Source of the DNA: Corynebacterium otitidis ATCC 51513
GTDB taxonomy: Bacteria > Actinomycetota > Actinomycetes > Mycobacteriales > Mycobacteriaceae
Assembly (NCBI RefSeq): GCF_000296405.1
Contig: NZ_JH815193.1
Coordinates: 62,001-126,000 of the forward strand
Direction of reading: 5' to 3'
Length of the DNA: 64,000 nucleotides
Numbering within the stretch: the stretch's first letter is position 1; the number at the start of each line of letters is the position of its first letter. Under the pieces are notes generated by a model. The model searched no databases and was not told where the DNA came from. It was given only the letters and a program-made list of their open reading frames with translations. A program made the translations under genes and the position numbers. This document shows, one piece after another, positions 1-64,000 of the stretch.

Positions 1-86
1 GATGAGCAGCAATATAGGCACGCCGTCCAGCCTATCCGGCCGGGGTCGGGCTCCTCGAGGCGCGAGCCTGTGATCGGCGTTCGCCC

Positions 87-1208
87 TTAGCGAAGGACCC
101 GCGGGTTGGCGTTGAGGTGCTCGACGCCGTTGGCCGTGACGGTGACGATGTCCTCGATGCGCGCCCCGTAGCGGCCGCGCAGGTAGATCCCCGGCTCGAT
201 GGAGAAGCACATCCCCTCGCGCAGCGGCACCTCGGAGCCGGGCAGGAGGAAGGGTTCCTCGTGGCCGGCGAGCCCGATGCCGTGGCCGAGCCGGTGGAAG
301 AACGCGTCGCCGAAGCCGGCGGCCTCGATGACGTCGCGGGCGGCGGCGTCGACCGAGCCTGCGGCGACACCCGGGCGCGCGGCCTTGGCGGCCGCGGCGA
401 AGGCCTCCTCGAGGACCTCGTAGAGGTGGCGCTCCTCCTTAGAGAGGGACTCTGGGTCCCCGCCGACGACGTAGGTGCGGGTGCAGTCGGAGTGGTAGCC
501 CACCCCGAAGCTCCCGCCGAGGTCGACGACGACGAGGTCGCCCTCGCTCAAGATCCGGTCGGAGTGCGAGTGGTGCGGGTTCGCGCCGTTGGGCCCGGAG
601 CCGACGATGACGAAGTCGACCTCGTCGTGCTCGGCGCGGATGAGCCGGTCGAGCTCCGCGGCGACCTCGTTCTCGGTGCGCCCGGGGATGAGCAGGTCGG
701 GCACGCGGGCGTGGACGGCGTCGATGGCGCGGGCCGCGCCGCGCAGCTGCTCGATTTCGTCGGGCTCCTTGACAACGAAGAGCTCGGCGAGCGCGCTCGT
801 CGCGAGGCGCGCCTCGCGGCCGGGAAGCTTCTCCATCAACGGGAGGAGGTGGTCGGCGGTGAGCGACGCGCCGTAGCCCACGGGGCCGGGCGCCTCGCCG
901 AGGCGGTCCGCGGCCAGCTGGTGGGCGTCGTCCCCGTCGCGCCAGGCAAGCACGTCGACATCGAGGCCGGGCACGGCCGACTCGTCGAGGTCCGCGAGGT
1001 CAGTCTCGGGGCTGACTACCGCGGGCCTGCCCTCGGCGGGGATCACCAGCGCGGTGAGCCGCTCGTGCGAGGAGGCCTTCGAGCCGAGCAGGTACTCGAA
1101 GTCCGCGCCGGTACCGATGATGAGGCCGGCCAGGCCGTCGCGGCGGCACACCTCGGCCGCCTTGTCCAGGCGCCGGGCGTAGGTATCGGTGTCGAATAGC
1201 GCTGTCAT
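87..1208 (-). CDS. pepQ: M24 family Xaa-Pro dipeptidase/aminopeptidase
   Basis: Cytosolic dinuclear metallopeptidase of the pita-bread (M24) fold, expected to cleave Xaa-Pro bonds in short peptides. It is 373 aa. The creatinase-type N-terminal domain fills about the first 140 residues and the catalytic domain the rest. All five metal ligands are visible: Asp in VVVDLGG, Asp in HSDCTRT, His309 in HRLGHGIG, Glu338 in SIEPGIY and Glu352 in ARIED. The start MTALFDTD is the first in-frame ATG. It sits beside helY and a small membrane protein as Rv2089c (pepE) does in M. tuberculosis. Substrate choice (dipeptidase or aminopeptidase P) cannot be read from sequence, so the symbol is provisional. Confidence 0.93.
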   Translation of the reverse strand: MTALFDTDTYARRLDKAAEVCRRDGLAGLIIGTGADFEYLLGSKASSHERLTALVIPAEGRPAVVSPETDLADLDESAVPGLDVDVLAWRDGDDAHQLAADRLGEAPGPVGYGASLTADHLLPLMEKLPGREARLATSALAELFVVKEPDEIEQLRGAARAIDAVHARVPDLLIPGRTENEVAAELDRLIRAEHDEVDFVIVGSGPNGANPHHSHSDRILSEGDLVVVDLGGSFGVGYHSDCTRTYVVGGDPESLSKEERHLYEVLEEAFAAAAKAARPGVAAGSVDAAARDVIEAAGFGDAFFHRLGHGIGLAGHEEPFLLPGSEVPLREGMCFSIEPGIYLRGRYGARIEDIVTVTANGVEHLNANPRVLR

Positions 1209-1299
1209 GACCGCCCACGATAGCCCCGCGGCTGAAGGCGGGTGTGCGCCGCCCGGCTCGCGGGGCCCGGGGAGCGTGCGCCTCGCGCGGGTGCTCGCA

Positions 1300-1588
1300 C
1301 TAAGCAGTATCGGCGTTGGCCTCGAGCCCGAGGACCCGGGTGATGCGTTCGGCGGCGTCGTCGCTGCTACACGAGACGATGACGGGCATGCGGGTGAGCC
1401 GCTCGACCTTGATGAGTGGCGTGCCGGCGGCGAACAGGATGCCCATCGGGTGCCACATCACTCCGAAGAGCCACCTCGTAGCCCACGGCGAGCCGCGTCG
1501 GCAACGGGGCGAAGACGATCGATCTGACGTTCTCGCCCTGCCCATCCGAGGCGGAACCGGCGCTTAGTTCGGGCCGCTGCGAGGCCAT
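1300..1588 (-). pseudogene. Small gene relic with a probable frameshift
   Basis: Two overlapping minus-strand frames each look protein-like over only half their length. The upstream frame starts MASQRPELSAG near 1588 and reads sensibly to about ALRSDV. The downstream frame reads sensibly from about MGILFAAGTPLIKVERL to a stop at 1300 (ending EANADTA). Joining them near 1455 gives one protein of roughly 96 aa. I do not recognise the family. A single-base frameshift, in the genome or in the read, is the simplest explanation. Chance open frames in high-GC DNA are the alternative. Confidence 0.35.
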
Positions 1589-1663
1589 GCGGCCGATCCT
1601 AGCGTGCCGTGTCCCCCTCGCGGCGGCGCTGTGCGCGCCCGATTCGAGGGGTCGGCGAACCGG

Positions 1664-1981
1664 CTAGCTCCCGGCGAGGCTCGCGCCGAGGTAGTACACC
1701 GCGACGGTGAGCAGGGCGCTCAGCGCGATGGCGGCAACCACGGCGATCGCCGCGACGGTGCCGCTCCGTGGCTTTGGCCTGGTCTGCACCCAGCCGAGCG
1801 CCGCGGCGATGCCGAGGCCGGCGCCGGCGACGAGCGAGTAGGAGACCTCTCCCCCGATGCCGCGGCCGAGCGCCCGGTAGAGCACGACGACGATCCAGAT
1901 GAGCCCGGTCCCGAGCGCCACCCAGGCCGCCGGCCACCAGTCAAGGTTCCTGGCGCCCGGTGCTGGCTCGGTCGTCGTCAT
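1664..1981 (-). CDS. Small integral membrane protein (Rv2091c-like position)
   Basis: Protein of 105 aa with three or four hydrophobic segments (WWPAAWVALGTGLIWIVVVLY; SYSLVAGAGLGIAAALGWV; TVAAIAVVAAIALSALLTVAVYYL) separated by short polar loops. The start MTTTEPAPG at 1981 is preferred over an upstream ATG because GGAGG lies 9 bases before it. No catalytic motif is visible. It lies directly downstream of helY, the position of Rv2091c in M. tuberculosis. Function unknown. Confidence 0.8.
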   Translation of the reverse strand: MTTTEPAPGARNLDWWPAAWVALGTGLIWIVVVLYRALGRGIGGEVSYSLVAGAGLGIAAALGWVQTRPKPRSGTVAAIAVVAAIALSALLTVAVYYLGASLAGS

Positions 1982-2136
1982 GGCGTTATCCCTCCGCGCG
2001 TCGTCGCTTTTTCGCCGGCTCCGTTGTCCCGACGGGCCGAAAACTCGTTTCCCCACCAGGCTAGCGGCGATCCAGCGCGGTTTCGGGCGTCGCGGGAATC
2101 GTTATCGAATCGTTAGCCTTGGCGAACCACGTCTGG

Positions 2137-4890
2137 CTAGTGGCCGATGGCGACGACGCCGCGGCGGATAGCGTCGATCGCCTGGCGGGCGCGGCGGCGG
2201 GTCTCGGGGGCATAAGCCGTCGCCGCGACCTGCTCGAGGAGGTCGACCGCCTGGCGGCACCAGCGCACGAAGTCGCCCGGGGTGAGTTCCGCGCCGCACT
2301 CGCGGGCCGCGGCGAGGCAGTAGTCGAGCGGCGCGCCGGCGGTCCACTGGTGCAGCGCGAGCGCGAACGCCGAGTCGGGCGCAGGGCTCGCCGGCAGGCG
2401 GCGCGAGTCTTCTTGTGCGGCGATCTCCTGCCAGACCTCGACGGTGCGCGACATCGCCTCGGCCATCGCCTCGCCCGCGGCCTGCGGCACCCCGTCGGAG
2501 GCCTTGCGGTTCTCAAAGGAGCACAGGGAGACCACCCCGGCGAGCTCCGCGGGGTCGAGGCCGTCCCACACGCCGCGCTTGAGACACTCAGCGACGACGA
2601 GGTCGAGGCTCGAGTGGATGCGCGCGAGGCGCTCCCCATCCTCGGTGGCGCGCGGCTCCTCGCCGCCCTCGACGTAGCCGAGCGACTCGAGCAGGCCTAA
2701 GATGCGGCGGAACTTGCGGGCCAGGGTGTCGGAGTGCTCGGCCTGGCGCCGCTCGAGGTCCGCGATGTCCGCGCGCAGCCGGACGAGCTGCTCGGCTGGG
2801 CGGGTGAGGCGCTCGCGGTGGTTCGCGGGCCACGAGTGGGCGGGGTGGTTGCGCAGCTCCTCACGCAGCGCCTTCGCCTCGGCGCTGGGCCGCACCCGGG
2901 GCCTGGTACGCATCTTCTTCGGTCGCCCGAAGCTCTGTCGCTTGAACACGCCGGTGATGTAGCGCTTCTGGCCGCGCGGGTTGCGCGAGATACCGCGGGG
3001 CAGCCTCATGTGGCCGAGGCGCTGCGGCGCGGCGGAAAGCTCCCGGGTGCCGACGCGGCCGGTCCAGCCGGCCTCCGTGACGATCAGCGGGCGCGGGTCG
3101 TCGGGGCGACCGGCGGGCTTGACGACGACGGCGAGGCTCGGGCGCTTCTGGGTGGGAAGGGCGACGACGTCCCCGAGCTGGAGCTTCGCCAAAAGCCTGG
3201 TGATCTCCTTGCGGTGCTCCTCGTTGGCGGCGCGGCGGTGGCGCTTCTCCTCCTTGGAGAGCCGCACCCTGATGTCGGAGTATTCGACGAGCAGCGCGGC
3301 GGGGTCGTCGCCGGGCAGGCCCGCGGCGGCGACCTGCCGGTCGAGGTCGACCTCCCGCTCGTTGGCCTCTGCTGTCTTGCGGTCGATCTCGCGGGCCCGG
3401 TCGACGACGGTGCCGTCGGCCTGGAACTGGGCGAACGACTCCTCGAGGAGCTCGATGCCGCGCTCGAAGCCCAAGGTGCCGAGCAGGTTGATGGACATGT
3501 TGTAGCCGGGCTGGAAGGTGGAGACCAGCGGGTAGGTGCGCGTCGAGGCGAGACCGGCGGCGGCCTCGACGTCGAGGCCCGGGGACCACTGCACGACCGC
3601 GTGGCCGACCTCGTCGATGCCGCGCCTGCCCGCCCGGCCAGTGAGCTGCGTGTACTCCGCGGGCGTGAGGTCGGCGTGGGTCTCGCCGTTGAACTTCACG
3701 AGCCGCTCGAGGACGACGCTGCGCGCCGGCATGTTGATCCCAAGCGCGAGGGTCTCGGTGGCGAAGACGACGCGCACGAGCCCCTTGACGAAGAGCTCCT
3801 CGACGATGTGGCGAAAAGCGGGCAGAAGGCCCGCATGGTGGGCGGCGAAGCCGCGCATGAGCGCGCCCTTCCACGCGCGGAAGCCTAAGACCTCGAGGTC
3901 GGCCTCGTCGATGCCGGCGACGCCCTCGTCGACGATGCGGCCGATCTCGGCGGCCTCGGCCTTGGTGGTGAGGCTGAGCCGGCTGCGCGCGCACTGGAAG
4001 AGCGCCTTGTCGCAGCCCGAGCGGGAGAACACGAAGAAGATCGCCGGCAGCATGCTCGCCTGCTCAAGCGCGCGGACGATCTCGGGGCGGCCGGCGGGCT
4101 TCGCGCCGCGCGCCCGGTCGCGGCGCGGGTTGTGCTTCCCGCCGCGGCGCTCGTAGCGGGCCTCGGAGCGCTGCCCGTCGATGCTCGCGCCGGCCTTCGC
4201 GACGGCGCGCACGAGCTCCTCGGAGAGCTCCCCGCCGACCCCGTTAGCGTCCGTGGTGCCGGGCTCGAACATGGGGTGCACGCGGGTGCCGACGAGCATC
4301 CACTGATTGAGCGGCACGGGGCGGTCCTCGGCGACGATGACGTCGGTGTCGCCGCGCACGGCGTTGAGCCAGCGGCCGAACTCCTCCGAGTTCGAGACCG
4401 TCGCCGAAAGCCCCACGACGCTCACCGACTCGGGCAGGTTGAGGATGACCTCCTCCCACACCGGGCCGCGGGAGCGGTCGGCGAGGTAGTGGATCTCGTC
4501 CATGACCACATAAGAGAGGTGCTCGAGCGCGGGGCTCGAGGCGTAGAGCATGTTGCGCAGCACCTCGGTGGTCATGACGACGACGTCCGCGTCGGCGTTG
4601 ATCGACTGGTCGCCGGTGAGCAGCCCGATCGCGTCCTCGCCGTAGGTGTCCTGGAAGTCGTGGAACTTCTGGTTGCTCAGCGCCTTGATCGGGGTGGTGT
4701 AGAAGCACTTCGTGCCGTGGGCGAGCGCCAGGGAGACCGCGAACTCTCCGACGACGGTCTTGCCCGCGCCGGTCGGGGCGCACACGAGCACCCCGCGGCC
4801 CTCCTCGAGGGCGCGGGCGCCGCGGCGCTGGAAGTCGTCGAGCGGGTAGGACTGGCGGCGCTCAAACTCGGGGAGGTGGTCCATGGCCAC
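2137..4890 (-). CDS. helY: DExH-box RNA helicase HelY (Ski2/Mtr4-like)
   Basis: ATP-dependent superfamily 2 helicase, expected to unwind structured RNA in the cytosol. It is 917 aa. Motif I is APTGAGKT (residues about 38-45), motif II is MDEIHYLAD (DExH class), motif III is LSATVSN and motif VI is TGRAGRRGID. The long C-terminal region (from about residue 470) is the Ski2/DSHCT-type extension typical of actinobacterial HelY. It is the last clear member of a minus-strand run behind tatA-tatC, with 12 bp to tatC, the arrangement of Rv2092c-Rv2094c. The ATP-binding and hydrolysis motifs look intact. Confidence 0.95.
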   Translation of the reverse strand: MAMDHLPEFERRQSYPLDDFQRRGARALEEGRGVLVCAPTGAGKTVVGEFAVSLALAHGTKCFYTTPIKALSNQKFHDFQDTYGEDAIGLLTGDQSINADADVVVMTTEVLRNMLYASSPALEHLSYVVMDEIHYLADRSRGPVWEEVILNLPESVSVVGLSATVSNSEEFGRWLNAVRGDTDVIVAEDRPVPLNQWMLVGTRVHPMFEPGTTDANGVGGELSEELVRAVAKAGASIDGQRSEARYERRGGKHNPRRDRARGAKPAGRPEIVRALEQASMLPAIFFVFSRSGCDKALFQCARSRLSLTTKAEAAEIGRIVDEGVAGIDEADLEVLGFRAWKGALMRGFAAHHAGLLPAFRHIVEELFVKGLVRVVFATETLALGINMPARSVVLERLVKFNGETHADLTPAEYTQLTGRAGRRGIDEVGHAVVQWSPGLDVEAAAGLASTRTYPLVSTFQPGYNMSINLLGTLGFERGIELLEESFAQFQADGTVVDRAREIDRKTAEANEREVDLDRQVAAAGLPGDDPAALLVEYSDIRVRLSKEEKRHRRAANEEHRKEITRLLAKLQLGDVVALPTQKRPSLAVVVKPAGRPDDPRPLIVTEAGWTGRVGTRELSAAPQRLGHMRLPRGISRNPRGQKRYITGVFKRQSFGRPKKMRTRPRVRPSAEAKALREELRNHPAHSWPANHRERLTRPAEQLVRLRADIADLERRQAEHSDTLARKFRRILGLLESLGYVEGGEEPRATEDGERLARIHSSLDLVVAECLKRGVWDGLDPAELAGVVSLCSFENRKASDGVPQAAGEAMAEAMSRTVEVWQEIAAQEDSRRLPASPAPDSAFALALHQWTAGAPLDYCLAAARECGAELTPGDFVRWCRQAVDLLEQVAATAYAPETRRRARQAIDAIRRGVVAIGH

Positions 4891-4902
4891 CCACGCTACC
4901 GC

Positions 4903-5919
4903 CTAGAGCACGTCGGAATAGTCGCCGGCCTGGCCGCCGTCCCAGCGCCGAGACGAGTTCGCCGGCGCCCCGATGCCGCCGGGCCGGGAGATCGGCGCGG
5001 GCCTGGAAATGCCTCCGGCGCCGCCCAGCGGTGCGGGCCGATCGATCGGGCCGGAGGCCTCGTCGTCGGAGAGCGCCGAGTAGTCCGGGGAGTTCTTCTT
5101 GCGGCGCCGGTCGTTGAGCCGGCAGATCTGCAGCGCGATCTCGACGAGCACGTAGATCGACGTGCCGAGCAGCAGCATCGAGTAGGGGTCGCCGGTGGGG
5201 GTGGCGACCGCGGCGAAGCAGTAGGCCGCGACGATGATGAAGCGCCGCTTGCCCTTCAAGGCCTCGTACTCGAGCACGCCGACGAGGTTGAGCATGACGA
5301 GCAAAAGGGGGATCTCGAAGCTCACCCCGAAGATGAGCAGCAGGGCGAGCAGAAAGTTGAAGTAGCGCTCACCGGTTAAGGCCGCCACCTGCGACTCGTC
5401 GCCGATGGTGAGGAGGAACTCGAGCCCGTAGCCCACCACGAGCAGCGCGAGCGCCGCGCCGAGCACGAAGAGCGCCACGGCGATCGTGACGAAGAGGATG
5501 GTGAAGCGGCGCTCGCCCTTCTTCAGGCCCGGGGTGATAAACGCCCAGATCTCGTAGAGCCACACCGGTGAGGCGAACACCGCGCCGACGAGCGTGGCGA
5601 CCTTGAGGCGCAGCTTGAGCATCTCGAAGGGGCTGGTGGCGAGCAGGCGGCACTGCCCGCCGATGTCGATGCGCTTCTCGGGCGGAAGCGCGCAGTAGGG
5701 CTGCCGGAGGATCTCGCCGAGGCTGGGCAGCGGGCCGGGCGCCCACTGGTACCACACAAAGGCGACGATGCCGCCGACGAGAAGCGCGAAGACCGAGACC
5801 ACGAGCCTGGAGCGCAGCTCCTTCAAGTGCCCCATGAGCGGCATCTCGCCTTTGGGGTTGCGGCCGCGGCGCCGGCGCAGCAGCCGGCGGCGGGCGGGCG
5901 TGGTCTCGGCCTCGGACAC
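4903..5919 (-). CDS. tatC: Sec-independent protein translocase TatC
   Basis: Core receptor of the twin-arginine translocase, binding RR signal peptides of folded proteins at the cytoplasmic membrane. It is 338 aa with six hydrophobic segments and the conserved N-terminal MGHLKELRSRL motif, in which the Glu and Arg contact the signal peptide. The start is GTG (MSEAETTPARRR). The Pro/Gly-rich tail of about 70 residues is a corynebacterial-type cytoplasmic extension. It lies 21 bp downstream of tatA, so the two are probably cotranscribed with pafBC. Confidence 0.97.
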   Translation of the reverse strand: MSEAETTPARRRLLRRRRGRNPKGEMPLMGHLKELRSRLVVSVFALLVGGIVAFVWYQWAPGPLPSLGEILRQPYCALPPEKRIDIGGQCRLLATSPFEMLKLRLKVATLVGAVFASPVWLYEIWAFITPGLKKGERRFTILFVTIAVALFVLGAALALLVVGYGLEFLLTIGDESQVAALTGERYFNFLLALLLIFGVSFEIPLLLVMLNLVGVLEYEALKGKRRFIIVAAYCFAAVATPTGDPYSMLLLGTSIYVLVEIALQICRLNDRRRKKNSPDYSALSDDEASGPIDRPAPLGGAGGISRPAPISRPGGIGAPANSSRRWDGGQAGDYSDVL

Positions 5920-5940
5920 GGTGACGCGGACGCGGGCCCT

Positions 5941-6174
5941 CTAGGAGTTGCGGTCCTCGCCGCGGGGCGCGTCCACCTCGCGCGCGGCCTCGCCCTGGCC
6001 GTCGCGCTCCCCGTCGGAGGAGTTCTTGCCGTCGTTGCTCATCTCGCTGACCTCGGACTTGAAGATCCGCATCGAGCGCCCGATGGAGCGCGCGGCGTCG
6101 GGCAACTTCTTCGCGCCGAAGAGCACGACGATGAGCAGGACGATGATGAGCAGCTGTGCCGGACCAACGGTCAT
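5941..6174 (-). CDS. tatA: Sec-independent protein translocase TatA
   Basis: Pore-forming Tat subunit of 77 aa. One N-terminal membrane helix ([21 protein letters not shown]) contains the conserved FGAKKLP hinge. It is followed by an amphipathic helix ([17 protein letters not shown]) and an acidic, polar tail. The start MTVGPAQ at 6174 is chosen over an ORF start 26 codons upstream because the family begins directly before the membrane helix. It lies 4 bp after pafC. TatB is not seen in the window. Confidence 0.96.
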
Positions 6175-6178
6175 GGGG

Positions 6179-7183
6179 TTAATCCGATCCTTCCGCGGTT
6201 GGCGTGGGTGAATCACCCCCACTATAGGCCTCGAGCGCGGCCCGCGCCGCATCGTCGACCGCGCGGGCGAGCCCGATGGGCCCGGCGAGCGCGATCCGGT
6301 CGCCGTTCTCGAGGAGGAAACGCGTCGCCCACTCGCGCCGCGCCACGGGCAGGCTCGCCTCGAGCCAGCCGTCGGCGGCCTCGCCGGCGACGTCGATCGG
6401 CGCGTAGTCCGCGAGCCACGCCGCCTCGCGGCGGATCCTCACCCGCGCGGTCTCCCCTGCCTTGTCCTTGAGCTCGAAGGGGTCAGCCTCGTCGATGTCG
6501 TCGGCGCCCGCCACCGGTTCGGCCGGCGCGTCGAGGACCTCGGGGTCGGCCATGCGGGAGAGCTTGAACCAGCGCGCCTCGCCCGCGTCGTGGTCGTGGG
6601 CAAAGAGGTACTGGCCCCCGTCGTGGTTGAGCAGCCGGCCCGGGCTGAGCTCCCGCCGCGAGCGCCGGTCGCTCGAGGCCGTGTAGTAGGTCACGGCTAT
6701 CCGGCGGGAGCCCTCGAGCGCCTCGACGACCGCGGTGCGCGCCGCCTCCTCGGGGCCGGGCTCGTCCCCGGCGTCGAGGTCGTCGATCGCGGCGCCCCCG
6801 GCCAGCGGGGCGATCTTCCCCGCCGCGGAGCGCACCGCCCCGGCGGCCCGCGGGGAGACGGAGTCGACGACGTCGTGGAGGACGACGAGCAGCATCGCCG
6901 CCTCGAAGGGCGTGAGCCTCATCGGGCGGTCGAGGCCCTGCGGGTTGATCACCGTCACCGCCCTGGGGTCCGGGTCGAGGTCGATTAAGTCGCCGTGCGC
7001 GTAGCCGGGCACCCCGCAGGTCCACAGCTCCCAGAGGATGTCCTGGATGTCCGGCCCGTCGACGCCGAGCTCCTCGCCCGCCTCGAAGACGGTGGCTCCC
7101 TCGTGGTTGGCGAAGTAGGCCAGGACGTTGAGCGCGAGGCTTAGGTCCTCGAGCGCGTCGCGGCCCGCGGGTTTCTTAGCCAT
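6179..7183 (-). CDS. pafC: PafC, WYL-domain transcriptional regulator subunit
   Basis: Partner of PafB in the heterodimeric activator of the LexA/RecA-independent DNA-damage response of actinobacteria. It is 334 aa, with an N-terminal winged-helix segment ([28 protein letters not shown] region), a central WYL domain starting near [21 protein letters not shown], and a C-terminal WCX-type domain. Its ATG overlaps the end of pafB by 8 bp, so the two are translationally coupled. The location next to pafA gave the family its name (proteasome accessory factor), but it acts in transcription, not pupylation. Confidence 0.93.
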
Positions 7184-8171
7184 GAAGCACTTCCTTTGCT
7201 GCGGCGAGCTGGCGCTCGAGGAGCGCGACGACGTCGCCGCGGGCGTCTATGGGTTCCTCGAGGACCGCGTCGGCCCCCAGCCCCGCGCACGTGCGCACGA
7301 GCCAGTCGCGGTCGACGTCCACGAGCCTCACCATCCCCGTCTCGTTTTCGGGCGGGGCCTCTGCGGCGCTGCGGCGCAGCTCGTGGGCCGCGCCGGCCGC
7401 GACCCGCACCCTCGCGTCGACGAGCTCGCGGCCCAGGCGCCTCGTGCCGCGCACGATCTCGCCGATGTCCTCCCCGCGGTGCGGGTGCTCGGCGGGCACG
7501 CCCGCGTCGCGGAAGCCGGAGGTGCGCACGAGCCGAAACGCCCTCGGCGCCTCCCGGTCGACGTCGAAGCCCACGAGGTAGAGGCGCCGCTCGTGGATCG
7601 CGACGCGCCACGGGTCCATGACGCGGGGCTGGGGCTCCCCCACCGGGTCCTGGTGGTAGTCGAAGTTCAGGCGGCGCCCGCCGCGGATGGCGCGCAGCAC
7701 GATGTCGAGGTCGCGGCGCCCGAGCCTCGCGAAGTCCCCGGCGTTGTGGGCGCGCGCCTCGAGCGCCGCGCCGGGGTCGACGCCCGCGCCCGCGGCGGCG
7801 AGCTTGCGCCAGCCGGAGCGCGCGAAGCCCGCGAGCTGGCCCGTCCCGGCGAGCCTCCCGGCGAGCGCGACGACGGCGGCCTCCTCGGCGTCGAGCTCGA
7901 CGTCCTGGTAGCGCTGCTCCTCGGGGCGGAGCCGGTAGGAGTTCTCCCCGGACCCGCCCACGCGGGTGATGGGCACCCCGGCCTTCGCGAGGATCTTTAG
8001 GTCCCGGCCGAGCTGCTTGCGCGCGGCGTCGCGGCCCTTGTGCCGGTAGCCCTCGACGTTCGCCGCGAGCCAGGAGGTGGGAAGCTCCTTGCCCTCGGCG
8101 TCGAGGAGCGCGAGGTAGAGGTTGATCCTGCGCTGCAGGTCGCTGGTCGAGTCGGTGGCGGCGTCTGTCAC
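7176..8171 (-). CDS. pafB: PafB, WYL-domain transcriptional regulator subunit
   Basis: First subunit of the PafBC activator, 331 aa. The N-terminal HTH region (DLQRRINLYLALLDAEGKELPTS, then GRDAARKQLGRDLKILAKAGVPI) binds DNA. The WYL core appears around GRRLNFDYHQDPVGEPQPRVMDPWRVAIHERRLYLVGFD, as expected for a ligand-sensing Sm-like fold. It lies 11 bp downstream of pafA and overlaps pafC. The order pafA-pafB-pafC-tatA-tatC is the same as Rv2097c-Rv2093c. Confidence 0.93.
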   Translation of the reverse strand: MTDAATDSTSDLQRRINLYLALLDAEGKELPTSWLAANVEGYRHKGRDAARKQLGRDLKILAKAGVPITRVGGSGENSYRLRPEEQRYQDVELDAEEAAVVALAGRLAGTGQLAGFARSGWRKLAAAGAGVDPGAALEARAHNAGDFARLGRRDLDIVLRAIRGGRRLNFDYHQDPVGEPQPRVMDPWRVAIHERRLYLVGFDVDREAPRAFRLVRTSGFRDAGVPAEHPHRGEDIGEIVRGTRRLGRELVDARVRVAAGAAHELRRSAAEAPPENETGMVRLVDVDRDWLVRTCAGLGADAVLEEPIDARGDVVALLERQLAAAKEVLHG

Positions 8172-8182
8172 GCCCTCCCAGC

Positions 8183-9601
8183 CTAGCGGGGAGTCGACGC
8201 GGCCGCCGGGAGGCGCCTAACGATCCGGTCGAGGCCCTTCGGCTCCGGCTCGAAGGGGTCGAGCAGGTCGAGGACGTGGGGCTCGGGCCGGTTGACCTTG
8301 AGGTGGGTCCAGTCGACCGCCGCGTTCGCGCCGAGCCGCTCGGCCTCGGCGACGAACCGGCCGCGCGCCGCGGCGCGGGTCGTTTCCGGCGGGTTCTCGC
8401 GGGCCGCCTCGATGGCGTCCTCGCCGATCCAACGGTTAAGAAGCCCGCGGCCCTCGAGCGCGGAGAAGAGCCCCCGGCCGGGCCTGATGTCGTGGTAGGC
8501 GAGGTCGATCTGGCGCAGCCGCGGGTGGGTCCACTCGCAGCCGAGCCGCTCCCGGTAGCGGGAAAGCAGCCGGTACTTCGCGACCCAGTCGATGTCGCGC
8601 TCGACGGCCTCGAGGTTGCCCGAGTCGAGCGCGCCGAGGACCCGCTGCCACAGCTCGACGACCCGGGCGAGCTCCTCGGTCGGGGTGCCGGCGTCGACGC
8701 GGTACTCGAGCCACTGTTCCGCGGCGTCGGCGAGCGCCTGCTGGATCTCCAGGGCGGTGACCTCTCCCCCGCCCTCGAGCGGCAGCGCGGCGCGCCCGGT
8801 GAGGTCGGCGGCGACCTCCCTGATGTGGAGCACCGGCGCGACGACGGGGAACTCGGGCACGGGGAAGCCCGCCTCGAGCATCTCGACGAGGAGCACGAGC
8901 GAGCCGACCTTGAGCGCGAGCGTGGGCTGCGCCATCGACGAGTCGCCCGAGATGACGTGCATGCGCCGGTAGCGCGAGGAGTCGGCGTGCGGCTCGTCGC
9001 GGGTGTTGATGATCGGGCGGGTGCGCGTCGTCGCAGAGGACACGCCCTCCCAGAGCTGGTCCGCGCGCTGGGAGAGCACGAAGCCCTTGCGCCCGATAAG
9101 CCCGGCGCCCGAGGTGAGCTGCCGGGTGATGAGGAACGGCAGCAGCCGCTCCCCGAGCGTCTTGAGCGTCGTGGAGCGGGCGATGAGAAGGTTCTCGTGG
9201 CAGCCGAACGAGTTGCCCAGCGCGTCGACGTTGTTCTTGAACAGGTAGACCTGCCCCTTGACGCCCTCGGCGGCCATGGCCTCCTCCGCGGCGCGCGCGA
9301 GCGCGTCCATGATGCGGTCGCCGGCGCGCTCGTGGGCGATGAGCTGGCTTAAGCTGTCGCACTCGGCGGTCGCGTACTCGGGGTGCGCGCCGACATCAAG
9401 GTAGAGCCTCGAGCCGTTGGCGAGGAACGCGTTCGAGGACTGGCGCCTGGCGACGACGGGCTTGAACATGTAGCGGGCCGTCTGCTCGGGGCCTAAGGTG
9501 CGCTGCCCGCCGTCGGAGGTGGTGATGCCGTACTCGGTCTCGATGCCTAAGATCCGGCGGCTCAGCGCCGCCTGGGGGTCGGGCGTCTCGGGGGTGGACA
9601 C
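8183..9601 (-). CDS. pafA: Pup--protein ligase PafA
   Basis: Ligase that joins the C-terminal glutamate of Pup to lysine side chains of target proteins with ATP. It is 472 aa, the normal family length. The N-terminal RILGIETEYGIT motif and the active-site segment ANGSRLYLDVGAHPEYAT (Asp69 the likely catalytic base) are intact. The start is GTG, 6 bp after the pup stop codon. The prcB/prcA proteasome genes that separate pup and pafA in mycobacteria are absent. Confidence 0.97.
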   Translation of the reverse strand: MSTPETPDPQAALSRRILGIETEYGITTSDGGQRTLGPEQTARYMFKPVVARRQSSNAFLANGSRLYLDVGAHPEYATAECDSLSQLIAHERAGDRIMDALARAAEEAMAAEGVKGQVYLFKNNVDALGNSFGCHENLLIARSTTLKTLGERLLPFLITRQLTSGAGLIGRKGFVLSQRADQLWEGVSSATTRTRPIINTRDEPHADSSRYRRMHVISGDSSMAQPTLALKVGSLVLLVEMLEAGFPVPEFPVVAPVLHIREVAADLTGRAALPLEGGGEVTALEIQQALADAAEQWLEYRVDAGTPTEELARVVELWQRVLGALDSGNLEAVERDIDWVAKYRLLSRYRERLGCEWTHPRLRQIDLAYHDIRPGRGLFSALEGRGLLNRWIGEDAIEAARENPPETTRAAARGRFVAEAERLGANAAVDWTHLKVNRPEPHVLDLLDPFEPEPKGLDRIVRRLPAAASTPR

Positions 9602-9607
9602 GGCTGG

Positions 9608-9802
9608 CTACTCCCCGCCCTTCTGCACGTAGGAGTTGACGAACTCCTCGGCGTTGTCCTCGAGCAGCCCGTCGATCTCGTCGAGCAGGTCGTCGGCGCC
9701 GTGGGTGGAGATCTGCTCCTGGGCCTGCGGGGCGGCGTCCTCGGGCTCGTCGCCGTCGCCCTTGCCGTGGCGCTGCTGGAAAGGCTGCGGTTGCGTCGAC
9801 AT
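9608..9802 (-). CDS. pup: Prokaryotic ubiquitin-like protein Pup
   Basis: Small disordered protein tag, 64 aa, attached to lysines by PafA. The conserved C-terminal half (DDLLDEIDGLLEDNAEEFV, then NSYVQKGGE) forms the ARC-binding helix and the ligation tail. It ends in Gly-Gly-Glu, not Gly-Gly-Gln, so Dop deamidation is not needed before ligation. The start MSTQPQPF at 9802 is chosen because AAGGAGG lies 5 bases upstream; the longer reading frame begins inside that ribosome-binding site. It sits between dop and pafA. Confidence 0.97.
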   Translation of the reverse strand: MSTQPQPFQQRHGKGDGDEPEDAAPQAQEQISTHGADDLLDEIDGLLEDNAEEFVNSYVQKGGE

Positions 9803-9901
9803 GTGTCCTCCTTGCACGAAAGGCTCGAGTGGGGCCGCCCGCTGGTCTGCCGGGAGCCCCGGTCCCTCCCGCCCAGCCTAGCTGCGTCTGGGTAGCGTTG
9901 C

Positions 9902-11431
9902 CTAGCCCATCGGCTCGACCGAGAGGCCGGCGTCGGCCAGCGCGCGCAGGGTGGCCTCGAGGTCGAGGCCCTCGAGGTCCGCGGGGCTGATGGCGGGGCT
10001 GGGCCCGTCGCCGAGGCCGACGCGGATCTCGGCGGTGGGGTCGTTGGGGTCGGCGAGCGCGACGGAGCGCCAGTTCGCGGAGACGACCGCCGGGCGGAAG
10101 CGCTCGACGAGCAGGCCGCGCAGCCAGGCGCGCGTGTCGCCGGGCGCGCTCTCGACGGCGTCGCGGAGTTCCTCGTCGCTGAAGAGGCGGCGCATCCGCC
10201 CGGAGCGCACGAGCGCGGAGTACAGGGAGCGCGACTCGTCGACGTCGGCGTACTGCAGGTCGACGGCCTGGAGCTTCGCGTCGCGGACGGGCGCGCCGCG
10301 CTCGAGGTAGCGGGAGATGATCGCCCACTTTGCGACCCAGTCGAGCCGGTCGGCGGCCCCGAGCACGTCGCGGGAGAGCTGCCCGAGAAGCTCCGCGGCG
10401 GTATCCAGGGCGCGCCGCTCGCTGGGCAGGGCGGGCGTGAGCCTCGAGAGGTACTCCTCGAGGATCGCGAGCGCGGGAAGCCGGCGCCCGTCTGAAAGCT
10501 CGAGGCGGTGGGTGAGCGTCGGGTCGTAGGACACGGCGGTGAGCTCGCCCACGGGGTCTGCGAGCGCGAGGTCGGAGAAGTCCACCCCGTCCTCGACGGC
10601 GGCGACGACCATCGAGGTGAGCGCCAGCTTGAGGAACGTCGCGGTCTCGGAGCGGTTCGCGTCGCCGATGATCGTGTGGAGCCGCCCGAAGCGCCTGGGG
10701 TTGGCGTGCGGCTCGTCGCGGGTGTTGACGATCCCGCGGTTGAGCGTCGTCTCCAGGGAGACGACCTGCTCGAAGTAGTCGGCGCGCTGCGAGATCTGGA
10801 AGCCGGGCTCCTCGCCGCGCTGGCCGCGGCCCATCCGCCCCGCGCCGATGAGCACCTGGCGGGTGACGAAGAACGGCACGAGCGCCGCGGTGAGCTCCTC
10901 GAAGTCGAGGGCGCGGTCGTACTGGTAGTTCTCGTGCGAGCCGAAGGACGCGCCCTTGCCGTCGACGTTGTTTTTAAAGATCCGGATCGGCGGGCAGGGG
11001 TCGCGGTCCTCGAGGACCGAGCGGCCCTCCTCGAACAGGCCCGCGATGTCGGCGGTCGCCTCGCGCAGCACGAGGTCCCCGGCGGCATCGTGGCGCGCCG
11101 CCTCGAGCGGGTCGGTGACCTCCGGGGTGGCGTACTCGGGGTGGGCGTGGTCGACGTAGAAGCGCGCCCCGTTTTTCAACACGACGTTCGCCACGCCCAT
11201 GGCGTTGGGGTCGACGACCGGGGCCGAGCGGTAGCGGCGCAGGTCGAAGCCGCGGGAGTCCTTCAGCGGCGACTCGGCCTGGAAATCCCATCGCGAGCGC
11301 GCCGCCTCGCGGAGCGCGGCGTAGGCGACGACCGCGTGCGTGGAGCTCACGATGGGACTTAAGGCCGGGTCGGTGGGCGTGGTGATGCCGAACTCGGTCT
11401 CCGCGCCGAGGATGCGGTTTTCTAAGGCCAC
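9902..11431 (-). CDS. dop: Depupylase/Pup deamidase Dop
   Basis: PafA paralogue that removes Pup from substrates, and elsewhere deamidates the Pup C-terminal Gln. It is 509 aa from the GTG start (VALENRILGAETEFG). That start is preferred to an upstream frame because ENRILGAETEFGIT is the family N-terminus and the GTG lies 8 bp after arc. Asp94 in KNGARFYVDHAHPEYAT is the likely catalytic residue. The Dop-specific loop region (residues about 35-75) is present. Because Pup here ends in Glu, the inferred main job is depupylation with ARC. Confidence 0.95.
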   Translation of the reverse strand: MALENRILGAETEFGITTPTDPALSPIVSSTHAVVAYAALREAARSRWDFQAESPLKDSRGFDLRRYRSAPVVDPNAMGVANVVLKNGARFYVDHAHPEYATPEVTDPLEAARHDAAGDLVLREATADIAGLFEEGRSVLEDRDPCPPIRIFKNNVDGKGASFGSHENYQYDRALDFEELTAALVPFFVTRQVLIGAGRMGRGQRGEEPGFQISQRADYFEQVVSLETTLNRGIVNTRDEPHANPRRFGRLHTIIGDANRSETATFLKLALTSMVVAAVEDGVDFSDLALADPVGELTAVSYDPTLTHRLELSDGRRLPALAILEEYLSRLTPALPSERRALDTAAELLGQLSRDVLGAADRLDWVAKWAIISRYLERGAPVRDAKLQAVDLQYADVDESRSLYSALVRSGRMRRLFSDEELRDAVESAPGDTRAWLRGLLVERFRPAVVSANWRSVALADPNDPTAEIRVGLGDGPSPAISPADLEGLDLEATLRALADAGLSVEPMG

Positions 11432-11439
11432 GGGTCTGT

Positions 11440-13038
11440 CTAGCTCCCCTCGCGTCCGATGCGGCGCACGAAGCGCACCTTCTTGCCCTTCAGGCCGCTG
11501 ATGTGCAGCCACGCCGAGGGGTCCTCCCCGCCGGCGAGCGCCTCGTTCTCCGCGGCCTCCTGGCGCGCGGCGGCGCGCACGTGCTCGGCGGTAATGCCCG
11601 GCCGCCCGCCGGAGAGCTCGTCCTTGACGGCGATCTTCTTCGCCCGGTCGACGACGCTGGCGATCATCGCCCCGGAGACGAACTCGTCGGCGGTCATCGC
11701 CCGGGACGAGCCGTCGACGAACTCCACCTCGAGGACCGGGCGCTTCTCGTAGAGCACCGCAACTCCCGCGTCGACGAGCTCCGCCGCGGGCCCGGCGAGC
11801 GGGATCCCGCCGGAGAGGTAGCGCGCGAAGATGTCCGCGCCGGCCTTGCGGTCAGGCCGCGCCACGGGGATCTTCACGTCGAGGCGGCCCGGGCGCATGA
11901 GCGCGGGGTCGATGAGCTCCTCGCGGTTCGTCGCGCCGATGACGATAACGTTCTCGAGCTGCTCGACGCCGTCGAGCTCGGTGAGCAGCTGCGGCACGAC
12001 GGTGGTCTCCACGTCCGAGCTCTTGCCCGAGCCGCGGGTGCGAAACAGCGACTCCATCTCGTCGAAGAACACCACCACCGCGGAGCCGTCCGCGGCGAGC
12101 TCCCGGGCCCGCTCGAAGATGGCGCGCACCTGGCGCTCCGTCTCGCCGACGTACTTGTTGAGCAGCTCCGGGCCCTTGATGTTGAGGAAGTAGGCCCTCG
12201 GCGACTCCGGGGCCTCCGTGTCGAGGCAGGGGCAGTCGCCGCGCAGCGTCTTCGAGGCCAGCGAGTGCGCCACCGCCTTGGCGATCAGCGTCTTCCCGCA
12301 GCCCGGCGGCCCGTAGAGCAACACGCCCTTCGGGGGCTTCAAGTCGTAGGAGCGAAAGAGCTCCGGGTGGAGGAACGGCAGCTCCACCGCGTCGTGGATC
12401 GTCGCGATCTGCTCGTCTAGACCCCCGATGTCCTCGTACGAGACCTCGGGCACCTCCTCCAGGGAGAGCTGCGCGACGTCCGTGACGGGCAGAAGCTCCA
12501 CCGCGACGCCCGCCTTCGGCTCGACGAGCACTTCGTCGCCGGGCCTGGGGCCGCGGGCGGCCTCGCGCACCGCGCGCGAGAGGCGCACCACCCGCGCGTC
12601 GCCCGCGGAGTCGACGACCACGGCGCGGCGATCGTCGAGGACCTCCTTGATCGCGGCGACCTCCCCGGTGGGGCTCGGCCCGCACGCCTCGAGGACCTGG
12701 CTGCCCTCGCCGAGGCGCACGAGCGTGCCCGCCTCGAGCTCCCCGAAGCTCACCGCCGGGGAGACGGGCACCCGCATCTGCCTGCCCAGGGCGACGATCT
12801 CGGCGTGCTCGCCGTCCTCGGAGCGCTCGAGGAACGTGCCGTACGTCGACGGCGGCTGGTTTAAGTCCTCGATCTGCTGGCGCAGCGTGTCGAGCTTGTC
12901 CCGCGAGGCCTTGAGCAGCTCCGCGAGCTTCTTGTTGCGCGCGCTTAGGGTCCGGTTCTCCCGCAGCAGGTCCCCGTGGAAGCGCCGGTCGCCCTCGTCG
13001 CGGCCGGTGTGTCCGGTGTCGGGACGCGAAAGTGTCAT
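11440..13038 (-). CDS. arc: AAA ATPase ARC (Mpa homologue)
   Basis: Hexameric ring unfoldase that binds pupylated proteins through an N-terminal coiled coil (residues about 22-65), followed by OB domains and one AAA module. Walker A is YGPPGCGKTL, Walker B is VVVFFDEMES, and the second region reads IVIGATNREELIDPALMRPGRLD. It is 532 aa. The C-terminus ends RIGREGS and lacks the GQYL motif that docks mycobacterial Mpa onto the 20S proteasome. Together with the missing prcBA this points to proteasome-independent unfolding and release with Dop. Confidence 0.96.
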   Translation of the reverse strand: MTLSRPDTGHTGRDEGDRRFHGDLLRENRTLSARNKKLAELLKASRDKLDTLRQQIEDLNQPPSTYGTFLERSEDGEHAEIVALGRQMRVPVSPAVSFGELEAGTLVRLGEGSQVLEACGPSPTGEVAAIKEVLDDRRAVVVDSAGDARVVRLSRAVREAARGPRPGDEVLVEPKAGVAVELLPVTDVAQLSLEEVPEVSYEDIGGLDEQIATIHDAVELPFLHPELFRSYDLKPPKGVLLYGPPGCGKTLIAKAVAHSLASKTLRGDCPCLDTEAPESPRAYFLNIKGPELLNKYVGETERQVRAIFERARELAADGSAVVVFFDEMESLFRTRGSGKSSDVETTVVPQLLTELDGVEQLENVIVIGATNREELIDPALMRPGRLDVKIPVARPDRKAGADIFARYLSGGIPLAGPAAELVDAGVAVLYEKRPVLEVEFVDGSSRAMTADEFVSGAMIASVVDRAKKIAVKDELSGGRPGITAEHVRAAARQEAAENEALAGGEDPSAWLHISGLKGKKVRFVRRIGREGS

Positions 13039-13132
13039 GCCCTCCAGCCTAACGCACGATAGGCCCCGCTAACTTTGCCCCGCGACCCGCCCCGCGGCGC
13101 CGCAGCGCGGGTGACTCGATACGGGACGCTGG

Positions 13133-13969
13133 CTAGCGGCGGGCGGGTCGCTGGGGCTGCGGGGGCGTGACCCCGTCGGCGAGCCGGCGGGCCTGCACGA
13201 GGAACGCGGTGTGCGCGTTCATCCGGTGCTCCGGGCGCGTGGCGAGCCCCTCGACGCGCCAGCCGCGCACGAGCGACTCCCAGGCGCGCGGCTCGCTGAA
13301 GTGCCCGGTCTCGCGCAGCCCCTCGACGGTGTTCATGAGCTGCGGGACGGTCGCGACGTAGACCATGATCACCCCGCCGGGCAGGAGCAGGTCGCACACG
13401 GTGTCGAAGAAGTGCCAGGGCTCGACCATGTCGAGCAGCACCCGGTCGACCGGCCCGCCGAGGCCGTCCCGGGTGAGCTGACCGAAGTCCGCGAGCTTCG
13501 GCTCCCACCACTCGGGCCGGGTGCCGAAGTACTGCTCGACGTTGTCGATCGCATAAGCGAGGTGGTCGTCGCGCACCTCGACGGAGAAGACCCGGCCGTG
13601 CTCCCCGACCGCGCGCAACAGGGCGATGCTCAGCGCCCCGGAACCCGCGCCGGCCTCAAGCACGCGCGCGCCGGGGAAGATATCGCCCTCGATGAGGATC
13701 TGGCCTAAGTCCTTCGGGTAGATCACCGCCGCGCCGCGCGGCATGGAGAGCACGTGGTCGACCATGAGGTGGCGGAACGCGAGGTAGTCGGCGCCCAGCG
13801 AGGAGCGCACGACGCTGCCCTCGTCGCGGCCGATGAGGTCGTCGTGGGCGACCTGCCCGCGGTGGGTGTGGAACACCTCGCCGGGGCGCAGCACGATGGT
13901 GAAGTGGCGGCGCTTCGCGTCGGTGAGCTGCACGCGGTCGCCGGCCTGGAACGGCCCGGAGTAGGCCAT
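13133..13969 (-). CDS. trmI: tRNA (adenine-N1)-methyltransferase TrmI
   Basis: SAM-dependent methyltransferase making m1A58 in the tRNA T-loop. It is 278 aa from MAYSGPFQAGDRVQL, with an N-terminal small beta-barrel followed by a Rossmann domain. The SAM motif is VLEAGAGSGALSIALLRAVG and motif IV is DRVLLDMVEPW. The ATG at 13969 is chosen because AAAGGA lies upstream and the family starts there; the frame stays open far upstream only because of high GC. Its position next to arc and recB matches Rv2118c. Confidence 0.95.
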   Translation of the reverse strand: MAYSGPFQAGDRVQLTDAKRRHFTIVLRPGEVFHTHRGQVAHDDLIGRDEGSVVRSSLGADYLAFRHLMVDHVLSMPRGAAVIYPKDLGQILIEGDIFPGARVLEAGAGSGALSIALLRAVGEHGRVFSVEVRDDHLAYAIDNVEQYFGTRPEWWEPKLADFGQLTRDGLGGPVDRVLLDMVEPWHFFDTVCDLLLPGGVIMVYVATVPQLMNTVEGLRETGHFSEPRAWESLVRGWRVEGLATRPEHRMNAHTAFLVQARRLADGVTPPQPQRPARR

Positions 13970-14043
13970 GGCTCGATCAGCCGTCCTTTCGGTCAAAGAA
14001 ACGTCTCGTCTTCCCCCGCCGAAAGGCGGGGCTGGCGTGCCGC

Positions 14044-15303
14044 TTACTCGGCGGCGGCGAGGTAGGCGCGAAGCGCGCGTGTGAGAGCCTCGACGTCGGC
14101 TGCCCCGGCGAGCTCCCTGGCGGAGTGCATGGATAAAAGCGGGATGCCGACGTCGACGGTGGGAATACCCACCCTGGTCGCGGAGATCGGCCCGATCGTC
14201 GAGCCGCAGGGCACCGCGTTGTTGCCGACGAACACCTGGTCGTTCACCCCCGCGGCGCGGCAGGCGCGGCGCCACGCCGCGACCGTGCGGTCGGTGGAGG
14301 CGTAGCGCTGCTTGGCGTTGATCTTCGTCACCGGCCCGCGGTTGATGAGCGGCAGGTGGCCGGGGTCGTGCTTGCCGGCGAAGTTGGGGTGCACGGAGTG
14401 CGCCGCGTCCGCCGAGACCATCGAGGAGCGCGCCAGCATCCGGTAGGTCTCCTCGCGGTCGAGGCCTAAGGCCGCTGCGGTGCGCTCGACGACCTCGGTG
14501 AGCAGCGGGCCGGCCGCGCCGCTGGTGGACTCGCTGCCGACCTCCTCGTTGTTGAACGCCGCGAGGACGAGCACGTCCCCGCCGGACTCCGCAGCGCCGG
14601 CGGCGCCCCTCAGGGCCTCGAGCCCGCAGTACACGGAGCTTAAGTTGTCGAGCCGGCCCGCGGCGATGAGGTCCCCGGCGGCGCCGAAGAGCCGCGGGGG
14701 CTGGGTGTCCGCCGTGATGACGGTGTGGCCGAGGATCTCGTCCGGCTCGCAGCCCGCAGCCTCGGCGAGCAGCTCGGAAACGCTCGCGTCGCCCTCGAGC
14801 GCGAGGATCGGGCTCGTGTGCTCCTGCGGGTGCGGGTTGAACTCGTTCTTGCGCTCGAGGTGGATCGCGAGGTTCGCGATGCGCGCCACCGGGCCGGTGT
14901 CGACGAGCCTGGTGGAGCCGTCGGCGAGTGTCACCCGCCCGGCAAGGGTGAGCTCGCGGTCGAACCACGAGTGCACGATCGGCCCGCCGTAGACCTCCAC
15001 GGCGGCCTGCGCGAAGCCGAAGGCCGCCCGGTCGGGGTGCGGCTTGAGCGCGAAGCCGGGCGAGTCGGTGTGCGCGCCGACAATGCGGAAACCCGACTCG
15101 CCGGTGAGGGCGTCTGGCACCCACCACGCGACGACCGCGCCGTCGCGGGAGAGCACGTGCCCGCCGGGCTGCGCGTCCCAGGCTTGGGCGGGGTCCTGCC
15201 TAGTGAAGCCCGCCGCCTCGAGGCGGCGGGCGACCTCCTCGGCGGCGTGGAAGGCGCTCGGCGAGGCGGAGATGAAATCGAAGAAGTCCTGGGGCGCGTC
15301 CAT
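14044..15303 (-). CDS. M18 family aminopeptidase
   Basis: Zinc aminopeptidase of 419 aa (aspartyl/acidic type in the family). Metal-binding segments are visible: IVGAHTDSPGFALKP, AGRLDNLSSVYCGLEAL, FNNEEVGSES and the C-terminal IPLLSMHSARELAG. The ATG at 15303 is preferred to a TTG nine bases upstream. A TATTTT -10-like box ends about ten bases before it, so the transcript may be nearly leaderless. Cytosolic peptide turnover is the expected role. The C. glutamicum relative is a probable aminopeptidase 2; exact specificity is unknown. Confidence 0.93.
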   Translation of the reverse strand: MDAPQDFFDFISASPSAFHAAEEVARRLEAAGFTRQDPAQAWDAQPGGHVLSRDGAVVAWWVPDALTGESGFRIVGAHTDSPGFALKPHPDRAAFGFAQAAVEVYGGPIVHSWFDRELTLAGRVTLADGSTRLVDTGPVARIANLAIHLERKNEFNPHPQEHTSPILALEGDASVSELLAEAAGCEPDEILGHTVITADTQPPRLFGAAGDLIAAGRLDNLSSVYCGLEALRGAAGAAESGGDVLVLAAFNNEEVGSESTSGAAGPLLTEVVERTAAALGLDREETYRMLARSSMVSADAAHSVHPNFAGKHDPGHLPLINRGPVTKINAKQRYASTDRTVAAWRRACRAAGVNDQVFVGNNAVPCGSTIGPISATRVGIPTVDVGIPLLSMHSARELAGAADVEALTRALRAYLAAAE

Positions 15304-15423
15304 GTACTTCAAAATATCCGCCCCGCCCGGGGCTATGTTGCTCGGGGCCGGGCAACCCGAACGGTGGCAATCACAGCGGCAGCCCAGGCCGCGCGTCCCG
15401 CACGCCGCGCCGGGGACGTAGAG

Positions 15424-15638
15424 CTAGCTGCGCCTGGGCCGGCGCTTGGCCGCCCACGCACGGACCTCGTCGGCGAGCCACACGCAGTTCCCGTCGGGCT
15501 CGCCGGCCGGGGCTGGGCACTGCCCGCGCGCTAAAAATAGGAGTTCCACGTCGAGTGCTTCATGCCGGCGGCGGTCTCGCGCTGCTTCGCGAGCTAGAGC
15601 TCCGCTGCGCTGTCGAGATCCACGATCGCCGACCTCAT
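15424..15638 (-). pseudogene. Short gene relic in the 15.3-15.86 kb gap
   Basis: The 558-bp gap between the M18 peptidase and the nuclease has no intact gene. On the minus strand one frame opens MRSAIVDLDSAAEL, meets an amber stop (15594-15596), then continues LAKQRETAAGMKHSTWNSYF to a second stop (15531-15533). A neighbouring frame then reads LARGQCPAPAG, EPDGNCVWLADEVRAW and ends KRRPRRS at 15424. The pieces look like one small gene broken by a nonsense codon and a frameshift. I do not recognise the family and chance reading is possible. Confidence 0.25.
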
Positions 15639-15861
15639 GCTGGTCGTCCTCTCCCCGAACGCTCGTTGGAGTGAATAGGTGCCCTCAACGAAGAACACCG
15701 CACCGGGGCGCGGCAACCGCGCGGGGCCGCGGGCCGCCGGGTTCCGCCGGTCGAAGCCCCGAGATAAGAGCGAACACCTTAGCCTGCGAGATCCAGCCTC
15801 ACCGGCGGATTCCGACTCCCACCATCGGTGTCCACCCCCGTCGATACGATGTGGAGCCATT

Positions 15862-16749
15862 ATGCCCTCCCCCACCAACGACGAGCCCGAAACGAACCCG
15901 CCCGCCCGCAAGAAAGCCAGGCCGCTGGCGCTGTCGCCCTCTCGGGCGTCGGACTACAAGCAGTGCCCGCTGCTCTACCGACTGCGCTCGATCGACAAGA
16001 TCCCCGAGCCGAAGACACTCGCGCAGGTGCGCGGCACGCTGGTGCACGCCGCGCTCGAGGACCTCTACGGCATGCCGCGCGAGGAGCGCACCTTCCCCGC
16101 CGCGGTGAAGCGGCTCAAGCCCCGCTGGGAGGCGATGCGCGCCGACGACCCGGAGCTCGACGAGCTCGTTCCCGAGGTGGAGCTCCACGGCTTCCTCTCC
16201 GAGTGCCGGGAGCTCCTGCGCGGCTACTTCCGGATGGAGAACCCCCAGGGCTTCGACCCGAAGGACCGGGAAATGTTCTTAAACCTCGTGCTGCCCAACG
16301 GGGTGCCGGTGCGCGGCTTCATCGACCGCGTGGACGTCGCTCCCTCCGGGGAGGTGCGCATCGTCGACTACAAGACCGGCAAGAAGCCCAAACCCCGCTT
16401 CCAGGACGGGGCGCTGTTCCAGATGCGCTTCTACGCGCTGGTCTACTGGCGGCTCACCGGAAAGATCCCCGACGTCGAGCGGCTCATGTACCTCAAGGTC
16501 AACGACTCGCTCTACACGAGCCCCACGAAGCAGGAGCTCGAGTACTTCGAGCGCGACCTGGGCCGGCTGTGGGCACAGATCACGCTCGACGGGGAGCACG
16601 GCACGTTCCAGCCGAAGACCTCGAAGCTGTGCGGCTGGTGCTCCTTCCAGAGCCTCTGCCCCGCCTTCGGCGGCACCCCGCCGGAGTACCCCGGCTGGCC
16701 GGGCGCGATGGGCGATCGCAATGACAAGGACACCGGCGGGGGCAACTAA
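15862..16749 (+). CDS. RecB-family PD-(D/E)XK nuclease with probable Fe-S cluster
   Basis: Protein of 295 aa, homologous by position and motifs to Rv2119 and Cas4/AddB-type nucleases. The nuclease core is GFIDRVDV, then VRIVDYKTGKK, where Asp and DYK supply the metal and catalytic residues. One N-terminal Cys (DYKQCPLLYRL) and a C-terminal triplet (CGWCSFQSLC) give the four-cysteine pattern of an AddB-like 4Fe-4S staple. The start MPSPTNDEPE is chosen as the ATG closest to the conserved LSPSRASDYKQC; upstream codons look non-coding. A DNA repair or processing role is inferred. Confidence 0.9.
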   Translation: MPSPTNDEPETNPPARKKARPLALSPSRASDYKQCPLLYRLRSIDKIPEPKTLAQVRGTLVHAALEDLYGMPREERTFPAAVKRLKPRWEAMRADDPELDELVPEVELHGFLSECRELLRGYFRMENPQGFDPKDREMFLNLVLPNGVPVRGFIDRVDVAPSGEVRIVDYKTGKKPKPRFQDGALFQMRFYALVYWRLTGKIPDVERLMYLKVNDSLYTSPTKQELEYFERDLGRLWAQITLDGEHGTFQPKTSKLCGWCSFQSLCPAFGGTPPEYPGWPGAMGDRNDKDTGGGN

Positions 16750-16859
16750 GGCGAGGGCGCTGGCCGATTGCCCGGCCATGCGACCAGGCCGACGCGCCCC
16801 CGGCAGTCCGCTTATCGGGGGCCTCGACCCTCTGACTCGGAATCTCGACCATCCCACTT

Positions 16860-17105
16860 TTGAGGAGGCGAAGCACACTGGCCCGCCACACGAAAAAGAA
16901 AAAGCGCCGCGGATCGAAGCGTCCGCACCTCTGCCCCAAGAACCGAAAGCACCAGTACCGCGCCTACGAGGAGGCCGCCCACGTGGCCATTCTCCGTTCG
17001 CGCGGGGCAGGGCCGCTGGCTATATACCGATGCCCATATTGCAGGACCTGGCATCTCACCAGTAGGCCGCAGCGAGAAAAGGCTCGTCGGCGCGCACGCC
17101 AGTAA
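16860..17105 (+). CDS. Small basic protein with CxxC zinc-ribbon-like motif
   Basis: Up to 81 aa, very basic (KKKKRRGSKR near the N-terminus), with an isolated LCP and a later YRCPYCRTWHLTS motif. Cys-X2-Cys followed by Trp-His-Leu-Thr-Ser resembles small zinc-ribbon proteins common in actinophages and integrated elements. The TTG at 16860 lies inside its own AGGAGG. A CTG codon at 16878 (LARHTKKK) sits 9 bases after that AGGAGG and is an attractive non-canonical start. It is the first gene of the accessory island after the nuclease. Function unknown; nucleic-acid binding is a guess. Confidence 0.6.
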   Translation: MRRRSTLARHTKKKKRRGSKRPHLCPKNRKHQYRAYEEAAHVAILRSRGAGPLAIYRCPYCRTWHLTSRPQREKARRRARQ

Positions 17106-18060
17106 TACCGCCTCGCCGGCGACCCGCGAGCCCGTCCCATTCCGCGGGGTTGCGACCCCGCCAGTTACTTTCCCAGTATGCGCCGTCCCACCACGAGCCA
17201 GCCGGCACGGGTCACGACGGCGTGGGCCTTGCAGGCCAACTGAAAGCTAGGTTGCCTTCGCTGCCCGAGCAAAACGCACCGCGCTGCCCGTTCGCATACA
17301 CCACCGGCGGGCCGATGCGGGCATCGTCTCTCCAGCGAAATCGAGGCACACCGATCGGCTGCCTCCGCGCAGGACACCGCGCTGTGCCACCGCGCGAGAA
17401 ACGACCCCCGGGGCCTGCCGCGCTCGCCCCCGCCGGACTCGCCACGGTAGATCCCGCACCCGGGTGCCACGTGGCGCCCGGCGTCTGCCTCGCCGTCGAC
17501 GACAACAAGACCGCTGCCCAACTGCCCGAACGGCGCGGACACGACGATGCACGGATGATAGCTCCCTTGCTCTCGCCGCGATCGCTGACGAAGAAGACGC
17601 GCGGCATTGACACGATCCCCGAGCGGGATTGAAACTCCTCACGTGGGGGCCGACGGCGACTTCACTCAGCGCACCGATGCGCGCCACAAGATCGTATGTC
17701 TTAGCGAAATCGCCCACGGCCGGCACGGCGAGCCCCTCGCGCCTTGGCCCCGAAACAACAGTCACACTCCGGCGGCCCGAGTGCCGCCCGGAGAACGACA
17801 CTTCGCCGGCACCCGCTCCCGGTGTTCTGCGACATCCCGCGGAGCTAACCAGGCTGGCTGAGCGCGATGGGTTCCAGAGACTGATTTGGCGGGACATAAG
17901 TATCGCACTGGAGCTGACCCGAATACCTGCGCAAACTGAGGGCCCCGCCCAGTCTGACAGTCCCGCCCTGCGGAGCTCGCCGCCTCGGTAACGCAGGCGG
18001 GCGTTATGCGGCGTTCGCACTGACAACAGCTTCGCAACAGGAGCAGATGACCACCTCAAG
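17106..18060 (+). other. Gene-poor stretch with decayed sequence
   Basis: About 950 bp with no convincing intact gene. On the minus strand protein-like segments appear in changing frames: RRSVTVVSGPRREGLAVPA then VGDFAKTYDLVARIGALSEV (about 17640-17780), RVFFVSDRGESKGAIIRASS (about 17545-17605), and HPCIVVSAPFGQLGSGLVVV followed by DGEADAG (about 17485-17550). They could be one gene broken by two frameshifts; I cannot name it. A small hairpin (GCGGGGT/ACCCCGC) lies near 17138-17158. Codon use is mixed. The stretch separates the small Cys protein from the peptide-regulator-ABC locus. Confidence 0.3.
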
Positions 18061-18061
18061 A

Positions 18062-18118
18062 AGTGACCTTAGTCACATTTTGCAGGTTATCGTTGCTATT
18101 CTCCCCTCCACAGTGGAG
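18062..18118 (+). promoter_or_regulatory. Promoter/operator region of the peptide locus
   Basis: AGTGACCTTAGTCACA (18062-18077) matches the corynebacterial GlxR (cAMP receptor) consensus TGTGA-N6-TCACA except at its first base. A weak extended -10 (TGCTATTCT, 18094-18102) follows. Next comes a second inverted repeat, CTCCAC-A-GTGGAG (18106-18118), just downstream of the -10, a typical place for a repressor or autoregulator operator. The peptide start codon is 35 bp further on. Site identities are inferred from pattern only. Confidence 0.5.
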
Positions 18119-18152
18119 AGTTAGTTCACTCCAGCGAGAAGGGGGTGAGATC

Positions 18153-18242
18153 ATGGAACAGCAGATCTTGGAGGATCTGAACAGAGTGCAGACGGTATTT
18201 GCGCAGATGCAGTCGTATTGGAACCACGCGGCGCGCAGCTAG
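18153..18242 (+). CDS. 29-aa peptide, candidate signal or bacteriocin-like peptide
   Basis: Short ORF of 29 codons beginning MEQQILEDLN and ending YWNHAARS. The ribosome-binding site GAAGGGGGTGAG is strong and well spaced, a good reason to think it is translated. Hydrophobic residues at positions 5, 9, 12, 16, 19 and 23 (I, L, V, F, M, W) recur every three to four residues, predicting one amphipathic helix. There is no Sec signal, Cys or lipobox. The HTH-repeat regulator begins 25 bp later and an ABC exporter follows, so a communication peptide or a leaderless antimicrobial is likely. No known family is recognised. Confidence 0.55.
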   Translation: MEQQILEDLNRVQTVFAQMQSYWNHAARS

Positions 18243-18267
18243 AAGCACATCAACTCCGGGAGGGGCC

Positions 18268-19422
18268 ATGACGACCAACGAGCTGACTCGACATCTAGAC
18301 CAGGTGTCCCAAGCGGCCGAGGGGAAGCCATCCCCTCCCGGCTTACTGCGCAGGATCCGGATCGCCCAGAGGATATCCGACAGGACGATCAGAGACCTCG
18401 CGTCACCACATTACCTCACCGATACAGGCGTGCGACGAGCTCCGGAGGCAAAGCTCTTCTGGAACCTTATCCTGGAACATTTTGCCATCGAGGACCGCGT
18501 CCGCTCGGAGGAACTATGCCGGCAGGCCGCCGACGAATCTTCTCAAGGGATTGTCGGACTAATCGACGATATCTCCCTCACGATCGGAGATTACCAACTG
18601 ATGTACCGCATCGTGGCCTCTGCCCTGCCACGGCTAGCTGCACCCTCCGATTCCTACGCGGCCACCGCGGTAGGAATGGTATTAGCAACGGCGGGCGACG
18701 ATAGGTGCGCCGATTTTTTCGACACTGCCTCCGTCGAGCAGCACCCCGTCGACAAGGCAATGAACCTGGTCAGGCTTGCCGCCTACTGCATTAAGAGGAA
18801 AAAGGCCTACCCACGATCTCAGGCAGCGCTCGAACGAGCGGTCGGCATTCTCGATGATAGCGAGCGATCGATTAAACCAGCCGAACGTCACGGCTGCCTC
18901 GCCTCGGTATACAACCTCGCATCACTGCTAGCCCTGCATACCGATGGCCCCATGGAGTCTGCCCGGAGCCTCGAGGCAGCACTCGATCACGCGCGTGAGG
19001 CCGTGATGTACCCGGACCGGCGAAGCGAAAACGCCCGCTACGGGATACAGATCTTTTGCAACCTGGCCCAGCTGCACTGTCTACGGGAGGAATATGAGGA
19101 AACACATAAGGCCATACTAGATAACGGAACCGTTTTTCTTGAACACGCGCCGGAGTACCGCACTGAGGTCGATTCGTGCCTCGCATACATCAACTACCTG
19201 GACGGCCACTTCACGGACGCGACGCGTCACGCGCGAGAGGCGATACGATCAATCGCCCGGCAGGCCTCGCCTCTCCGGCTAGCAGCCACTCGAAAGGTGC
19301 TTATCGGTTCCTTGATTCGTTTGGAACGCACCCACGATGCTGCCGCCGAGCAGGACAAGCTCATCCACGATCCGCTCGGTCTATCGGAGCTCAGCCACGA
19401 TTGCCCGGGAAATTTTAGCTAG
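18268..19422 (+). CDS. HTH plus helical-repeat regulator, RRNPP-like
   Basis: Protein of 384 aa. Residues about 25-75 fit a divergent XRE-type helix-turn-helix: RTIRDLASPHYLTDTGVRRA followed by PEAKLFWNLILEHFAI aligns with the usual recognition helix and 'GRRxP' turn. The rest is all-helical with TPR-like pairs (SQAALERAVGILDDSERS; SLEAALDHAREAV; FCNLAQLHCLREEYEETHKA). This is the architecture of RRNPP peptide-sensing regulators (Rgg, PlcR, AimR). The start ATG has GGGAGGGG upstream. It lies 25 bp after a 29-codon peptide and 9 bp before the ABC ATPase. Codons such as TTA, ATA and AGG, rare in the neighbours, suggest acquisition. The regulator role is inference. Confidence 0.6.
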   Translation: MTTNELTRHLDQVSQAAEGKPSPPGLLRRIRIAQRISDRTIRDLASPHYLTDTGVRRAPEAKLFWNLILEHFAIEDRVRSEELCRQAADESSQGIVGLIDDISLTIGDYQLMYRIVASALPRLAAPSDSYAATAVGMVLATAGDDRCADFFDTASVEQHPVDKAMNLVRLAAYCIKRKKAYPRSQAALERAVGILDDSERSIKPAERHGCLASVYNLASLLALHTDGPMESARSLEAALDHAREAVMYPDRRSENARYGIQIFCNLAQLHCLREEYEETHKAILDNGTVFLEHAPEYRTEVDSCLAYINYLDGHFTDATRHAREAIRSIARQASPLRLAATRKVLIGSLIRLERTHDAAAEQDKLIHDPLGLSELSHDCPGNFS

Positions 19423-19431
19423 AGGTAAATA

Positions 19432-20394
19432 TTGACACGCCTATCCTGTTCCGGGCTACGGAAATCCTATGGCTCGCGCGGTAAAGATGCCGTCTCTCAG
19501 GTCTCACTCGACATCGGACAAGGAAGTATCGTTTCGCTCGTGGGGCCGAACGGCGCGGGCAAGACCACCACGGTGCGGATGCTCGCCACTCTGCTCGCCC
19601 CGAGCGCGGGGAATATCACCGTCTGCGGGATTGATGCCGTGGCGCGGCGTCGCGCCGCGCGCCGACACCTCGGGTTGGTGCTCGGCGGGGACTCCGGCTT
19701 TTATCAGCGCGCCACCCTCCGCGATAACCTGCTCCTCTTCGCCGATATCGCGCGGGTACCTGGCAGCAAGCGTCACGAGCGAGTGTCCTCCGCCCTCGAG
19801 GCCGTCTCTCTTAGCGAGCAGGCCTCCTTACCGGTCTCCGCCCTGTCGAGGGGGATGAACCAGCGGCTCCACATCGCTCGGGGTCTGCTCAACAATCCTG
19901 AAGTGCTACTCCTCGACGAGCCCACCTCTGGCCTCGATCCGGAGGCCGCCCTCGATCTGCGACGTCTGGTCCGTGCACTCGCCAATGAGGGCACCGCCAT
20001 CCTGCTGACCTCCCACTATCTCACCGAGGTCGAGGACCTCAGCGACGAGATCAACGTGATCGTCGACGGTTCTATTGTCGCCACCGGCGGGACGCACGAC
20101 GTGGCGAAGGCCGCCGGCATCGGTGAGGTCACCACCGCGAGCCTGCCGGTCTCGCTCGGCGCAAGCATGGACGATGTGCTCGACCGCTTGCGGGATATCG
20201 ACGGCGTGGTGCGGATCGCCTCCACTCGCTTCGAGGCGCGCGTGCTCATCTCGCTGAGCTGGCGCGCCTCGGCCCGCCCCGCGGTCGGCGCCGTGGAGTC
20301 GCTGCTCGCCGAAGCGGGTGTCAACTCACCGGCGGTGGTCACCAGACCCGCCACGCTGGAGGAGAGCTATCTCGGGCTGGTGGGCGCCGCATGA
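19432..20394 (+). CDS. ABC-2 type transporter ATP-binding protein
   Basis: Protein of 320 aa. Walker A is GPNGAGKTTT, the signature is VSALSRGMNQRLHIA (LSRGM replaces the usual LSGGQ), Walker B is VLLLDEP, and the H-loop is LLTSHYL. A C-terminal extension of about 85 aa follows the nucleotide-binding domain, as in drug/peptide exporters of the CcmA/NodI group. The start is TTG with GAGG 8 bases upstream, 9 bp after the regulator. The ATP site looks complete. With the two permeases it should form an efflux pump; the substrate may be the 29-aa peptide or a toxin. Confidence 0.9.
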   Translation: MTRLSCSGLRKSYGSRGKDAVSQVSLDIGQGSIVSLVGPNGAGKTTTVRMLATLLAPSAGNITVCGIDAVARRRAARRHLGLVLGGDSGFYQRATLRDNLLLFADIARVPGSKRHERVSSALEAVSLSEQASLPVSALSRGMNQRLHIARGLLNNPEVLLLDEPTSGLDPEAALDLRRLVRALANEGTAILLTSHYLTEVEDLSDEINVIVDGSIVATGGTHDVAKAAGIGEVTTASLPVSLGASMDDVLDRLRDIDGVVRIASTRFEARVLISLSWRASARPAVGAVESLLAEAGVNSPAVVTRPATLEESYLGLVGAA

Positions 20395-21122
20395 TGGCTC
20401 TCATCCGGATGGCGGGCTTCCACCTGCGGGAGTTCGCCCGCGTCGGATTCTTCGCGACGCTGCTGGTGACCTCCACGATATCGGTGCTGGCCCTGCAGGC
20501 CCTCGGCTCTCGCGCCACCCCGGATCCCGCGGGCGACGGAGATATCTGGCTGCGCTCCGCGCAGGTGGGCATGTGGACGACCTGCACCGTCGCCGCCGGA
20601 TTCCTCGGTTTCCAGCGTTTCCAGGGCACCTTGGTGCACCTGCTGTTCACGCCCCGCCGCCCGGCTGCGACCCTGCTGCCGATGATCGCGGACGGTTCCC
20701 TATTCGGGCTGCTTGCCTTCCCGCTTGCCGCCTGCCTCGCCGCGCTACTCGGCCTGCCGATCGACGCCGCCAGCCCGGCCGCGATAGCACTCGGAATCCC
20801 CGCGCTGTGGCTGGCGTGCCTAAGCCTCTGCACGATTATTAGCCCACTTTTCGTCCTCACCCCCAACGCGATCGCTTACGAGGGGCTACTCGCCGCGCCT
20901 ATCGTGTTGCTCTCCGGGGTGTTCGGTTATCCCAACGACACCCTGGCTTATATTGGTTGGCTGCTTCCCACCGCGCATGGGATCGCCGTTCTTAACGGCG
21001 GCGGGCTGTGGCATCTCGCGGCAGGACTGACGCTGAGCGGGTTATTCGCCGCGTTAGGCTGCCTGCTACTACGCCGCGCCGACGATAAGGCCACCCGAGC
21101 AGGAAGCCTGGAGATCATATGA
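20391..21122 (+). CDS. ABC-2 transporter permease, first subunit
   Basis: Integral membrane protein of 243 aa with six hydrophobic stretches, beginning MMALIRMAGFHLREFARVGFF, the usual cytoplasmic coupling helix of ABC-2 permeases. Its ATG overlaps the ATPase stop (ATGA), so translation is coupled. The last segment, SGLFAALGCLLLRRADDK, ends in the positive-inside anchor. No ABC-2 sub-family can be assigned by eye. It acts with the second permease as a likely heterodimer. Confidence 0.85.
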   Translation: MMALIRMAGFHLREFARVGFFATLLVTSTISVLALQALGSRATPDPAGDGDIWLRSAQVGMWTTCTVAAGFLGFQRFQGTLVHLLFTPRRPAATLLPMIADGSLFGLLAFPLAACLAALLGLPIDAASPAAIALGIPALWLACLSLCTIISPLFVLTPNAIAYEGLLAAPIVLLSGVFGYPNDTLAYIGWLLPTAHGIAVLNGGGLWHLAAGLTLSGLFAALGCLLLRRADDKATRAGSLEII

Positions 21123-21898
21123 ATGGCCTGCGCACTCATATCAAGGTGGCCGTCCGCTCGACACCGGCGTTGGCGAACGGCTCCACCGCGGTCACCACCT
21201 TGGGGCTTATCCCCTTAATCGAGACGGTCTTCCTCGTCGCCGTGGCCACCGCCGTCAACAGCCCCGAGACGACCATGACAGCCTACGCCGGGCTGATCGT
21301 CGGGGCAATCACCGCGACGATGGGCGGCGGGGTAGGCGCGGTGGCCCGCGACCGGGCGCTCGGGGTACTTGCCGAGGTGATCAGCTTCGGCCCCTTCAAC
21401 CCGAAGCTGTGGCTCGCCCGCTTCCTGCCGGCCGCCGCCGTCACGGTGGTGTCCTCCGCGATCGGGGCGTGTGGCATATATGCGCTTGACTCGACCCACG
21501 ACGTCGAAAGGCTCGTGGTGGCGCTGCTCGCCATTCTTGCCGCCGTGCCAGTGGGGGTCAGCGCTGGGATGGCCTGTGCGGCCGCGGCGACGGTGCTGCG
21601 CGACCCGTTTGCCGTCGTCAATGTGGTGGCCCCGCTGCTGCCCATCACTGCCGGCGTGATCCTCCCGCACGAGGCGTATCCCCCGGTGTTCAAAGAACTC
21701 GCCGCGCTGTGCCCGGGAACCTGGCTCATCGACGCGCTGCGCTCCGCGGCCGTCCCGGGTGTGGGCCTGGCGGAATCCGCGCCCGCCCTCGCGTTGGAGG
21801 GACTAGTCTGCGCCGGCTGGCTCGGGGTGGGGCTCGCTGCGATCGGCTGGGCCGCCAGGCGCGTCTATCGCACCGGCGACAACAGAGCGCTGCTCTAG
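21119..21898 (+). CDS. ABC-2 transporter permease, second subunit
   Basis: Integral membrane protein of 259 aa with six hydrophobic segments. The C-terminal half has the ABC-2 look (VVNVVAPLLPITAGVILPHEAYPPVF, then LAALCPGTWLIDALRSAAVPG). The start overlaps the upstream permease stop (ATGA). It is the last gene of the peptide-regulator-ABC locus, followed by a strong terminator shared with fhs. Export or immunity for a peptide is inferred from context only. Confidence 0.85.
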   Translation: MNGLRTHIKVAVRSTPALANGSTAVTTLGLIPLIETVFLVAVATAVNSPETTMTAYAGLIVGAITATMGGGVGAVARDRALGVLAEVISFGPFNPKLWLARFLPAAAVTVVSSAIGACGIYALDSTHDVERLVVALLAILAAVPVGVSAGMACAAAATVLRDPFAVVNVVAPLLPITAGVILPHEAYPPVFKELAALCPGTWLIDALRSAAVPGVGLAESAPALALEGLVCAGWLGVGLAAIGWAARRVYRTGDNRALL

Positions 21899-22067
21899 CA
21901 GCTTCTTCGCCCGAGGGACGAGGACCTGGTAGGCGTAGCCTGGGCGAGCCGTTGTCCGGCCCCACCACCGCGAGACATCTCGCCGGTGGGCTTCTCCCAG
22001 CGGCCGGCCGCATGCTGTCCTCGGGAGGCGATCGCACGCCCCACAGTGGCTATTTCTTGTGGGCTCT

Positions 22068-22111
22068 AAAAGCCCGCCCCGGAAGCGTTCGTGCTTCCGG
22101 GGCGGGCTTTT
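22068..22111. terminator. Bidirectional terminator between ABC locus and fhs
   Basis: Perfect inverted repeat: AAAAGCCCGCCCCGGAAGC, loop GTTCGT, then the complementary arm ending in GGGCTTTT. The stem is GC-rich and both strands end in a T run, so it can serve the plus-strand ABC genes and the convergent fhs gene. Confidence 0.9.
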
Positions 22112-22154
22112 CACGGCAACGCGGCACGTACGCCGCGGCTAGGGCGTGGTCCTC

Positions 22155-23813
22155 TTAGAAGAGGCCGACGACCTTGCCTTCCTCGTCGATGTCGATCTTC
22201 TCCGCCGAGGGCTTCTTCGGCAGGCCCGGCATCGTCATGACGTTGCCGGTGAGAGCGACGACGAAGCCGGCGCCGGTGCGCGGCTGCAGCTCGCGGACCG
22301 TGAGGGTGTGGCCCTCCGGGGCGCCGAGCTCGGAGGCGTCGTCGGAGAAGGAGAACTGGTTCTTCGAGACGCACACCGGGAGCTTGTCCCAGCCGTTGTC
22401 CTTGAGCTTCTTCAAGTCCTTCTTCGCGTCCTTGGTGAAGACGACCTTGTCGGCGTGGTAGAGCTCCTTGGCGATGGTGTTGAGCGTCGCCTCGACGCCC
22501 TCCTCCGGGTCGTAGAGCTGCTTGGAGCCCTCGCCGAGGTTGTCGAGCACCTTCTTCGCCAGGTCGCGGGCGCCCTCGCCGCCCTCGGCCCAGACCTTGG
22601 ACTCGGAGAGCGCGACGCCGAAGTCCTCGGCCCACTTCGCCATGAACTCGCGCTCCTTGTCGGAGTCGATCGGGAAGAGGTTGAGGGCGACGACCGGCTC
22701 GACGCCGAACTTGCGGAGGTTCTCGATGTGGCGCTCGAGGTTGGGCAGGCCGGCCTTGAGCGCGTCGAGGTTCTCCTCGTTGAGGTCGTCCTTCGCGACG
22801 CCGCCGTTGTACTTCAGCGAGCGGATGGTCGCGACGATGACCGCGCCGGCGGCCGAGAGGCCGCCGAAGCGGGCCTTGATGTCGAAGAACTTCTCCGCGC
22901 CGAGGTCCGCGCCGAAGCCCGCCTCGGTGAAGACGTAGTCCGCGGTGCGCAGCGCCGTGTCGGTGGCGAGCAGCGTGTTGCAGCCGTGCGCAATGTTCGC
23001 GAACGGGCCGCCGTGCACGTAGGCTGGGGTGCCGCCGAGGGTCTGCACGAGGTTCGGGTTGATGGTGTCCTTGAGCAGGACGGTCAGCGCGCCCTCGGCC
23101 TTGAGCTCGCGGACGGTGACGGGCTTCTTGTCGTAGGTCAGCCCGATGTTGATGTTGCCGATGCGCTCCTTGAGGTCGGAGAGCGACGTCGCGAGCCCGA
23201 CGACCGCCATGATCTCGGAGGCGGCGGTGATGGTGAAGCCGTCCTGGCGGGGCACGCCCGAGGTGGGGCCCCCCAGGCCGACGACCACGTGGCGCAGGGC
23301 GCGGTCGTTGACGTCGACGCAGCGCTGCCAGGTGACCTGGCGCGGGTCGATGTTGAGCTCGTTGCCCTGGTGGATGTGGTTGTCGATGATCGAGGCGAGC
23401 GTGTTGTTCGCCGCGGTGATCGCGTGGAAGTCGCCGGTGAAGTGGAGGTTGATGTCCTCCATCGGGACGACCTGCGAGTAGCCGCCGCCGGCAGCGCCGC
23501 CCTTGACGCCCATGACCGGGCCCTGGGAGGGCTCGCGGATCGCGGCGATGGCGTTCTTGCCCTCGAGGGTGAAGGCGTCGGCCAGGCCGATGAGCGTGGT
23601 GGACTTGCCCTCGCCGGCGGGCGTCGGGGACATGCCGGTGACGAGGATCAGCTTGCCCTTGCGGGGCTGGTCGGCCACGAGGCTGGCGTCGACCTTGGCC
23701 TTGTTGCCGCCGTACGGGATGAACGCGTCGTCCGGGATCCCCGCGCGCTTCGCGATATCCTCGATAGGCTCCAGCTTGTGGTTCTGTGCGATTTCGACAT
23801 CGGAAAGTGCCAT
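22155..23813 (-). CDS. fhs: Formate--tetrahydrofolate ligase
   Basis: Makes 10-formyl-tetrahydrofolate from formate, ATP and THF, feeding purine and one-carbon metabolism. It is 552 aa, the usual length. The ATP-binding loop is MSPTPAGEGKSTTLIGLADAF. The family segments REPSQGPVMGVKGGAAGGGY and LHFTGDFHAITAANN are intact. The start MALSDVEIAQNHKLEPI has no competing upstream codon. It is divergent from a DUF202 pair with 76 bp between, and convergent with the ABC locus. It lies in the segment that breaks the recB-to-hisG order of M. tuberculosis. Confidence 0.97.
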   Translation of the reverse strand: MALSDVEIAQNHKLEPIEDIAKRAGIPDDAFIPYGGNKAKVDASLVADQPRKGKLILVTGMSPTPAGEGKSTTLIGLADAFTLEGKNAIAAIREPSQGPVMGVKGGAAGGGYSQVVPMEDINLHFTGDFHAITAANNTLASIIDNHIHQGNELNIDPRQVTWQRCVDVNDRALRHVVVGLGGPTSGVPRQDGFTITAASEIMAVVGLATSLSDLKERIGNINIGLTYDKKPVTVRELKAEGALTVLLKDTINPNLVQTLGGTPAYVHGGPFANIAHGCNTLLATDTALRTADYVFTEAGFGADLGAEKFFDIKARFGGLSAAGAVIVATIRSLKYNGGVAKDDLNEENLDALKAGLPNLERHIENLRKFGVEPVVALNLFPIDSDKEREFMAKWAEDFGVALSESKVWAEGGEGARDLAKKVLDNLGEGSKQLYDPEEGVEATLNTIAKELYHADKVVFTKDAKKDLKKLKDNGWDKLPVCVSKNQFSFSDDASELGAPEGHTLTVRELQPRTGAGFVVALTGNVMTMPGLPKKPSAEKIDIDEEGKVVGLF

Positions 23814-23889
23814 GACTCCGATGGTAGCGACGACACGGAGCCCCGTGTGGTGGACTTACTCACATTGCCGGACTTTGGGGGTTGTGCTA

Positions 23890-24270
23890 ATGCCCGAGAG
23901 GGAAGACATTCGGCGCCGCGTGTTGGGCGGCGGCGAGGAACCCGACCCGAGATTCAGCCTCGCTAATGAGCGGACGTTTCTCGCGTGGACGCGCACGTCG
24001 CTCGCGCTGCTCGCCGGCGGCATTGCCGTCGGCGCGCTACCGAGCGAGTTCCTTCCCGGGACGAGCCGCCTGCCGCTGTCGGTGGCGCTGCTCGCGCTCG
24101 GGCTCGTCACGGCCGTCTCCGCGGCGGCGCGCTGGCTCAAGGTCGAGCGGGCGCTGCGCCACCGCCGCCCCCTGCCGCTGCCCGGCCTCCTGCCGGCGGT
24201 GAGCGCGGGCGTGGCGCTCGGCGCGCTGGCCGCGGCGGTCATCTTCCTGGTCTCGGGGCTGGGCTCGTGA
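23890..24270 (+). CDS. DUF202 membrane protein (YidH-like)
   Basis: Protein of 126 aa carrying the DUF202 signature LANERTFLAWTRTSLALLAGG followed by three hydrophobic segments. The ATG at 23890 has GGGGG about 9 bases upstream. It is divergent from fhs and overlaps the next DUF202 gene by GTGA, so the pair is translationally coupled. DUF202 proteins are small inner-membrane proteins of unknown function. Confidence 0.88.
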   Translation: MPEREDIRRRVLGGGEEPDPRFSLANERTFLAWTRTSLALLAGGIAVGALPSEFLPGTSRLPLSVALLALGLVTAVSAAARWLKVERALRHRRPLPLPGLLPAVSAGVALGALAAAVIFLVSGLGS

Positions 24271-24611
24271 CCGGCGAGGCGAGCGGAGGCCCGGGCTTCG
24301 ACCCGGGCCTCCAGCCGGAGCGCACCACCCTGTCGTGGACGCGGATGAGCCTCGCGCTGCTCGTCGTCTCCGCGCTCATCCTGCGCTGGCTCGACACGCT
24401 CGGCGCGGCGGCGCTCGTGCTCGTCTCCGGATTCGCGGCGCTCGCCTGCGGGCTCATGGCCGCGCAGCGGCGCCGCTACCGCGCCGCCCGCGGCGCCATT
24501 GAGAGCGGCGCGCCGCGCCCGCCGCTGGCGAGCATCGCGGCGATGACGGCGGGCGAGATTCTCCTCGGACTCGCCGCGCTCGCGATCGTCGTCGGCCACG
24601 AGATTCTCTAG
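24267..24611 (+). CDS. DUF202 membrane protein, second copy
   Basis: Protein of 114 aa beginning at GTG (MTGEASGGPGFDPGLQPERT), overlapping the first copy. The signature appears as PERTTLSWTRMSLALLVVSA, followed by two further hydrophobic segments, the last being EILLGLAALAIVVGHEIL. Paired DUF202 genes are common in actinobacteria and probably act as a heteromeric membrane complex (inference). Function unknown. Confidence 0.87.
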   Translation: MTGEASGGPGFDPGLQPERTTLSWTRMSLALLVVSALILRWLDTLGAAALVLVSGFAALACGLMAAQRRRYRAARGAIESGAPRPPLASIAAMTAGEILLGLAALAIVVGHEIL

Positions 24612-24732
24612 CCGCCGGCAGCGCTAATGGCCCGCACCAAAGGGCGCCTGCGCACTCCCCTCCCCTATTTGCGGGGACGGCGCCGAGTTCGGCGGCCGAC
24701 ACCCGAAAATTAGGGAAGCGAAATAGAACCGC

Positions 24733-26343
24733 TTAGTCGTTGTCGAGGTAGATCTTCCCCTGGAATTCGGGGTGCATGAGATTCTCCGGGGAAAGGACCC
24801 GGTCGAGGGTCTTTTCGTCGAGGAGTTCGCGCTCGAGGACGACCTCGCGGACCGTTTTCCCGGTCTCGTGGGCCTCGCGGGCGACGAGGTCGCCGTTGTG
24901 GTGCCCGATGAACGGGTTGAGGTAGGTGACGATCCCGATGGAGTTGTCGACGTTGCGCCGGCACACCTCGGGGTTGGCGGTAATACCCTCGATGCACTTC
25001 TCCCGCAGCGTGATCGCCGCGTTGCGCAGGATGCGCAGCGACTGGAAGAGCGCCTCGCCGATGACGGGCTCCATGACGTTGAGCTGCAGCTGGCCCGCCT
25101 CGGAGGCCATGCCGACGGTGAGGTCGTTGCCGAAGACCTTGAAGGCCACCTGGTTGACGACCTCGGGGATGACGGGGTTGACCTTGCCGGGCATGATCGA
25201 CGAGCCCGCCTGGCGGGCGGGCACGTTGATCTCCCCCAACCCGGCCCGCGGCCCCGAGGCGAGCAGGCGCAGGTCGTTGGAGATCTTCGAGAGCTTCGTC
25301 GCCGCGCGCTTGAGCGCCGAATGCGCGAGCACGTAGGCGCCCGTGTCCGAGGTCGCCTCGATGAGGTCGTAGGCCGTGGTGATCTCCAGGCCGGTGACCT
25401 CGGAGAGCGCCGCGACGACCTGGTGGCGGTAGCCGGCCGGCGTGTTGACCCCGGTGCCGATCGCGGTGGCGCCGAGGTTGACCTCGAGCAGGCGGCGCGC
25501 CGCGTCGCGCAGCACGTTCTGCTCCTCGGCGATGTTGTGGGCGAACGCGCGGAACTCGTCGCCGAGCGTCATGGGCACGGCGTCCTGCAGCTGAGTGCGG
25601 CCCATCTTTAGGATGTCGGCGAACTCGTTGCCCTTCTTCGCGAGCGCCTGCTCGAGGTCCTTGAACGCGTCGATGAGGCGCACGAGCTCGGCGTAGACGC
25701 CGAGCCTGAAGCCCGTCGGGTAGGCGTCGTTCGTCGACTGGCTCATGTTGACGTCGTCGTTGGGGTGGATGACGTCGTAGGTGCCCTTCTTCTCGCCCAG
25801 GTACTCGAGCGCGAGGTTCGCGACGACCTCGTTGGTGTTCATGTTCAGCGAGGTGCCCGCCCCGCCCTGGAACACGTCGAGCGGGAACTGGTCCATGCAG
25901 CGGCCCTTGTCGAGGATCTCGTCGCAGGCCCACATGATCGCCTCGGCCTTGCGGCGCGGCAGGGTGTGCAGCCGCCGGTTCGCGAGCGCGGCGGCCTTCT
26001 TCACGGCGACCATCCCGCGGATGAAGCTCGGCACCTGGTTGATCGTCGTGCGCGAGATCTGGAAGTTCTCCACCGCGCGCAGCGTGTGGATGCCGTAGTA
26101 GGCGTCGGCCGGCACCTCCATGGTGCCGAGCAGGTCCTCCTCGGTGCGGGTCTTGCCCGAGGTGCCCGGGCCGGCGGCCGCGCGGGCGGCGCGCTCCCGC
26201 TTCGCGGCCGCGGCCGCGGGGCTGATCTCCTCGCCGGTCGGCACGTCGGCGATCGTCTCGTCCGCGCCGGGCGTGGCCTCGGCGGGCTTCTTCTCGGCCG
26301 CGGGCTTGGCGTCGCTCTTCTTCTTCGGCTTCTTCGCCGCCAT
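24733..26343 (-). CDS. aspA: Aspartate ammonia-lyase
   Basis: Converts L-aspartate to fumarate and ammonia in the cytosol. It is 536 aa. The signature loop [11 protein letters not shown] carries the catalytic Ser. The substrate-binding segments [20 protein letters not shown] and [15 protein letters not shown] are intact. The first 65 or so residues ([19 protein letters not shown] and onward) are a Lys/Ala/Pro-rich extension not needed for the fumarase/aspartase fold. A similar long N-terminus is known in C. glutamicum AspA. The position next to hisG-hisE is also as in C. glutamicum. Confidence 0.95.
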
Positions 26344-26461
26344 GGGTCGGTTCGTCCCCTCTCGCCTGACTATCTGTCTCGGACAGCGCCCGACCGCGCG
26401 TGCGCGCGGCCGGGCGGCTCGGGGTTCATGGTAGCGCGGGGGCCCGCGTCCGGGGGCGGCG

Positions 26462-27313
26462 CTAGATGCGCGCGATGCGCAGGTCCGAAGCGAGGATCGC
26501 CTCCGCGCCGACGGCGCCGAGCCGGTCCATGACCTCGTTGGCCTGCGCCCGCGGGATCATGGCGCGCACCGCGACCCAGCCCTCGCGCGCGAGCGGCGCG
26601 ACCGTCGGGCTGGAGAGCCCGGGGCTTAAGCGCGTGGCCTCGTCGAGGCGGGCGGAGTCGATGTTGTAGTCGAGCATGACATAGTTGTGCGCGTTGAGGA
26701 TGCCGGTGATGCGGCCGAGCACGACGTTGTGCGCCTCGGAGAGCTCGGCCCCCTTGCGCTTGACGAGCACCGCCTCGGAGGTGACGATCGGCTCGCCGAA
26801 GGGCTCGAGGCCCTGCTTGCGCAGCGTCGCGCCGGTGGAGACGACGTCCGCGATGACGTCGGCGACGCCGAGCTTGATGGAGACCTCCACCGCCCCGTCG
26901 AGGCGGATGACGGTGGCCTCGATACCGCGGCGCTCGAGGTCGCGGCGCACGAGCCTGGGGTACGACGTCGCGATGCGCAGCCCCCCGAGGTCCTCGGCGG
27001 CGATGCCCGCGCCGCGGGGCGCGGCGTAGCGGAACGTCGAGTCGCCGAAGCCGAGCGCCATGACCTCCTCGACGTCGGCGCCCGAGTCGAGCGCGAGGTC
27101 GCGGCCGGTGATCCCGAGGTCGAGCTGCCCGCCGGCGACGTAGATGGCGATGTCCTTGGGCCGAAGGAAGAAGAACTCCACCCCGCCGGCCTCGTCCCTC
27201 GTGGAGAGCGCCTTGCTGTCGCGGCGGCCGGCGTAGCCGGCCTCGGTGAGGATGGTGCTCGCCCTCTCGGAGAGGGAGCCCTTGTTGGGCAGCGCGATGC
27301 GGATCAGCGACAT
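26462..27313 (-). CDS. hisG: ATP phosphoribosyltransferase, long form
   Basis: First enzyme of histidine synthesis (ATP plus PRPP). At 283 aa it is the long, hexameric form. The catalytic domain starts [16 protein letters not shown], and the PRPP loop is [18 protein letters not shown]. The C-terminal regulatory domain (from about residue 205, [16 protein letters not shown] onward) senses histidine. It lies 61 bp downstream of hisE, the usual actinobacterial pair. In C. glutamicum this enzyme is feedback-inhibited; the regulatory domain here is complete. Confidence 0.97.
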
Positions 27314-27374
27314 CTAGTCCTCGCTTCTTACTCGAACGGTGCGGGTGGGTCGATCGGGGGCCTTCTTTAGAGGC

Positions 27375-27638
27375 CTAGAGGTGTCGGTAGACGTCCTCGG
27401 GGCTAATCCCCCGGGCGATCATGACGACCTGCGCCCAGTAGATGAGCTGGGAGATCTCCTCGGCGAGCGCGTCGTCGGACTCGTGCTCGGCGGCGAGCCA
27501 CACCTCCCCGGCCTCCTCGATGACCTTCTTGCCCAGGGAGTGGATCCCCCCGTCGAGCGCCGCGACCGTCCCGGAGCCGGCCGGCCGGGTCCTAGCCTTC
27601 TCGGCGAGTTCCGCAAAGAGTGTGTCGAAGTCTTTCAC
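27375..27638 (-). CDS. hisE: Phosphoribosyl-ATP pyrophosphatase
   Basis: Second step of histidine synthesis, hydrolysing PR-ATP to PR-AMP. It is 87 aa, all alpha-helical MazG-like fold. The metal-binding motif is [18 protein letters not shown] followed by [12 protein letters not shown], where EEAGE and the EE pair coordinate Mg2+. It is a separate protein, not fused to HisI, as usual in actinobacteria. It is transcribed ahead of hisG. Confidence 0.96.
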
Positions 27639-27681
27639 AGCACCTATTGTGGCACGGCTAACGAGCGCCCGCCCGGGCGGG

Positions 27682-28374
27682 CTAGCGGAACGACTCGTAG
27701 GCGGCCCGCACGTCCGCGACGTCCAGCCCGCTAAATCCCCCGGCGCCGAAGAGCTCGCCGAACACCCGCACGCCCGCGGGCGGGGTCTGCCCGGCGGCGG
27801 GCAGACCGATCACCCGGCAGCCGGCCGCGGCCCCCGCGGTCATGCCCGAGGTGGAGTCCTCGAAGACGAGGCAGTCCCCGGGCTCCACGCCGACGATGCC
27901 CGCGGCCTTGAGGTACATGTCCGGGGCGGGCTTGGGGCTTTTCACCTCGTCGCCGGCGACGGAGCCGCTAAAGAACTCCTCACCCACCGCCGCGATCGAG
28001 ATGTCCGCCAGGCGGCGCACCGTGTTCGTCGTGACGAGCATGGGGACCCCCTCGTCGCGCAGCGCGCCAAGCAGCCCGCGCAGCCCCGGGTGCGGCTCGA
28101 GGTTCTCAGACAGTAGCCCCTCCATGCGCCGGTACATCTCCTCGCGCAACACCGCGGCCTCGGCGTCGGTGACGCTCACCCCGGCGTACTCCGCGCAGAC
28201 CTTCAGCGTGTTGGCGAACGTCCCGCCGAGCGTGGTCTCCCGGATTGTCGGGGTGATGCGCCGGCCGAGCTTCTCGCTGAGCTCGTAGGTCGCGATCCCC
28301 CACAGCGGCTCCGTGTCGACCATGGTGCCGTCCATGTCCCAGAAGATCGCGGGCGGCGTCGGATTAGCGGCCAA
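27682..28374 (-). CDS. HAD-superfamily hydrolase
   Basis: Protein of 230 aa with all four HAD motifs: WDMDGTMVD (nucleophile Asp), MLVTTNT, the Lys of [11 protein letters not shown], and [14 protein letters not shown]. The helical cap after motif I is the beta-phosphoglucomutase/phosphatase type. It overlaps the end of mshC by 11 bp, so it is likely cotranscribed. In C. glutamicum a putative phosphatase occupies this place beside hisE. Substrate unknown. Confidence 0.9.
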
Positions 28375-29656
28375 GGCGGATCCCCAAGAGAGCCTCGGTC
28401 GCGGCCGCCACGAGCCTAGAGGAGGCCGGCAGCTCGCTCAGCGGCGCGGCCTCGGCGCGCGCCGGGCCGGCCTCCGCGCCGGTGGGCAGGATCTCGTCGG
28501 CCCACGTGTCGAGCGCGCGCAGCGCGCCCGGGCTGTCGAGGTCGTCGGCGAGGCGCTCGCGCAGCTCCGCGACGACGGCGCGGGCCCGCTCGTCGCTGCC
28601 GCCCTGGCCGGCGGCCGCCCGCCAGCGCGCGAGGCGCCGCTCGGCGACGGTGAGGATCTCCGCGGACCAGTCGCGATCACCCCGGTAGTGCGAGTCGTAG
28701 ACGCTCGCGCGGATCGCGTCCGGCTCGTGCCCGTCGTCGGTGAGGTCCTTGACGAACACGAGGTTGCCCAGCGACTTCGACATCTTCGTGCCGTCGAGGG
28801 AGATCATGCCCGCGTGCACGTAGTGGCCCGCCATGCGCTCCACGCCGCGGGCCGCCTCGGCGTGCGCGGCGGAGTACTCGTGGTGCGGGAACGCGAGGTC
28901 CGAGCCGCCGCCGTTGATGGCGAACGGCACGCCCAGGCGGTTCGCGGCGATCGCCGCGCACTCGATGTGCCAGCCCGGCCGCCCGGGGCCGAACGGCGAG
29001 TCCCACGCCGGCTCGCCGTCGCGGTGCGCGCGCCAGATGAGCGCGTCGAGCGGGTCGCGCTTGCCGGGGCGGTCCGGGTCCCCGCCGCGCTCGGGGAAGA
29101 TCTCCGCCATCTCCGAGTCGCTGTAGTTCGACACGTAGCCGAAGCGCGCCGTCGCCTCCCGCGAGGCGTAGACGTCCGGGTACTCGTCGTCGTCGACGAC
29201 GTAGGCCGCGCCCTTATCCAGGAGCTCGCCGACGATCTCGACGATCTCGTCGACGACCTCGGTGGCGCCGACGAAGAAGTCCGGCGGCAGCACCCGAAGC
29301 GCGGCCATGTCGCCGCGGAACTTCTCCACCTGGGAGTCGCCCAGCTCGCGCCAGTCGACGTTGTCGCGCTCCGCGCGCTCGAAGAGCGGGTCGTCGACGT
29401 CGGTGACGTTCTGCGCGTAGCGCACGCTCACCCCGTTGTCGAGGAGCTGGCGGTTAATGAGGTCGAACGCGAGGTACGTGGCCGCGTGGCCGAGGTGCGT
29501 CGAGTCGTACGGGGTGATGCCACACACGTAGAGGCCGAGCGGCCCCTCCTCGGGGACGTCGACCTCCCTGATCTCGCGGTCGGCCGTGTCGTAGAGCCGA
29601 AGCGGCGAGGACTGGCCGGGCACGGTGGGGATGTCGGGGCGGCTCCATGTCTGCAT
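28364..29656 (-). CDS. mshC: Cysteine:1D-myo-inosityl glucosaminide ligase MshC
   Basis: ATP-dependent ligase that adds cysteine to GlcN-Ins in mycothiol synthesis. It is a cysteinyl-tRNA synthetase paralogue of 430 aa. The HIGH-like box is [19 protein letters not shown] is [12 protein letters not shown], and zinc ligands are seen in [10 protein letters not shown] and WHIECAAIA. It is shorter than CysRS and lacks the tRNA anticodon-binding domain. The ATG at 29656 ([10 protein letters not shown]) is the family start; a GTG three codons upstream is less likely. The inositol it needs comes from ino1, also in this window. Confidence 0.96.
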
Positions 29657-29725
29657 GAGACACACTGTAACGCCCGACCACCCCCGGCCTCGGGCGGGCG
29701 GCTCGGCCCGGAAGCGAGCCTTACG

Positions 29726-30553
29726 CTACAGCGGGTCGAGCACGCCCACCGCGAGCAGCGCCATGACCGCGAGACCGACGGGGATGCGGTAGGCCGCGAA
29801 CCACGCGAACGAGTGGTGGGAGACGAACTTGAGCAGCCAGGCGATGGACGCGTAGCCGATGACGAACGCGATCGCCACGCCCACGAGGATCTGCGGGGTG
29901 GTCGCCGCCTGGCCCACGGTGTTGCTGAAGACGTTGGGCAGCTCGAAGAGCCCGGAGCCGAAGACCGCGGGGATCGCCAGCAGGAACGAGAACCGCGCCG
30001 CGACCTCTCGCTCGAGGCCGAGGAACAGGCCCGCGGAGATCGTGCCGCCCGAGCGCGACACGCCGGGCACGAGCGCGAGGCACTGCGCCGCGCCCATCGT
30101 CACCGCGTCGCTCATCCGCAGCTCCTCGAAGCCGCGGCTCTTCGAGCCCGCCCGCTCCGCGAGGATGAACACGAAAGAAAAGGCGACGAGCACGCCCGCG
30201 GTGATCCACAGGTTGCGCAGGTTCCCGCGGATAAGGTCCTGGAGCAAAAAGCCCACCACGGCGACCGGGATGGAGCCGACGATGATCATCCAGCCCATCC
30301 GGTAGTCGAGGCCGCGCTTCGCCTTGTTCGCCAGGCCCTTAAACCAGCCGGTCGCGATCGTCCAGATGTCCTTGGCGAAGAACACGAGGACGGCGAGCTC
30401 CGTGCCGAGCTGGATCACGGCCGTGAACGAGGCGCCGGCGTCGGCGTCGAAGAACAGCTCCGAGACGATCCTCAGGTGCCCCGAGGAGCTCACCGGGAGG
30501 AACTCGGTGAGCCCCTGCACCACGGAGAGCACGAGGACCTGCAGCCAGGTCAT
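29726..30553 (-). CDS. uppP: Undecaprenyl-diphosphatase UppP (BacA)
   Basis: Membrane phosphatase that recycles undecaprenyl diphosphate to the monophosphate for peptidoglycan synthesis; it also gives bacitracin tolerance. It is 275 aa with about eight membrane segments. Active-site motifs are [15 protein letters not shown] and [20 protein letters not shown]. The start [10 protein letters not shown] at 30553 is preferred to an upstream ATG, as the family begins there. It is divergent from the lipoprotein gene, as Rv2136c and Rv2138 are placed. Confidence 0.96.
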
Positions 30554-30672
30554 ATCGGCCGCCGGCTCCGCCGCGGCGGCGAGCGAAAGATCATGCACCC
30601 GGGAGAGCCTAATACATTCACGCTCCCCGCCGGGGCGCCGGGCCGGGCGGCCCGGTTGGTAGAATCCCGCCC

Positions 30673-31704
30673 GTGACTACCTCGCGCACCCTGTGCCTCG
30701 CGCCGGCCGCCGCGCTGCTCGCCGCGGCGCTGACGGCCTGCGGCGGCGGGCCCGCCGAGGAGGCGGCCCAGCCCGTCGGCAACGCCACCCCGGCCCCCTC
30801 GCCCGCCGCCGAGGATCCCGCCGGCGACGTCGTCGACCTGCCCGAGGCCGTCGGCGGCGCCCTCGACCTCGTCGCCGCGGGCGAGCGCCTCGCCGTGCTC
30901 GGCGAGTCGGGCCTCGCGGTCGGCACCCCCGACGAGTTCCGCTCCGGCGAGCCCGAGGTCTACGAGACCGGGGAGGGCTGCGGGCAGCTCTCCGCCCGCG
31001 GCGCGACCGTCGCCGTCGCCTGCGGCGAGACCGCCCTTATCCTCGACGCCGACTCCGGCGAGGAACCCCGCCGCGTCGAGCTCGACGCCGCCCACCCCGC
31101 TACGAGCGCGGTGGTGACCGGCGACGGGCGGCTCGTCACCGCGAACGACTCGGACGACGAGGTCGCCGTCTACCGCGACGCCAAGGGCGGGAGCCCCACC
31201 GACGTCATCGAGGTCGAGGCCCCCACCGACCGGCTCGTCGCGGTTGCCAACCACGACGGCCCGGACGGGGTGGTGCGCGTCTGGCGGGAGGACAGCACGA
31301 TCCAGAACGTCGATCTCGAGGGCTCCCGCGAGGGCGGGCGGCTGCGCGTCGGGCTCGGCGTGGGCGAGGCCTCCCCCGGCGGCAGCGGCGTCATCGTCGC
31401 CTCCGACACCGCCGGCGACCAGGTCGCGATCTACACCTCGGCGGGCGTGGTGCGCCTCCAACAGACCTCGCCGGTCGCCGAGTCGCCCTGGGGCGTGGCG
31501 TTCGACTCGTCCCGCGGGCTCGCGCTCGTCGCCTCGACGAAGGAGAACGTGCTCCAGGGCTACTCGGTTGCCACCGGCGTGCCGGAGCTCGAGGCCGAGG
31601 CCCCGACCATCGCTAACGTGCGCTCGGTCGCGGCGACCGAGTCGGGCGAGATCGCGCTCGTCGCGGACGCCGGCGGGCAGCTCCAGCTCATCGACGAGCT
31701 CTAG
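30673..31704 (+). CDS. Secreted lipoprotein with beta-propeller-like repeats (LppL-like)
   Basis: Protein of 343 aa with a type II signal peptide and lipobox LTAC (Cys23), so it is anchored outside the membrane. After a Pro/Ala-rich linker the sequence repeats a pattern of about 45 residues ([60 protein letters not shown]), resembling a seven-bladed YVTN/YncE propeller. The start is GTG. Location before pyrD and after uppP matches Rv2138 (lppL). Function unknown; a cell-envelope binding role is a guess. Confidence 0.85.
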
Positions 31705-31834
31705 CAAAGGCGCGATTGTGCCGCGCCCGGGCGGCGGTGGCACGATAAGACCGACCTACCGGTTCGGTTGAGCGAACAACCAGACGACGGCGCCGCGGCC
31801 CTTGAAACCGGCTGGCGACGCGAGGAGGACGACC

Positions 31835-32938
31835 ATGGGCATTCGGCGCGGGGCATATCAGCTTCTCCTCAAGGGGCTCTTCCGCATCAAGCCCGAGCGG
31901 ATCCACGGCATGGTCACCGACCTGCTGCGCGTCGCGCAGCTCGTTCCGGTCATCAGCCGCTCGCTCGGCGCGATCTTCCCCGTCAAGGACTCGATCCTCA
32001 GCCAGGAGATCTTCGGGGTGACCTTCCCCCGGCCGCTGGGGTTGGCCGCGGGATTCGACAAGGACGCCACCGCCCCGGACGTGTGGACGCCCGCGGGCTT
32101 TGGCTTCGCGGAGCTCGGCACGGTCACCGCCTCCCCGCAGGCCGGCAACCCCTACCCCAGGCTTTTCCGGCTGCGCGCCGACCGGGCACTGCTCAACCGG
32201 ATGGGCTTCAACAACCCGGGCGCGGCGGAGGTCGCGACGAATATCCGGCGCCGCAACTTCGACGACGTCATCGGCATCAACATCGGCAAGACGAAGGTCG
32301 TGCCCCTCGAGCACGCGGTGCAGGACTACCAGCGCTCCGCGCAGCTGCTCGCGCCGCTGGCCGACTACCTCGTCATCAACGTCTCCTCGCCGAACACGCC
32401 CGGCCTGCGCGACCTGCAGGCCGTCGACGAGCTGCGCCGCATCGTCTCCGGCGTCCTAGAGGTCGTCACCGACTGCCCGGTGCTCGTGAAGATCGCCCCG
32501 GACCTGAGCGACGACGACATCGACGAGATCGCGGACTTCGCCCTCGAATCCGACATCGACGGGATCGTCGCGACGAACACCACCATCTCTAGGGAGGGGC
32601 TCACGACGCCCGCCAAGCAGGTCGAGGCGCTCGGCGCGGGCGGGATCTCCGGGCCGCCGGTCGCGGCGCGCTCCCTCGAGGTGCTCAAGCGCATCCGGCG
32701 CCGCGTCGGCGACGAGCTCGTGCTCGTCTCCGTCGGCGGCATCGAGACGCCCGAGCAGGCCTGGGAGCGCGTCGCCGCGGGCGCGTCGCTGCTGCAGGGC
32801 TACACGGGCATGATCTACGGCGGCGCGGACTGGATCCGCGACATCCACCGCGGGCTCGCCGCGGAGCTGCGCCGGCAGGGCTTCTCCAACATCTCCGAGG
32901 CCGTCGGCTGCGAGCGGCCCTGGATCGGCGAGGACTAG
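31835..32938 (+). CDS. pyrD: Dihydroorotate dehydrogenase (quinone), class 2
   Basis: Oxidises dihydroorotate to orotate with FMN and passes electrons to menaquinone at the membrane. It is 367 aa. The N-terminal amphipathic segment ([18 protein letters not shown]) marks class 2. Substrate-loop and catalytic Ser are in [14 protein letters not shown], and FMN-phosphate contacts are in [21 protein letters not shown]. The ATG at 31835 is chosen because AGGAGG lies 6 bases upstream; the frame is open a little further 5'. It is convergent with the PEBP gene. Confidence 0.97.
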
Positions 32939-32997
32939 GCCCCTCTCCTCTTTCCCTCCTCCCCTCCGCGGGGTCGGAGGCTCCGCGGAGAAAGCAA

Positions 32998-33042
32998 CGA
33001 CGGCCGCCGCGCGCCCTACCTCGTGGCGCGCGGCGGCCGTCG
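32998..33042. terminator. Convergent hairpin terminator, pyrD / PEBP gene
   Basis: An 18-bp perfect stem (CGACGGCCGCCGCGCGCC and its complement) around a 9-base loop, in the gap between two converging genes. There is no clear T run on either side, so it is a strong-hairpin, U-poor terminator. A second, smaller inverted repeat (CTCCGCGG/CCGCGGAG) lies just upstream. Confidence 0.75.
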
Positions 33043-33103
33043 CCGTCTCGAGGCGTTTGCGGGCCCGCGGCGGCCCGCCAAAGAGCCGAGGCGTTGTCGC
33101 CTC

Positions 33104-33652
33104 TTACTCCTCCTCGTTCTCGTACCAGCCCCACGTGATGGCGCGGGCCAGGGAGTGGAAGTAGAGGTTGAAGCCCAGCACCGTCGAGGTCGAGCCCTCG
33201 GGGATGTCGAGGGTCTCCGTGTCGACGGCGTGGACCGCGACGAGGTAGCGGTGCGGGCCGTGGCCGGCCGGCGGCTCGGCGCCGTAGTAGTTCGCCTCGC
33301 CGGAGTCGCCGGCGAGCGTGCGCACCTTCTCGCCGAGCCCGAGGTCGCCCTCCTTGCCGGCGCCGGCGGGCAGCTCGGTGACGTCGGCGGGGATGTTGAA
33401 CGCCGCCCAGTGCCAGTAGCCGGACGCCGTCGGCGCGTCCGGGTCGAAGACGGTCACGGCGAAGGACTTCGTCTCCTCCGGCGCGCCCGACCACGACAGC
33501 TGCGGGGAGACGGACGTGGGCGCCGCCTGCTCGTCGGCGAGCTTCTCGCCCTCGTCGAAGGTCTCGGAGCGAAGCTCGAAGGAGGGCAGGTCGCCGAGCG
33601 GGGCGTAGGGGTCGGGTCCGGGGAAGCGGGGATCGTCTGCGTAAGAAGCCAT
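33104..33652 (-). CDS. YbhB/YbcL family PEBP-like protein
   Basis: Protein of 182 aa of the phosphatidylethanolamine-binding/Raf-kinase-inhibitor fold. Family motifs are LSWSGAPEETKSFAVTVFDP, DAPTASGYWHWAAFNIP and GPHRYLVAVHAVDTETLDIP. The anion pocket (Asp-Pro-Asp-Ala-Pro and His) is intact. The start MASYADDPRFPGPDPYAPL at 33652 is the likely first codon. It corresponds to Rv2140c (TB18.6) in position next to pyrD. No signal peptide; the ligand is unknown. Confidence 0.92.
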   Translation of the reverse strand: MASYADDPRFPGPDPYAPLGDLPSFELRSETFDEGEKLADEQAAPTSVSPQLSWSGAPEETKSFAVTVFDPDAPTASGYWHWAAFNIPADVTELPAGAGKEGDLGLGEKVRTLAGDSGEANYYGAEPPAGHGPHRYLVAVHAVDTETLDIPEGSTSTVLGFNLYFHSLARAITWGWYENEEE

Positions 33653-33904
33653 GGCCCCAGTTGTACTAAACAACTCGGCGCGCCACCGCCGGCTTGGCTC
33701 ACACTCCCCTCGCCCGCCCCGGGCAGGCTCGGAACCGGGCGCTTCCCGCGCCGCCTCGACGCGCCTTCTCGGAGCGCCGATCGCGCGTGCGCACCGCGCG
33801 CGTTTCCAGGCCGTTAAATGCCCGTTTTCCTGGGGATTTGTCCCCTAACACGGCGACCTATACACTGACTCCCCGTTGGCGCAGAGGGCGGCAACAAACA
33901 CCCG

Positions 33905-33990
33905 GCCCGGGTGGCGGAATGGCAGACGCGCTAGCTTGAGGTGCTAGTGTCCTATTAACGGACGTGGGGGTTCAAGTCCCCCTCCGGGCA
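33905..33990 (+). tRNA. tRNA-Leu (anticodon GAG)
   Basis: An 86-nt class II tRNA. The acceptor stem is GCCCGGG with TCCGGGC. The anticodon stem CTAGC/GCTAG encloses TTGAGGT, so the anticodon is GAG (reads CUC/CUU). A long variable arm, GTCC-TATTAA-CGGAC, and T-arm GGGGG-TTCAAGT-CCCCC follow. The 3' CCA is not encoded. It stands alone, followed 10 bp later by a terminator. Confidence 0.97.
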
Positions 33991-34000
33991 CAACAAATAA

Positions 34001-34036
34001 GGCCCCGGGGCGATCATCGCCCCGGGGCCTTTTCGT
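34001..34036 (+). terminator. Rho-independent terminator of tRNA-Leu
   Basis: GGCCCCGGGGCGAT, one base, then ATCGCCCCGGGGCC followed by TTTT: a perfect 14-bp stem with a T tract, 10 bp after the tRNA. The inner pairs will open to give a normal loop. Confidence 0.92.
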
Positions 34037-34116
34037 ATCCGCTCCCCGCCCCGTTGCCGTTTCCTACTCCGGCGGCCGCGGCCCGCGGCGGGGCCGGGAA
34101 GGTAGACTAGGCGGTC

Positions 34117-34734
34117 ATGGCTATTTCTATTCGGGACTTTCGCGACGCCGACCTCGAGCCGCTCATCGAGCTCCTCGTCGAGGCCTTCGAGCACGACCCC
34201 TCGTTCGCCCGCTGGTTCGACATCAGCATCCTCGACGACCACCGGGAGACCCTCGAGCGGCTCTTCCGCACCCAGATCACCGCCGACTACCTCACCGCCG
34301 GCACGATCGACCTCGCCGTCGACGACGACGACAACCTCGTCGGCGCGGCGCTGTGGCGCCGCCCCGGGGAGAGCACCAACATCGTCGAGCAGATCAAGAC
34401 GGTGCCCGAGTACGCCCGCATCTTCGGCCACCACGCCCCCACCGCCCTCTACCGGGAGAAGGTCTACGCCGACCACCACCCCAAGTACCCGCACTGGTAC
34501 CTGTGGGTCATCGGCGTCTCCCCGAAGGCGCAGGGCCAGGGCGTGGGCAGCACGCTCCTCGACCACGGCATCGAGCGCGGCGGCGACGACGCGCTCTACC
34601 TCGAGGCGTCCACGGCGCGCTCCGCGAAGCTCTACCACTCGAAGGGCTTCGAGCCGATGGGCCCCATCGAGCTCGTCGAGGGCACGACGCCCGAGTTCGG
34701 GATGTGGCGCGGCCCCGCCATGCCCGAAGAGTAA
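34117..34734 (+). CDS. GNAT family N-acetyltransferase
   Basis: Protein of 205 aa. The acetyl-CoA pyrophosphate loop is LWVIGVSPKAQGQGVGSTLL (the Q/RxxGxG/A motif reads QGQGVG). The C-terminal strand includes YLEASTARSAKLYHSKGFEP, a common GNAT motif B. The N-terminus AISIRDFRDADLEPLIELLV is typical. It lies 4 bp upstream of the TVP38 gene, so the two are probably one transcript. Substrate unknown. Confidence 0.9.
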   Translation: MAISIRDFRDADLEPLIELLVEAFEHDPSFARWFDISILDDHRETLERLFRTQITADYLTAGTIDLAVDDDDNLVGAALWRRPGESTNIVEQIKTVPEYARIFGHHAPTALYREKVYADHHPKYPHWYLWVIGVSPKAQGQGVGSTLLDHGIERGGDDALYLEASTARSAKLYHSKGFEPMGPIELVEGTTPEFGMWRGPAMPEE

Positions 34735-34738
34735 GGCG

Positions 34739-35470
34739 GTGCCGACGACTCACACACACGGCGGAAGCGCCCGGATCGCGCCGCGCGGGCGCCGCGGCCG
34801 GCTGTTGGTCGCCGCGGGGCTCGCGGCGGCGGTCCTGCTCGCCGCCTTCTTTATCGAGGTGCCCAGCCTCGGGACGCTGCGCGCCTGGGCCGACGACGCG
34901 GGAGCCTGGTTCGTCGTCGTCTTCTGGCTCCTCTACGTCGCCATCACCCAGCTACCCGTGCCGCGCACGATCCTCACCGTCGCCGCGGGCGTGCTCTTCG
35001 GCGTCGCCGAGGGCATCGTCGTCGTGCTCACCGCGACGACGGCCTCGGCGGTGGTCTCCCTCGTGCTCGTGCGCCGCGTGCTCGGCGGGTGGCTGAGCTC
35101 CCGGCTCAAGCACCCCCTGGCCCGCGCCATCGACGAGCGGCTGCGGACCCGCGGCTGGCTCGCGGTCGGCTCGCTGCGGATGATCGCCGGCGTCCCCTTC
35201 GCGCTGATGAACTACGTCGCGGCGCTCACGAGCGTGCGGGTCGTGCCCTTCGCGGTCGCCACGTTCGTCGGCTCCGCGCCGGGTTCCATCGTCACGGTCG
35301 TGCTCGGCGACGCGCTCGGCGGGCGGCCCGACCCGCTGGCGATCGGCCTCACCGTCGTCATCGCGCTCGTCGGCTTCGCCGGCCTCGCCCTCGACGGCCT
35401 TTTGCCCGTCAGGAATCAAGGCTTGACACGCGACGAACGGGAGGGTTCACTGGGTAGTGATCAAGCCTAA
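34739..35470 (+). CDS. TVP38/TMEM64 (VTT) family membrane protein
   Basis: Protein of 243 aa with five or six membrane segments. The VTT-domain core FVVVFWLLYVAITQLPVPRT, followed by ILTVAAGVLFG and GSLRMIAGVPFALMNYVAAL, is well kept, including the conserved Pro-Arg and Phe-Gly pairs of the DedA-like fold. The start is GTG, 4 bp after the GNAT gene. The family is implicated in lipid scrambling/flipping in other organisms; the role here is inferred only. Confidence 0.88.
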   Translation: MPTTHTHGGSARIAPRGRRGRLLVAAGLAAAVLLAAFFIEVPSLGTLRAWADDAGAWFVVVFWLLYVAITQLPVPRTILTVAAGVLFGVAEGIVVVLTATTASAVVSLVLVRRVLGGWLSSRLKHPLARAIDERLRTRGWLAVGSLRMIAGVPFALMNYVAALTSVRVVPFAVATFVGSAPGSIVTVVLGDALGGRPDPLAIGLTVVIALVGFAGLALDGLLPVRNQGLTRDEREGSLGSDQA

Positions 35471-35523
35471 GGGCTTGCCGAGACGGGAATGGCGGAGAGA
35501 AGCGAATAGAGGGGGTCGGCTCG

Positions 35524-36087
35524 ATGCTCGCGATTCACGCGCGCTACCGGGGCACGGCGACGAGGCGCGCCGCGCTCGTCGAGGAGAGCGCCAAGGCGCT
35601 CTCCCGGATGCCGGGCGTCGGCCGCTTCGAGGAGCTCGGCGTCGAGGACCGCCGCGCCCCCGTCGAGAGCCCCGAGGCGCTCTGCGACGTCGTCATGGCG
35701 CTCATCGCCGACGGCGAGTGGGCGCTCGGCATCGGCATCGCCCCCGGCGACGCGGACGCCACGGGGCTCGCGACAGCGAGCCTCCCGGAGCGCGCCCGCG
35801 CGGGCCACGTCGGCTGCCAGGTCAGCCCCGCCGTCGACAAGTCGGCCACGAAGGCCTCGAACATCGCCGCCGCGTTCGCGCTGTTGAGCCACGTGCTCAA
35901 CCGGCGCAGCCCCGAGGGCCGCGAGGCCACGAGCCTCGTGCGGCGCGGCTACACCCAGACCGAGGCCGCCGAGGCCCTCGGCGTGAGCAAGCAGGCCGTC
36001 TCGCAGCGGCTCGCGGCGGCGGGCTGGCGCGCAGAGGCCGCCGGCTGGCAGCTCGCCGTCAACCTCGTCACCGAGGCGGCCGCTTAG
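35524..36087 (+). CDS. Helix-turn-helix protein of unknown function
   Basis: Protein of 187 aa. The C-terminal part, GYTQTEAAEALGVSKQAVSQ followed by RLAAAGW (residues about 144-170), is a clear HTH. The N-terminal 120 residues, starting MLAIHARYRGTATRRAALVE, are unrecognised; they resemble small regulators with a SatD-like fold, but this is weak. It is convergent with the DUF3097 gene, 7 bp apart. It probably regulates transcription; ligand and targets are unknown. Confidence 0.8.
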   Translation: MLAIHARYRGTATRRAALVEESAKALSRMPGVGRFEELGVEDRRAPVESPEALCDVVMALIADGEWALGIGIAPGDADATGLATASLPERARAGHVGCQVSPAVDKSATKASNIAAAFALLSHVLNRRSPEGREATSLVRRGYTQTEAAEALGVSKQAVSQRLAAAGWRAEAAGWQLAVNLVTEAAA

Positions 36088-36094
36088 ACGGCGC

Positions 36095-36937
36095 CTAGAA
36101 GTTCTCCTTGGAGAGCTCCGGGGTGGTGACGAAGTCGATGAGGCGCTCCACCGCGCCGACGAGGCTCGCGTCGAGGTCCTTGATCGTCGAGACCGCCCGG
36201 TAGACCCGGCTCCAGCCCTCCTTCGGGTCCGACCAGCCGAGCCGGGCGCACACCCCGGTCTTCCAGTCCTCGCCGCGCGGCACGTCCGGCCAGGCGCGCA
36301 TCCCGAGGCGCTCGGGCTTGACCGCCGCCCACACGTCGACGAACGGGTGCCCGGTCACCAGCACGTCCTCGCCCACCGACGCGGTGAGGCGCTGCTCCTT
36401 CGAGCCCTCCACGAGGTGATCGGCGAGCACCCCCGCCCGCCGGCCCGGGCTGGGGCGGAACTCCTCGAGGCGCTCAGGCAGGTTGTCGAGGCCCTCGAGG
36501 TACTCGACGACGATGCCCTCGACACGCAGGTCGTGGCCCCACACCTTCTCGACGATCGCGGCGTCGTGCACGCCCTCGACGAAGATCCGGGAGGGCTGCG
36601 CGACCCTCGCCTCGAGGTTCTCCACGCGGCGCGAGCCCGAGTTCGAGCGCGTCGGGTGCGCCGGCGCCGCGGGCGCCGGGCGGGTGAGCGTGACGCGCTT
36701 GCCCTGGACGAGGAAGGCGCCGCGGCGCAGCTTGAACAGCCTGGAGTTGCCGCGCCGGTCCTCGAGGCGCACGAACTCGCCGTCCGGGGTGCGCTCCACG
36801 CCGAGCACCGCGCCGACGAAGCCGTCGGCGATGACCTCGGCGACGAGGTCGCGCTCCGCGGGCACCTCCGGGTACGAGGCGGGCCGGCGGCGCTGGTGGC
36901 CCTTGAGGATGTCGCCGGCGTAGGGGTCCACGGCCAC
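36095..36937 (-). CDS. DUF3097 family protein (TOPRIM-like segment)
   Basis: Protein of 280 aa. The N-terminal domain (MAVDPYAGDILKGHQRRRPA) is followed by a small beta domain (FVGAVLGVERTPDGEFVRLE) and, from about residue 115, a TOPRIM-like stretch: RIFVEGVHDAAIVEKVWGHD, then VVEYLEGLDNLPERL. The Glu and Asp residues fit metal binding in RNase M5/primase-type TOPRIM domains, but no activity is established. It is 6 bp downstream of hemH, so likely cotranscribed. The family is confined to actinobacteria. Confidence 0.88.
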   Translation of the reverse strand: MAVDPYAGDILKGHQRRRPASYPEVPAERDLVAEVIADGFVGAVLGVERTPDGEFVRLEDRRGNSRLFKLRRGAFLVQGKRVTLTRPAPAAPAHPTRSNSGSRRVENLEARVAQPSRIFVEGVHDAAIVEKVWGHDLRVEGIVVEYLEGLDNLPERLEEFRPSPGRRAGVLADHLVEGSKEQRLTASVGEDVLVTGHPFVDVWAAVKPERLGMRAWPDVPRGEDWKTGVCARLGWSDPKEGWSRVYRAVSTIKDLDASLVGAVERLIDFVTTPELSKENF

Positions 36938-36943
36938 GGCGGG

Positions 36944-38005
36944 CTACTTCGCCCGGCCCCGGAAGACCGCCGGGCTCGCGATGCCGTCGACGCTGCCGCC
37001 GGCCACGGTCACCTCGCCGAGGAACTCGGGCTCGCGGCGGCCCGCGGCCTCCTCGGCGAGGTCGAGGACCATCGCCGCGAAGTCCCGCTCGGGGCCCGCG
37101 GTGCGGGCCCTCACGTAGGCGATGCCTCGCTCCTCGGCGGCCTCCTTAAGCTCCGTGTCGAGGTCCCAGATGACCTCCATGTGGTCGGAGATGAACCCGA
37201 TCGGGCAGCACACCACCGCCCCGATGTCCTCCTTGTCGGAGAGCTCCTCGAGGTGGTCGACGACGTCCGGCTCGAGCCACGGGGTCTTCGGGTTGCCCGA
37301 GCGCGACTGGTAGACGACGTCGTAGTCCCACACCCCGGCGGCCCTGGCGACGAGCCGGGAGGCCTCGGCGACCTGCCGGGAGTAGAGGTTCGACTCGAAG
37401 GGCGCGCCGGCCTCCTCGTCCGCGGTGAGCGGCACCGAGTGGGCGCTAAAGACCACCGCGGTGCGGCCCTTCGTCCCGGCGGGCACCTTCGCGATCGCCT
37501 CCTTGAGCGACTCGGCCATAAGCCGGACGAAGACCGGGTGGGAGAAGAACTGGCGGATCTTCACGAGCTCGACGGGCTCAAGCCCCTGCTCGGCGAGGTG
37601 GCGCTGGGCGCGCTTGATGTCGTCGTTGTACTGCCCGGTGCCCGAGTAGCCCGCCCACGCGGAGGTTGCGAACACCACGGCGCGGCGCACGCCGTCGCGC
37701 GACATCTGCGCGAGTGTGTCCTCCGCGAAGGGCTTCCAGTTGCGGTTGCCGAAGTAGACCGGCAGCTTCCAGCCGCGGTTGTCGATCTCGTCCTCGAGGT
37801 GGGAGATGATCTCCCGGTTGAGCGCGTTGAGCGGGCTCACCCCGTCGAAGTGATAGTAGTGCTTGCCCACAGCCTTGAGCCGCTCGCGGGGGATGTTGCG
37901 CCCCCGGGTGACGTTCTCCAGGAAGGGAAGAACCTCGTCGTTGCCCTCCGGGCCGCCGAAGGAGAGGACGAGGAGCGCGTCGAAGGGCTGTGAGCTGTCT
38001 GCCAT
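36944..38005 (-). CDS. hemH: Coproporphyrin ferrochelatase CpfC (HemH)
   Basis: Inserts iron into coproporphyrin III in the actinobacterial/Gram-positive haem route. It is 353 aa. The catalytic His is in VVFSAHSVPLTADEEAG and the Glu in FISDHMEVIWDLDTEL. Unlike M. tuberculosis ferrochelatase, it lacks the cysteines that bind a 2Fe-2S cluster: YSGC reads YSGT, and there is no Cys in the last 100 residues. The only cysteines are an adjacent pair in AVVCCPIGF. It is cytosolic and upstream of DUF3097. Confidence 0.95.
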   Translation of the reverse strand: MADSSQPFDALLVLSFGGPEGNDEVLPFLENVTRGRNIPRERLKAVGKHYYHFDGVSPLNALNREIISHLEDEIDNRGWKLPVYFGNRNWKPFAEDTLAQMSRDGVRRAVVFATSAWAGYSGTGQYNDDIKRAQRHLAEQGLEPVELVKIRQFFSHPVFVRLMAESLKEAIAKVPAGTKGRTAVVFSAHSVPLTADEEAGAPFESNLYSRQVAEASRLVARAAGVWDYDVVYQSRSGNPKTPWLEPDVVDHLEELSDKEDIGAVVCCPIGFISDHMEVIWDLDTELKEAAEERGIAYVRARTAGPERDFAAMVLDLAEEAAGRREPEFLGEVTVAGGSVDGIASPAVFRGRAK

Positions 38006-38075
38006 GGCTGTCAGCCTAGAACGCCGACCGCCGGCCGAGCAAAACGCCGACGCTCCCCCGCCGGGCGCGCGAAAA

Positions 38076-38111
38076 GCCCGCCCGTACTGGGGTTTCCAGT
38101 CTCGGGCGGGC
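38076..38111. terminator. Hairpin terminator between the NlpC/P60 gene and hemH
   Basis: GCCCGCCCGTACTGG, loop GGTTT, CCAGTCTCGGGCGGGC: 15-bp stem with a small bulge, 70 bp upstream of hemH and just downstream of the NlpC/P60 stop. On the minus strand it is followed by TTTTCG, suiting termination of the NlpC/P60 transcript. Confidence 0.8.
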
Positions 38112-38136
38112 GTGTGGTTTCGCGGCTAGGCGGGGC

Positions 38137-39972
38137 CTAGAACATCCGCACGGCGTAGGGCTCAATGCCGCCCCAGCGCACCGGGCTGACCTGAACGGTC
38201 GAGCCGGACTGCGGGGCCTCGACCATCTGCCCGTCGCCGAGGTAGAGAGCGACGTGGCCCGGCCAGAAGAGCATGTCGCCGCGCTGCGCCTCGGCCACCG
38301 GCACCTTGGTGCCGGCCTCGTACTGGTAGCCGGTGTAGTGCTCGAGGTGGATGCCCACGCCCGCGAAGGCGTAGATCATCAGCCCCGAGCAGTCGAAGCC
38401 GACCTTCTGGTAGTCGCCGTGGGCGTCGGCCACGCCGCCGTCGCGGATGCCGAGCGTCGGGCCGTTGGCGTCGCCGCCGCCCCACGCGTAGGGCACGCCG
38501 ATCTGGGACAGGGCGCGCTCGACGACGACCTCGACCTTCTGGGCGCGGTCGGCGTCCTCGCCCGCGGTCGGCGCGTCCTGCGCCTCGGCGGCCGCGCCGC
38601 CCTGCTCCGCGGCGATCTGCTGCTGCTGCTCGGCCTCCTCGGCCTCGGCCTGCTCCCGCTCGGCGGCCTCCGCCTCGGCGGCGTCCTCCGCCTCGCGCTG
38701 GGCCTCTTCCTCCTCGCGGGCGGCCTGCTCCTCGGCCTCGCGTTGGGCCTGCTCCTCCTCGAGGCGCTCCCGCTCGGCGGCCTCGGCCTCGGCGCGGGCG
38801 GCCTCCTCGGCCTCGCGCTGCCGCTCGGCCTCCTCGGCCTGCTGCTCGCGCTCGGCGGCCTCCGCCGCGGCGCGGGCCTCCTCCTCGCGCTTGCGCTGCT
38901 CCTCGGCGGCCTTGGTCGCGGCCTCGATGGCCTTCTCGCGCTGCGCCTGCTCCTCGGCGCGGCGCTGCTCGGCCTCGGCGCGCTCCCGCTCGGCCTTCGC
39001 CTGGCGCTCGGCCTCGGCGCGGGCCTCCTCCTCGGCGCGGGCGTCGGCCTCGCGCTGGGCCTTCTCGGCCGCGGCGCGCGCCTTCTCCTCGGCCTCGCGC
39101 TGCGCCTCCTGGCGCTCCTTGAAGTCGTCGTAAGCGCGCTTCTGCTTCTCGAGCTCCTCGGAGTCGCCGCGGGCCTCGGCGAGCGAGACCTTCGCCTGCT
39201 CCTTGAGGTCCTCGAGCCGGCGGTGCTCGTCGAGGTGGCCCTCCAGGGTCGTCGTCGACTGCGCGACGGCGGCCTTGGCGGCCTCCTCGGCCGCGGTGGC
39301 CTCCTCGGCGCGGGACTCGGCCGCGTCGCGGGCTTGCCGCAGCTTCGACTCGATATTCGCGTTCTCGGTGCGGATCCGGTCGAGCTCCTCGATCGCGGCG
39401 CGCCGATCCTCGGCCTGGGTGCGCAGGAAGGTCTGCCGCTCGAGGGCCTCCTTCTGCTCGTCCCCGCCGGCGAGCGCGCCCGCCCCGCCCGAGGCGGCGC
39501 GGCGGTAGTTCGTCCGGGAGATCTCGTCGAGCTCGGCCTGGGCCTCCTCGATCTTCTCCTGCGCGTCGTCGAGGTTCCCGCGGGCCTCGACAACCTCGCG
39601 GCGGGCGTCGTCGGCCTCGCCGCGGGCACGGTCGGAGTCCACGACGGCCTTGTTGGCCTCCTCGCGGGCTTGGCCCATCTCGGCCTCGAGCGCGTGGATC
39701 TGATCCTCGCGCTGGGCGATGAGCCGGGTGATCTCGCTGACGGAGGCCTCGCCGTCGTCGACGCGGCGCTGCGCCTCGGCGAGCTGCGCGTCGTCGGGGC
39801 GCTGCGGCTCGCTCACGTCCGCGGACTCGACGCCCGCGGCGGGCTCGCCCGAGCCGGGTGCGACGGAGGCGACGGCCGTGGTCGTCGACATGACCGACAG
39901 CGAGGCGACGGCCGCGAGGGCCGCGAGCCAGGGCCGCTTGCGGGCCCGGTGCGAAGAAGATGGCGTTGTCAC
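38137..39972 (-). CDS. Secreted NlpC/P60 peptidoglycan hydrolase with long coiled coil
   Basis: Extracellular cell-wall hydrolase (C40), 611 aa. A Sec signal peptide covers residues 1-36. A PcsB-like coiled coil occupies about 60-280, then a tract of nearly 185 residues made mostly of Ala, Glu, Arg and Gln (about 285-470). The NlpC/P60 domain follows from about 480, with Cys in KVGFDCSGLMIYAF and His in MLFWPGHVALYLGDG. It corresponds by position to cg1735 (RipC-like) between hemH and acn. The coiled coil probably holds the enzyme inactive until released at the septum (FtsEX-type control, inferred). The A/E/R tract looks expanded. Confidence 0.93.
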   Translation of the reverse strand: MTTPSSSHRARKRPWLAALAAVASLSVMSTTTAVASVAPGSGEPAAGVESADVSEPQRPDDAQLAEAQRRVDDGEASVSEITRLIAQREDQIHALEAEMGQAREEANKAVVDSDRARGEADDARREVVEARGNLDDAQEKIEEAQAELDEISRTNYRRAASGGAGALAGGDEQKEALERQTFLRTQAEDRRAAIEELDRIRTENANIESKLRQARDAAESRAEEATAAEEAAKAAVAQSTTTLEGHLDEHRRLEDLKEQAKVSLAEARGDSEELEKQKRAYDDFKERQEAQREAEEKARAAAEKAQREADARAEEEARAEAERQAKAERERAEAEQRRAEEQAQREKAIEAATKAAEEQRKREEEARAAAEAAEREQQAEEAERQREAEEAARAEAEAAERERLEEEQAQREAEEQAAREEEEAQREAEDAAEAEAAEREQAEAEEAEQQQQIAAEQGGAAAEAQDAPTAGEDADRAQKVEVVVERALSQIGVPYAWGGGDANGPTLGIRDGGVADAHGDYQKVGFDCSGLMIYAFAGVGIHLEHYTGYQYEAGTKVPVAEAQRGDMLFWPGHVALYLGDGQMVEAPQSGSTVQVSPVRWGGIEPYAVRMF

Positions 39973-40403
39973 GTGTCTCTGACTCCTGTGCTTCTTAAGG
40001 GGGCATCACCTGCGGGCCCGGGCATCGAGTACAGCCTTCAACCTTGATCCGGCCGTCGGCTGCCCGTCCGCCGAGGTGCGTGTCTTACTGCTCTATTGGC
40101 TAACTTCCGACGCTCTGGCGTCCGGCTGGCGCGCCGCCTTCAGCCCCGGGCGGCGGGAGTGATCCGGCGAGGCACGCTTCCCCACGAGCCACGACACGGC
40201 GTCGGCCCCTCCCGTGCCCGGCCCGGCGAGTCCAGCCCACCGGCTTGGCGGGCGGATGCCGGGGCGGCGGCGCGCAAGCCACGACCCCAAGAGTCGATAG
40301 TGGAACCATAGGGCACGCGAGCCTCGGAGTCTCCCTTAAAACCCAGAAAACCACAGCTCTCACAGCGGTTTCGCGCGCCGGAGGGCCCGTGGCCTGCGAA
40401 AAA

Positions 40404-40421
40404 GGATAACGATTTGATAAC
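40404..40421 (-). promoter_or_regulatory. Direct repeat resembling an MtrA box
   Basis: GGATAAC and TTGATAAC repeat with an 11-bp period (GATAAC at 40405-40410 and 40416-40421). OmpR-type MtrA binds loose direct repeats with that period in C. glutamicum and regulates NlpC/P60 hydrolase and Rpf genes. It is about 430 bp upstream of the hydrolase start, so an effect needs a long leader. Pattern match only. Confidence 0.35.
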
Positions 40422-40566
40422 TATGAGATACGACACATCAAGCGCGACACGCCGCGCCGGCTGCCCGCTAAGGTCAACGCCACCGGCTATATGGGCGCCC
40501 ACTCGGTCAAGTCCCAGACCTTCAATCCCGCCGGCGGGCGGAGTGACGGCGGCGACGATGAGACAA

Positions 40567-40582
40567 CAGTACAGGCGTTCCG
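40567..40582 (+). promoter_or_regulatory. Candidate AcnR operator in the acn promoter
   Basis: CAGTAC-AGGC-GTTCCG fits the AcnR consensus CAGNAC-NNNC-GTACTG with two mismatches in the second half. A possible -35 (GAGACA, 40560-40565) and -10 (TTAAGC, 40583-40588) flank it, so a bound repressor would block RNA polymerase. The distance to the acn start is 188 bp. In C. glutamicum AcnR binds its single site upstream of acn and represses acn and itself. Confidence 0.55.
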
Positions 40583-40770
40583 TTAAGCTGTGACCTAGAC
40601 CGTGCACACGCGGCCTAAGAGAGAAGACGCGCCCGCCCCGCGGGCGCCGCGCCCGGCGGCGCGGGTGACTGTGCCCGCCCGCCACCCGGACTCCGGCTCC
40701 GGCGGCGCGGCCCGGCGGGGGTGGTTCATCAGCGGGCGCGAGCCCCACGAGCAACCGGTTGGAGCACACT

Positions 40771-43584
<2,814 letters not shown>

Positions 43585-43635
43585 CGAGGCAGCCGCCTAG
43601 CGGGGACGACCCCGCGGGGCGCCCACGAGGCGCCC

Positions 43636-43668
43636 GCCCCGCCCCGGGGATCCACCCCGGGGCGGGGC
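43636..43668 (+). terminator. GC-rich hairpin between acn and acnR
   Basis: GCCCCGCCCCGGGG, loop ATCCA, then the perfect complement: a 14-bp stem without a T run, 52 bp after acn. It may act as a partial terminator or mRNA-end stabiliser that lowers acnR expression relative to acn, since the two genes are usually cotranscribed. Confidence 0.55.
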
Positions 43669-43725
43669 GCCGCCCCCACCGGGCGGCGCGCGACAAACTG
43701 TGGAAAGAAGGTCCGCCGAAAAGCC

Positions 43726-44298
43726 ATGCCCGTGGTCAGCGAGGAGGAGCTCAGCAGGCGCCGCCAGGAGATCCTCGACGGCGCCAGACGATGCTTCTCG
43801 CGCTACGGCTACGAAGGCGCGACCGTGCGCCGCCTCGAGGCCGCCACGGGCAAGTCGCGCGGCGCGATCTTCCACCACTTCCGCGACAAGGAGTCGCTCT
43901 TCTTGGCGCTCGCCCGGGAGGACGCGGAGCGCCAGGCCGCGGTCGTGCGCGGCGCCGGCCTCGTCGAGGTAATGCGCTCGATCCTCGCGCATCCGGAGCG
44001 CCACGACTGGCTGGCCACCCGCCACGAGATCAGCCGCCTGTTGCGCACCGACGAGTCGTTTCGTGCCCGGTGGCGCGAGCACCAGTCGGTGCTCCACGAC
44101 GCGGTGCGCGAGCGGCTACGCGACAACGCCGACGCCGACCGGCTGCGCGAGGACGTGCCGCTCGACACGCTGGCGACCTACCTCGAGACCGTCATGGACG
44201 GGCTCATCGGCCGCATCGCCAACGGCGAGGGCACCGAGGGCCTCGGCGGGATGCTCGACCTCGTCGAGCAGTCGATCCGCAAGTCCGCCGAAGCATAA
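43726..44298 (+). CDS. acnR: TetR-family repressor of aconitase AcnR
   Basis: Protein of 190 aa. The N-terminal TetR HTH is RRCFSRYGYEGATVRRLEAA followed by TGKSRGAIFHHFRDKESLF (residues about 18-56). The C-terminal ligand domain is all helical. Binding to a CAGNAC-type palindrome upstream of acn, relieved by citrate-metal complexes, is known for the C. glutamicum homologue. It lies 141 bp after acn. A candidate operator is present upstream of acn. Confidence 0.95.
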   Translation: MPVVSEEELSRRRQEILDGARRCFSRYGYEGATVRRLEAATGKSRGAIFHHFRDKESLFLALAREDAERQAAVVRGAGLVEVMRSILAHPERHDWLATRHEISRLLRTDESFRARWREHQSVLHDAVRERLRDNADADRLREDVPLDTLATYLETVMDGLIGRIANGEGTEGLGGMLDLVEQSIRKSAEA

Positions 44299-44314
44299 AA
44301 ATAGCGCGGCCCGC

Positions 44315-44344
44315 TTGCCCCTCGTAGACCGAGCGGTCTATGAT
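44315..44344 (+). promoter_or_regulatory. McbR-type operator inside a leaderless promoter
   Basis: TAGACCGAGCGGTCTA (44325-44340) is a perfect TAGAC-N6-GTCTA palindrome, the McbR binding motif that represses methionine and sulfur genes in C. glutamicum. TTGCCC (44315-44320) and TATGAT (44339-44344) fit -35 and -10 boxes with an 18-bp spacer that contains the palindrome. The expected start site falls at the ATG at 44352, giving a leaderless mRNA. Confidence 0.75.
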
Positions 44345-44351
44345 GGCCGTC

Positions 44352-45107
44352 ATGATTCGCTTGCTTCTGGTATCCCCCCGCCGCGGCGCGCAGGCCGCGG
44401 CCGCCGAGTACAACGATGTGCTTCGCGCGACGGGGATGCCCGCCATGTGCGTGGAGCAGCGCGTCCTCGACTCGCCGACCGCGACCGCCGGCTCCACCGC
44501 CGGCTTCGACGGCCTCATCATCGGCGGCAGCCCCCTCAACCTCACCGACGACATCGAGGCCGCCTGGCGGGCCCAGGCGATCCGGGAGATCCTCCGGCTC
44601 CTCGACGACAGCCTGCCCACCTACGCGATCTGCTTCGGCGCGACGGTGCTCGCCTCCTCGCTGGGCTCGGGCATCGGCACCGATCGCCCGGAGGGCGCCG
44701 GCGCGACGACGGTGCGGCTCACCGACAACGCCGCGGGCGACCCGATCTTCGGCCGCCTGCCTTCGACGTTCCGGGCGCTGACCGGACACAACGAGCACAT
44801 CACCCTCGCGCCCGCGGCCGCCCGGCTGCTCGCGACGGGTCCGACGTGTCCGGTGCAGGCCTTCAAGGTCGGCACGCAGACGTGGGCCAGCCAGTTCCAC
44901 CCCGAGATGGACGCCAAGGGCATGGCCAACCGGATGGGCTTCTACCAGACCAACGGCTACTTCGACCCGTCGAACTGGCAGGGCATCGTCTCCGAGATCA
45001 GCCGGGAGAACCTCTCGGCCTCGACGAGCCTGCTGCGCTCCTTCGCCGAGCACTGCGCCGGCGAGCGCATCGAGACTCCCGCGCTTGCGCGGGCGCACGC
45101 CGCCTAA
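44352..45107 (+). CDS. Class I glutamine amidotransferase, GuaA-like
   Basis: Protein of 251 aa. The catalytic Cys is in TYAICFGATVLAS, where the usual GxCxG nucleophile elbow reads AICFGAT, and His-Glu in WASQFHPEMDAKG. No synthase domain is attached, so it probably acts alone or on an unknown partner. The ATG at 44352 (MIRLLLVSPRRG) fits a leaderless transcript. It follows acnR and is placed like cg1739 of C. glutamicum. The McbR operator in its promoter suggests a role connected to sulfur or methionine metabolism (inference). Confidence 0.88.
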   Translation: MIRLLLVSPRRGAQAAAAEYNDVLRATGMPAMCVEQRVLDSPTATAGSTAGFDGLIIGGSPLNLTDDIEAAWRAQAIREILRLLDDSLPTYAICFGATVLASSLGSGIGTDRPEGAGATTVRLTDNAAGDPIFGRLPSTFRALTGHNEHITLAPAAARLLATGPTCPVQAFKVGTQTWASQFHPEMDAKGMANRMGFYQTNGYFDPSNWQGIVSEISRENLSASTSLLRSFAEHCAGERIETPALARAHAA

Positions 45108-45309
45108 GCCGGCCCACCCCCTCATCGCCGAGCCCCGCCGGCCGTCGCCGCAGACGGCCGCGGGGCCCGTTCTCGTGCCCGCGAAGCCGCCCGGCTCCCA
45201 GACGCGGGGCCCGACCGGCCGCTCGTCGCGCACGTCGCCGTTTGCCCGCGCGGGCCGCGGCCGGCGGCGCAGCACGGGGTGAGGGCCCGCGGGCCCCGGG
45301 CACGCGAAA

Positions 45310-45365
45310 ACCGCCCCGCCTCCCCTCGCCGGTCAAGCCGGCGGGCGTGCTGGGAAGCGGGGCGG
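45310..45365. terminator. Nested hairpin between convergent genes
   Basis: ACCGCCCCGC and GCGGGGCGGT pair over 10 bp and enclose a smaller hairpin (GCCGGTCAAGCCGGC). The position, 200 bp after the amidotransferase and 50 bp past the end of the converging NAD-binding gene, suits a shared terminator. No T run; moderate confidence. Confidence 0.5.
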
Positions 45366-45414
45366 TGCGCTCGCTTCTCGGGGCGACGCGCGTGCCCCGA
45401 GGCGAGGTTGGGTT

Positions 45415-46098
45415 CTAAGCCGGGATCTCGGAGACGGCCTTGTCGCCGTCGATAAAGGCGAAGCGCTTGATCTTCGGCCAGCTCTCCCGGGTGGCGAGCT
45501 CGGTGAGGACCGCGGCGACGAGCTTGCGGGAGGTCGTCTTGTCGCGGGCGAAGGCCTTCTCGTCCTGGATCTCCTCGAAGCCGTCGACGTCCTCGTTGGT
45601 GAGCATCGTCGGGGCGATGACGATGTGCTCGAAGGAGCCCTCCTCGTCGAGCTTCTCGTCGACGACGCGCTTGGCCTCGCCGTAGTCGTACATCCCGTCG
45701 TCCTCGGAGAAGAGGTTCTCGCGGGAGCCGATGAAGGAGACGAGCAGCAGGCGCGGCGCCTTGTCGCCGAGGCGGCGCAGCGACGCGATGACCTCGAGGG
45801 CGGCGTCGCGGTCGATGGCGTAGGTGGCCTCGGCGCCGCCCTTGCCGCCGGCGCCGGCCGACCAGATAACGGTGTCGTACTCGGCGAGCAGCTCGTCCCA
45901 GGACTCGGGGCTCACCTCGGTGATGTCGCGCACCACGGGGGTCGCGCCGGCGGACTCGATATCCGAGCTCTGCTTCGGGTCGCGGATGAGGGAGGTCACC
46001 GACGCGCCCTTCTCCACGAGCCGCGGCGCGGTGAGGAGGGCCACGTTGCCGTGGCCGCCGATGATGAGAACCTTGTTGCCGTCGTTAGTGGAAGTCAT
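45415..46098 (-). CDS. NAD(P)-binding atypical SDR (NmrA-like)
   Basis: Protein of 227 aa. The Rossmann motif is VLIIGGHGNVALLTAPRLVE (GGxGxV), with the adenine-site residues in SLIRDPKQSSDIESAGATPV. A Tyr and Lys appear as MYDYGEAKRVVDEKL, the usual YxxxK of the family. The pair resembles complex I/NmrA-type atypical SDRs. It is divergent from the ACT protein. Substrate unknown. Confidence 0.88.
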   Translation of the reverse strand: MTSTNDGNKVLIIGGHGNVALLTAPRLVEKGASVTSLIRDPKQSSDIESAGATPVVRDITEVSPESWDELLAEYDTVIWSAGAGGKGGAEATYAIDRDAALEVIASLRRLGDKAPRLLLVSFIGSRENLFSEDDGMYDYGEAKRVVDEKLDEEGSFEHIVIAPTMLTNEDVDGFEEIQDEKAFARDKTTSRKLVAAVLTELATRESWPKIKRFAFIDGDKAVSEIPA

Positions 46099-46182
46099 AC
46101 CTCAAAGCGTAGAGAAAACCCGCACGCTTGTCATTGACGGCCGTGGCGGGCATTACCTTTCCGAGGCGCTAAGATCCCCTTC

Positions 46183-46452
46183 ATGCACTCCATCGTCACA
46201 GTCACCGGACCCGATCACACCGGAATTATTGCGGGCGTCACGACGACGCTCGCCGCCCACGACGTCAACGTCGTCGACTCCTCCCAGACCATCATGGACA
46301 CGTGGTTCACGATGATCCTCCGGGTGGAGATCCCCGACGACTCCCCCGGCATCGCCGCTCTCGAGGACGTGCTCGCCGCCACCGGCCGCGAGCAGAACGT
46401 CTCGATCCGCGTCCAGGCCGAGGAGCTCTTCAGCGCGGTCAACGACCTCTAA
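46183..46452 (+). CDS. ACT domain protein (UPF0237)
   Basis: An 89-aa single ACT domain: SIVTVTGPDHTGIIAGVTTT, then DVNVVDSSQTIMDTWFTMIL. The Gly-Pro-Asp and glycine-rich turn fit an amino-acid binding site. It is 86 bp upstream of the UPF0210 gene. ACT/UPF0210 pairs are conserved in many bacteria, and the ACT protein probably senses an amino acid for the partner (inference). Confidence 0.92.
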   Translation: MHSIVTVTGPDHTGIIAGVTTTLAAHDVNVVDSSQTIMDTWFTMILRVEIPDDSPGIAALEDVLAATGREQNVSIRVQAEELFSAVNDL

Positions 46453-46538
46453 AGACATAGCGGCGCCGCGCCCACGCTAAGGGCGGGCATTCGCGGCGCC
46501 GGGCAGTTTTCCCACCGACAGACCGGAGAGTAGTTGTC

Positions 46539-47903
46539 GTGAGTCTTAGCCCCTTTGCCGGCCGCGTGCTCGACACCATCGACATGATGGAGAAGTACCG
46601 GCTCGATATCCGCACCGTGACCATGGGTATCTCCCTCTTGAGTTGCGTGCGCTCCTCCACCCGCGAAACCGCGCGCGCCGTCTACGACCGGGTCACCTCC
46701 CAGGCTGCGGAGCTCGTCTCGGTGTGCGAGGGCATCGAGCGCGAGTACGGCGTCCCCATCGTCAACAAGCGCGTCGCCGTCACCCCGGTGGCACTCCTGC
46801 TCGGGGAGGCCGACGGCGACCCCGTGGAGATCGCCCGCGCCCTCGAGGCCGCGGGCCGCGAGGTGGGCGTCGACTTCATCGGCGGCTACTCCGCGCTCGT
46901 CGAGAAGGGCGCCACCACCGCCGACCGCCGGCTCATCGAGTCCCTGCCGCAGGCGCTCGCCGAGACGGAGATCGTCTGCGGCTCCGTCAACGTCGCGAGC
47001 TCAAGGGCCGGCATCAACATGGACGCCGCCGCCGCGCTCGGTCGCGCGATCAAGGACACCGCCGCCGCGACCGCCTCGCGCAGCGCGATCGGCTGCGCGA
47101 AGCTCGTCGTCTTCGCCAACGCCGTGGGCGACAACCCGTTCATGGCCGGCGCGTTCCACGGCGTCGAGGAGCCCGACCAGGTCGTCTCGGTGGGCGTCTC
47201 GGGCCCGGGCGTCGTCGACCGGGCGCTCGGCTCGCTCACCGGCGCGAGCCTCAACGAGGTCGCCGAGGAGATCAAGAAGGCCGCCTTCAAGATCACCCGC
47301 ACCGGGCAGCTCGTCGGGAGCCTCGCCGCCGAGCGCCTTGGGGTGCCCTTCGGGATCGTCGACCTCTCGCTCGCGCCCACCGCGGAGCTCGGCGACTCGG
47401 TCGCGCACATCCTCGAGCACCTGGGCCTCGAGCGGGTCGGCACCCACGGCACGACCGCGGCGCTCGCGCTGCTCAACGACGCGGTGAAGAAGGGCGGCAT
47501 GATGGCCTGCTCAAGGGTGGGCGGCCTGTCCGGCTCGTTCATCCCCGTCTCCGAGGACCGCGGCATGATCGACGCGGTGCGCGCCGGCGGGATCAGCCTC
47601 GACAAGCTCGAGGCCATGACCGCGATCTGCTCGGTGGGCCTCGACATGATCGCCATCCCCGGCGACACCCCGGCCGAGACGATCGCCGCGATCATCGCCG
47701 ACGAGTCCGCCATCGGCGTGATGAACCACAAGACCACCGCGGTGCGCGTCATCCCCGCCCCCGGCACGGGCCCCGGCGACGAGGTGAACTTCGGCGGGCT
47801 GCTCGGCTACGCCCCGGTCATCGACGTCCACCCCGCCAGCGCCGCGACGCTCGTCGGGCGAGGCGGGTTCATCCCCGCGCCCGTCCACGGGCTGCGCAAC
47901 TAG
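46539..47903 (+). CDS. PFL/UPF0210 (DUF711) family protein
   Basis: Protein of 454 aa from a GTG start ([20 protein letters not shown]). The family segments [36 protein letters not shown] and [20 protein letters not shown] are well kept. The family was annotated from a structural similarity to pyruvate formate-lyase fragments, but no glycyl-radical motif (RVxGY) is present, so that activity is not expected. Partner of the upstream ACT protein. Function unknown. Confidence 0.93.
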
Positions 47904-48096
47904 CGCCGCTCCCCGCGGAGCCGATTTATATTCGCTCCGAGATCACGGCAGCGGCGCGCAACGCCACAGGTCACAGACAGCTTAGTTCACATTTAGCCGG
48001 CCCCGAGCTGGTCGCGCCCCTCGCCGCGCACCGGTCGGGGCCGTTTGCGCTGTTAGGGTTGTCCGCAAGCCAGACACCTATTCTGAGCGGCCGAAA

Positions 48097-48172
48097 GACC
48101 CGGCTTAACGACGCCGCAGCAACCCACTCCGCCCCGCCTCTTTGGGGACGGGAAGGGTGCTAACGCCGGGTT
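48097..48172 (+). promoter_or_regulatory. Structured metF leader resembling a SAM riboswitch
   Basis: Nested helices can be drawn. An outer stem pairs GACCCGGC (48097-48104) with GCCGGGTT (48165-48172). An inner stem pairs AGCAACCC (48118-48125) with GGGTGCT (48155-48161). A terminal stem pairs CCGCCCC with GGGGACGG. The segments GCAACCC and GGGTGCTAACGCC match the conserved core of the SAM-I/SAM-IV riboswitch clan (GCAACC, GGTGCTAA-N2-CC). The K-turn half is less clear. It ends 21 bp before the metF start. A repressing SAM sensor is inferred. Confidence 0.5.
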
Positions 48173-48193
48173 CGATGGGAAAGAAGAGCTTCG

Positions 48194-49273
48194 TTGTCCA
48201 CAGCGTTTCACTACACCGACTACCGGGCGGGAAGGCGCTCGAGCCACCCGACCGTCTCGTTCGAGCTCTACCCGCCGCGGAACCCGAAGCGCTCCTCGAG
48301 CATCTGGGCGGGCGTCGAGCGGCTCATCGCCCAGGCCCCGCACTACGTGTCGGTGACCTACGGCGCGGCCGGCTCGACGGTGGACACCCGCGACCGCTCC
48401 GTGCAGGTGCTCATGCACGTCCACGACAAGCACCCCGAGCTCCCCGCCGTCGCGCACCTGACGTGCTACGGGACTAGCCAGGGCGAGCTCGTCCTCATCG
48501 TCCGCCTCCTGCTGCGCGCCGGGGTGCGGGATTTCCTCGCGATCCGGGGCGATCCGCCGGCCGACGGCTCGGAGAAGCTCGCCGACAACGGGCTCACCCG
48601 CGCCGTGCAGCTGGTCCGCCTCATCCGCGCGGTCGCCGCCGACGAGCTGCCCGACGGGGTGGGCACCGGGCCGAACGGCTCGGGTCCGTCGACCGCGAAG
48701 AACCCGCGCGACTACGTCTCCGTTGCGGTGGCGGCCTACCCCGCGAGCCGCGGGATGGAGCGGCAGAACGACATCGACGCCCTGCTCGACAAGCAGGCCG
48801 CCGGCGCCGACTACGCCATCACCCAGGTCTTCTACGACCCGGACGACTACTCGACGCTGGTGAAGGACTACACGGCCCAGGGCGGCACGCTGCCGATCGT
48901 GCCGGGGATCCTGCCGCTGCACGATCTCAAGCGGCTGCGCGCGATGGAGCGGCTCGCGGGCATCCCCGTGCCCGAGCGGCTCTTGCGGATCTTCGAGGAC
49001 AACCCGCCGGGCCCCGCGCGGGTGCGCGCCAGCCTGCAGGCGACCACGCACCTCATCGCGGACTGCCTCAAGGCGGGCGCGCCCGGCGTGCACCTCTACA
49101 CGTTCAACCGGCCGCGGCCGACGCTCGACATCCTCGAGTACCTCAAGGCGGCGGGCTTCCTCACCCCGGCGGAGGAGACCTACCGGCAGCTCGACCCGGG
49201 CGCCTACCACAAGCTCGACCTCGACACCGAGCTCGCGGCGCTGTCCATGCACCACATGCCGCCGGGCGTCTAG
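48194..49273 (+). CDS. metF: Methylenetetrahydrofolate reductase
   Basis: Reduces 5,10-methylene-THF to 5-methyl-THF with FAD, for methionine synthesis. It is 359 aa, somewhat longer than the about 300-aa E. coli enzyme. The barrel begins VSFELYPPRNPKRSSSIWAG (the catalytic Glu is in FELYPP). FAD-binding segments are VTYGAAGSTVDTRDRS and DFLAIRGDPPADG, and TQVFYDPDDY marks the substrate site. The start is TTG (STAFHYTDYRAG). It is upstream of metE and preceded by a structured leader. Confidence 0.95.
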   Translation: MSTAFHYTDYRAGRRSSHPTVSFELYPPRNPKRSSSIWAGVERLIAQAPHYVSVTYGAAGSTVDTRDRSVQVLMHVHDKHPELPAVAHLTCYGTSQGELVLIVRLLLRAGVRDFLAIRGDPPADGSEKLADNGLTRAVQLVRLIRAVAADELPDGVGTGPNGSGPSTAKNPRDYVSVAVAAYPASRGMERQNDIDALLDKQAAGADYAITQVFYDPDDYSTLVKDYTAQGGTLPIVPGILPLHDLKRLRAMERLAGIPVPERLLRIFEDNPPGPARVRASLQATTHLIADCLKAGAPGVHLYTFNRPRPTLDILEYLKAAGFLTPAEETYRQLDPGAYHKLDLDTELAALSMHHMPPGV

Positions 49274-49326
49274 CCCGGCCTCCGGCGGGCGAGACGGAAT
49301 TAAGAGACGTAAAAGAGGAGCAACCG

Positions 49327-49368
49327 ATGAGGACACCCCACCCCGCGGCCGGCGGGCGCCCTCCCTAG
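49327..49368 (+). CDS. 13-codon upstream ORF before metE
   Basis: MRTPHPAAGGRPP with a stop, 110 bp before metE. Its ribosome-binding site AGAGGAG is perfect with 6-base spacing, better than that of metE. It ends Pro-Pro-stop, a context known to slow termination. A hairpin (GGCGGGC-GCCC, loop, GGGC-GCCCGCC; 49351-49379) covers the last codons and stop, so translation would remove it. A translated leader peptide is possible; it contains no Met codons beyond the start. Confidence 0.35.
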   Translation: MRTPHPAAGGRPP

Positions 49369-49478
49369 GGCGGCCCGCCCGCCCGCGCCGCCGCCCCGAC
49401 CAGCGGGGCCTTGGCGATCGGGCCGGCTACCAGGACGACAAAGCTTTCGACGAAACGTTAGAGGTGTAATCGCACGCT

Positions 49479-51836
49479 ATGACCACCAGCACGCCGGCGT
49501 TCCCGGCAGCAACGATTCTCGGCTACCCGCGCATCGGCGCGGACCGCGAGCTGAAGTTCGCGCTCGAGGACTTCTGGAAGGACTCGAGCACCGACCTGCC
49601 GGGCGTGGCGCGCAGCCTGCGCAAGTCGCGCACCGGCACGATCAAGGCCCTCGGCCTCGAGGGCACCGGAGCGGTGCCCGAGGACTTCAGCTACTACGAC
49701 CAGGTCCTCGACATCCTCCTTACCGCCGGCGCGGTGCCCGAGCGCTTCGCCAAGGAGGGCGAGGTTCTTAAGGACAACGTCGAGACCCCGGAGTCCCCGG
49801 CCGTGCTCGAGGCGCAGTTCACCATCGCCCGCGGCGAGGGCGACCGCGCCGCCCTCGAGATGACCAAGTGGTTCGACTCCAACTACCACTACCTCGTTCC
49901 CGAGATCGGGCCCGAGACCCGCATCGAGTGGACCGGCTCGCCGCGGATCGGCGCGATCGAGGCGCTCGGCGAGGAGGCGCGCCCCGTACTCGTCGGCCCG
50001 GTGACCTTCCTCGCGCTCTCCAAGCCGGCGGAGTCCGCGCCCGAGAGCTACGACCCGCTCGAGCGGCTCGACGACCTGCTCGACGTCTACGCCACCTACC
50101 TCGAGAAGCTCGCCACGGCGGGCGCGAAATGGGTGCAGCTCGACGAGCCGGCGCTGGTGACCGACCGGCACCGCACCGACCAGGACCGCGCCCGCCTCGT
50201 CGAGCTCGCCGAGAAGGCCTACGCGAAGCTCGCGACTGATAGCGCGCCCCGGCTCGCGGTGGCGCTCACCTACGGGCACGCCTTCGACGCGGTCGACGCG
50301 CTCGCCCGCACGAACGTCGGCGCGGTCATCATCGACACCGTCCGCGGCAAGGAGCCCGGCGAGGCGGAGCTCGCCCGCTGGAAGGACGCGCTCGCCGGCC
50401 GCACGCTCGGCGTGGGCGTCGTCTCCGGGCGCAACATCTGGCGCAACCCGCTCGACGACTCGCTCGCGCAGCTGCGCCGCATCAAGGAGGGCCTCGGCGA
50501 CGACGTCCAGGTCTCCGTGACGACGTCGACGTCGCTGTTCCACGTCCCGATCGACGCGACCCGCGAGACGAGCCTCGACCCCGAGCTCGTGAGCTGGCTG
50601 GCGTTCGCCGACCAGAAGATCCAGGAGGTCGTCACCCTCGCCACCGGGCTTAGGGAGGGCGACGCCGCGATCGGCGGGCAGCTCGAGGAGTACCGCGCCG
50701 CGGCCGAGTCGCGCCGCAAGAACCCGGGCGTGCGCGTCGACGCGGTGCGGCAGCGCACCGGCAGCGTCTCCGAGGCGGATCGCACCCGCGGCGAGTACGA
50801 GGCGCGCCGCGAGGCGCAGGCCGAGGCGCTCGGCCTGCCGGTGCTGCCCACGACGACGATCGGCTCCTTCCCGCAGACCAAGGAGATCCGCCGGACCCGC
50901 GCGAAGTTCCGCCGCGGCGAGCTCGCCGAGCAGGACTACATCGACGCGATGCGCCAGGAGATCAAGGACACCATCGAGCGCCAGGAGAAGATCGGCCTGG
51001 ACGTTCTCGTCCACGGCGAGCCCGAGCGCAACGACATGGTGCAGTACTTCGCGGAGCACTTCGACGGCTTCGCCGCGACCGAGCACGGCTGGGTGCAGTC
51101 CTACGGCTCGCGCTGCACCCGCCCGTCGATCCTCTGGGGCGACGTCACCCGGCCCGCCCCGGTGACCGTCGAATGGTCGGCTTACGCCCAGTCGCTCACC
51201 GACCACCCGGTCAAGGGCATGCTCACCGGCCCGGTGACGATCATGGCGTGGTCGTTCGTGCGCGACGACGTCGCCCCTAAGGAGGTCGCCGACCAGCTGG
51301 GTCTCGCGCTGCGCGAGGAGATCAGCGACCTCGAGGAGGCGGGCATCCCCATCATCCAGGTCGACGAGCCCGCGATCCGCGAGCTGCTCCCGCTGCGCGA
51401 GGAGGACCGCGAGCAGTACCTCTCCTGGGCGGTGGGTGCGTTCCGCCTGGCGACCTCTGGCGCGGCGGACAAGACGAGCATCCACACCCACCTGTGCTAC
51501 TCGGACTTCGCGACCATCGTCGACGCGGTCGACCGGCTCGGCGCGGACGTCACCTCGATCGAGGCGTCCCGCTCCCGGTTCAAGGTGCTGCCCGCGCTCG
51601 CGAGCCACGGTTACCAGCGCGGCCTCGGGCCCGGCGTGTGGGACATCCACTCCGCCCGCGTGCCCTCCGAGGAGGAGATCGAGGGGCTCCTCGACATCGC
51701 GGTGCGCGAGCTCGACCCGCGCCAGGTGTGGGTCAACCCCGACTGCGGTCTCAAGACCCGCGCCTGGGAGGAGACCACCCCGTCTGCGGAGCACCTCGTG
51801 AGCGCCGCGAAGAAGGTCCGCGAGAAGCTCTCCTAG
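49479..51836 (+). CDS. metE: Cobalamin-independent methionine synthase
   Basis: Transfers the methyl of 5-methyl-THF-triglutamate to homocysteine with zinc. It is 785 aa, two barrels of typical length. Zinc ligands: His-Cys in IHTHLCYSDFATI, Glu nearby in LVHGEPERNDMVQYF, and the last Cys in WVNPDCGLKTR. N-terminal FPAATILGYPRIGADRELKF is the family start. It lies 205 bp after metF, with the small ORF between. No cobalamin riboswitch core was seen. Expression is probably controlled in relation to methionine or SAM. Confidence 0.97.
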   Translation: MTTSTPAFPAATILGYPRIGADRELKFALEDFWKDSSTDLPGVARSLRKSRTGTIKALGLEGTGAVPEDFSYYDQVLDILLTAGAVPERFAKEGEVLKDNVETPESPAVLEAQFTIARGEGDRAALEMTKWFDSNYHYLVPEIGPETRIEWTGSPRIGAIEALGEEARPVLVGPVTFLALSKPAESAPESYDPLERLDDLLDVYATYLEKLATAGAKWVQLDEPALVTDRHRTDQDRARLVELAEKAYAKLATDSAPRLAVALTYGHAFDAVDALARTNVGAVIIDTVRGKEPGEAELARWKDALAGRTLGVGVVSGRNIWRNPLDDSLAQLRRIKEGLGDDVQVSVTTSTSLFHVPIDATRETSLDPELVSWLAFADQKIQEVVTLATGLREGDAAIGGQLEEYRAAAESRRKNPGVRVDAVRQRTGSVSEADRTRGEYEARREAQAEALGLPVLPTTTIGSFPQTKEIRRTRAKFRRGELAEQDYIDAMRQEIKDTIERQEKIGLDVLVHGEPERNDMVQYFAEHFDGFAATEHGWVQSYGSRCTRPSILWGDVTRPAPVTVEWSAYAQSLTDHPVKGMLTGPVTIMAWSFVRDDVAPKEVADQLGLALREEISDLEEAGIPIIQVDEPAIRELLPLREEDREQYLSWAVGAFRLATSGAADKTSIHTHLCYSDFATIVDAVDRLGADVTSIEASRSRFKVLPALASHGYQRGLGPGVWDIHSARVPSEEEIEGLLDIAVRELDPRQVWVNPDCGLKTRAWEETTPSAEHLVSAAKKVREKLS

Positions 51837-51885
51837 GACACCTCGCCTGAGCCGGGCGGCCCTCCGCCCGCAACCCAGGCTTCCT

Positions 51886-51931
51886 CGCCCCGCCCCGGAC
51901 GGCCGGATCACCGGCCGAACCGGGCGGGGCG
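51886..51931 (+). terminator. Terminator after metE
   Basis: CGCCCCGCCC pairs with GGGCGGGGCG over an inner CGGCCGGATCACCGGCCG hairpin, about 50 bp after the metE stop. A short T-rich stretch (GTCTTTG) follows a few bases later. Likely a factor-assisted or weak intrinsic terminator. Confidence 0.65.
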
Positions 51932-51992
51932 TTCGCCGTCTTTGAGGAACCTCCCCCAACGGCGGGCGCGCTCCCCGACCCGCGGACCGGTT

Positions 51993-52035
51993 CTTGATCG
52001 ATCAAGGCGGCGCGCTTGATCGATCAAGCGCGCCG
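51993..52035 (+). promoter_or_regulatory. Tandem palindromic operators upstream of ino1
   Basis: Two exact copies of CTTGATCGATCAAG (51993-52006 and 52015-52028), 22 bp apart, which puts them on the same DNA face. The second is the core of a 28-bp perfect palindrome (52008-52035) whose arms are CGGCGCGCTTGATC. The ino1 start is 41 bp downstream. LacI-family IpsA controls ino1 in C. glutamicum through a palindrome here, so these are strong candidates for IpsA sites, though the exact consensus is remembered, not checked. Confidence 0.7.
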
Positions 52036-52076
52036 GCCGGACCCGCGGAGCCGGATCCGGCCCTAGCCTCGGCTGC

Positions 52077-53153
52077 ATGAGCAGCACGACCATTCGGGTG
52101 GCGCTGGCCGGCGTGGGCAACTGCGCGGCCTCGCTGATCCAGGGCATCGAGTACTACCGCCACGCCTCCGAGACGGAGGACATCCCCGGGCTCATGCACC
52201 CGCGGCTCGGCGGCTACCACGTCGGCGACATCGAGGTCGTCGCCGCGTTCGACGTGGATAAAGAGAAGGTCGGGGTCGACCTCGCGCGCGCGAGCCGCGC
52301 CTCGAGGAACTGCACCATCACCATCGCCGAGGGCCCCGACACCGGGGTGACGGTCCAGCGCGGCCCCACCCTCGACGGGCTCGGCGCCTACTACCGCGAG
52401 GCGATCGACGAGTCCGACGCCCAGCCCGTCGACGTCGCCGCCGCGCTCAAGGAAGCGCGCGTCGACGTGCTTGTCTCCTACCTACCCGTCGGCTCGGAGG
52501 AGGCCGACAAGTTCTATGCGGCCGCCGCCCTCGAGGCGGGCTGCGCGTTCGTCAACGCCCTGCCGGTGTTCATCGCCTCCGACTCAAAGTGGGCGAAGCG
52601 CTTCGCCGACGCCGGGCTGCCCATCGTCGGCGACGACGTGAAAAGCCAGGTCGGAGCGACGATCACCCACCGGGTGCTCGCGAAGCTCCTCGAGGACCGC
52701 GGGGTGCGCCTGGACCGCACGATGCAGCTCAACGTCGGCGGCAACATGGACTTCAAGAACATGCTCGAGCGCTCCCGGCTGGAGTCGAAGAAGATCTCCA
52801 AGACCGAGGCGGTGACGAGCAACGTGCCCCGGGAGCTCGCCGGGCGCGACGTGCACATCGGGCCTAGCGACCACGTCGAGTGGCTCGACGACCGCAAGTG
52901 GGCCTACGTGCGCCTCGAGGGGCGCGGCTTCGGGGACGTGCCGTTGAGCCTCGAGTACAAGCTCGAGGTGTGGGACTCCCCCAACTCCGCGGGAGTCGTC
53001 ATCGACGCGATCCGCGCCGCGAAGATCGCGCTCGACCGCGGCGAGGGCGGGCCCGTGGAGGCGGCGAGCTCGTATCTCATGAGGCACCCGCCGACGCAGC
53101 TGCCCGACGACGAGGCCCGCGCCCGCCTCGAGGAGTTCATCGCCGGCGCCTAG
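52077..53153 (+). CDS. ino1: Inositol-3-phosphate synthase
   Basis: Makes myo-inositol-3-phosphate from glucose-6-phosphate with NAD; the product feeds phosphatidylinositol, lipomannan and mycothiol. It is 358 aa, the compact actinobacterial form. The NAD motif is [20 protein letters not shown]. The catalytic region [19 protein letters not shown] and [11 protein letters not shown] is complete, as is [14 protein letters not shown]. It is preceded by two palindromic operators and followed by a terminator. mshC and mptB elsewhere in the window use inositol-derived products. Confidence 0.97.
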
Positions 53154-53179
53154 CCCGACGCAGTACCCACGACGCGAGA

Positions 53180-53215
53180 GAGCCCGCCCCGGCCGTCACA
53201 GGCCAGGGGCGGGCT
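53180..53215. terminator. Hairpin between ino1 and the ABC-F gene
   Basis: GAGCCCGCCCC, inner GGCC/GGCC, and GGGGCGGGCTC form a near-perfect stem 27 bp after the ino1 stop and 27 bp past the end of the converging ABC-F gene. It can serve both. No long T run. Confidence 0.75.
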
Positions 53216-53241
53216 CGATCGTCTGTGCTCCCCTTCTGGTT

Positions 53242-54873
53242 TTAGGCGAGCTCGACGATGTCCATGTAGTCGTCGCTCCACAGGTCCTCGTCGCCGTCGG
53301 GCAGGAGCACCACCCGCTCCGGCTCGAGGGCCTTGACCGCGCCCGGGTCGTGGGTGACGAGCACGACCGCGCCCTGGTAGGTGCGCAGCGCGTCGAGCAC
53401 CTGCTCGCGGGAGACGGGGTCGAGGTTGTTCGTCGGCTCGTCGAGGAGCAACACGTTCGCCTTCGAGCTCACCAGCGTGGCGAGCGCGAGGCGGGTCTTC
53501 TCGCCGCCGGAGAGGGTGCCCGCGGGCTGCTCGAGCTTGTCGCCGGAGAACATGAACGCCCCGAGCACGCCGCGCAGGTCCTGCTCATTGGCCTCCTGGC
53601 AGGCCTCGATGGTGTTCTCCCAGACGGACTTGTCGGGGTCGATGGTGTCGTGCTCCTGCGCGAAGTAGCCGACCTTGAGCCCGTAGCCGGAGACCACGCC
53701 GCCCTCGCCGTCGGTGCGCTCCACGCCGGCGAGCAGCTTAAGAAGCGTCGTCTTGCCCGCGCCGTTCGTGCCGAGCACGACGACCCGGGAGCCGCGGTCG
53801 ATGGCGAGGTCGACGCCGGCGAACACCTCGAGCGAGCCATACATCTTCGTCAGCCCCTTCGCGTTCATCGGGGTCTTGCCGCAGGGCGCGGGCTCGGGGA
53901 AGGAGATGTGGGCGACCCGGTCCTCCTCGCGGACCTCGTCGAGCTCGTTCATCATGCGGTCGGCGCGGGCGACCATCTGCTTCGCGGCGCGCGCCTTCGT
54001 CGCCTTCGCGCCGAGCTTCTCCGCCTGGCGGCGCAGCTGGGAGGCCTTCTTCGAGGCGTTGGCATGCTCCCGGCGGCGGCGCGCCTCGTCCTGGGCGCGC
54101 GCCTTCTGGTACTTGGCGAAGCCCATGTTGTAGACGTCGGCCTCGCCGCGCACCGCGTCTAAGAACCAGATCTTGTTGCACACCTCGTCGAGGAGCTCGA
54201 CGTCGTGGGAGATCATGAGCAGCCCGCCCTCGTGCTTGAGAAGGAACTCGCGCAGCCAGCCGATCGAGTCGGCGTCCAGGTGGTTGGTGGGCTCGTCGAG
54301 GAGCAGCGTGGTGTCCGACTTGCCCGAGCCGGTCTGCGCGCTAAAGAGGATCTGCGCGAGCTCCACGCGGCGGCGCTGCCCGCCGGAGAGGGTCTCGAGG
54401 CGCTGGTCGAGGACGCGCTCGGGCAGGCCGAGGTTGTCGCAGATCTGCGCGGCCTCCGCGTCGGCCTCGTAGCCGCCGAGCGCCTGGTAGCGCTCCTCCG
54501 CCTTGGAGAACTTCTCGACCGCCTTGGTCATCTTGGCGTCGGTCTCGGCGGTCTCGATGAGGCGCTGCTGCTTGGCCATCTGGCGGCGCAGCTCGTCGAG
54601 CCCCCGGGCGGAGAGCACCCGGTCGCGGGCGGTCTGGGTGGTGTCGCCCTCCTTGGAGTCCTGCGGCAGGTAGCCCACCGCCCCGGAGATCGTCACCTCC
54701 CCGCCGTAGGGCTTCGTCTCGCCCGACAGGGCGCGCATCGTGGTGGTCTTGCCGGCGCCGTTGCGACCCACGAGCCCGATGCGGTCGCCCGGCTGGATGC
54801 GCAGCTGCCCGCCGGGGGCGGTGAGCAGGGTGCGGGAACCGACGCGGATCTCGAGGTCAGACGTAGCAATCAC
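53242..54873 (-). CDS. ABC-F family ATPase (Rv1473-like)
   Basis: Soluble twin-ATPase acting on ribosomes, 543 aa. The first domain has GLVGRNGAGKTTTMRALSGE and LSGGQRRRVELAQILF; the second has VVLGTNGAGKTTLLKLLAGV and LSGGEKTRLALATLV. A linker of about 80 aa, rich in Lys and Arg (ARRRREHANASKKASQLRRQ), sits between them. No membrane domain. The GTG at 54873 (VIATSDLEIRVG) is chosen as the family start; the frame runs further upstream. Position next to suf matches Rv1473. Antibiotic-resistance and translation-factor roles are both known in the family; which applies is unclear. Confidence 0.92.
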   Translation of the reverse strand: MIATSDLEIRVGSRTLLTAPGGQLRIQPGDRIGLVGRNGAGKTTTMRALSGETKPYGGEVTISGAVGYLPQDSKEGDTTQTARDRVLSARGLDELRRQMAKQQRLIETAETDAKMTKAVEKFSKAEERYQALGGYEADAEAAQICDNLGLPERVLDQRLETLSGGQRRRVELAQILFSAQTGSGKSDTTLLLDEPTNHLDADSIGWLREFLLKHEGGLLMISHDVELLDEVCNKIWFLDAVRGEADVYNMGFAKYQKARAQDEARRRREHANASKKASQLRRQAEKLGAKATKARAAKQMVARADRMMNELDEVREEDRVAHISFPEPAPCGKTPMNAKGLTKMYGSLEVFAGVDLAIDRGSRVVVLGTNGAGKTTLLKLLAGVERTDGEGGVVSGYGLKVGYFAQEHDTIDPDKSVWENTIEACQEANEQDLRGVLGAFMFSGDKLEQPAGTLSGGEKTRLALATLVSSKANVLLLDEPTNNLDPVSREQVLDALRTYQGAVVLVTHDPGAVKALEPERVVLLPDGDEDLWSDDYMDIVELA

Positions 54874-54930
54874 AAGGGGTGAGTGTATCAACGCCGTCAA
54901 TCGGGCCCGAGCGGCCACGAGCACAAGCGA

Positions 54931-54962
54931 AGCGCCCCGGCGCCGGGGCGGCGCGGGGCGCT
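54931..54962 (-). terminator. Hairpin downstream of sufT
   Basis: AGCGCCCCG and CGGGGCGCT pair over 9 bp with a GC-rich loop that can itself fold (GGCGCCGG). It lies about 42 bp after the sufT stop and upstream of the ABC-F start, so it probably ends the suf transcript, allowing the ABC-F gene its own promoter. Confidence 0.6.
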
Positions 54963-55003
54963 GATAAGGAAACGGGCGGCGTGGCCGCCGCGCCGGGCTT
55001 CGG

Positions 55004-55444
55004 CTAGACGGCGAAGCCGAGCGCGCGGAGCTGCTCGCGGCCCTCCTCGCGGATCATCTGCGGGCCCCAGGCGGGCAGCCACACCCAGTTGATCTGCAGC
55101 TCGTCGCCCACCTCGTTGTTGACGATGGCGAGCTCGGACTGCTCCTCGAGCATCTCGGTGAGCGGGCACGCCGGCGAGGTGAGCGTCATGTTCACCACGA
55201 CGCGCTTGCGGCCCTCCGGGTGCTCGATCCAGATGTCGTAGACGAGCCCGAGGTCGACGATGTTGATGCCGAGCTCGGGGTCGATGACGTCGCGCAGGTA
55301 CTCCTCGGCGTCCGCCGCGTCCTTGATGTCCTGCTCGGACTGCTCGGGGCGGTTGGCGGGGTCCTGCGGGTCGAAGGGGTTGTGCTTCTTCTCCCCCTCG
55401 TCGTCGCTGCGGTCGGTCGGCTGCTGGTCGGTCGGTTCAGTCAT
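55004..55444 (-). CDS. sufT: Iron-sulfur assembly factor SufT (MIP18-like)
   Basis: Protein of 146 aa. The DUF59/MIP18 core is YLRDVIDPELGINIVDLGLV, followed by NMTLTSPACPLTEML with the conserved Cys that handles iron-sulfur transfer. The N-terminal 55 residues are polar and disordered. Its ATG overlaps the sufU stop by 4 bp, so it is translationally coupled. The start at 55444 is preferred to an upstream ATG because of this overlap. Homologous to Rv1466. Confidence 0.95.
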   Translation of the reverse strand: MTEPTDQQPTDRSDDEGEKKHNPFDPQDPANRPEQSEQDIKDAADAEEYLRDVIDPELGINIVDLGLVYDIWIEHPEGRKRVVVNMTLTSPACPLTEMLEEQSELAIVNNEVGDELQINWVWLPAWGPQMIREEGREQLRALGFAV

Positions 55445-55887
55445 GCCTTCTCCAATGCTTCCGCGGTCGCGGCCTGGAATGCCTTCCATCCTAAAAGCGC
55501 GCACTTGACCCGCGCGGGGTATTTCGCCACACCGGCGAATGCGATCCCGTCGCCGATCAAGTCCTCGTCGCCCTCGACCTCCCCGCGGGAGGTGATCATC
55601 CGGTCGAACTCCTTAAGCTTGGCCATCGCCTCGTCGACGGAGATCCCGATGATCTCCTCCGCCATGACCGAGGTGGACGCCTGGCTGATGGAACAGCCCA
55701 CCGCGTGGTAGGAGACGTCCTCGATGGTCGTGCCGTCCTCGGAGAGCTGGATGCGCAGGGTCAGCTCGTCGCCGCACGTCGGGTTGACGTGGTGGACCTC
55801 GCCCTCGAAGGGCTCGCGCAGGCCCGCGTACTGCGGGTTTTTGTAGTGATCGAGGATCACTTCCTGATACATCGACTCTAGGTTCAA
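55441..55887 (-). CDS. sufU: Iron-sulfur scaffold/sulfur-transfer protein SufU
   Basis: Protein of 148 aa. Zinc-binding/transfer residues: Cys and Asp in HVNPTCGDELTLRI, Cys in VGCSISQASTS and Cys in ARVKCALLGWKAFQA. In Gram-positives SufU receives sulfur from SufS through this zinc site. It starts right after sufS. Cytosolic. Confidence 0.96.
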   Translation of the reverse strand: MNLESMYQEVILDHYKNPQYAGLREPFEGEVHHVNPTCGDELTLRIQLSEDGTTIEDVSYHAVGCSISQASTSVMAEEIIGISVDEAMAKLKEFDRMITSRGEVEGDEDLIGDGIAFAGVAKYPARVKCALLGWKAFQAATAEALEKA

Positions 55888-57928
<2,041 letters not shown>

Positions 57929-58039
57929 AAGAATTCAGGCTTTCCCTTATATCTCGGATGTGGAAACGACTCTTCGGCCCGCGCGCCGGCCGGGGGCTTG
58001 TGGGCCCGCCGGGCGCGTCGGGAACCGCTGCGGGGTCCC

Positions 58040-59209
58040 CTAGACCGTCTGCACCCGGGCGAGCTCGCCCACGATGCGCTCCTCGAGCTCCTCGCGGATG
58101 TCGCGGGCGGGGATGCGGTTGATGACGTCGAGGAAGAAGCCCCGGATGATGAGCCGGCGGGCCTCGACCTCGGGGATGCCGCGGCTCATGAGGTAGAAGA
58201 GCTCCTCGTCGTCGAAGCGCCCCACCGTCGCGGCGTGGCCGGCGCCGACGATCTCGCCGGTCTCGATCTCGAGGTTGGGGATCGCCTCCGCGCGGGCGGC
58301 CTCGCTGAGCACGAGGTTCTTGTTCGTCTCGTAGGTGTCGGTGTTCTCCGCCTCGCGGCGGATGAGCACGTCGCCGACCCACGTGGTGCGCGTGTCCGGC
58401 TTGTCCGACTCCGGGTCGCCCTGCAGCGCGCCCTTGTAGAGCACGTTGGACTTGCAGTTCGGGTGCTTGTGGTCGACGAGCAGCCGGGTCTCGAAGTACT
58501 GGCCGTCGTCGGCGAAGTACACGCCGAGCATCTCGACCTCGCCGCCCTGCTCGCGGAACTGCACGCGCGGGATGATGCGCACGAGCCGCCCGCCGAAGAT
58601 CGCCACGGTGTGGCGCAGCACCGCGTCGCGCCGCACGGCCGCGCGGTGCTGGGAGAGGTGGACTGCGTCCTCGTCCCAGTCGGCGTCGGTGACGACGCTG
58701 ACGCGCGCCGCGTCGTGGAGGTCGAAGACGACGTTGTCGGCGTAGGTGCCGCCGCCGACGTAGCGAAGGAGCACGGTCGCCTCGGCGGCCTGCTCCGCGA
58801 CGATCGCGACGTTGCCGAAGGCCGTCTGGCCGTTACCGCGGACGGTGATCGTCACCGGCTCCTCGAGCGCGGCGTTCTTCGGGATCGTCACGAGGGTGAC
58901 GCCGTCGGCCGAGGCCCACGCCTGCGCGGCGGGCCGGTCGGTGGGCGCGCCCGTCGTCGTGACCCTGGGGTCGTCGCCGGCGACCTTCTCGACGGTGACG
59001 TTGCCCGGGGCGTCGACGTCGATGGCGGCCTCACCGGGCTCGTCGAACTTCCCGTTGTGCAGGCCGCGCAGCTCCCGCATGGGGACGAAGCGCCACTCCT
59101 CGTCCTTCGCCCGCGGGACCGGGAAGTCGGCCGGGTCGTAGGAGCTAAAGAGGTCGCCCTTGTTCCCGGCGGTCGCCGATCCCGGGGTCTGCTTCGTAGC
59201 GGTAGTCAT
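58040..59209 (-). CDS. sufD: Iron-sulfur assembly protein SufD
   Basis: Beta-helix partner of SufB, 389 aa. The C-terminal core carries NCKSNVLYKGALQGD and VGAGHAATVGRFDDEELFYL, where the His takes part in the SufB-SufD cluster site. Paralogous to SufB over the same segments (FYLMSRGI). It is 6 bp downstream of sufB, so translation is coupled. Ends at the C-terminal helix typical of SufD (EELEERIVGELARVQTV). Confidence 0.95.
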   Translation of the reverse strand: MTTATKQTPGSATAGNKGDLFSSYDPADFPVPRAKDEEWRFVPMRELRGLHNGKFDEPGEAAIDVDAPGNVTVEKVAGDDPRVTTTGAPTDRPAAQAWASADGVTLVTIPKNAALEEPVTITVRGNGQTAFGNVAIVAEQAAEATVLLRYVGGGTYADNVVFDLHDAARVSVVTDADWDEDAVHLSQHRAAVRRDAVLRHTVAIFGGRLVRIIPRVQFREQGGEVEMLGVYFADDGQYFETRLLVDHKHPNCKSNVLYKGALQGDPESDKPDTRTTWVGDVLIRREAENTDTYETNKNLVLSEAARAEAIPNLEIETGEIVGAGHAATVGRFDDEELFYLMSRGIPEVEARRLIIRGFFLDVINRIPARDIREELEERIVGELARVQTV

Positions 59210-59215
59210 TTCTTG

Positions 59216-60661
59216 CTAACCCACCGATCCTTCCATCTGCAGTTCGATCAGGCGATTGAGCTCGAGCGCGTACTCCATGGGCAGCTCCTTGGCGATCGGC
59301 TCGATGAAGCCGCGCACGATCATGGCCATGGCGTCCTCCTCGGTGATGCCGCGGCTCATGAGGTAGAAGAGCTGCTCGTCGGAGACCTTCGACACCGTCG
59401 CCTCGTGGCCGAGGGTCACGTGGTCGTTGCGGATGTCGTTGTAGGGGTAAGTGTCCGAGCGCGACACGTTGTCGACGAGCAGGGCGTCGCACTCGACGTT
59501 CGCGGTCGAGTGGTGCGCGTTCGGGTTGACCTGGACGAGCCCGCGGTAGGCGCAGCGCCCGCCGGAGCGCGACACCGACTTCGAGACGATGTTCGAGGAC
59601 GTGTTGGGCGCCATGTGGAGCATCTTCGCGCCGGTGTCCTGCAGCTGGCCCTGGCCGGCGAACGCCACGGAGAGGACCTCGCCGCGGGCGTGCTCGCCGG
59701 TCATCCACACAGCCGGGTACTTCATGTTGACCTTGGAGCCGATGTTGCCGTCGACCCACTCCATGGTCGCGCCCTCCTCGGCCTTCGCGCGCTGCGTGAC
59801 CAAGTTGTAGACGTTGTTCGACCAGTTCTGGATGGTCGTGTAGCGGCAGCGGCCGCCCTTCTTCACGATGATCTCCACGACCGCAGCGTGCAGCGAGTCG
59901 GACTGGTAGATCGGCGCGGTGCAGCCCTCGACGTAGTGCACGTAGGCGTCCTCGTCGACGATGATGAGGGTGCGCTCGAACTGGCCCATGTTCTCCGTGT
60001 TGATGCGGAAGTAGGCCTGCAGCGGGATGTCGACGTGCACGCCCTTGGGCACGTAGATGAACGAGCCGCCCGACCACACCGCGGAGTTGAGGGCCGCGAA
60101 CTTGTTGTCGCCGGCGGGCACGACGCTGCCGAAGTACTCCTTGAAGAGCTCCGGGTACTCGCGCAGCGCGGTGTCCGTGTCGAGGAAGATAACGCCCTGG
60201 CGCTCGAGGTCCTCGCGGATCTGGTGGTAGACGACCTCGGACTCGTACTGGGCGGCCACGCCCGCGACCAGGCGCTGCTTCTCAGCCTCGGGGATGCCGA
60301 GCCGGTCGTAGGTCTCCTTGATGTCCGTGGGCAGGTCCTCCCACGAGGTGGCCGGCTGCTCCGTCGAGCGGACGAAGTACTTGATCTGGTCGAACGCGAT
60401 GTCGGAGAGGTCCGGGCCCCAGGTGGGCACGGGCTGCTTCTCGAACATGCGCAGCGCCTTGAGCCGTTGCTCGAGCATCCACTCGGGCTCGTTCTTCTTC
60501 GCGGAGATGTCGCGGACGACGTCCTCGTCGAGGCCGCGGCGCGCGGCCGCGCCCGCGGAGTCCTCGTCGTGCCACCCGTAGCTGTAGCTACCGCTGATGG
60601 ACTCGACGATTTCGTCGTCATTCATCGGCTTTGAGGTCCCGGGGTTTTCCACCTGGGTCAT
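59216..60661 (-). CDS. sufB: Iron-sulfur assembly scaffold SufB
   Basis: Core scaffold on which the nascent cluster forms, 481 aa. The Cys in [20 protein letters not shown] and the [20 protein letters not shown] segment are the cluster region. No intein is present, unlike the M. tuberculosis SufB, which is interrupted; the protein reads through at normal length. It is the first structural gene after sufR, 111 bp downstream of it. Confidence 0.97.
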
Positions 60662-60772
60662 GGGAGCCGCTCCTTCCTACGGAGATCGTGAATGATGGGG
60701 TTCGTCTAGGGACAGGTCATTGAAGGGGTCGCACGCCCTCGGGCCGGCCGGGCCCGGCCCGCCGCCCGCGTT

Positions 60773-61492
60773 TTACGGGTCGGCGCTGCCGGGCGCGAGC
60801 ACCTCGAGCGGGATGTGCGTCGTGCACACGCCGTGGCCCGCGACGATCGAGGCCAGCGGCAAAACCCGGCGGCCCGTGCGTCGGGAGATCGCCTCGTGCT
60901 CGGCCTCGCACATCTCGGGATAGGCCTCGGCCAGCCTAGCGATCGGGCAGTGGTGCTGGTTGATCTGGATCCCGCCCTTGGCGAACGTCACCGTCGCGGC
61001 GTAGCCGTGCCGGTCGAAGGCCCGGGCCACGGCGCGGGCGGTCTCCTCGAGCTCCTCGCGGCTCTCGCCGCTGGGCCGCGGCACGCCGGCGAGGATCTCC
61101 TCGATGCGCTCCTCGGCGAGCCGGCAGACCGCCTGGCGGCCGGCCGTCTCGTCGAGCAGCTCGAGCGCGCGGTGCGCGACCGAGCCGTAGTCGTCGCCGA
61201 AGCCCGCCCGGCCCCGCTCGGTGAGGCGGTACGCCTTCGCCGGCCGGCCCCGGCCGGCGGTCGGGTTGCTGCCCACGCGGGGCGGGTCGGTCTTCTCGAC
61301 GAGCCCGTCGTAACGGAGGTTGTCTAAGTGCCGACGCACCCCGGCCGCCCTGAGCCCGAGCTCGTCGGCGACCTGCGCCGCGGTCTGCGGCCCCCGGGTC
61401 AGCAGCGTGGAGAGCACCTGCTGGCGGGTGTCCTGCTCGGGATCGCGGGGCGCCGGCCGCGACGAGGCGGCCCCGCGCGCTGGTGACGTAGC
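60773..61492 (-). CDS. sufR: Fe-S cluster repressor SufR
   Basis: ArsR-like winged-helix regulator, 239 aa from the GTG. HTH: TAAQVADELGLRAAGVRRHL, wing LVEKTDPPRVGSNPTAGRGR. The cluster-binding part has three Cys: HHCPIARL, YPEMCEAEH and GHGVCTTHI, the SufR pattern. GAGGAGGG lies upstream of the GTG; an ATG at 61525 is an alternative but overlaps the likely -10 box and has no ribosome-binding site. It heads the suf operon, as Rv1460, and is expected to repress it when iron and Fe-S are ample. Confidence 0.93.
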   Translation of the reverse strand, partial: ATSPARGAASSRPAPRDPEQDTRQQVLSTLLTRGPQTAAQVADELGLRAAGVRRHLDNLRYDGLVEKTDPPRVGSNPTAGRGRPAKAYRLTERGRAGFGDDYGSVAHRALELLDETAGRQAVCRLAEERIEEILAGVPRPSGESREELEETARAVARAFDRHGYAATVTFAKGGIQINQHHCPIARLAEAYPEMCEAEHEAISRRTGRRVLPLASIVAGHGVCTTHIPLEVLAPGSADP

Positions 61493-61529
61493 CACTGGCT
61501 CTCGGCCCTCCTCTCGCGTCGGCATGATT

Positions 61530-61544
61530 AGACAACAACAGTGT
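61530..61544 (-). promoter_or_regulatory. Candidate SufR operator and suf promoter
   Basis: Reading the minus strand, ACACT-GTTGT-TGTCT resembles the ACACT-N5-TGTGA inverted repeat bound by M. tuberculosis SufR (Rv1460), with the second half imperfect. It lies between a TTTTTG -35-like element and a TAATCA -10-like element. Negative autoregulation is expected. Pattern match only. Confidence 0.45.
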
Positions 61545-61678
61545 TACAAAAAATCATCCCGCCCCGCTAGGATGGCTTCGCTAACCACAGTTCGATCTAC
61601 CCCGGGCGGCCCGCGACGCGCCCTTCCCCGGCCCGTCGCCGCGGGGCGGACGGGCCGCGTCGCCTAGGATGAGGCCCC

Positions 61679-63376
61679 GTGCATGAGCAATCTCCGGCGT
61701 GGTGGGACCACATCTACCGGGAGCTCCCCGCCATGGGCGAGGCGGGCTCCCGCTCGAGCGTCCTCCACGACGCCGCCGAGCCGCCCGAGCGCAGCCTGCC
61801 GACCGCCCGCGGGATTAGGCCGCGCCACGCCCCGTGGTTTCGGGGCGTGCGCCTCGCCGGGACCGCCGGCGCGCTGCTGTTAGGCTTCGCGGGGCTCGGC
61901 GCCGGGGCTATGCCCGTGGTCGACAACCCTTTCCCCCGCCTCCCCGGCGGCGGGCTGCTCGCGCCTCTGTTGCAGGCCTCGACCGTGCTCGCCCTCGTAG
62001 GCATCGCCCTCATGGTCGCCGCGTGGCTGTGCCTCGCGCCGCTCGCGGGCGCGCCGCTGCGCTCAAAGGACCGGCGGGCGGACATCCTCGCCCCGGGCCA
62101 GATCTGGCGGATCTTCTGGGCCTGGTCGATCCCGCTCGTCGCCACCGCCCCGCTGTTCACCCAGGACATCTACTCCTATCTCGCGCAGGGCTCGATCGTC
62201 GACCGCGGGCTCGACCCGTACGAGGCCGGCCCCGTGGAAATCCTCCCCGAGAACGACCCGCTGGCCCGCTCGGTGCCTTTTATCTGGGCGCAGTCGCCCT
62301 CTCCCTACGGCCCGGTCGCGCTCGGAGTGGCGGGCGCGATCAGCTCACTCACCGACGACAACATCTACCTCGGGATCCTCGCCCACCGCGTGGTGAGCAT
62401 CGCGGCGCTCGGGCTCGCGGGCTGGGCGCTGGCCCGCCTGGCGGGCCGCTGCGGGCTGCGCCCGACGACGGCGCTGTGGCTGGGGCTTATTAACCCGCTC
62501 ACGATCCTTCACCTCGTCGGGGGCATCCACAACGAGTCGCTCATGCTGGGCCTCATGCTCGCCGGCTTCGAGCTCGGGCTCGTGGGCCTCGACCGGGCGC
62601 GCGCGGGCAGCCGCGGCCTCGGCTGGGCGCTGTTTCTCGCCTCCGGCGCGCTCATCTCGTGCGCGGGCATGGTGAAGGTCACCGCGCTGTGCGCGCTGGG
62701 CTTCACCGGCACGGCGCTGGCGCGAGACCTGTGCCGGCCCGCCCCGGAGGGTCGCGGGACGGGGCCGGCCCGGTCGCTCGCGGCGGCGGTCGGCGTGCAG
62801 GTGCTCGTCCTCGTCGCCACCATCGCCGCGGTCACGCTGATCACCGGCATCGGGCTCGGCTGGATCACCGGCCAGGGCGGCGCGGCGGCGGTGACGTCGT
62901 GGATGTCGCTAAGCACCGCGGTGGGGCTGCTCTCCTCGCTGCTGGGCATGCTGTTGGGGCTGGGCGACCACAGCGACGCGACGGTCGCGACGACGCAGCT
63001 GCTCGGCCTCGCGGTGGGCGGCGCGTTCATGGTGCGCATGCTCTGGGCGACGTTTCGGGGCCGCATCCACCCGCTCGGCGGGCTGGGCGTGGCGATGTTC
63101 GTGCTCGTCGTGTTCTTCCCCGTCGTGCACCCCTGGTACCTGCTCTGGGCGATCCTCCCGCTCGCCGCGTGGGCGAATAGGACCTTCTTCCACGTCGCGG
63201 TCGCCTGCTACACGGCGCTGTTTAGCTTCCTCGTCTTACCCCGCGGCCTGGCGCTGCCGCCGCTGACCGTCATCGCCGTCTACCTCACCGCGGCCGCGGC
63301 GGCCGCCCTCCTTCTTGCGGCGCTGTGGTTGTCATTCAAAAGATGGGTGCCCCGTCCCGTAGACTCTGCGGCGTGA
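61679..63376 (+). CDS. mptB: Alpha-1,6-mannopyranosyltransferase MptB
   Basis: GT-C glycosyltransferase of the polyprenyl-phosphomannose type, 565 aa with 12 or more membrane segments. The first extracytoplasmic loop carries LFTQDIYSYLAQGSIVDRGL, in which the acidic residue is the expected catalytic base. It starts the alpha-1,6-mannan core of lipomannan in Corynebacterineae. GTG start. It is divergent from sufR and overlaps the next gene (GTGA), as Rv1459c and Rv1458c. Confidence 0.93.
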   Translation: MHEQSPAWWDHIYRELPAMGEAGSRSSVLHDAAEPPERSLPTARGIRPRHAPWFRGVRLAGTAGALLLGFAGLGAGAMPVVDNPFPRLPGGGLLAPLLQASTVLALVGIALMVAAWLCLAPLAGAPLRSKDRRADILAPGQIWRIFWAWSIPLVATAPLFTQDIYSYLAQGSIVDRGLDPYEAGPVEILPENDPLARSVPFIWAQSPSPYGPVALGVAGAISSLTDDNIYLGILAHRVVSIAALGLAGWALARLAGRCGLRPTTALWLGLINPLTILHLVGGIHNESLMLGLMLAGFELGLVGLDRARAGSRGLGWALFLASGALISCAGMVKVTALCALGFTGTALARDLCRPAPEGRGTGPARSLAAAVGVQVLVLVATIAAVTLITGIGLGWITGQGGAAAVTSWMSLSTAVGLLSSLLGMLLGLGDHSDATVATTQLLGLAVGGAFMVRMLWATFRGRIHPLGGLGVAMFVLVVFFPVVHPWYLLWAILPLAAWANRTFFHVAVACYTALFSFLVLPRGLALPPLTVIAVYLTAAAAAALLLAALWLSFKRWVPRPVDSAA

Positions 63377-64000
63377 CTTCGAAAGCGTCGACCGCGCCCG
63401 GCCCCGCGCTCGAGCTCGCGGGCGTGCGCCAGTCCTTCGGCGACCTCACCGTCTTGGACGGGGTGAGCTTTAGCGTCGAGCGCGCCTCGATCGTCGCGCT
63501 GCTGGGGCCCAACGGCGCGGGCAAGACCACGACCATCGACCTGCTCGAGGGCTTCCGCCGCCCCGACGCCGGCACGGTGCGCGTCCTCGGCCTCGACCCG
63601 TTTAGCCAGGCGGAGGAGCTGCGCTCCCGGGTGGGCATCATGCTCCAGGCCGGGGGCACGTACTCGGGCATCCGCGTCGGCGAGATGATCGACCTCGTCG
63701 CGTCGTATAGCGCCGACCCGCAGGACCCCGACTGGTTGCTGGGCCTGGTGGGGCTCTCCGCGAAGAAGTCCCGCCCGGTGAGGCGGCTCTCCGGCGGGGA
63801 GCAGCAGCGCCTCTCGCTGGCGCTGGCGCTGCTCAACCGGCCCGAGCTCGTCTTCCTCGACGAGCCGACCGCCGGGATGGACGCGGAGGCCAGGCTCGCG
63901 TGCTGGGAGCTGCTGCGCGCGCTGCGCGCGGACGGGGTGACGGTGCTTCTCACCACCCACCTCCTCGACGAGGCCGAGGCGCTCGCCGACAAGGTCGTCG
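63373..64000 (+). CDS. ABC transporter ATP-binding protein, partial (runs off window)
   Basis: The first 209 codons of an exporter ATPase. The GTG start overlaps the mptB stop. Walker A is LLGPNGAGKTTTIDLLEGF, the signature RLSGGEQQRLSLALAL, Walker B LVFLDEPTAGMD, H-loop LLTTHLLDEAEALAD. The C-terminus lies beyond 64,000. It is homologous by position to Rv1458c, whose ABC-2 permeases (Rv1457c, Rv1456c) should follow downstream. Daunorubicin-type exporter family; substrate unknown. Confidence 0.92.
   Translation, partial: MTSKASTAPGPALELAGVRQSFGDLTVLDGVSFSVERASIVALLGPNGAGKTTTIDLLEGFRRPDAGTVRVLGLDPFSQAEELRSRVGIMLQAGGTYSGIRVGEMIDLVASYSADPQDPDWLLGLVGLSAKKSRPVRRLSGGEQQRLSLALALLNRPELVFLDEPTAGMDAEARLACWELLRALRADGVTVLLTTHLLDEAEALADKVV

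Follow-up and report, generated by a model that had tools for sequence, protein, structure and literature searches.

Leaderless bacteriocins and phenol-soluble modulins are cationic or strongly hydrophobic amphipathic helices, and phenol-soluble modulins have an ABC exporter of their own. Regulatory upstream ORFs are known before resistance or transporter genes, and proteins of the TPR-like fold class often bind peptides. A further kind of leaderless peptide appears in passages of PMC10518010, which describe the communication peptides of RopB relatives as mature 8-aa products without secretion signals, also mention longer precursor forms, and name TIGR01716 as the Rgg C-terminal profile. Here we examine a 29-codon frame, ORF29, in a 64,000-nucleotide stretch of the Corynebacterium otitidis ATCC 51513 genome (the window), where it precedes genes for an orphan protein and a transporter and shares some features with each of these systems.

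Translation signals and peptide properties of ORF29

ORF29 (18153-18242, + strand) consists of an ATG, 29 codons in all and a stop, and translates to MEQQILEDLNRVQTVFAQMQSYWNHAARS, a peptide without Cys, Gly, Pro or Lys whose net charge (K+R minus D+E) is -1. The translation agrees with the initial annotation, which had described a 29-aa ORF without Cys or leader and of near-neutral charge; the hallmarks of lantibiotics, lasso peptides and double-glycine bacteriocins, from which it had set the peptide apart, are all absent. A longer in-frame ORF of 59 aa would begin at GTG 18063, and its Gly-Gly is encoded by Shine-Dalgarno bases; as this GTG sits inside the putative control region described below, we disfavoured it and preferred the ATG. 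The Shine-Dalgarno region of ORF29 (18139-18148, + strand) has a duplex energy of -14.2 kcal/mol, which makes it the strongest among the window's 129 ATG ORFs with 20-60 aa; no other reaches this level, and the gene that follows has -10.8 kcal/mol. The ORF29 frame has the top codon score of the six frames with both codon tables that were used, and its score was matched by 6 of 3000 base shuffles with the table from long window genes and by 33 of 3000 with the table from the four downstream genes. A score as low as that of ORF29 occurs in only 3.8% of 28-codon pieces from real (long) genes, and 21% of wrong-frame pieces equal or exceed it. From its strong ribosome-binding site and codon score, ORF29 is probably translated, and we consider it likely to be a real small gene.

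The peptide had also been called amphipathic, which it is to a moderate degree: taken over the full 29 residues, its 100-degree moment of 0.417 is matched by 0.4% of 20,000 shuffles of the residues, whereas the top 18-residue window and the heptad count are equalled by 8% and 10% of shuffles, respectively, neither being significant. Within the window, 7 of the 214 ORFs of 24-60 aa reach this moment and one reaches both moment and heptad count. The same moment is attained by 12.4% of 29-residue segments cut from the neighbouring 384-aa protein and by 0-6.5% of those from five other window proteins, so the amphipathicity of ORF29, moderate as observed, is not exceptional for a helical segment. 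Mean hydrophobicity is -0.10, and the sequence holds no hydrophobic signal segment.

We searched for relatives in 242 genomes of the genus, the source genome (2.12 Mb) included, and the peptide had none below E 0.2 among the 241 others; matches at E <= 10 in 17 of these genomes (E 0.2-1.4, 32-69% identity over 16-26 residues) were taken as chance. Plasmids and phages gave no match at E <= 10. No family matched at its curated cut-off, and both MbeD (E 0.013, 15.8 bits against a cut-off of 60) and the weak match to POTRA_3 (E 0.25) were rejected. Shortness, lack of relatives, a codon score within the range of wrong-frame pieces and two unremarkable amphipathicity measures would all suit a chance ORF in a 5' untranslated region, without translation to any effect. 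Such an ORF would, however, have to carry by accident an outstanding Shine-Dalgarno before its ATG, the best codon frame of six and a significant whole-peptide moment, and we regard this explanation as unlikely.

Operon layout, putative control region and accessory setting

Four genes follow ORF29 on the + strand. The first, 25 bp downstream (18268-19422), encodes an orphan protein of 384 aa whose model is all-helical and TPR-like and which may be a regulator; after a further 9 bp comes a DrrA-like ABC ATPase with a TTG start (19432-20394); the ATPase gene overlaps that of ABC-2 permease 1 (20391-21122) by 4 bp, as does the latter the gene of ABC-2 permease 2 (21119-21898). ORF29 is thus likely the first cistron of a tight five-gene operon. 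Upstream of it, a GlxR-like palindrome, AGTGACCTTAGTCACA (18062-18077, + strand), shows 2 mismatches to the consensus TGTGANNTANNTCACA as given in a passage of PMC4254451. Matches to this consensus number two in the window against 0.19 expected; genome-wide they number only 7, against 4 for a reversed control, so the putative site is a lead only. A Crp-family gene is present in the genome (68 bits, L082). A possible -10 hexamer read by eye, TATTCT (18097-18102, + strand), would imply a transcript start near 18111; its distance of 41.5 bp to the palindrome centre resembles the geometry of class II CRP activation. A consensus promoter scan of 16700-22200 returned no sigma-70 promoter. At the possible transcript start lies another palindrome, CTCCAC-A-GTGGAG (18106-18118, + strand), which may be a chance occurrence. 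Elsewhere in the window, a SAM riboswitch match at 48075-48181 scores 45.6 bits, just over the gathering score of 44.4.

The operon lies in a 5.4-kb block (16750-22154) bounded on the left by a RecB-like nuclease gene (15862-16749, + strand) and on the right by fhs (22155-23813, - strand, opposite to the operon). These two flanking genes share a contig in 42 of the 44 genus genomes that have both (the source genome included) and lie on different contigs in the other two. Of the 42, 29 have them in convergent orientation with a gap of no more than 250 bp, 9 have a gap of 511-5470 bp (5411 bp here), and in 4 the genes are over 55 kb from each other and do not converge, all gaps being measured between match ends and approximate only. 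Of 48 genomes with an fhs match, the comparison covers 44; the remaining four, which belong to other genera, were dropped (in two the genes are on different contigs, in two they share a contig but lie far apart). Apart from the gap described here, eight are of the larger kind, and seven of these, inspected by eye, differ in gene content. Since 29 of 42 genomes leave no more than 250 bp between the two genes and the other larger gaps differ in content, this comparison of sequences marks the block as accessory cargo; the variable RecB-like/fhs junction may be worth searching for more such cargo in the genus. By eye, such cargo (L147-L153) includes a sugar-type ABC importer set (L147), a HigA-like antitoxin (L153) and unnamed genes.

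The block may itself be composite in origin, since ORF29 and the 384-aa gene have a lower GC content (0.57-0.60) than the window as a whole (0.705), a dip that the ABC genes (0.66-0.70) do not share. At its left end lies an 81-aa ORF (16860-17105), Lys/Arg-rich with a CPYC-type motif and weakly like phage families of unknown function (phrog_15216, E 1.5e-4), followed by about 950 bp (17106-18060) without a recognisable gene. The one ORF examined in that interval (17629-17991) had no family match, and 16750-18300 had no DNA match in plasmids or phages.

Transporter, orphan protein and possible roles of ORF29

The ATPase matches PF00005 well above its cut-off (104.4 bits versus 25) and TIGR01188 drrA below it (216.4 bits versus 312.45); a score of 152.7 bits against TIGR03740, under the cut-off of 309.75, led us to reject lantibiotic protection ABC transporter as its identity. 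Permease 2 exceeds the PF01061 cut-off of 26.9 (51.4 bits), and permease 1 falls just under it (23.3 bits) and has up to 51% identity to permeases of related loci. By these families, the ATPase and permeases are a transporter of ABC-2 (exporter) type, and the adjacent ABC pump of the initial annotation is indeed present, apparently in the same operon. Relatives of permease 2 occur in 16 of the 241 other genus genomes (best 43% identity) and in none of 395 other genomes of a phylum sample at E <= 1e-15; plasmids gave no match at E <= 1e-5, and a search of genome contigs with peptide patterns found nothing. We compared the exporter neighbourhoods of 13 of the 16 genomes; the three genomes with the weakest matches and two more G487 loci were left out. 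None of the 13 contained an ORF29 match (tblastn, E <= 1), and the sole match to the 384-aa protein at the same threshold (L046; 29 residues, E 0.77) was taken as chance; the genes upstream of the related exporters are others than ORF29 and the 384-aa gene. Before the ATPase gene we also looked for short ATG ORFs whose Shine-Dalgarno reaches -8 kcal/mol or stronger; 11 loci were scanned (L046 and L051, whose ATPase match was not at E < 1e-40, were left out), and five ORFs emerged at three of them, none like ORF29 by eye. Upstream of the related ATPase at locus L048 of genome G487, a 1089-aa ORF with a Cas9-like start was seen by eye.

These comparisons bear on the earlier reading that the peptide leaves the cell, leaderless, through the adjoining ABC-2 transporter as an antimicrobial or a signal. 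Although the transporter is encoded in the same operon and the peptide is leaderless and partly amphipathic, pump relatives occur without such a peptide in 13 of 13 neighbourhoods, which weakens export as the purpose of the pump, and the five short ORFs at 3 of 11 related loci do not resemble ORF29 by eye. A net charge of -1 and a mean hydrophobicity of -0.10, unlike those of typical leaderless bacteriocins, speak against this reading, as does the lack of a family match at curated cut-offs. The gene closest to ORF29, moreover, is that of the 384-aa protein (25 bp) and not the pump. We consider export improbable, about as unlikely as a chance ORF or slightly more so.

The 384-aa protein had no significant match in Pfam, NCBIfam, PHROGs, PADLOC or PDB sequences; no NCBIfam family matched at E up to 10, and hence neither did TIGR01716. 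It was found in none of 150 other genus genomes at E <= 0.001. In the order sample, 68 of 297 other genomes gave matches at E <= 10, the best of which (7.2e-4) has ~30% identity over ~107 residues inside a much longer frame. Weak matches in several genomes of one genus of this order, g22, to which that best match also belongs (L003, L004, L007, L011, L014, L016), cover residues 114-220 at E 7e-4 to 0.05 and sit in frames of ~950-1540 codons. In the phylum sample, 5 of 395 other genomes matched at E <= 0.01; the best (0.00185, G640) was rejected as a relative, looking like a sigma factor by eye and giving E 7.5 in a BLASTP of the two proteins. As the genus, order and phylum samples share genomes, at most 842 other genomes were covered, and none of them gave anything better than E 7e-4. 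No match was found in plasmids or phages (E <= 1) or in viral contigs, and a peptide-pattern search of genome contigs returned nothing.

A single-sequence model of the protein is all-helical (pLDDT 66, pTM 0.53). Its Foldseek matches, headed by TPR and other repeat proteins, were weak (E 0.05 at best), and the known peptide receptors phAimR (rank 31, E 0.35) and PrgX (rank 40, E 0.40) did no better than unrelated helical repeats. The best VIA-align Z of 12.7 is within the range that helical repeats give without relationship, and no RRNPP receptor is among the 50 matches listed, which excludes nothing. Modelled alone, the N-terminal 104 residues gave a poor model (pLDDT 64.5, pTM 0.33) with no match below E 3.5, and neither Pfam nor this model revealed a domain or helix-turn-helix there. 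The models suggest a TPR-like fold; that the protein is a regulator, as its earlier label had it, is a guess, since no DNA-binding domain could be shown with Pfam, NCBIfam or the N-terminal model.

Tentatively, we favour an intracellular role, in which ORF29 would be a genuine small gene, the first cistron of the accessory operon at the RecB-like/fhs junction, whose product would stay in the cell as an amphipathic helix, bind the TPR-like helical protein encoded 25 bp downstream and thereby control expression or activity of the operon's ABC-2 transporter. We chose this reading, possible though short of probable, because it joins a strong translation signal, an amphipathic helix and an adjoining protein that may belong to a fold class in which peptide binding is frequent. 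Consistent with it are the top Shine-Dalgarno of 129 short ATG ORFs, a moment reached by 0.4% of shuffles, the best codon frame of six (6/3000 and 33/3000 base shuffles), the tight spacing (25 bp, 9 bp, 4-bp overlaps), the accessory site, and an all-helical model with TPR and repeat proteins among its weak Foldseek matches. Against it, peptide and protein both lack relatives, so conservation lends no support; the codon score is low for real genes (3.8%) and equalled by 21% of wrong-frame pieces; two of three amphipathicity measures are not significant; the Foldseek matches are weak and unspecific, with phAimR and PrgX at ranks 31 and 40 only; and no domain is recognised in the N-terminal part.

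Nearly as likely is a cis-acting leader ORF, with an inert peptide, in which translation of ORF29 or stalling within it would open or close the ribosome-binding site of the 384-aa gene by coupling or attenuation. Its position 25 bp before the next start and its strong Shine-Dalgarno fit such a role. With the ORF29 region masked in the folding, the next Shine-Dalgarno is predicted to become more accessible (0.51 instead of 0.38), as is the next AUG (0.87 instead of 0.66). When ORF29 codons were shuffled, only 8.3% of 300 shuffles left that Shine-Dalgarno as inaccessible as observed; the start codon of the 384-aa gene, however, was hidden equally or more in 83% and is not unusual. Folding of the RNA 18100-18290 is no stronger than that of shuffled sequences (z -0.85, with 41 of 200 shuffles equal or better), a search of the ORF29 region gave no terminator-like site on the + strand, and an amphipathic peptide would be superfluous for a pure leader. 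The folding evidence for this reading is weak and in part contrary.

The favoured binding of the peptide to the 384-aa protein would, if borne out, mean that an accessory transporter is under peptide-receptor control, through a receptor matching none of the families searched. We think it very doubtful that the operon goes further and forms a peptide-receptor-exporter cassette of a new family, in which a leaderless 29-aa ligand, a cytosolic TPR-like receptor unrelated in sequence to known RRNPP families and an ABC-2 exporter would serve cell-cell or self-sensing. For now ORF29 is a lead: a plausible orphan small gene carried on accessory DNA, a good candidate of the kind missed by annotation, and no more than an ordinary one unless its translation and binding can be demonstrated.

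Comparison with described systems

The transporter resembles the DrrAB type in that its ATPase is best matched by TIGR01188 drrA and its permeases are of the ABC2_membrane kind, but the ATPase scores below the drrA cut-off, the permeases are two separate proteins, and ORF29 and the 384-aa gene precede them. With leaderless bacteriocins and phenol-soluble modulins ORF29 shares the absence of a leader, some helical amphipathicity and ABC transporter genes nearby; it differs from them in being slightly acidic and polar and in having no family match. As for the dedicated exporter of phenol-soluble modulins, the ORF29 operon does include an ABC-2 transporter, one whose relatives occur without the peptide. 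Like regulatory upstream ORFs, ORF29 is short, has its own strong ribosome-binding site and immediately precedes another gene of a transporter operon, whereas significant RNA structure, a stalling motif or an attenuator was not found for it. The leaderless communication peptides, as described in the passages cited above, likewise have no secretion signal, but they measure about 8 residues against the 29 of ORF29, whose 384-aa neighbour has no Rgg-type match. RRNPP propeptides carry a secretion signal whereas ORF29 has no hydrophobic signal segment, and the 384-aa protein differs from RRNPP receptors in having no Rgg family match; no helix-turn-helix was recognised in it, on a poor N-terminal model, and its structural matches were not specific. 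With the RRNPP systems (Rgg, PrgX, AimR) the locus nonetheless shares its arrangement, a short ORF beside the gene for a protein of possible TPR-like fold.
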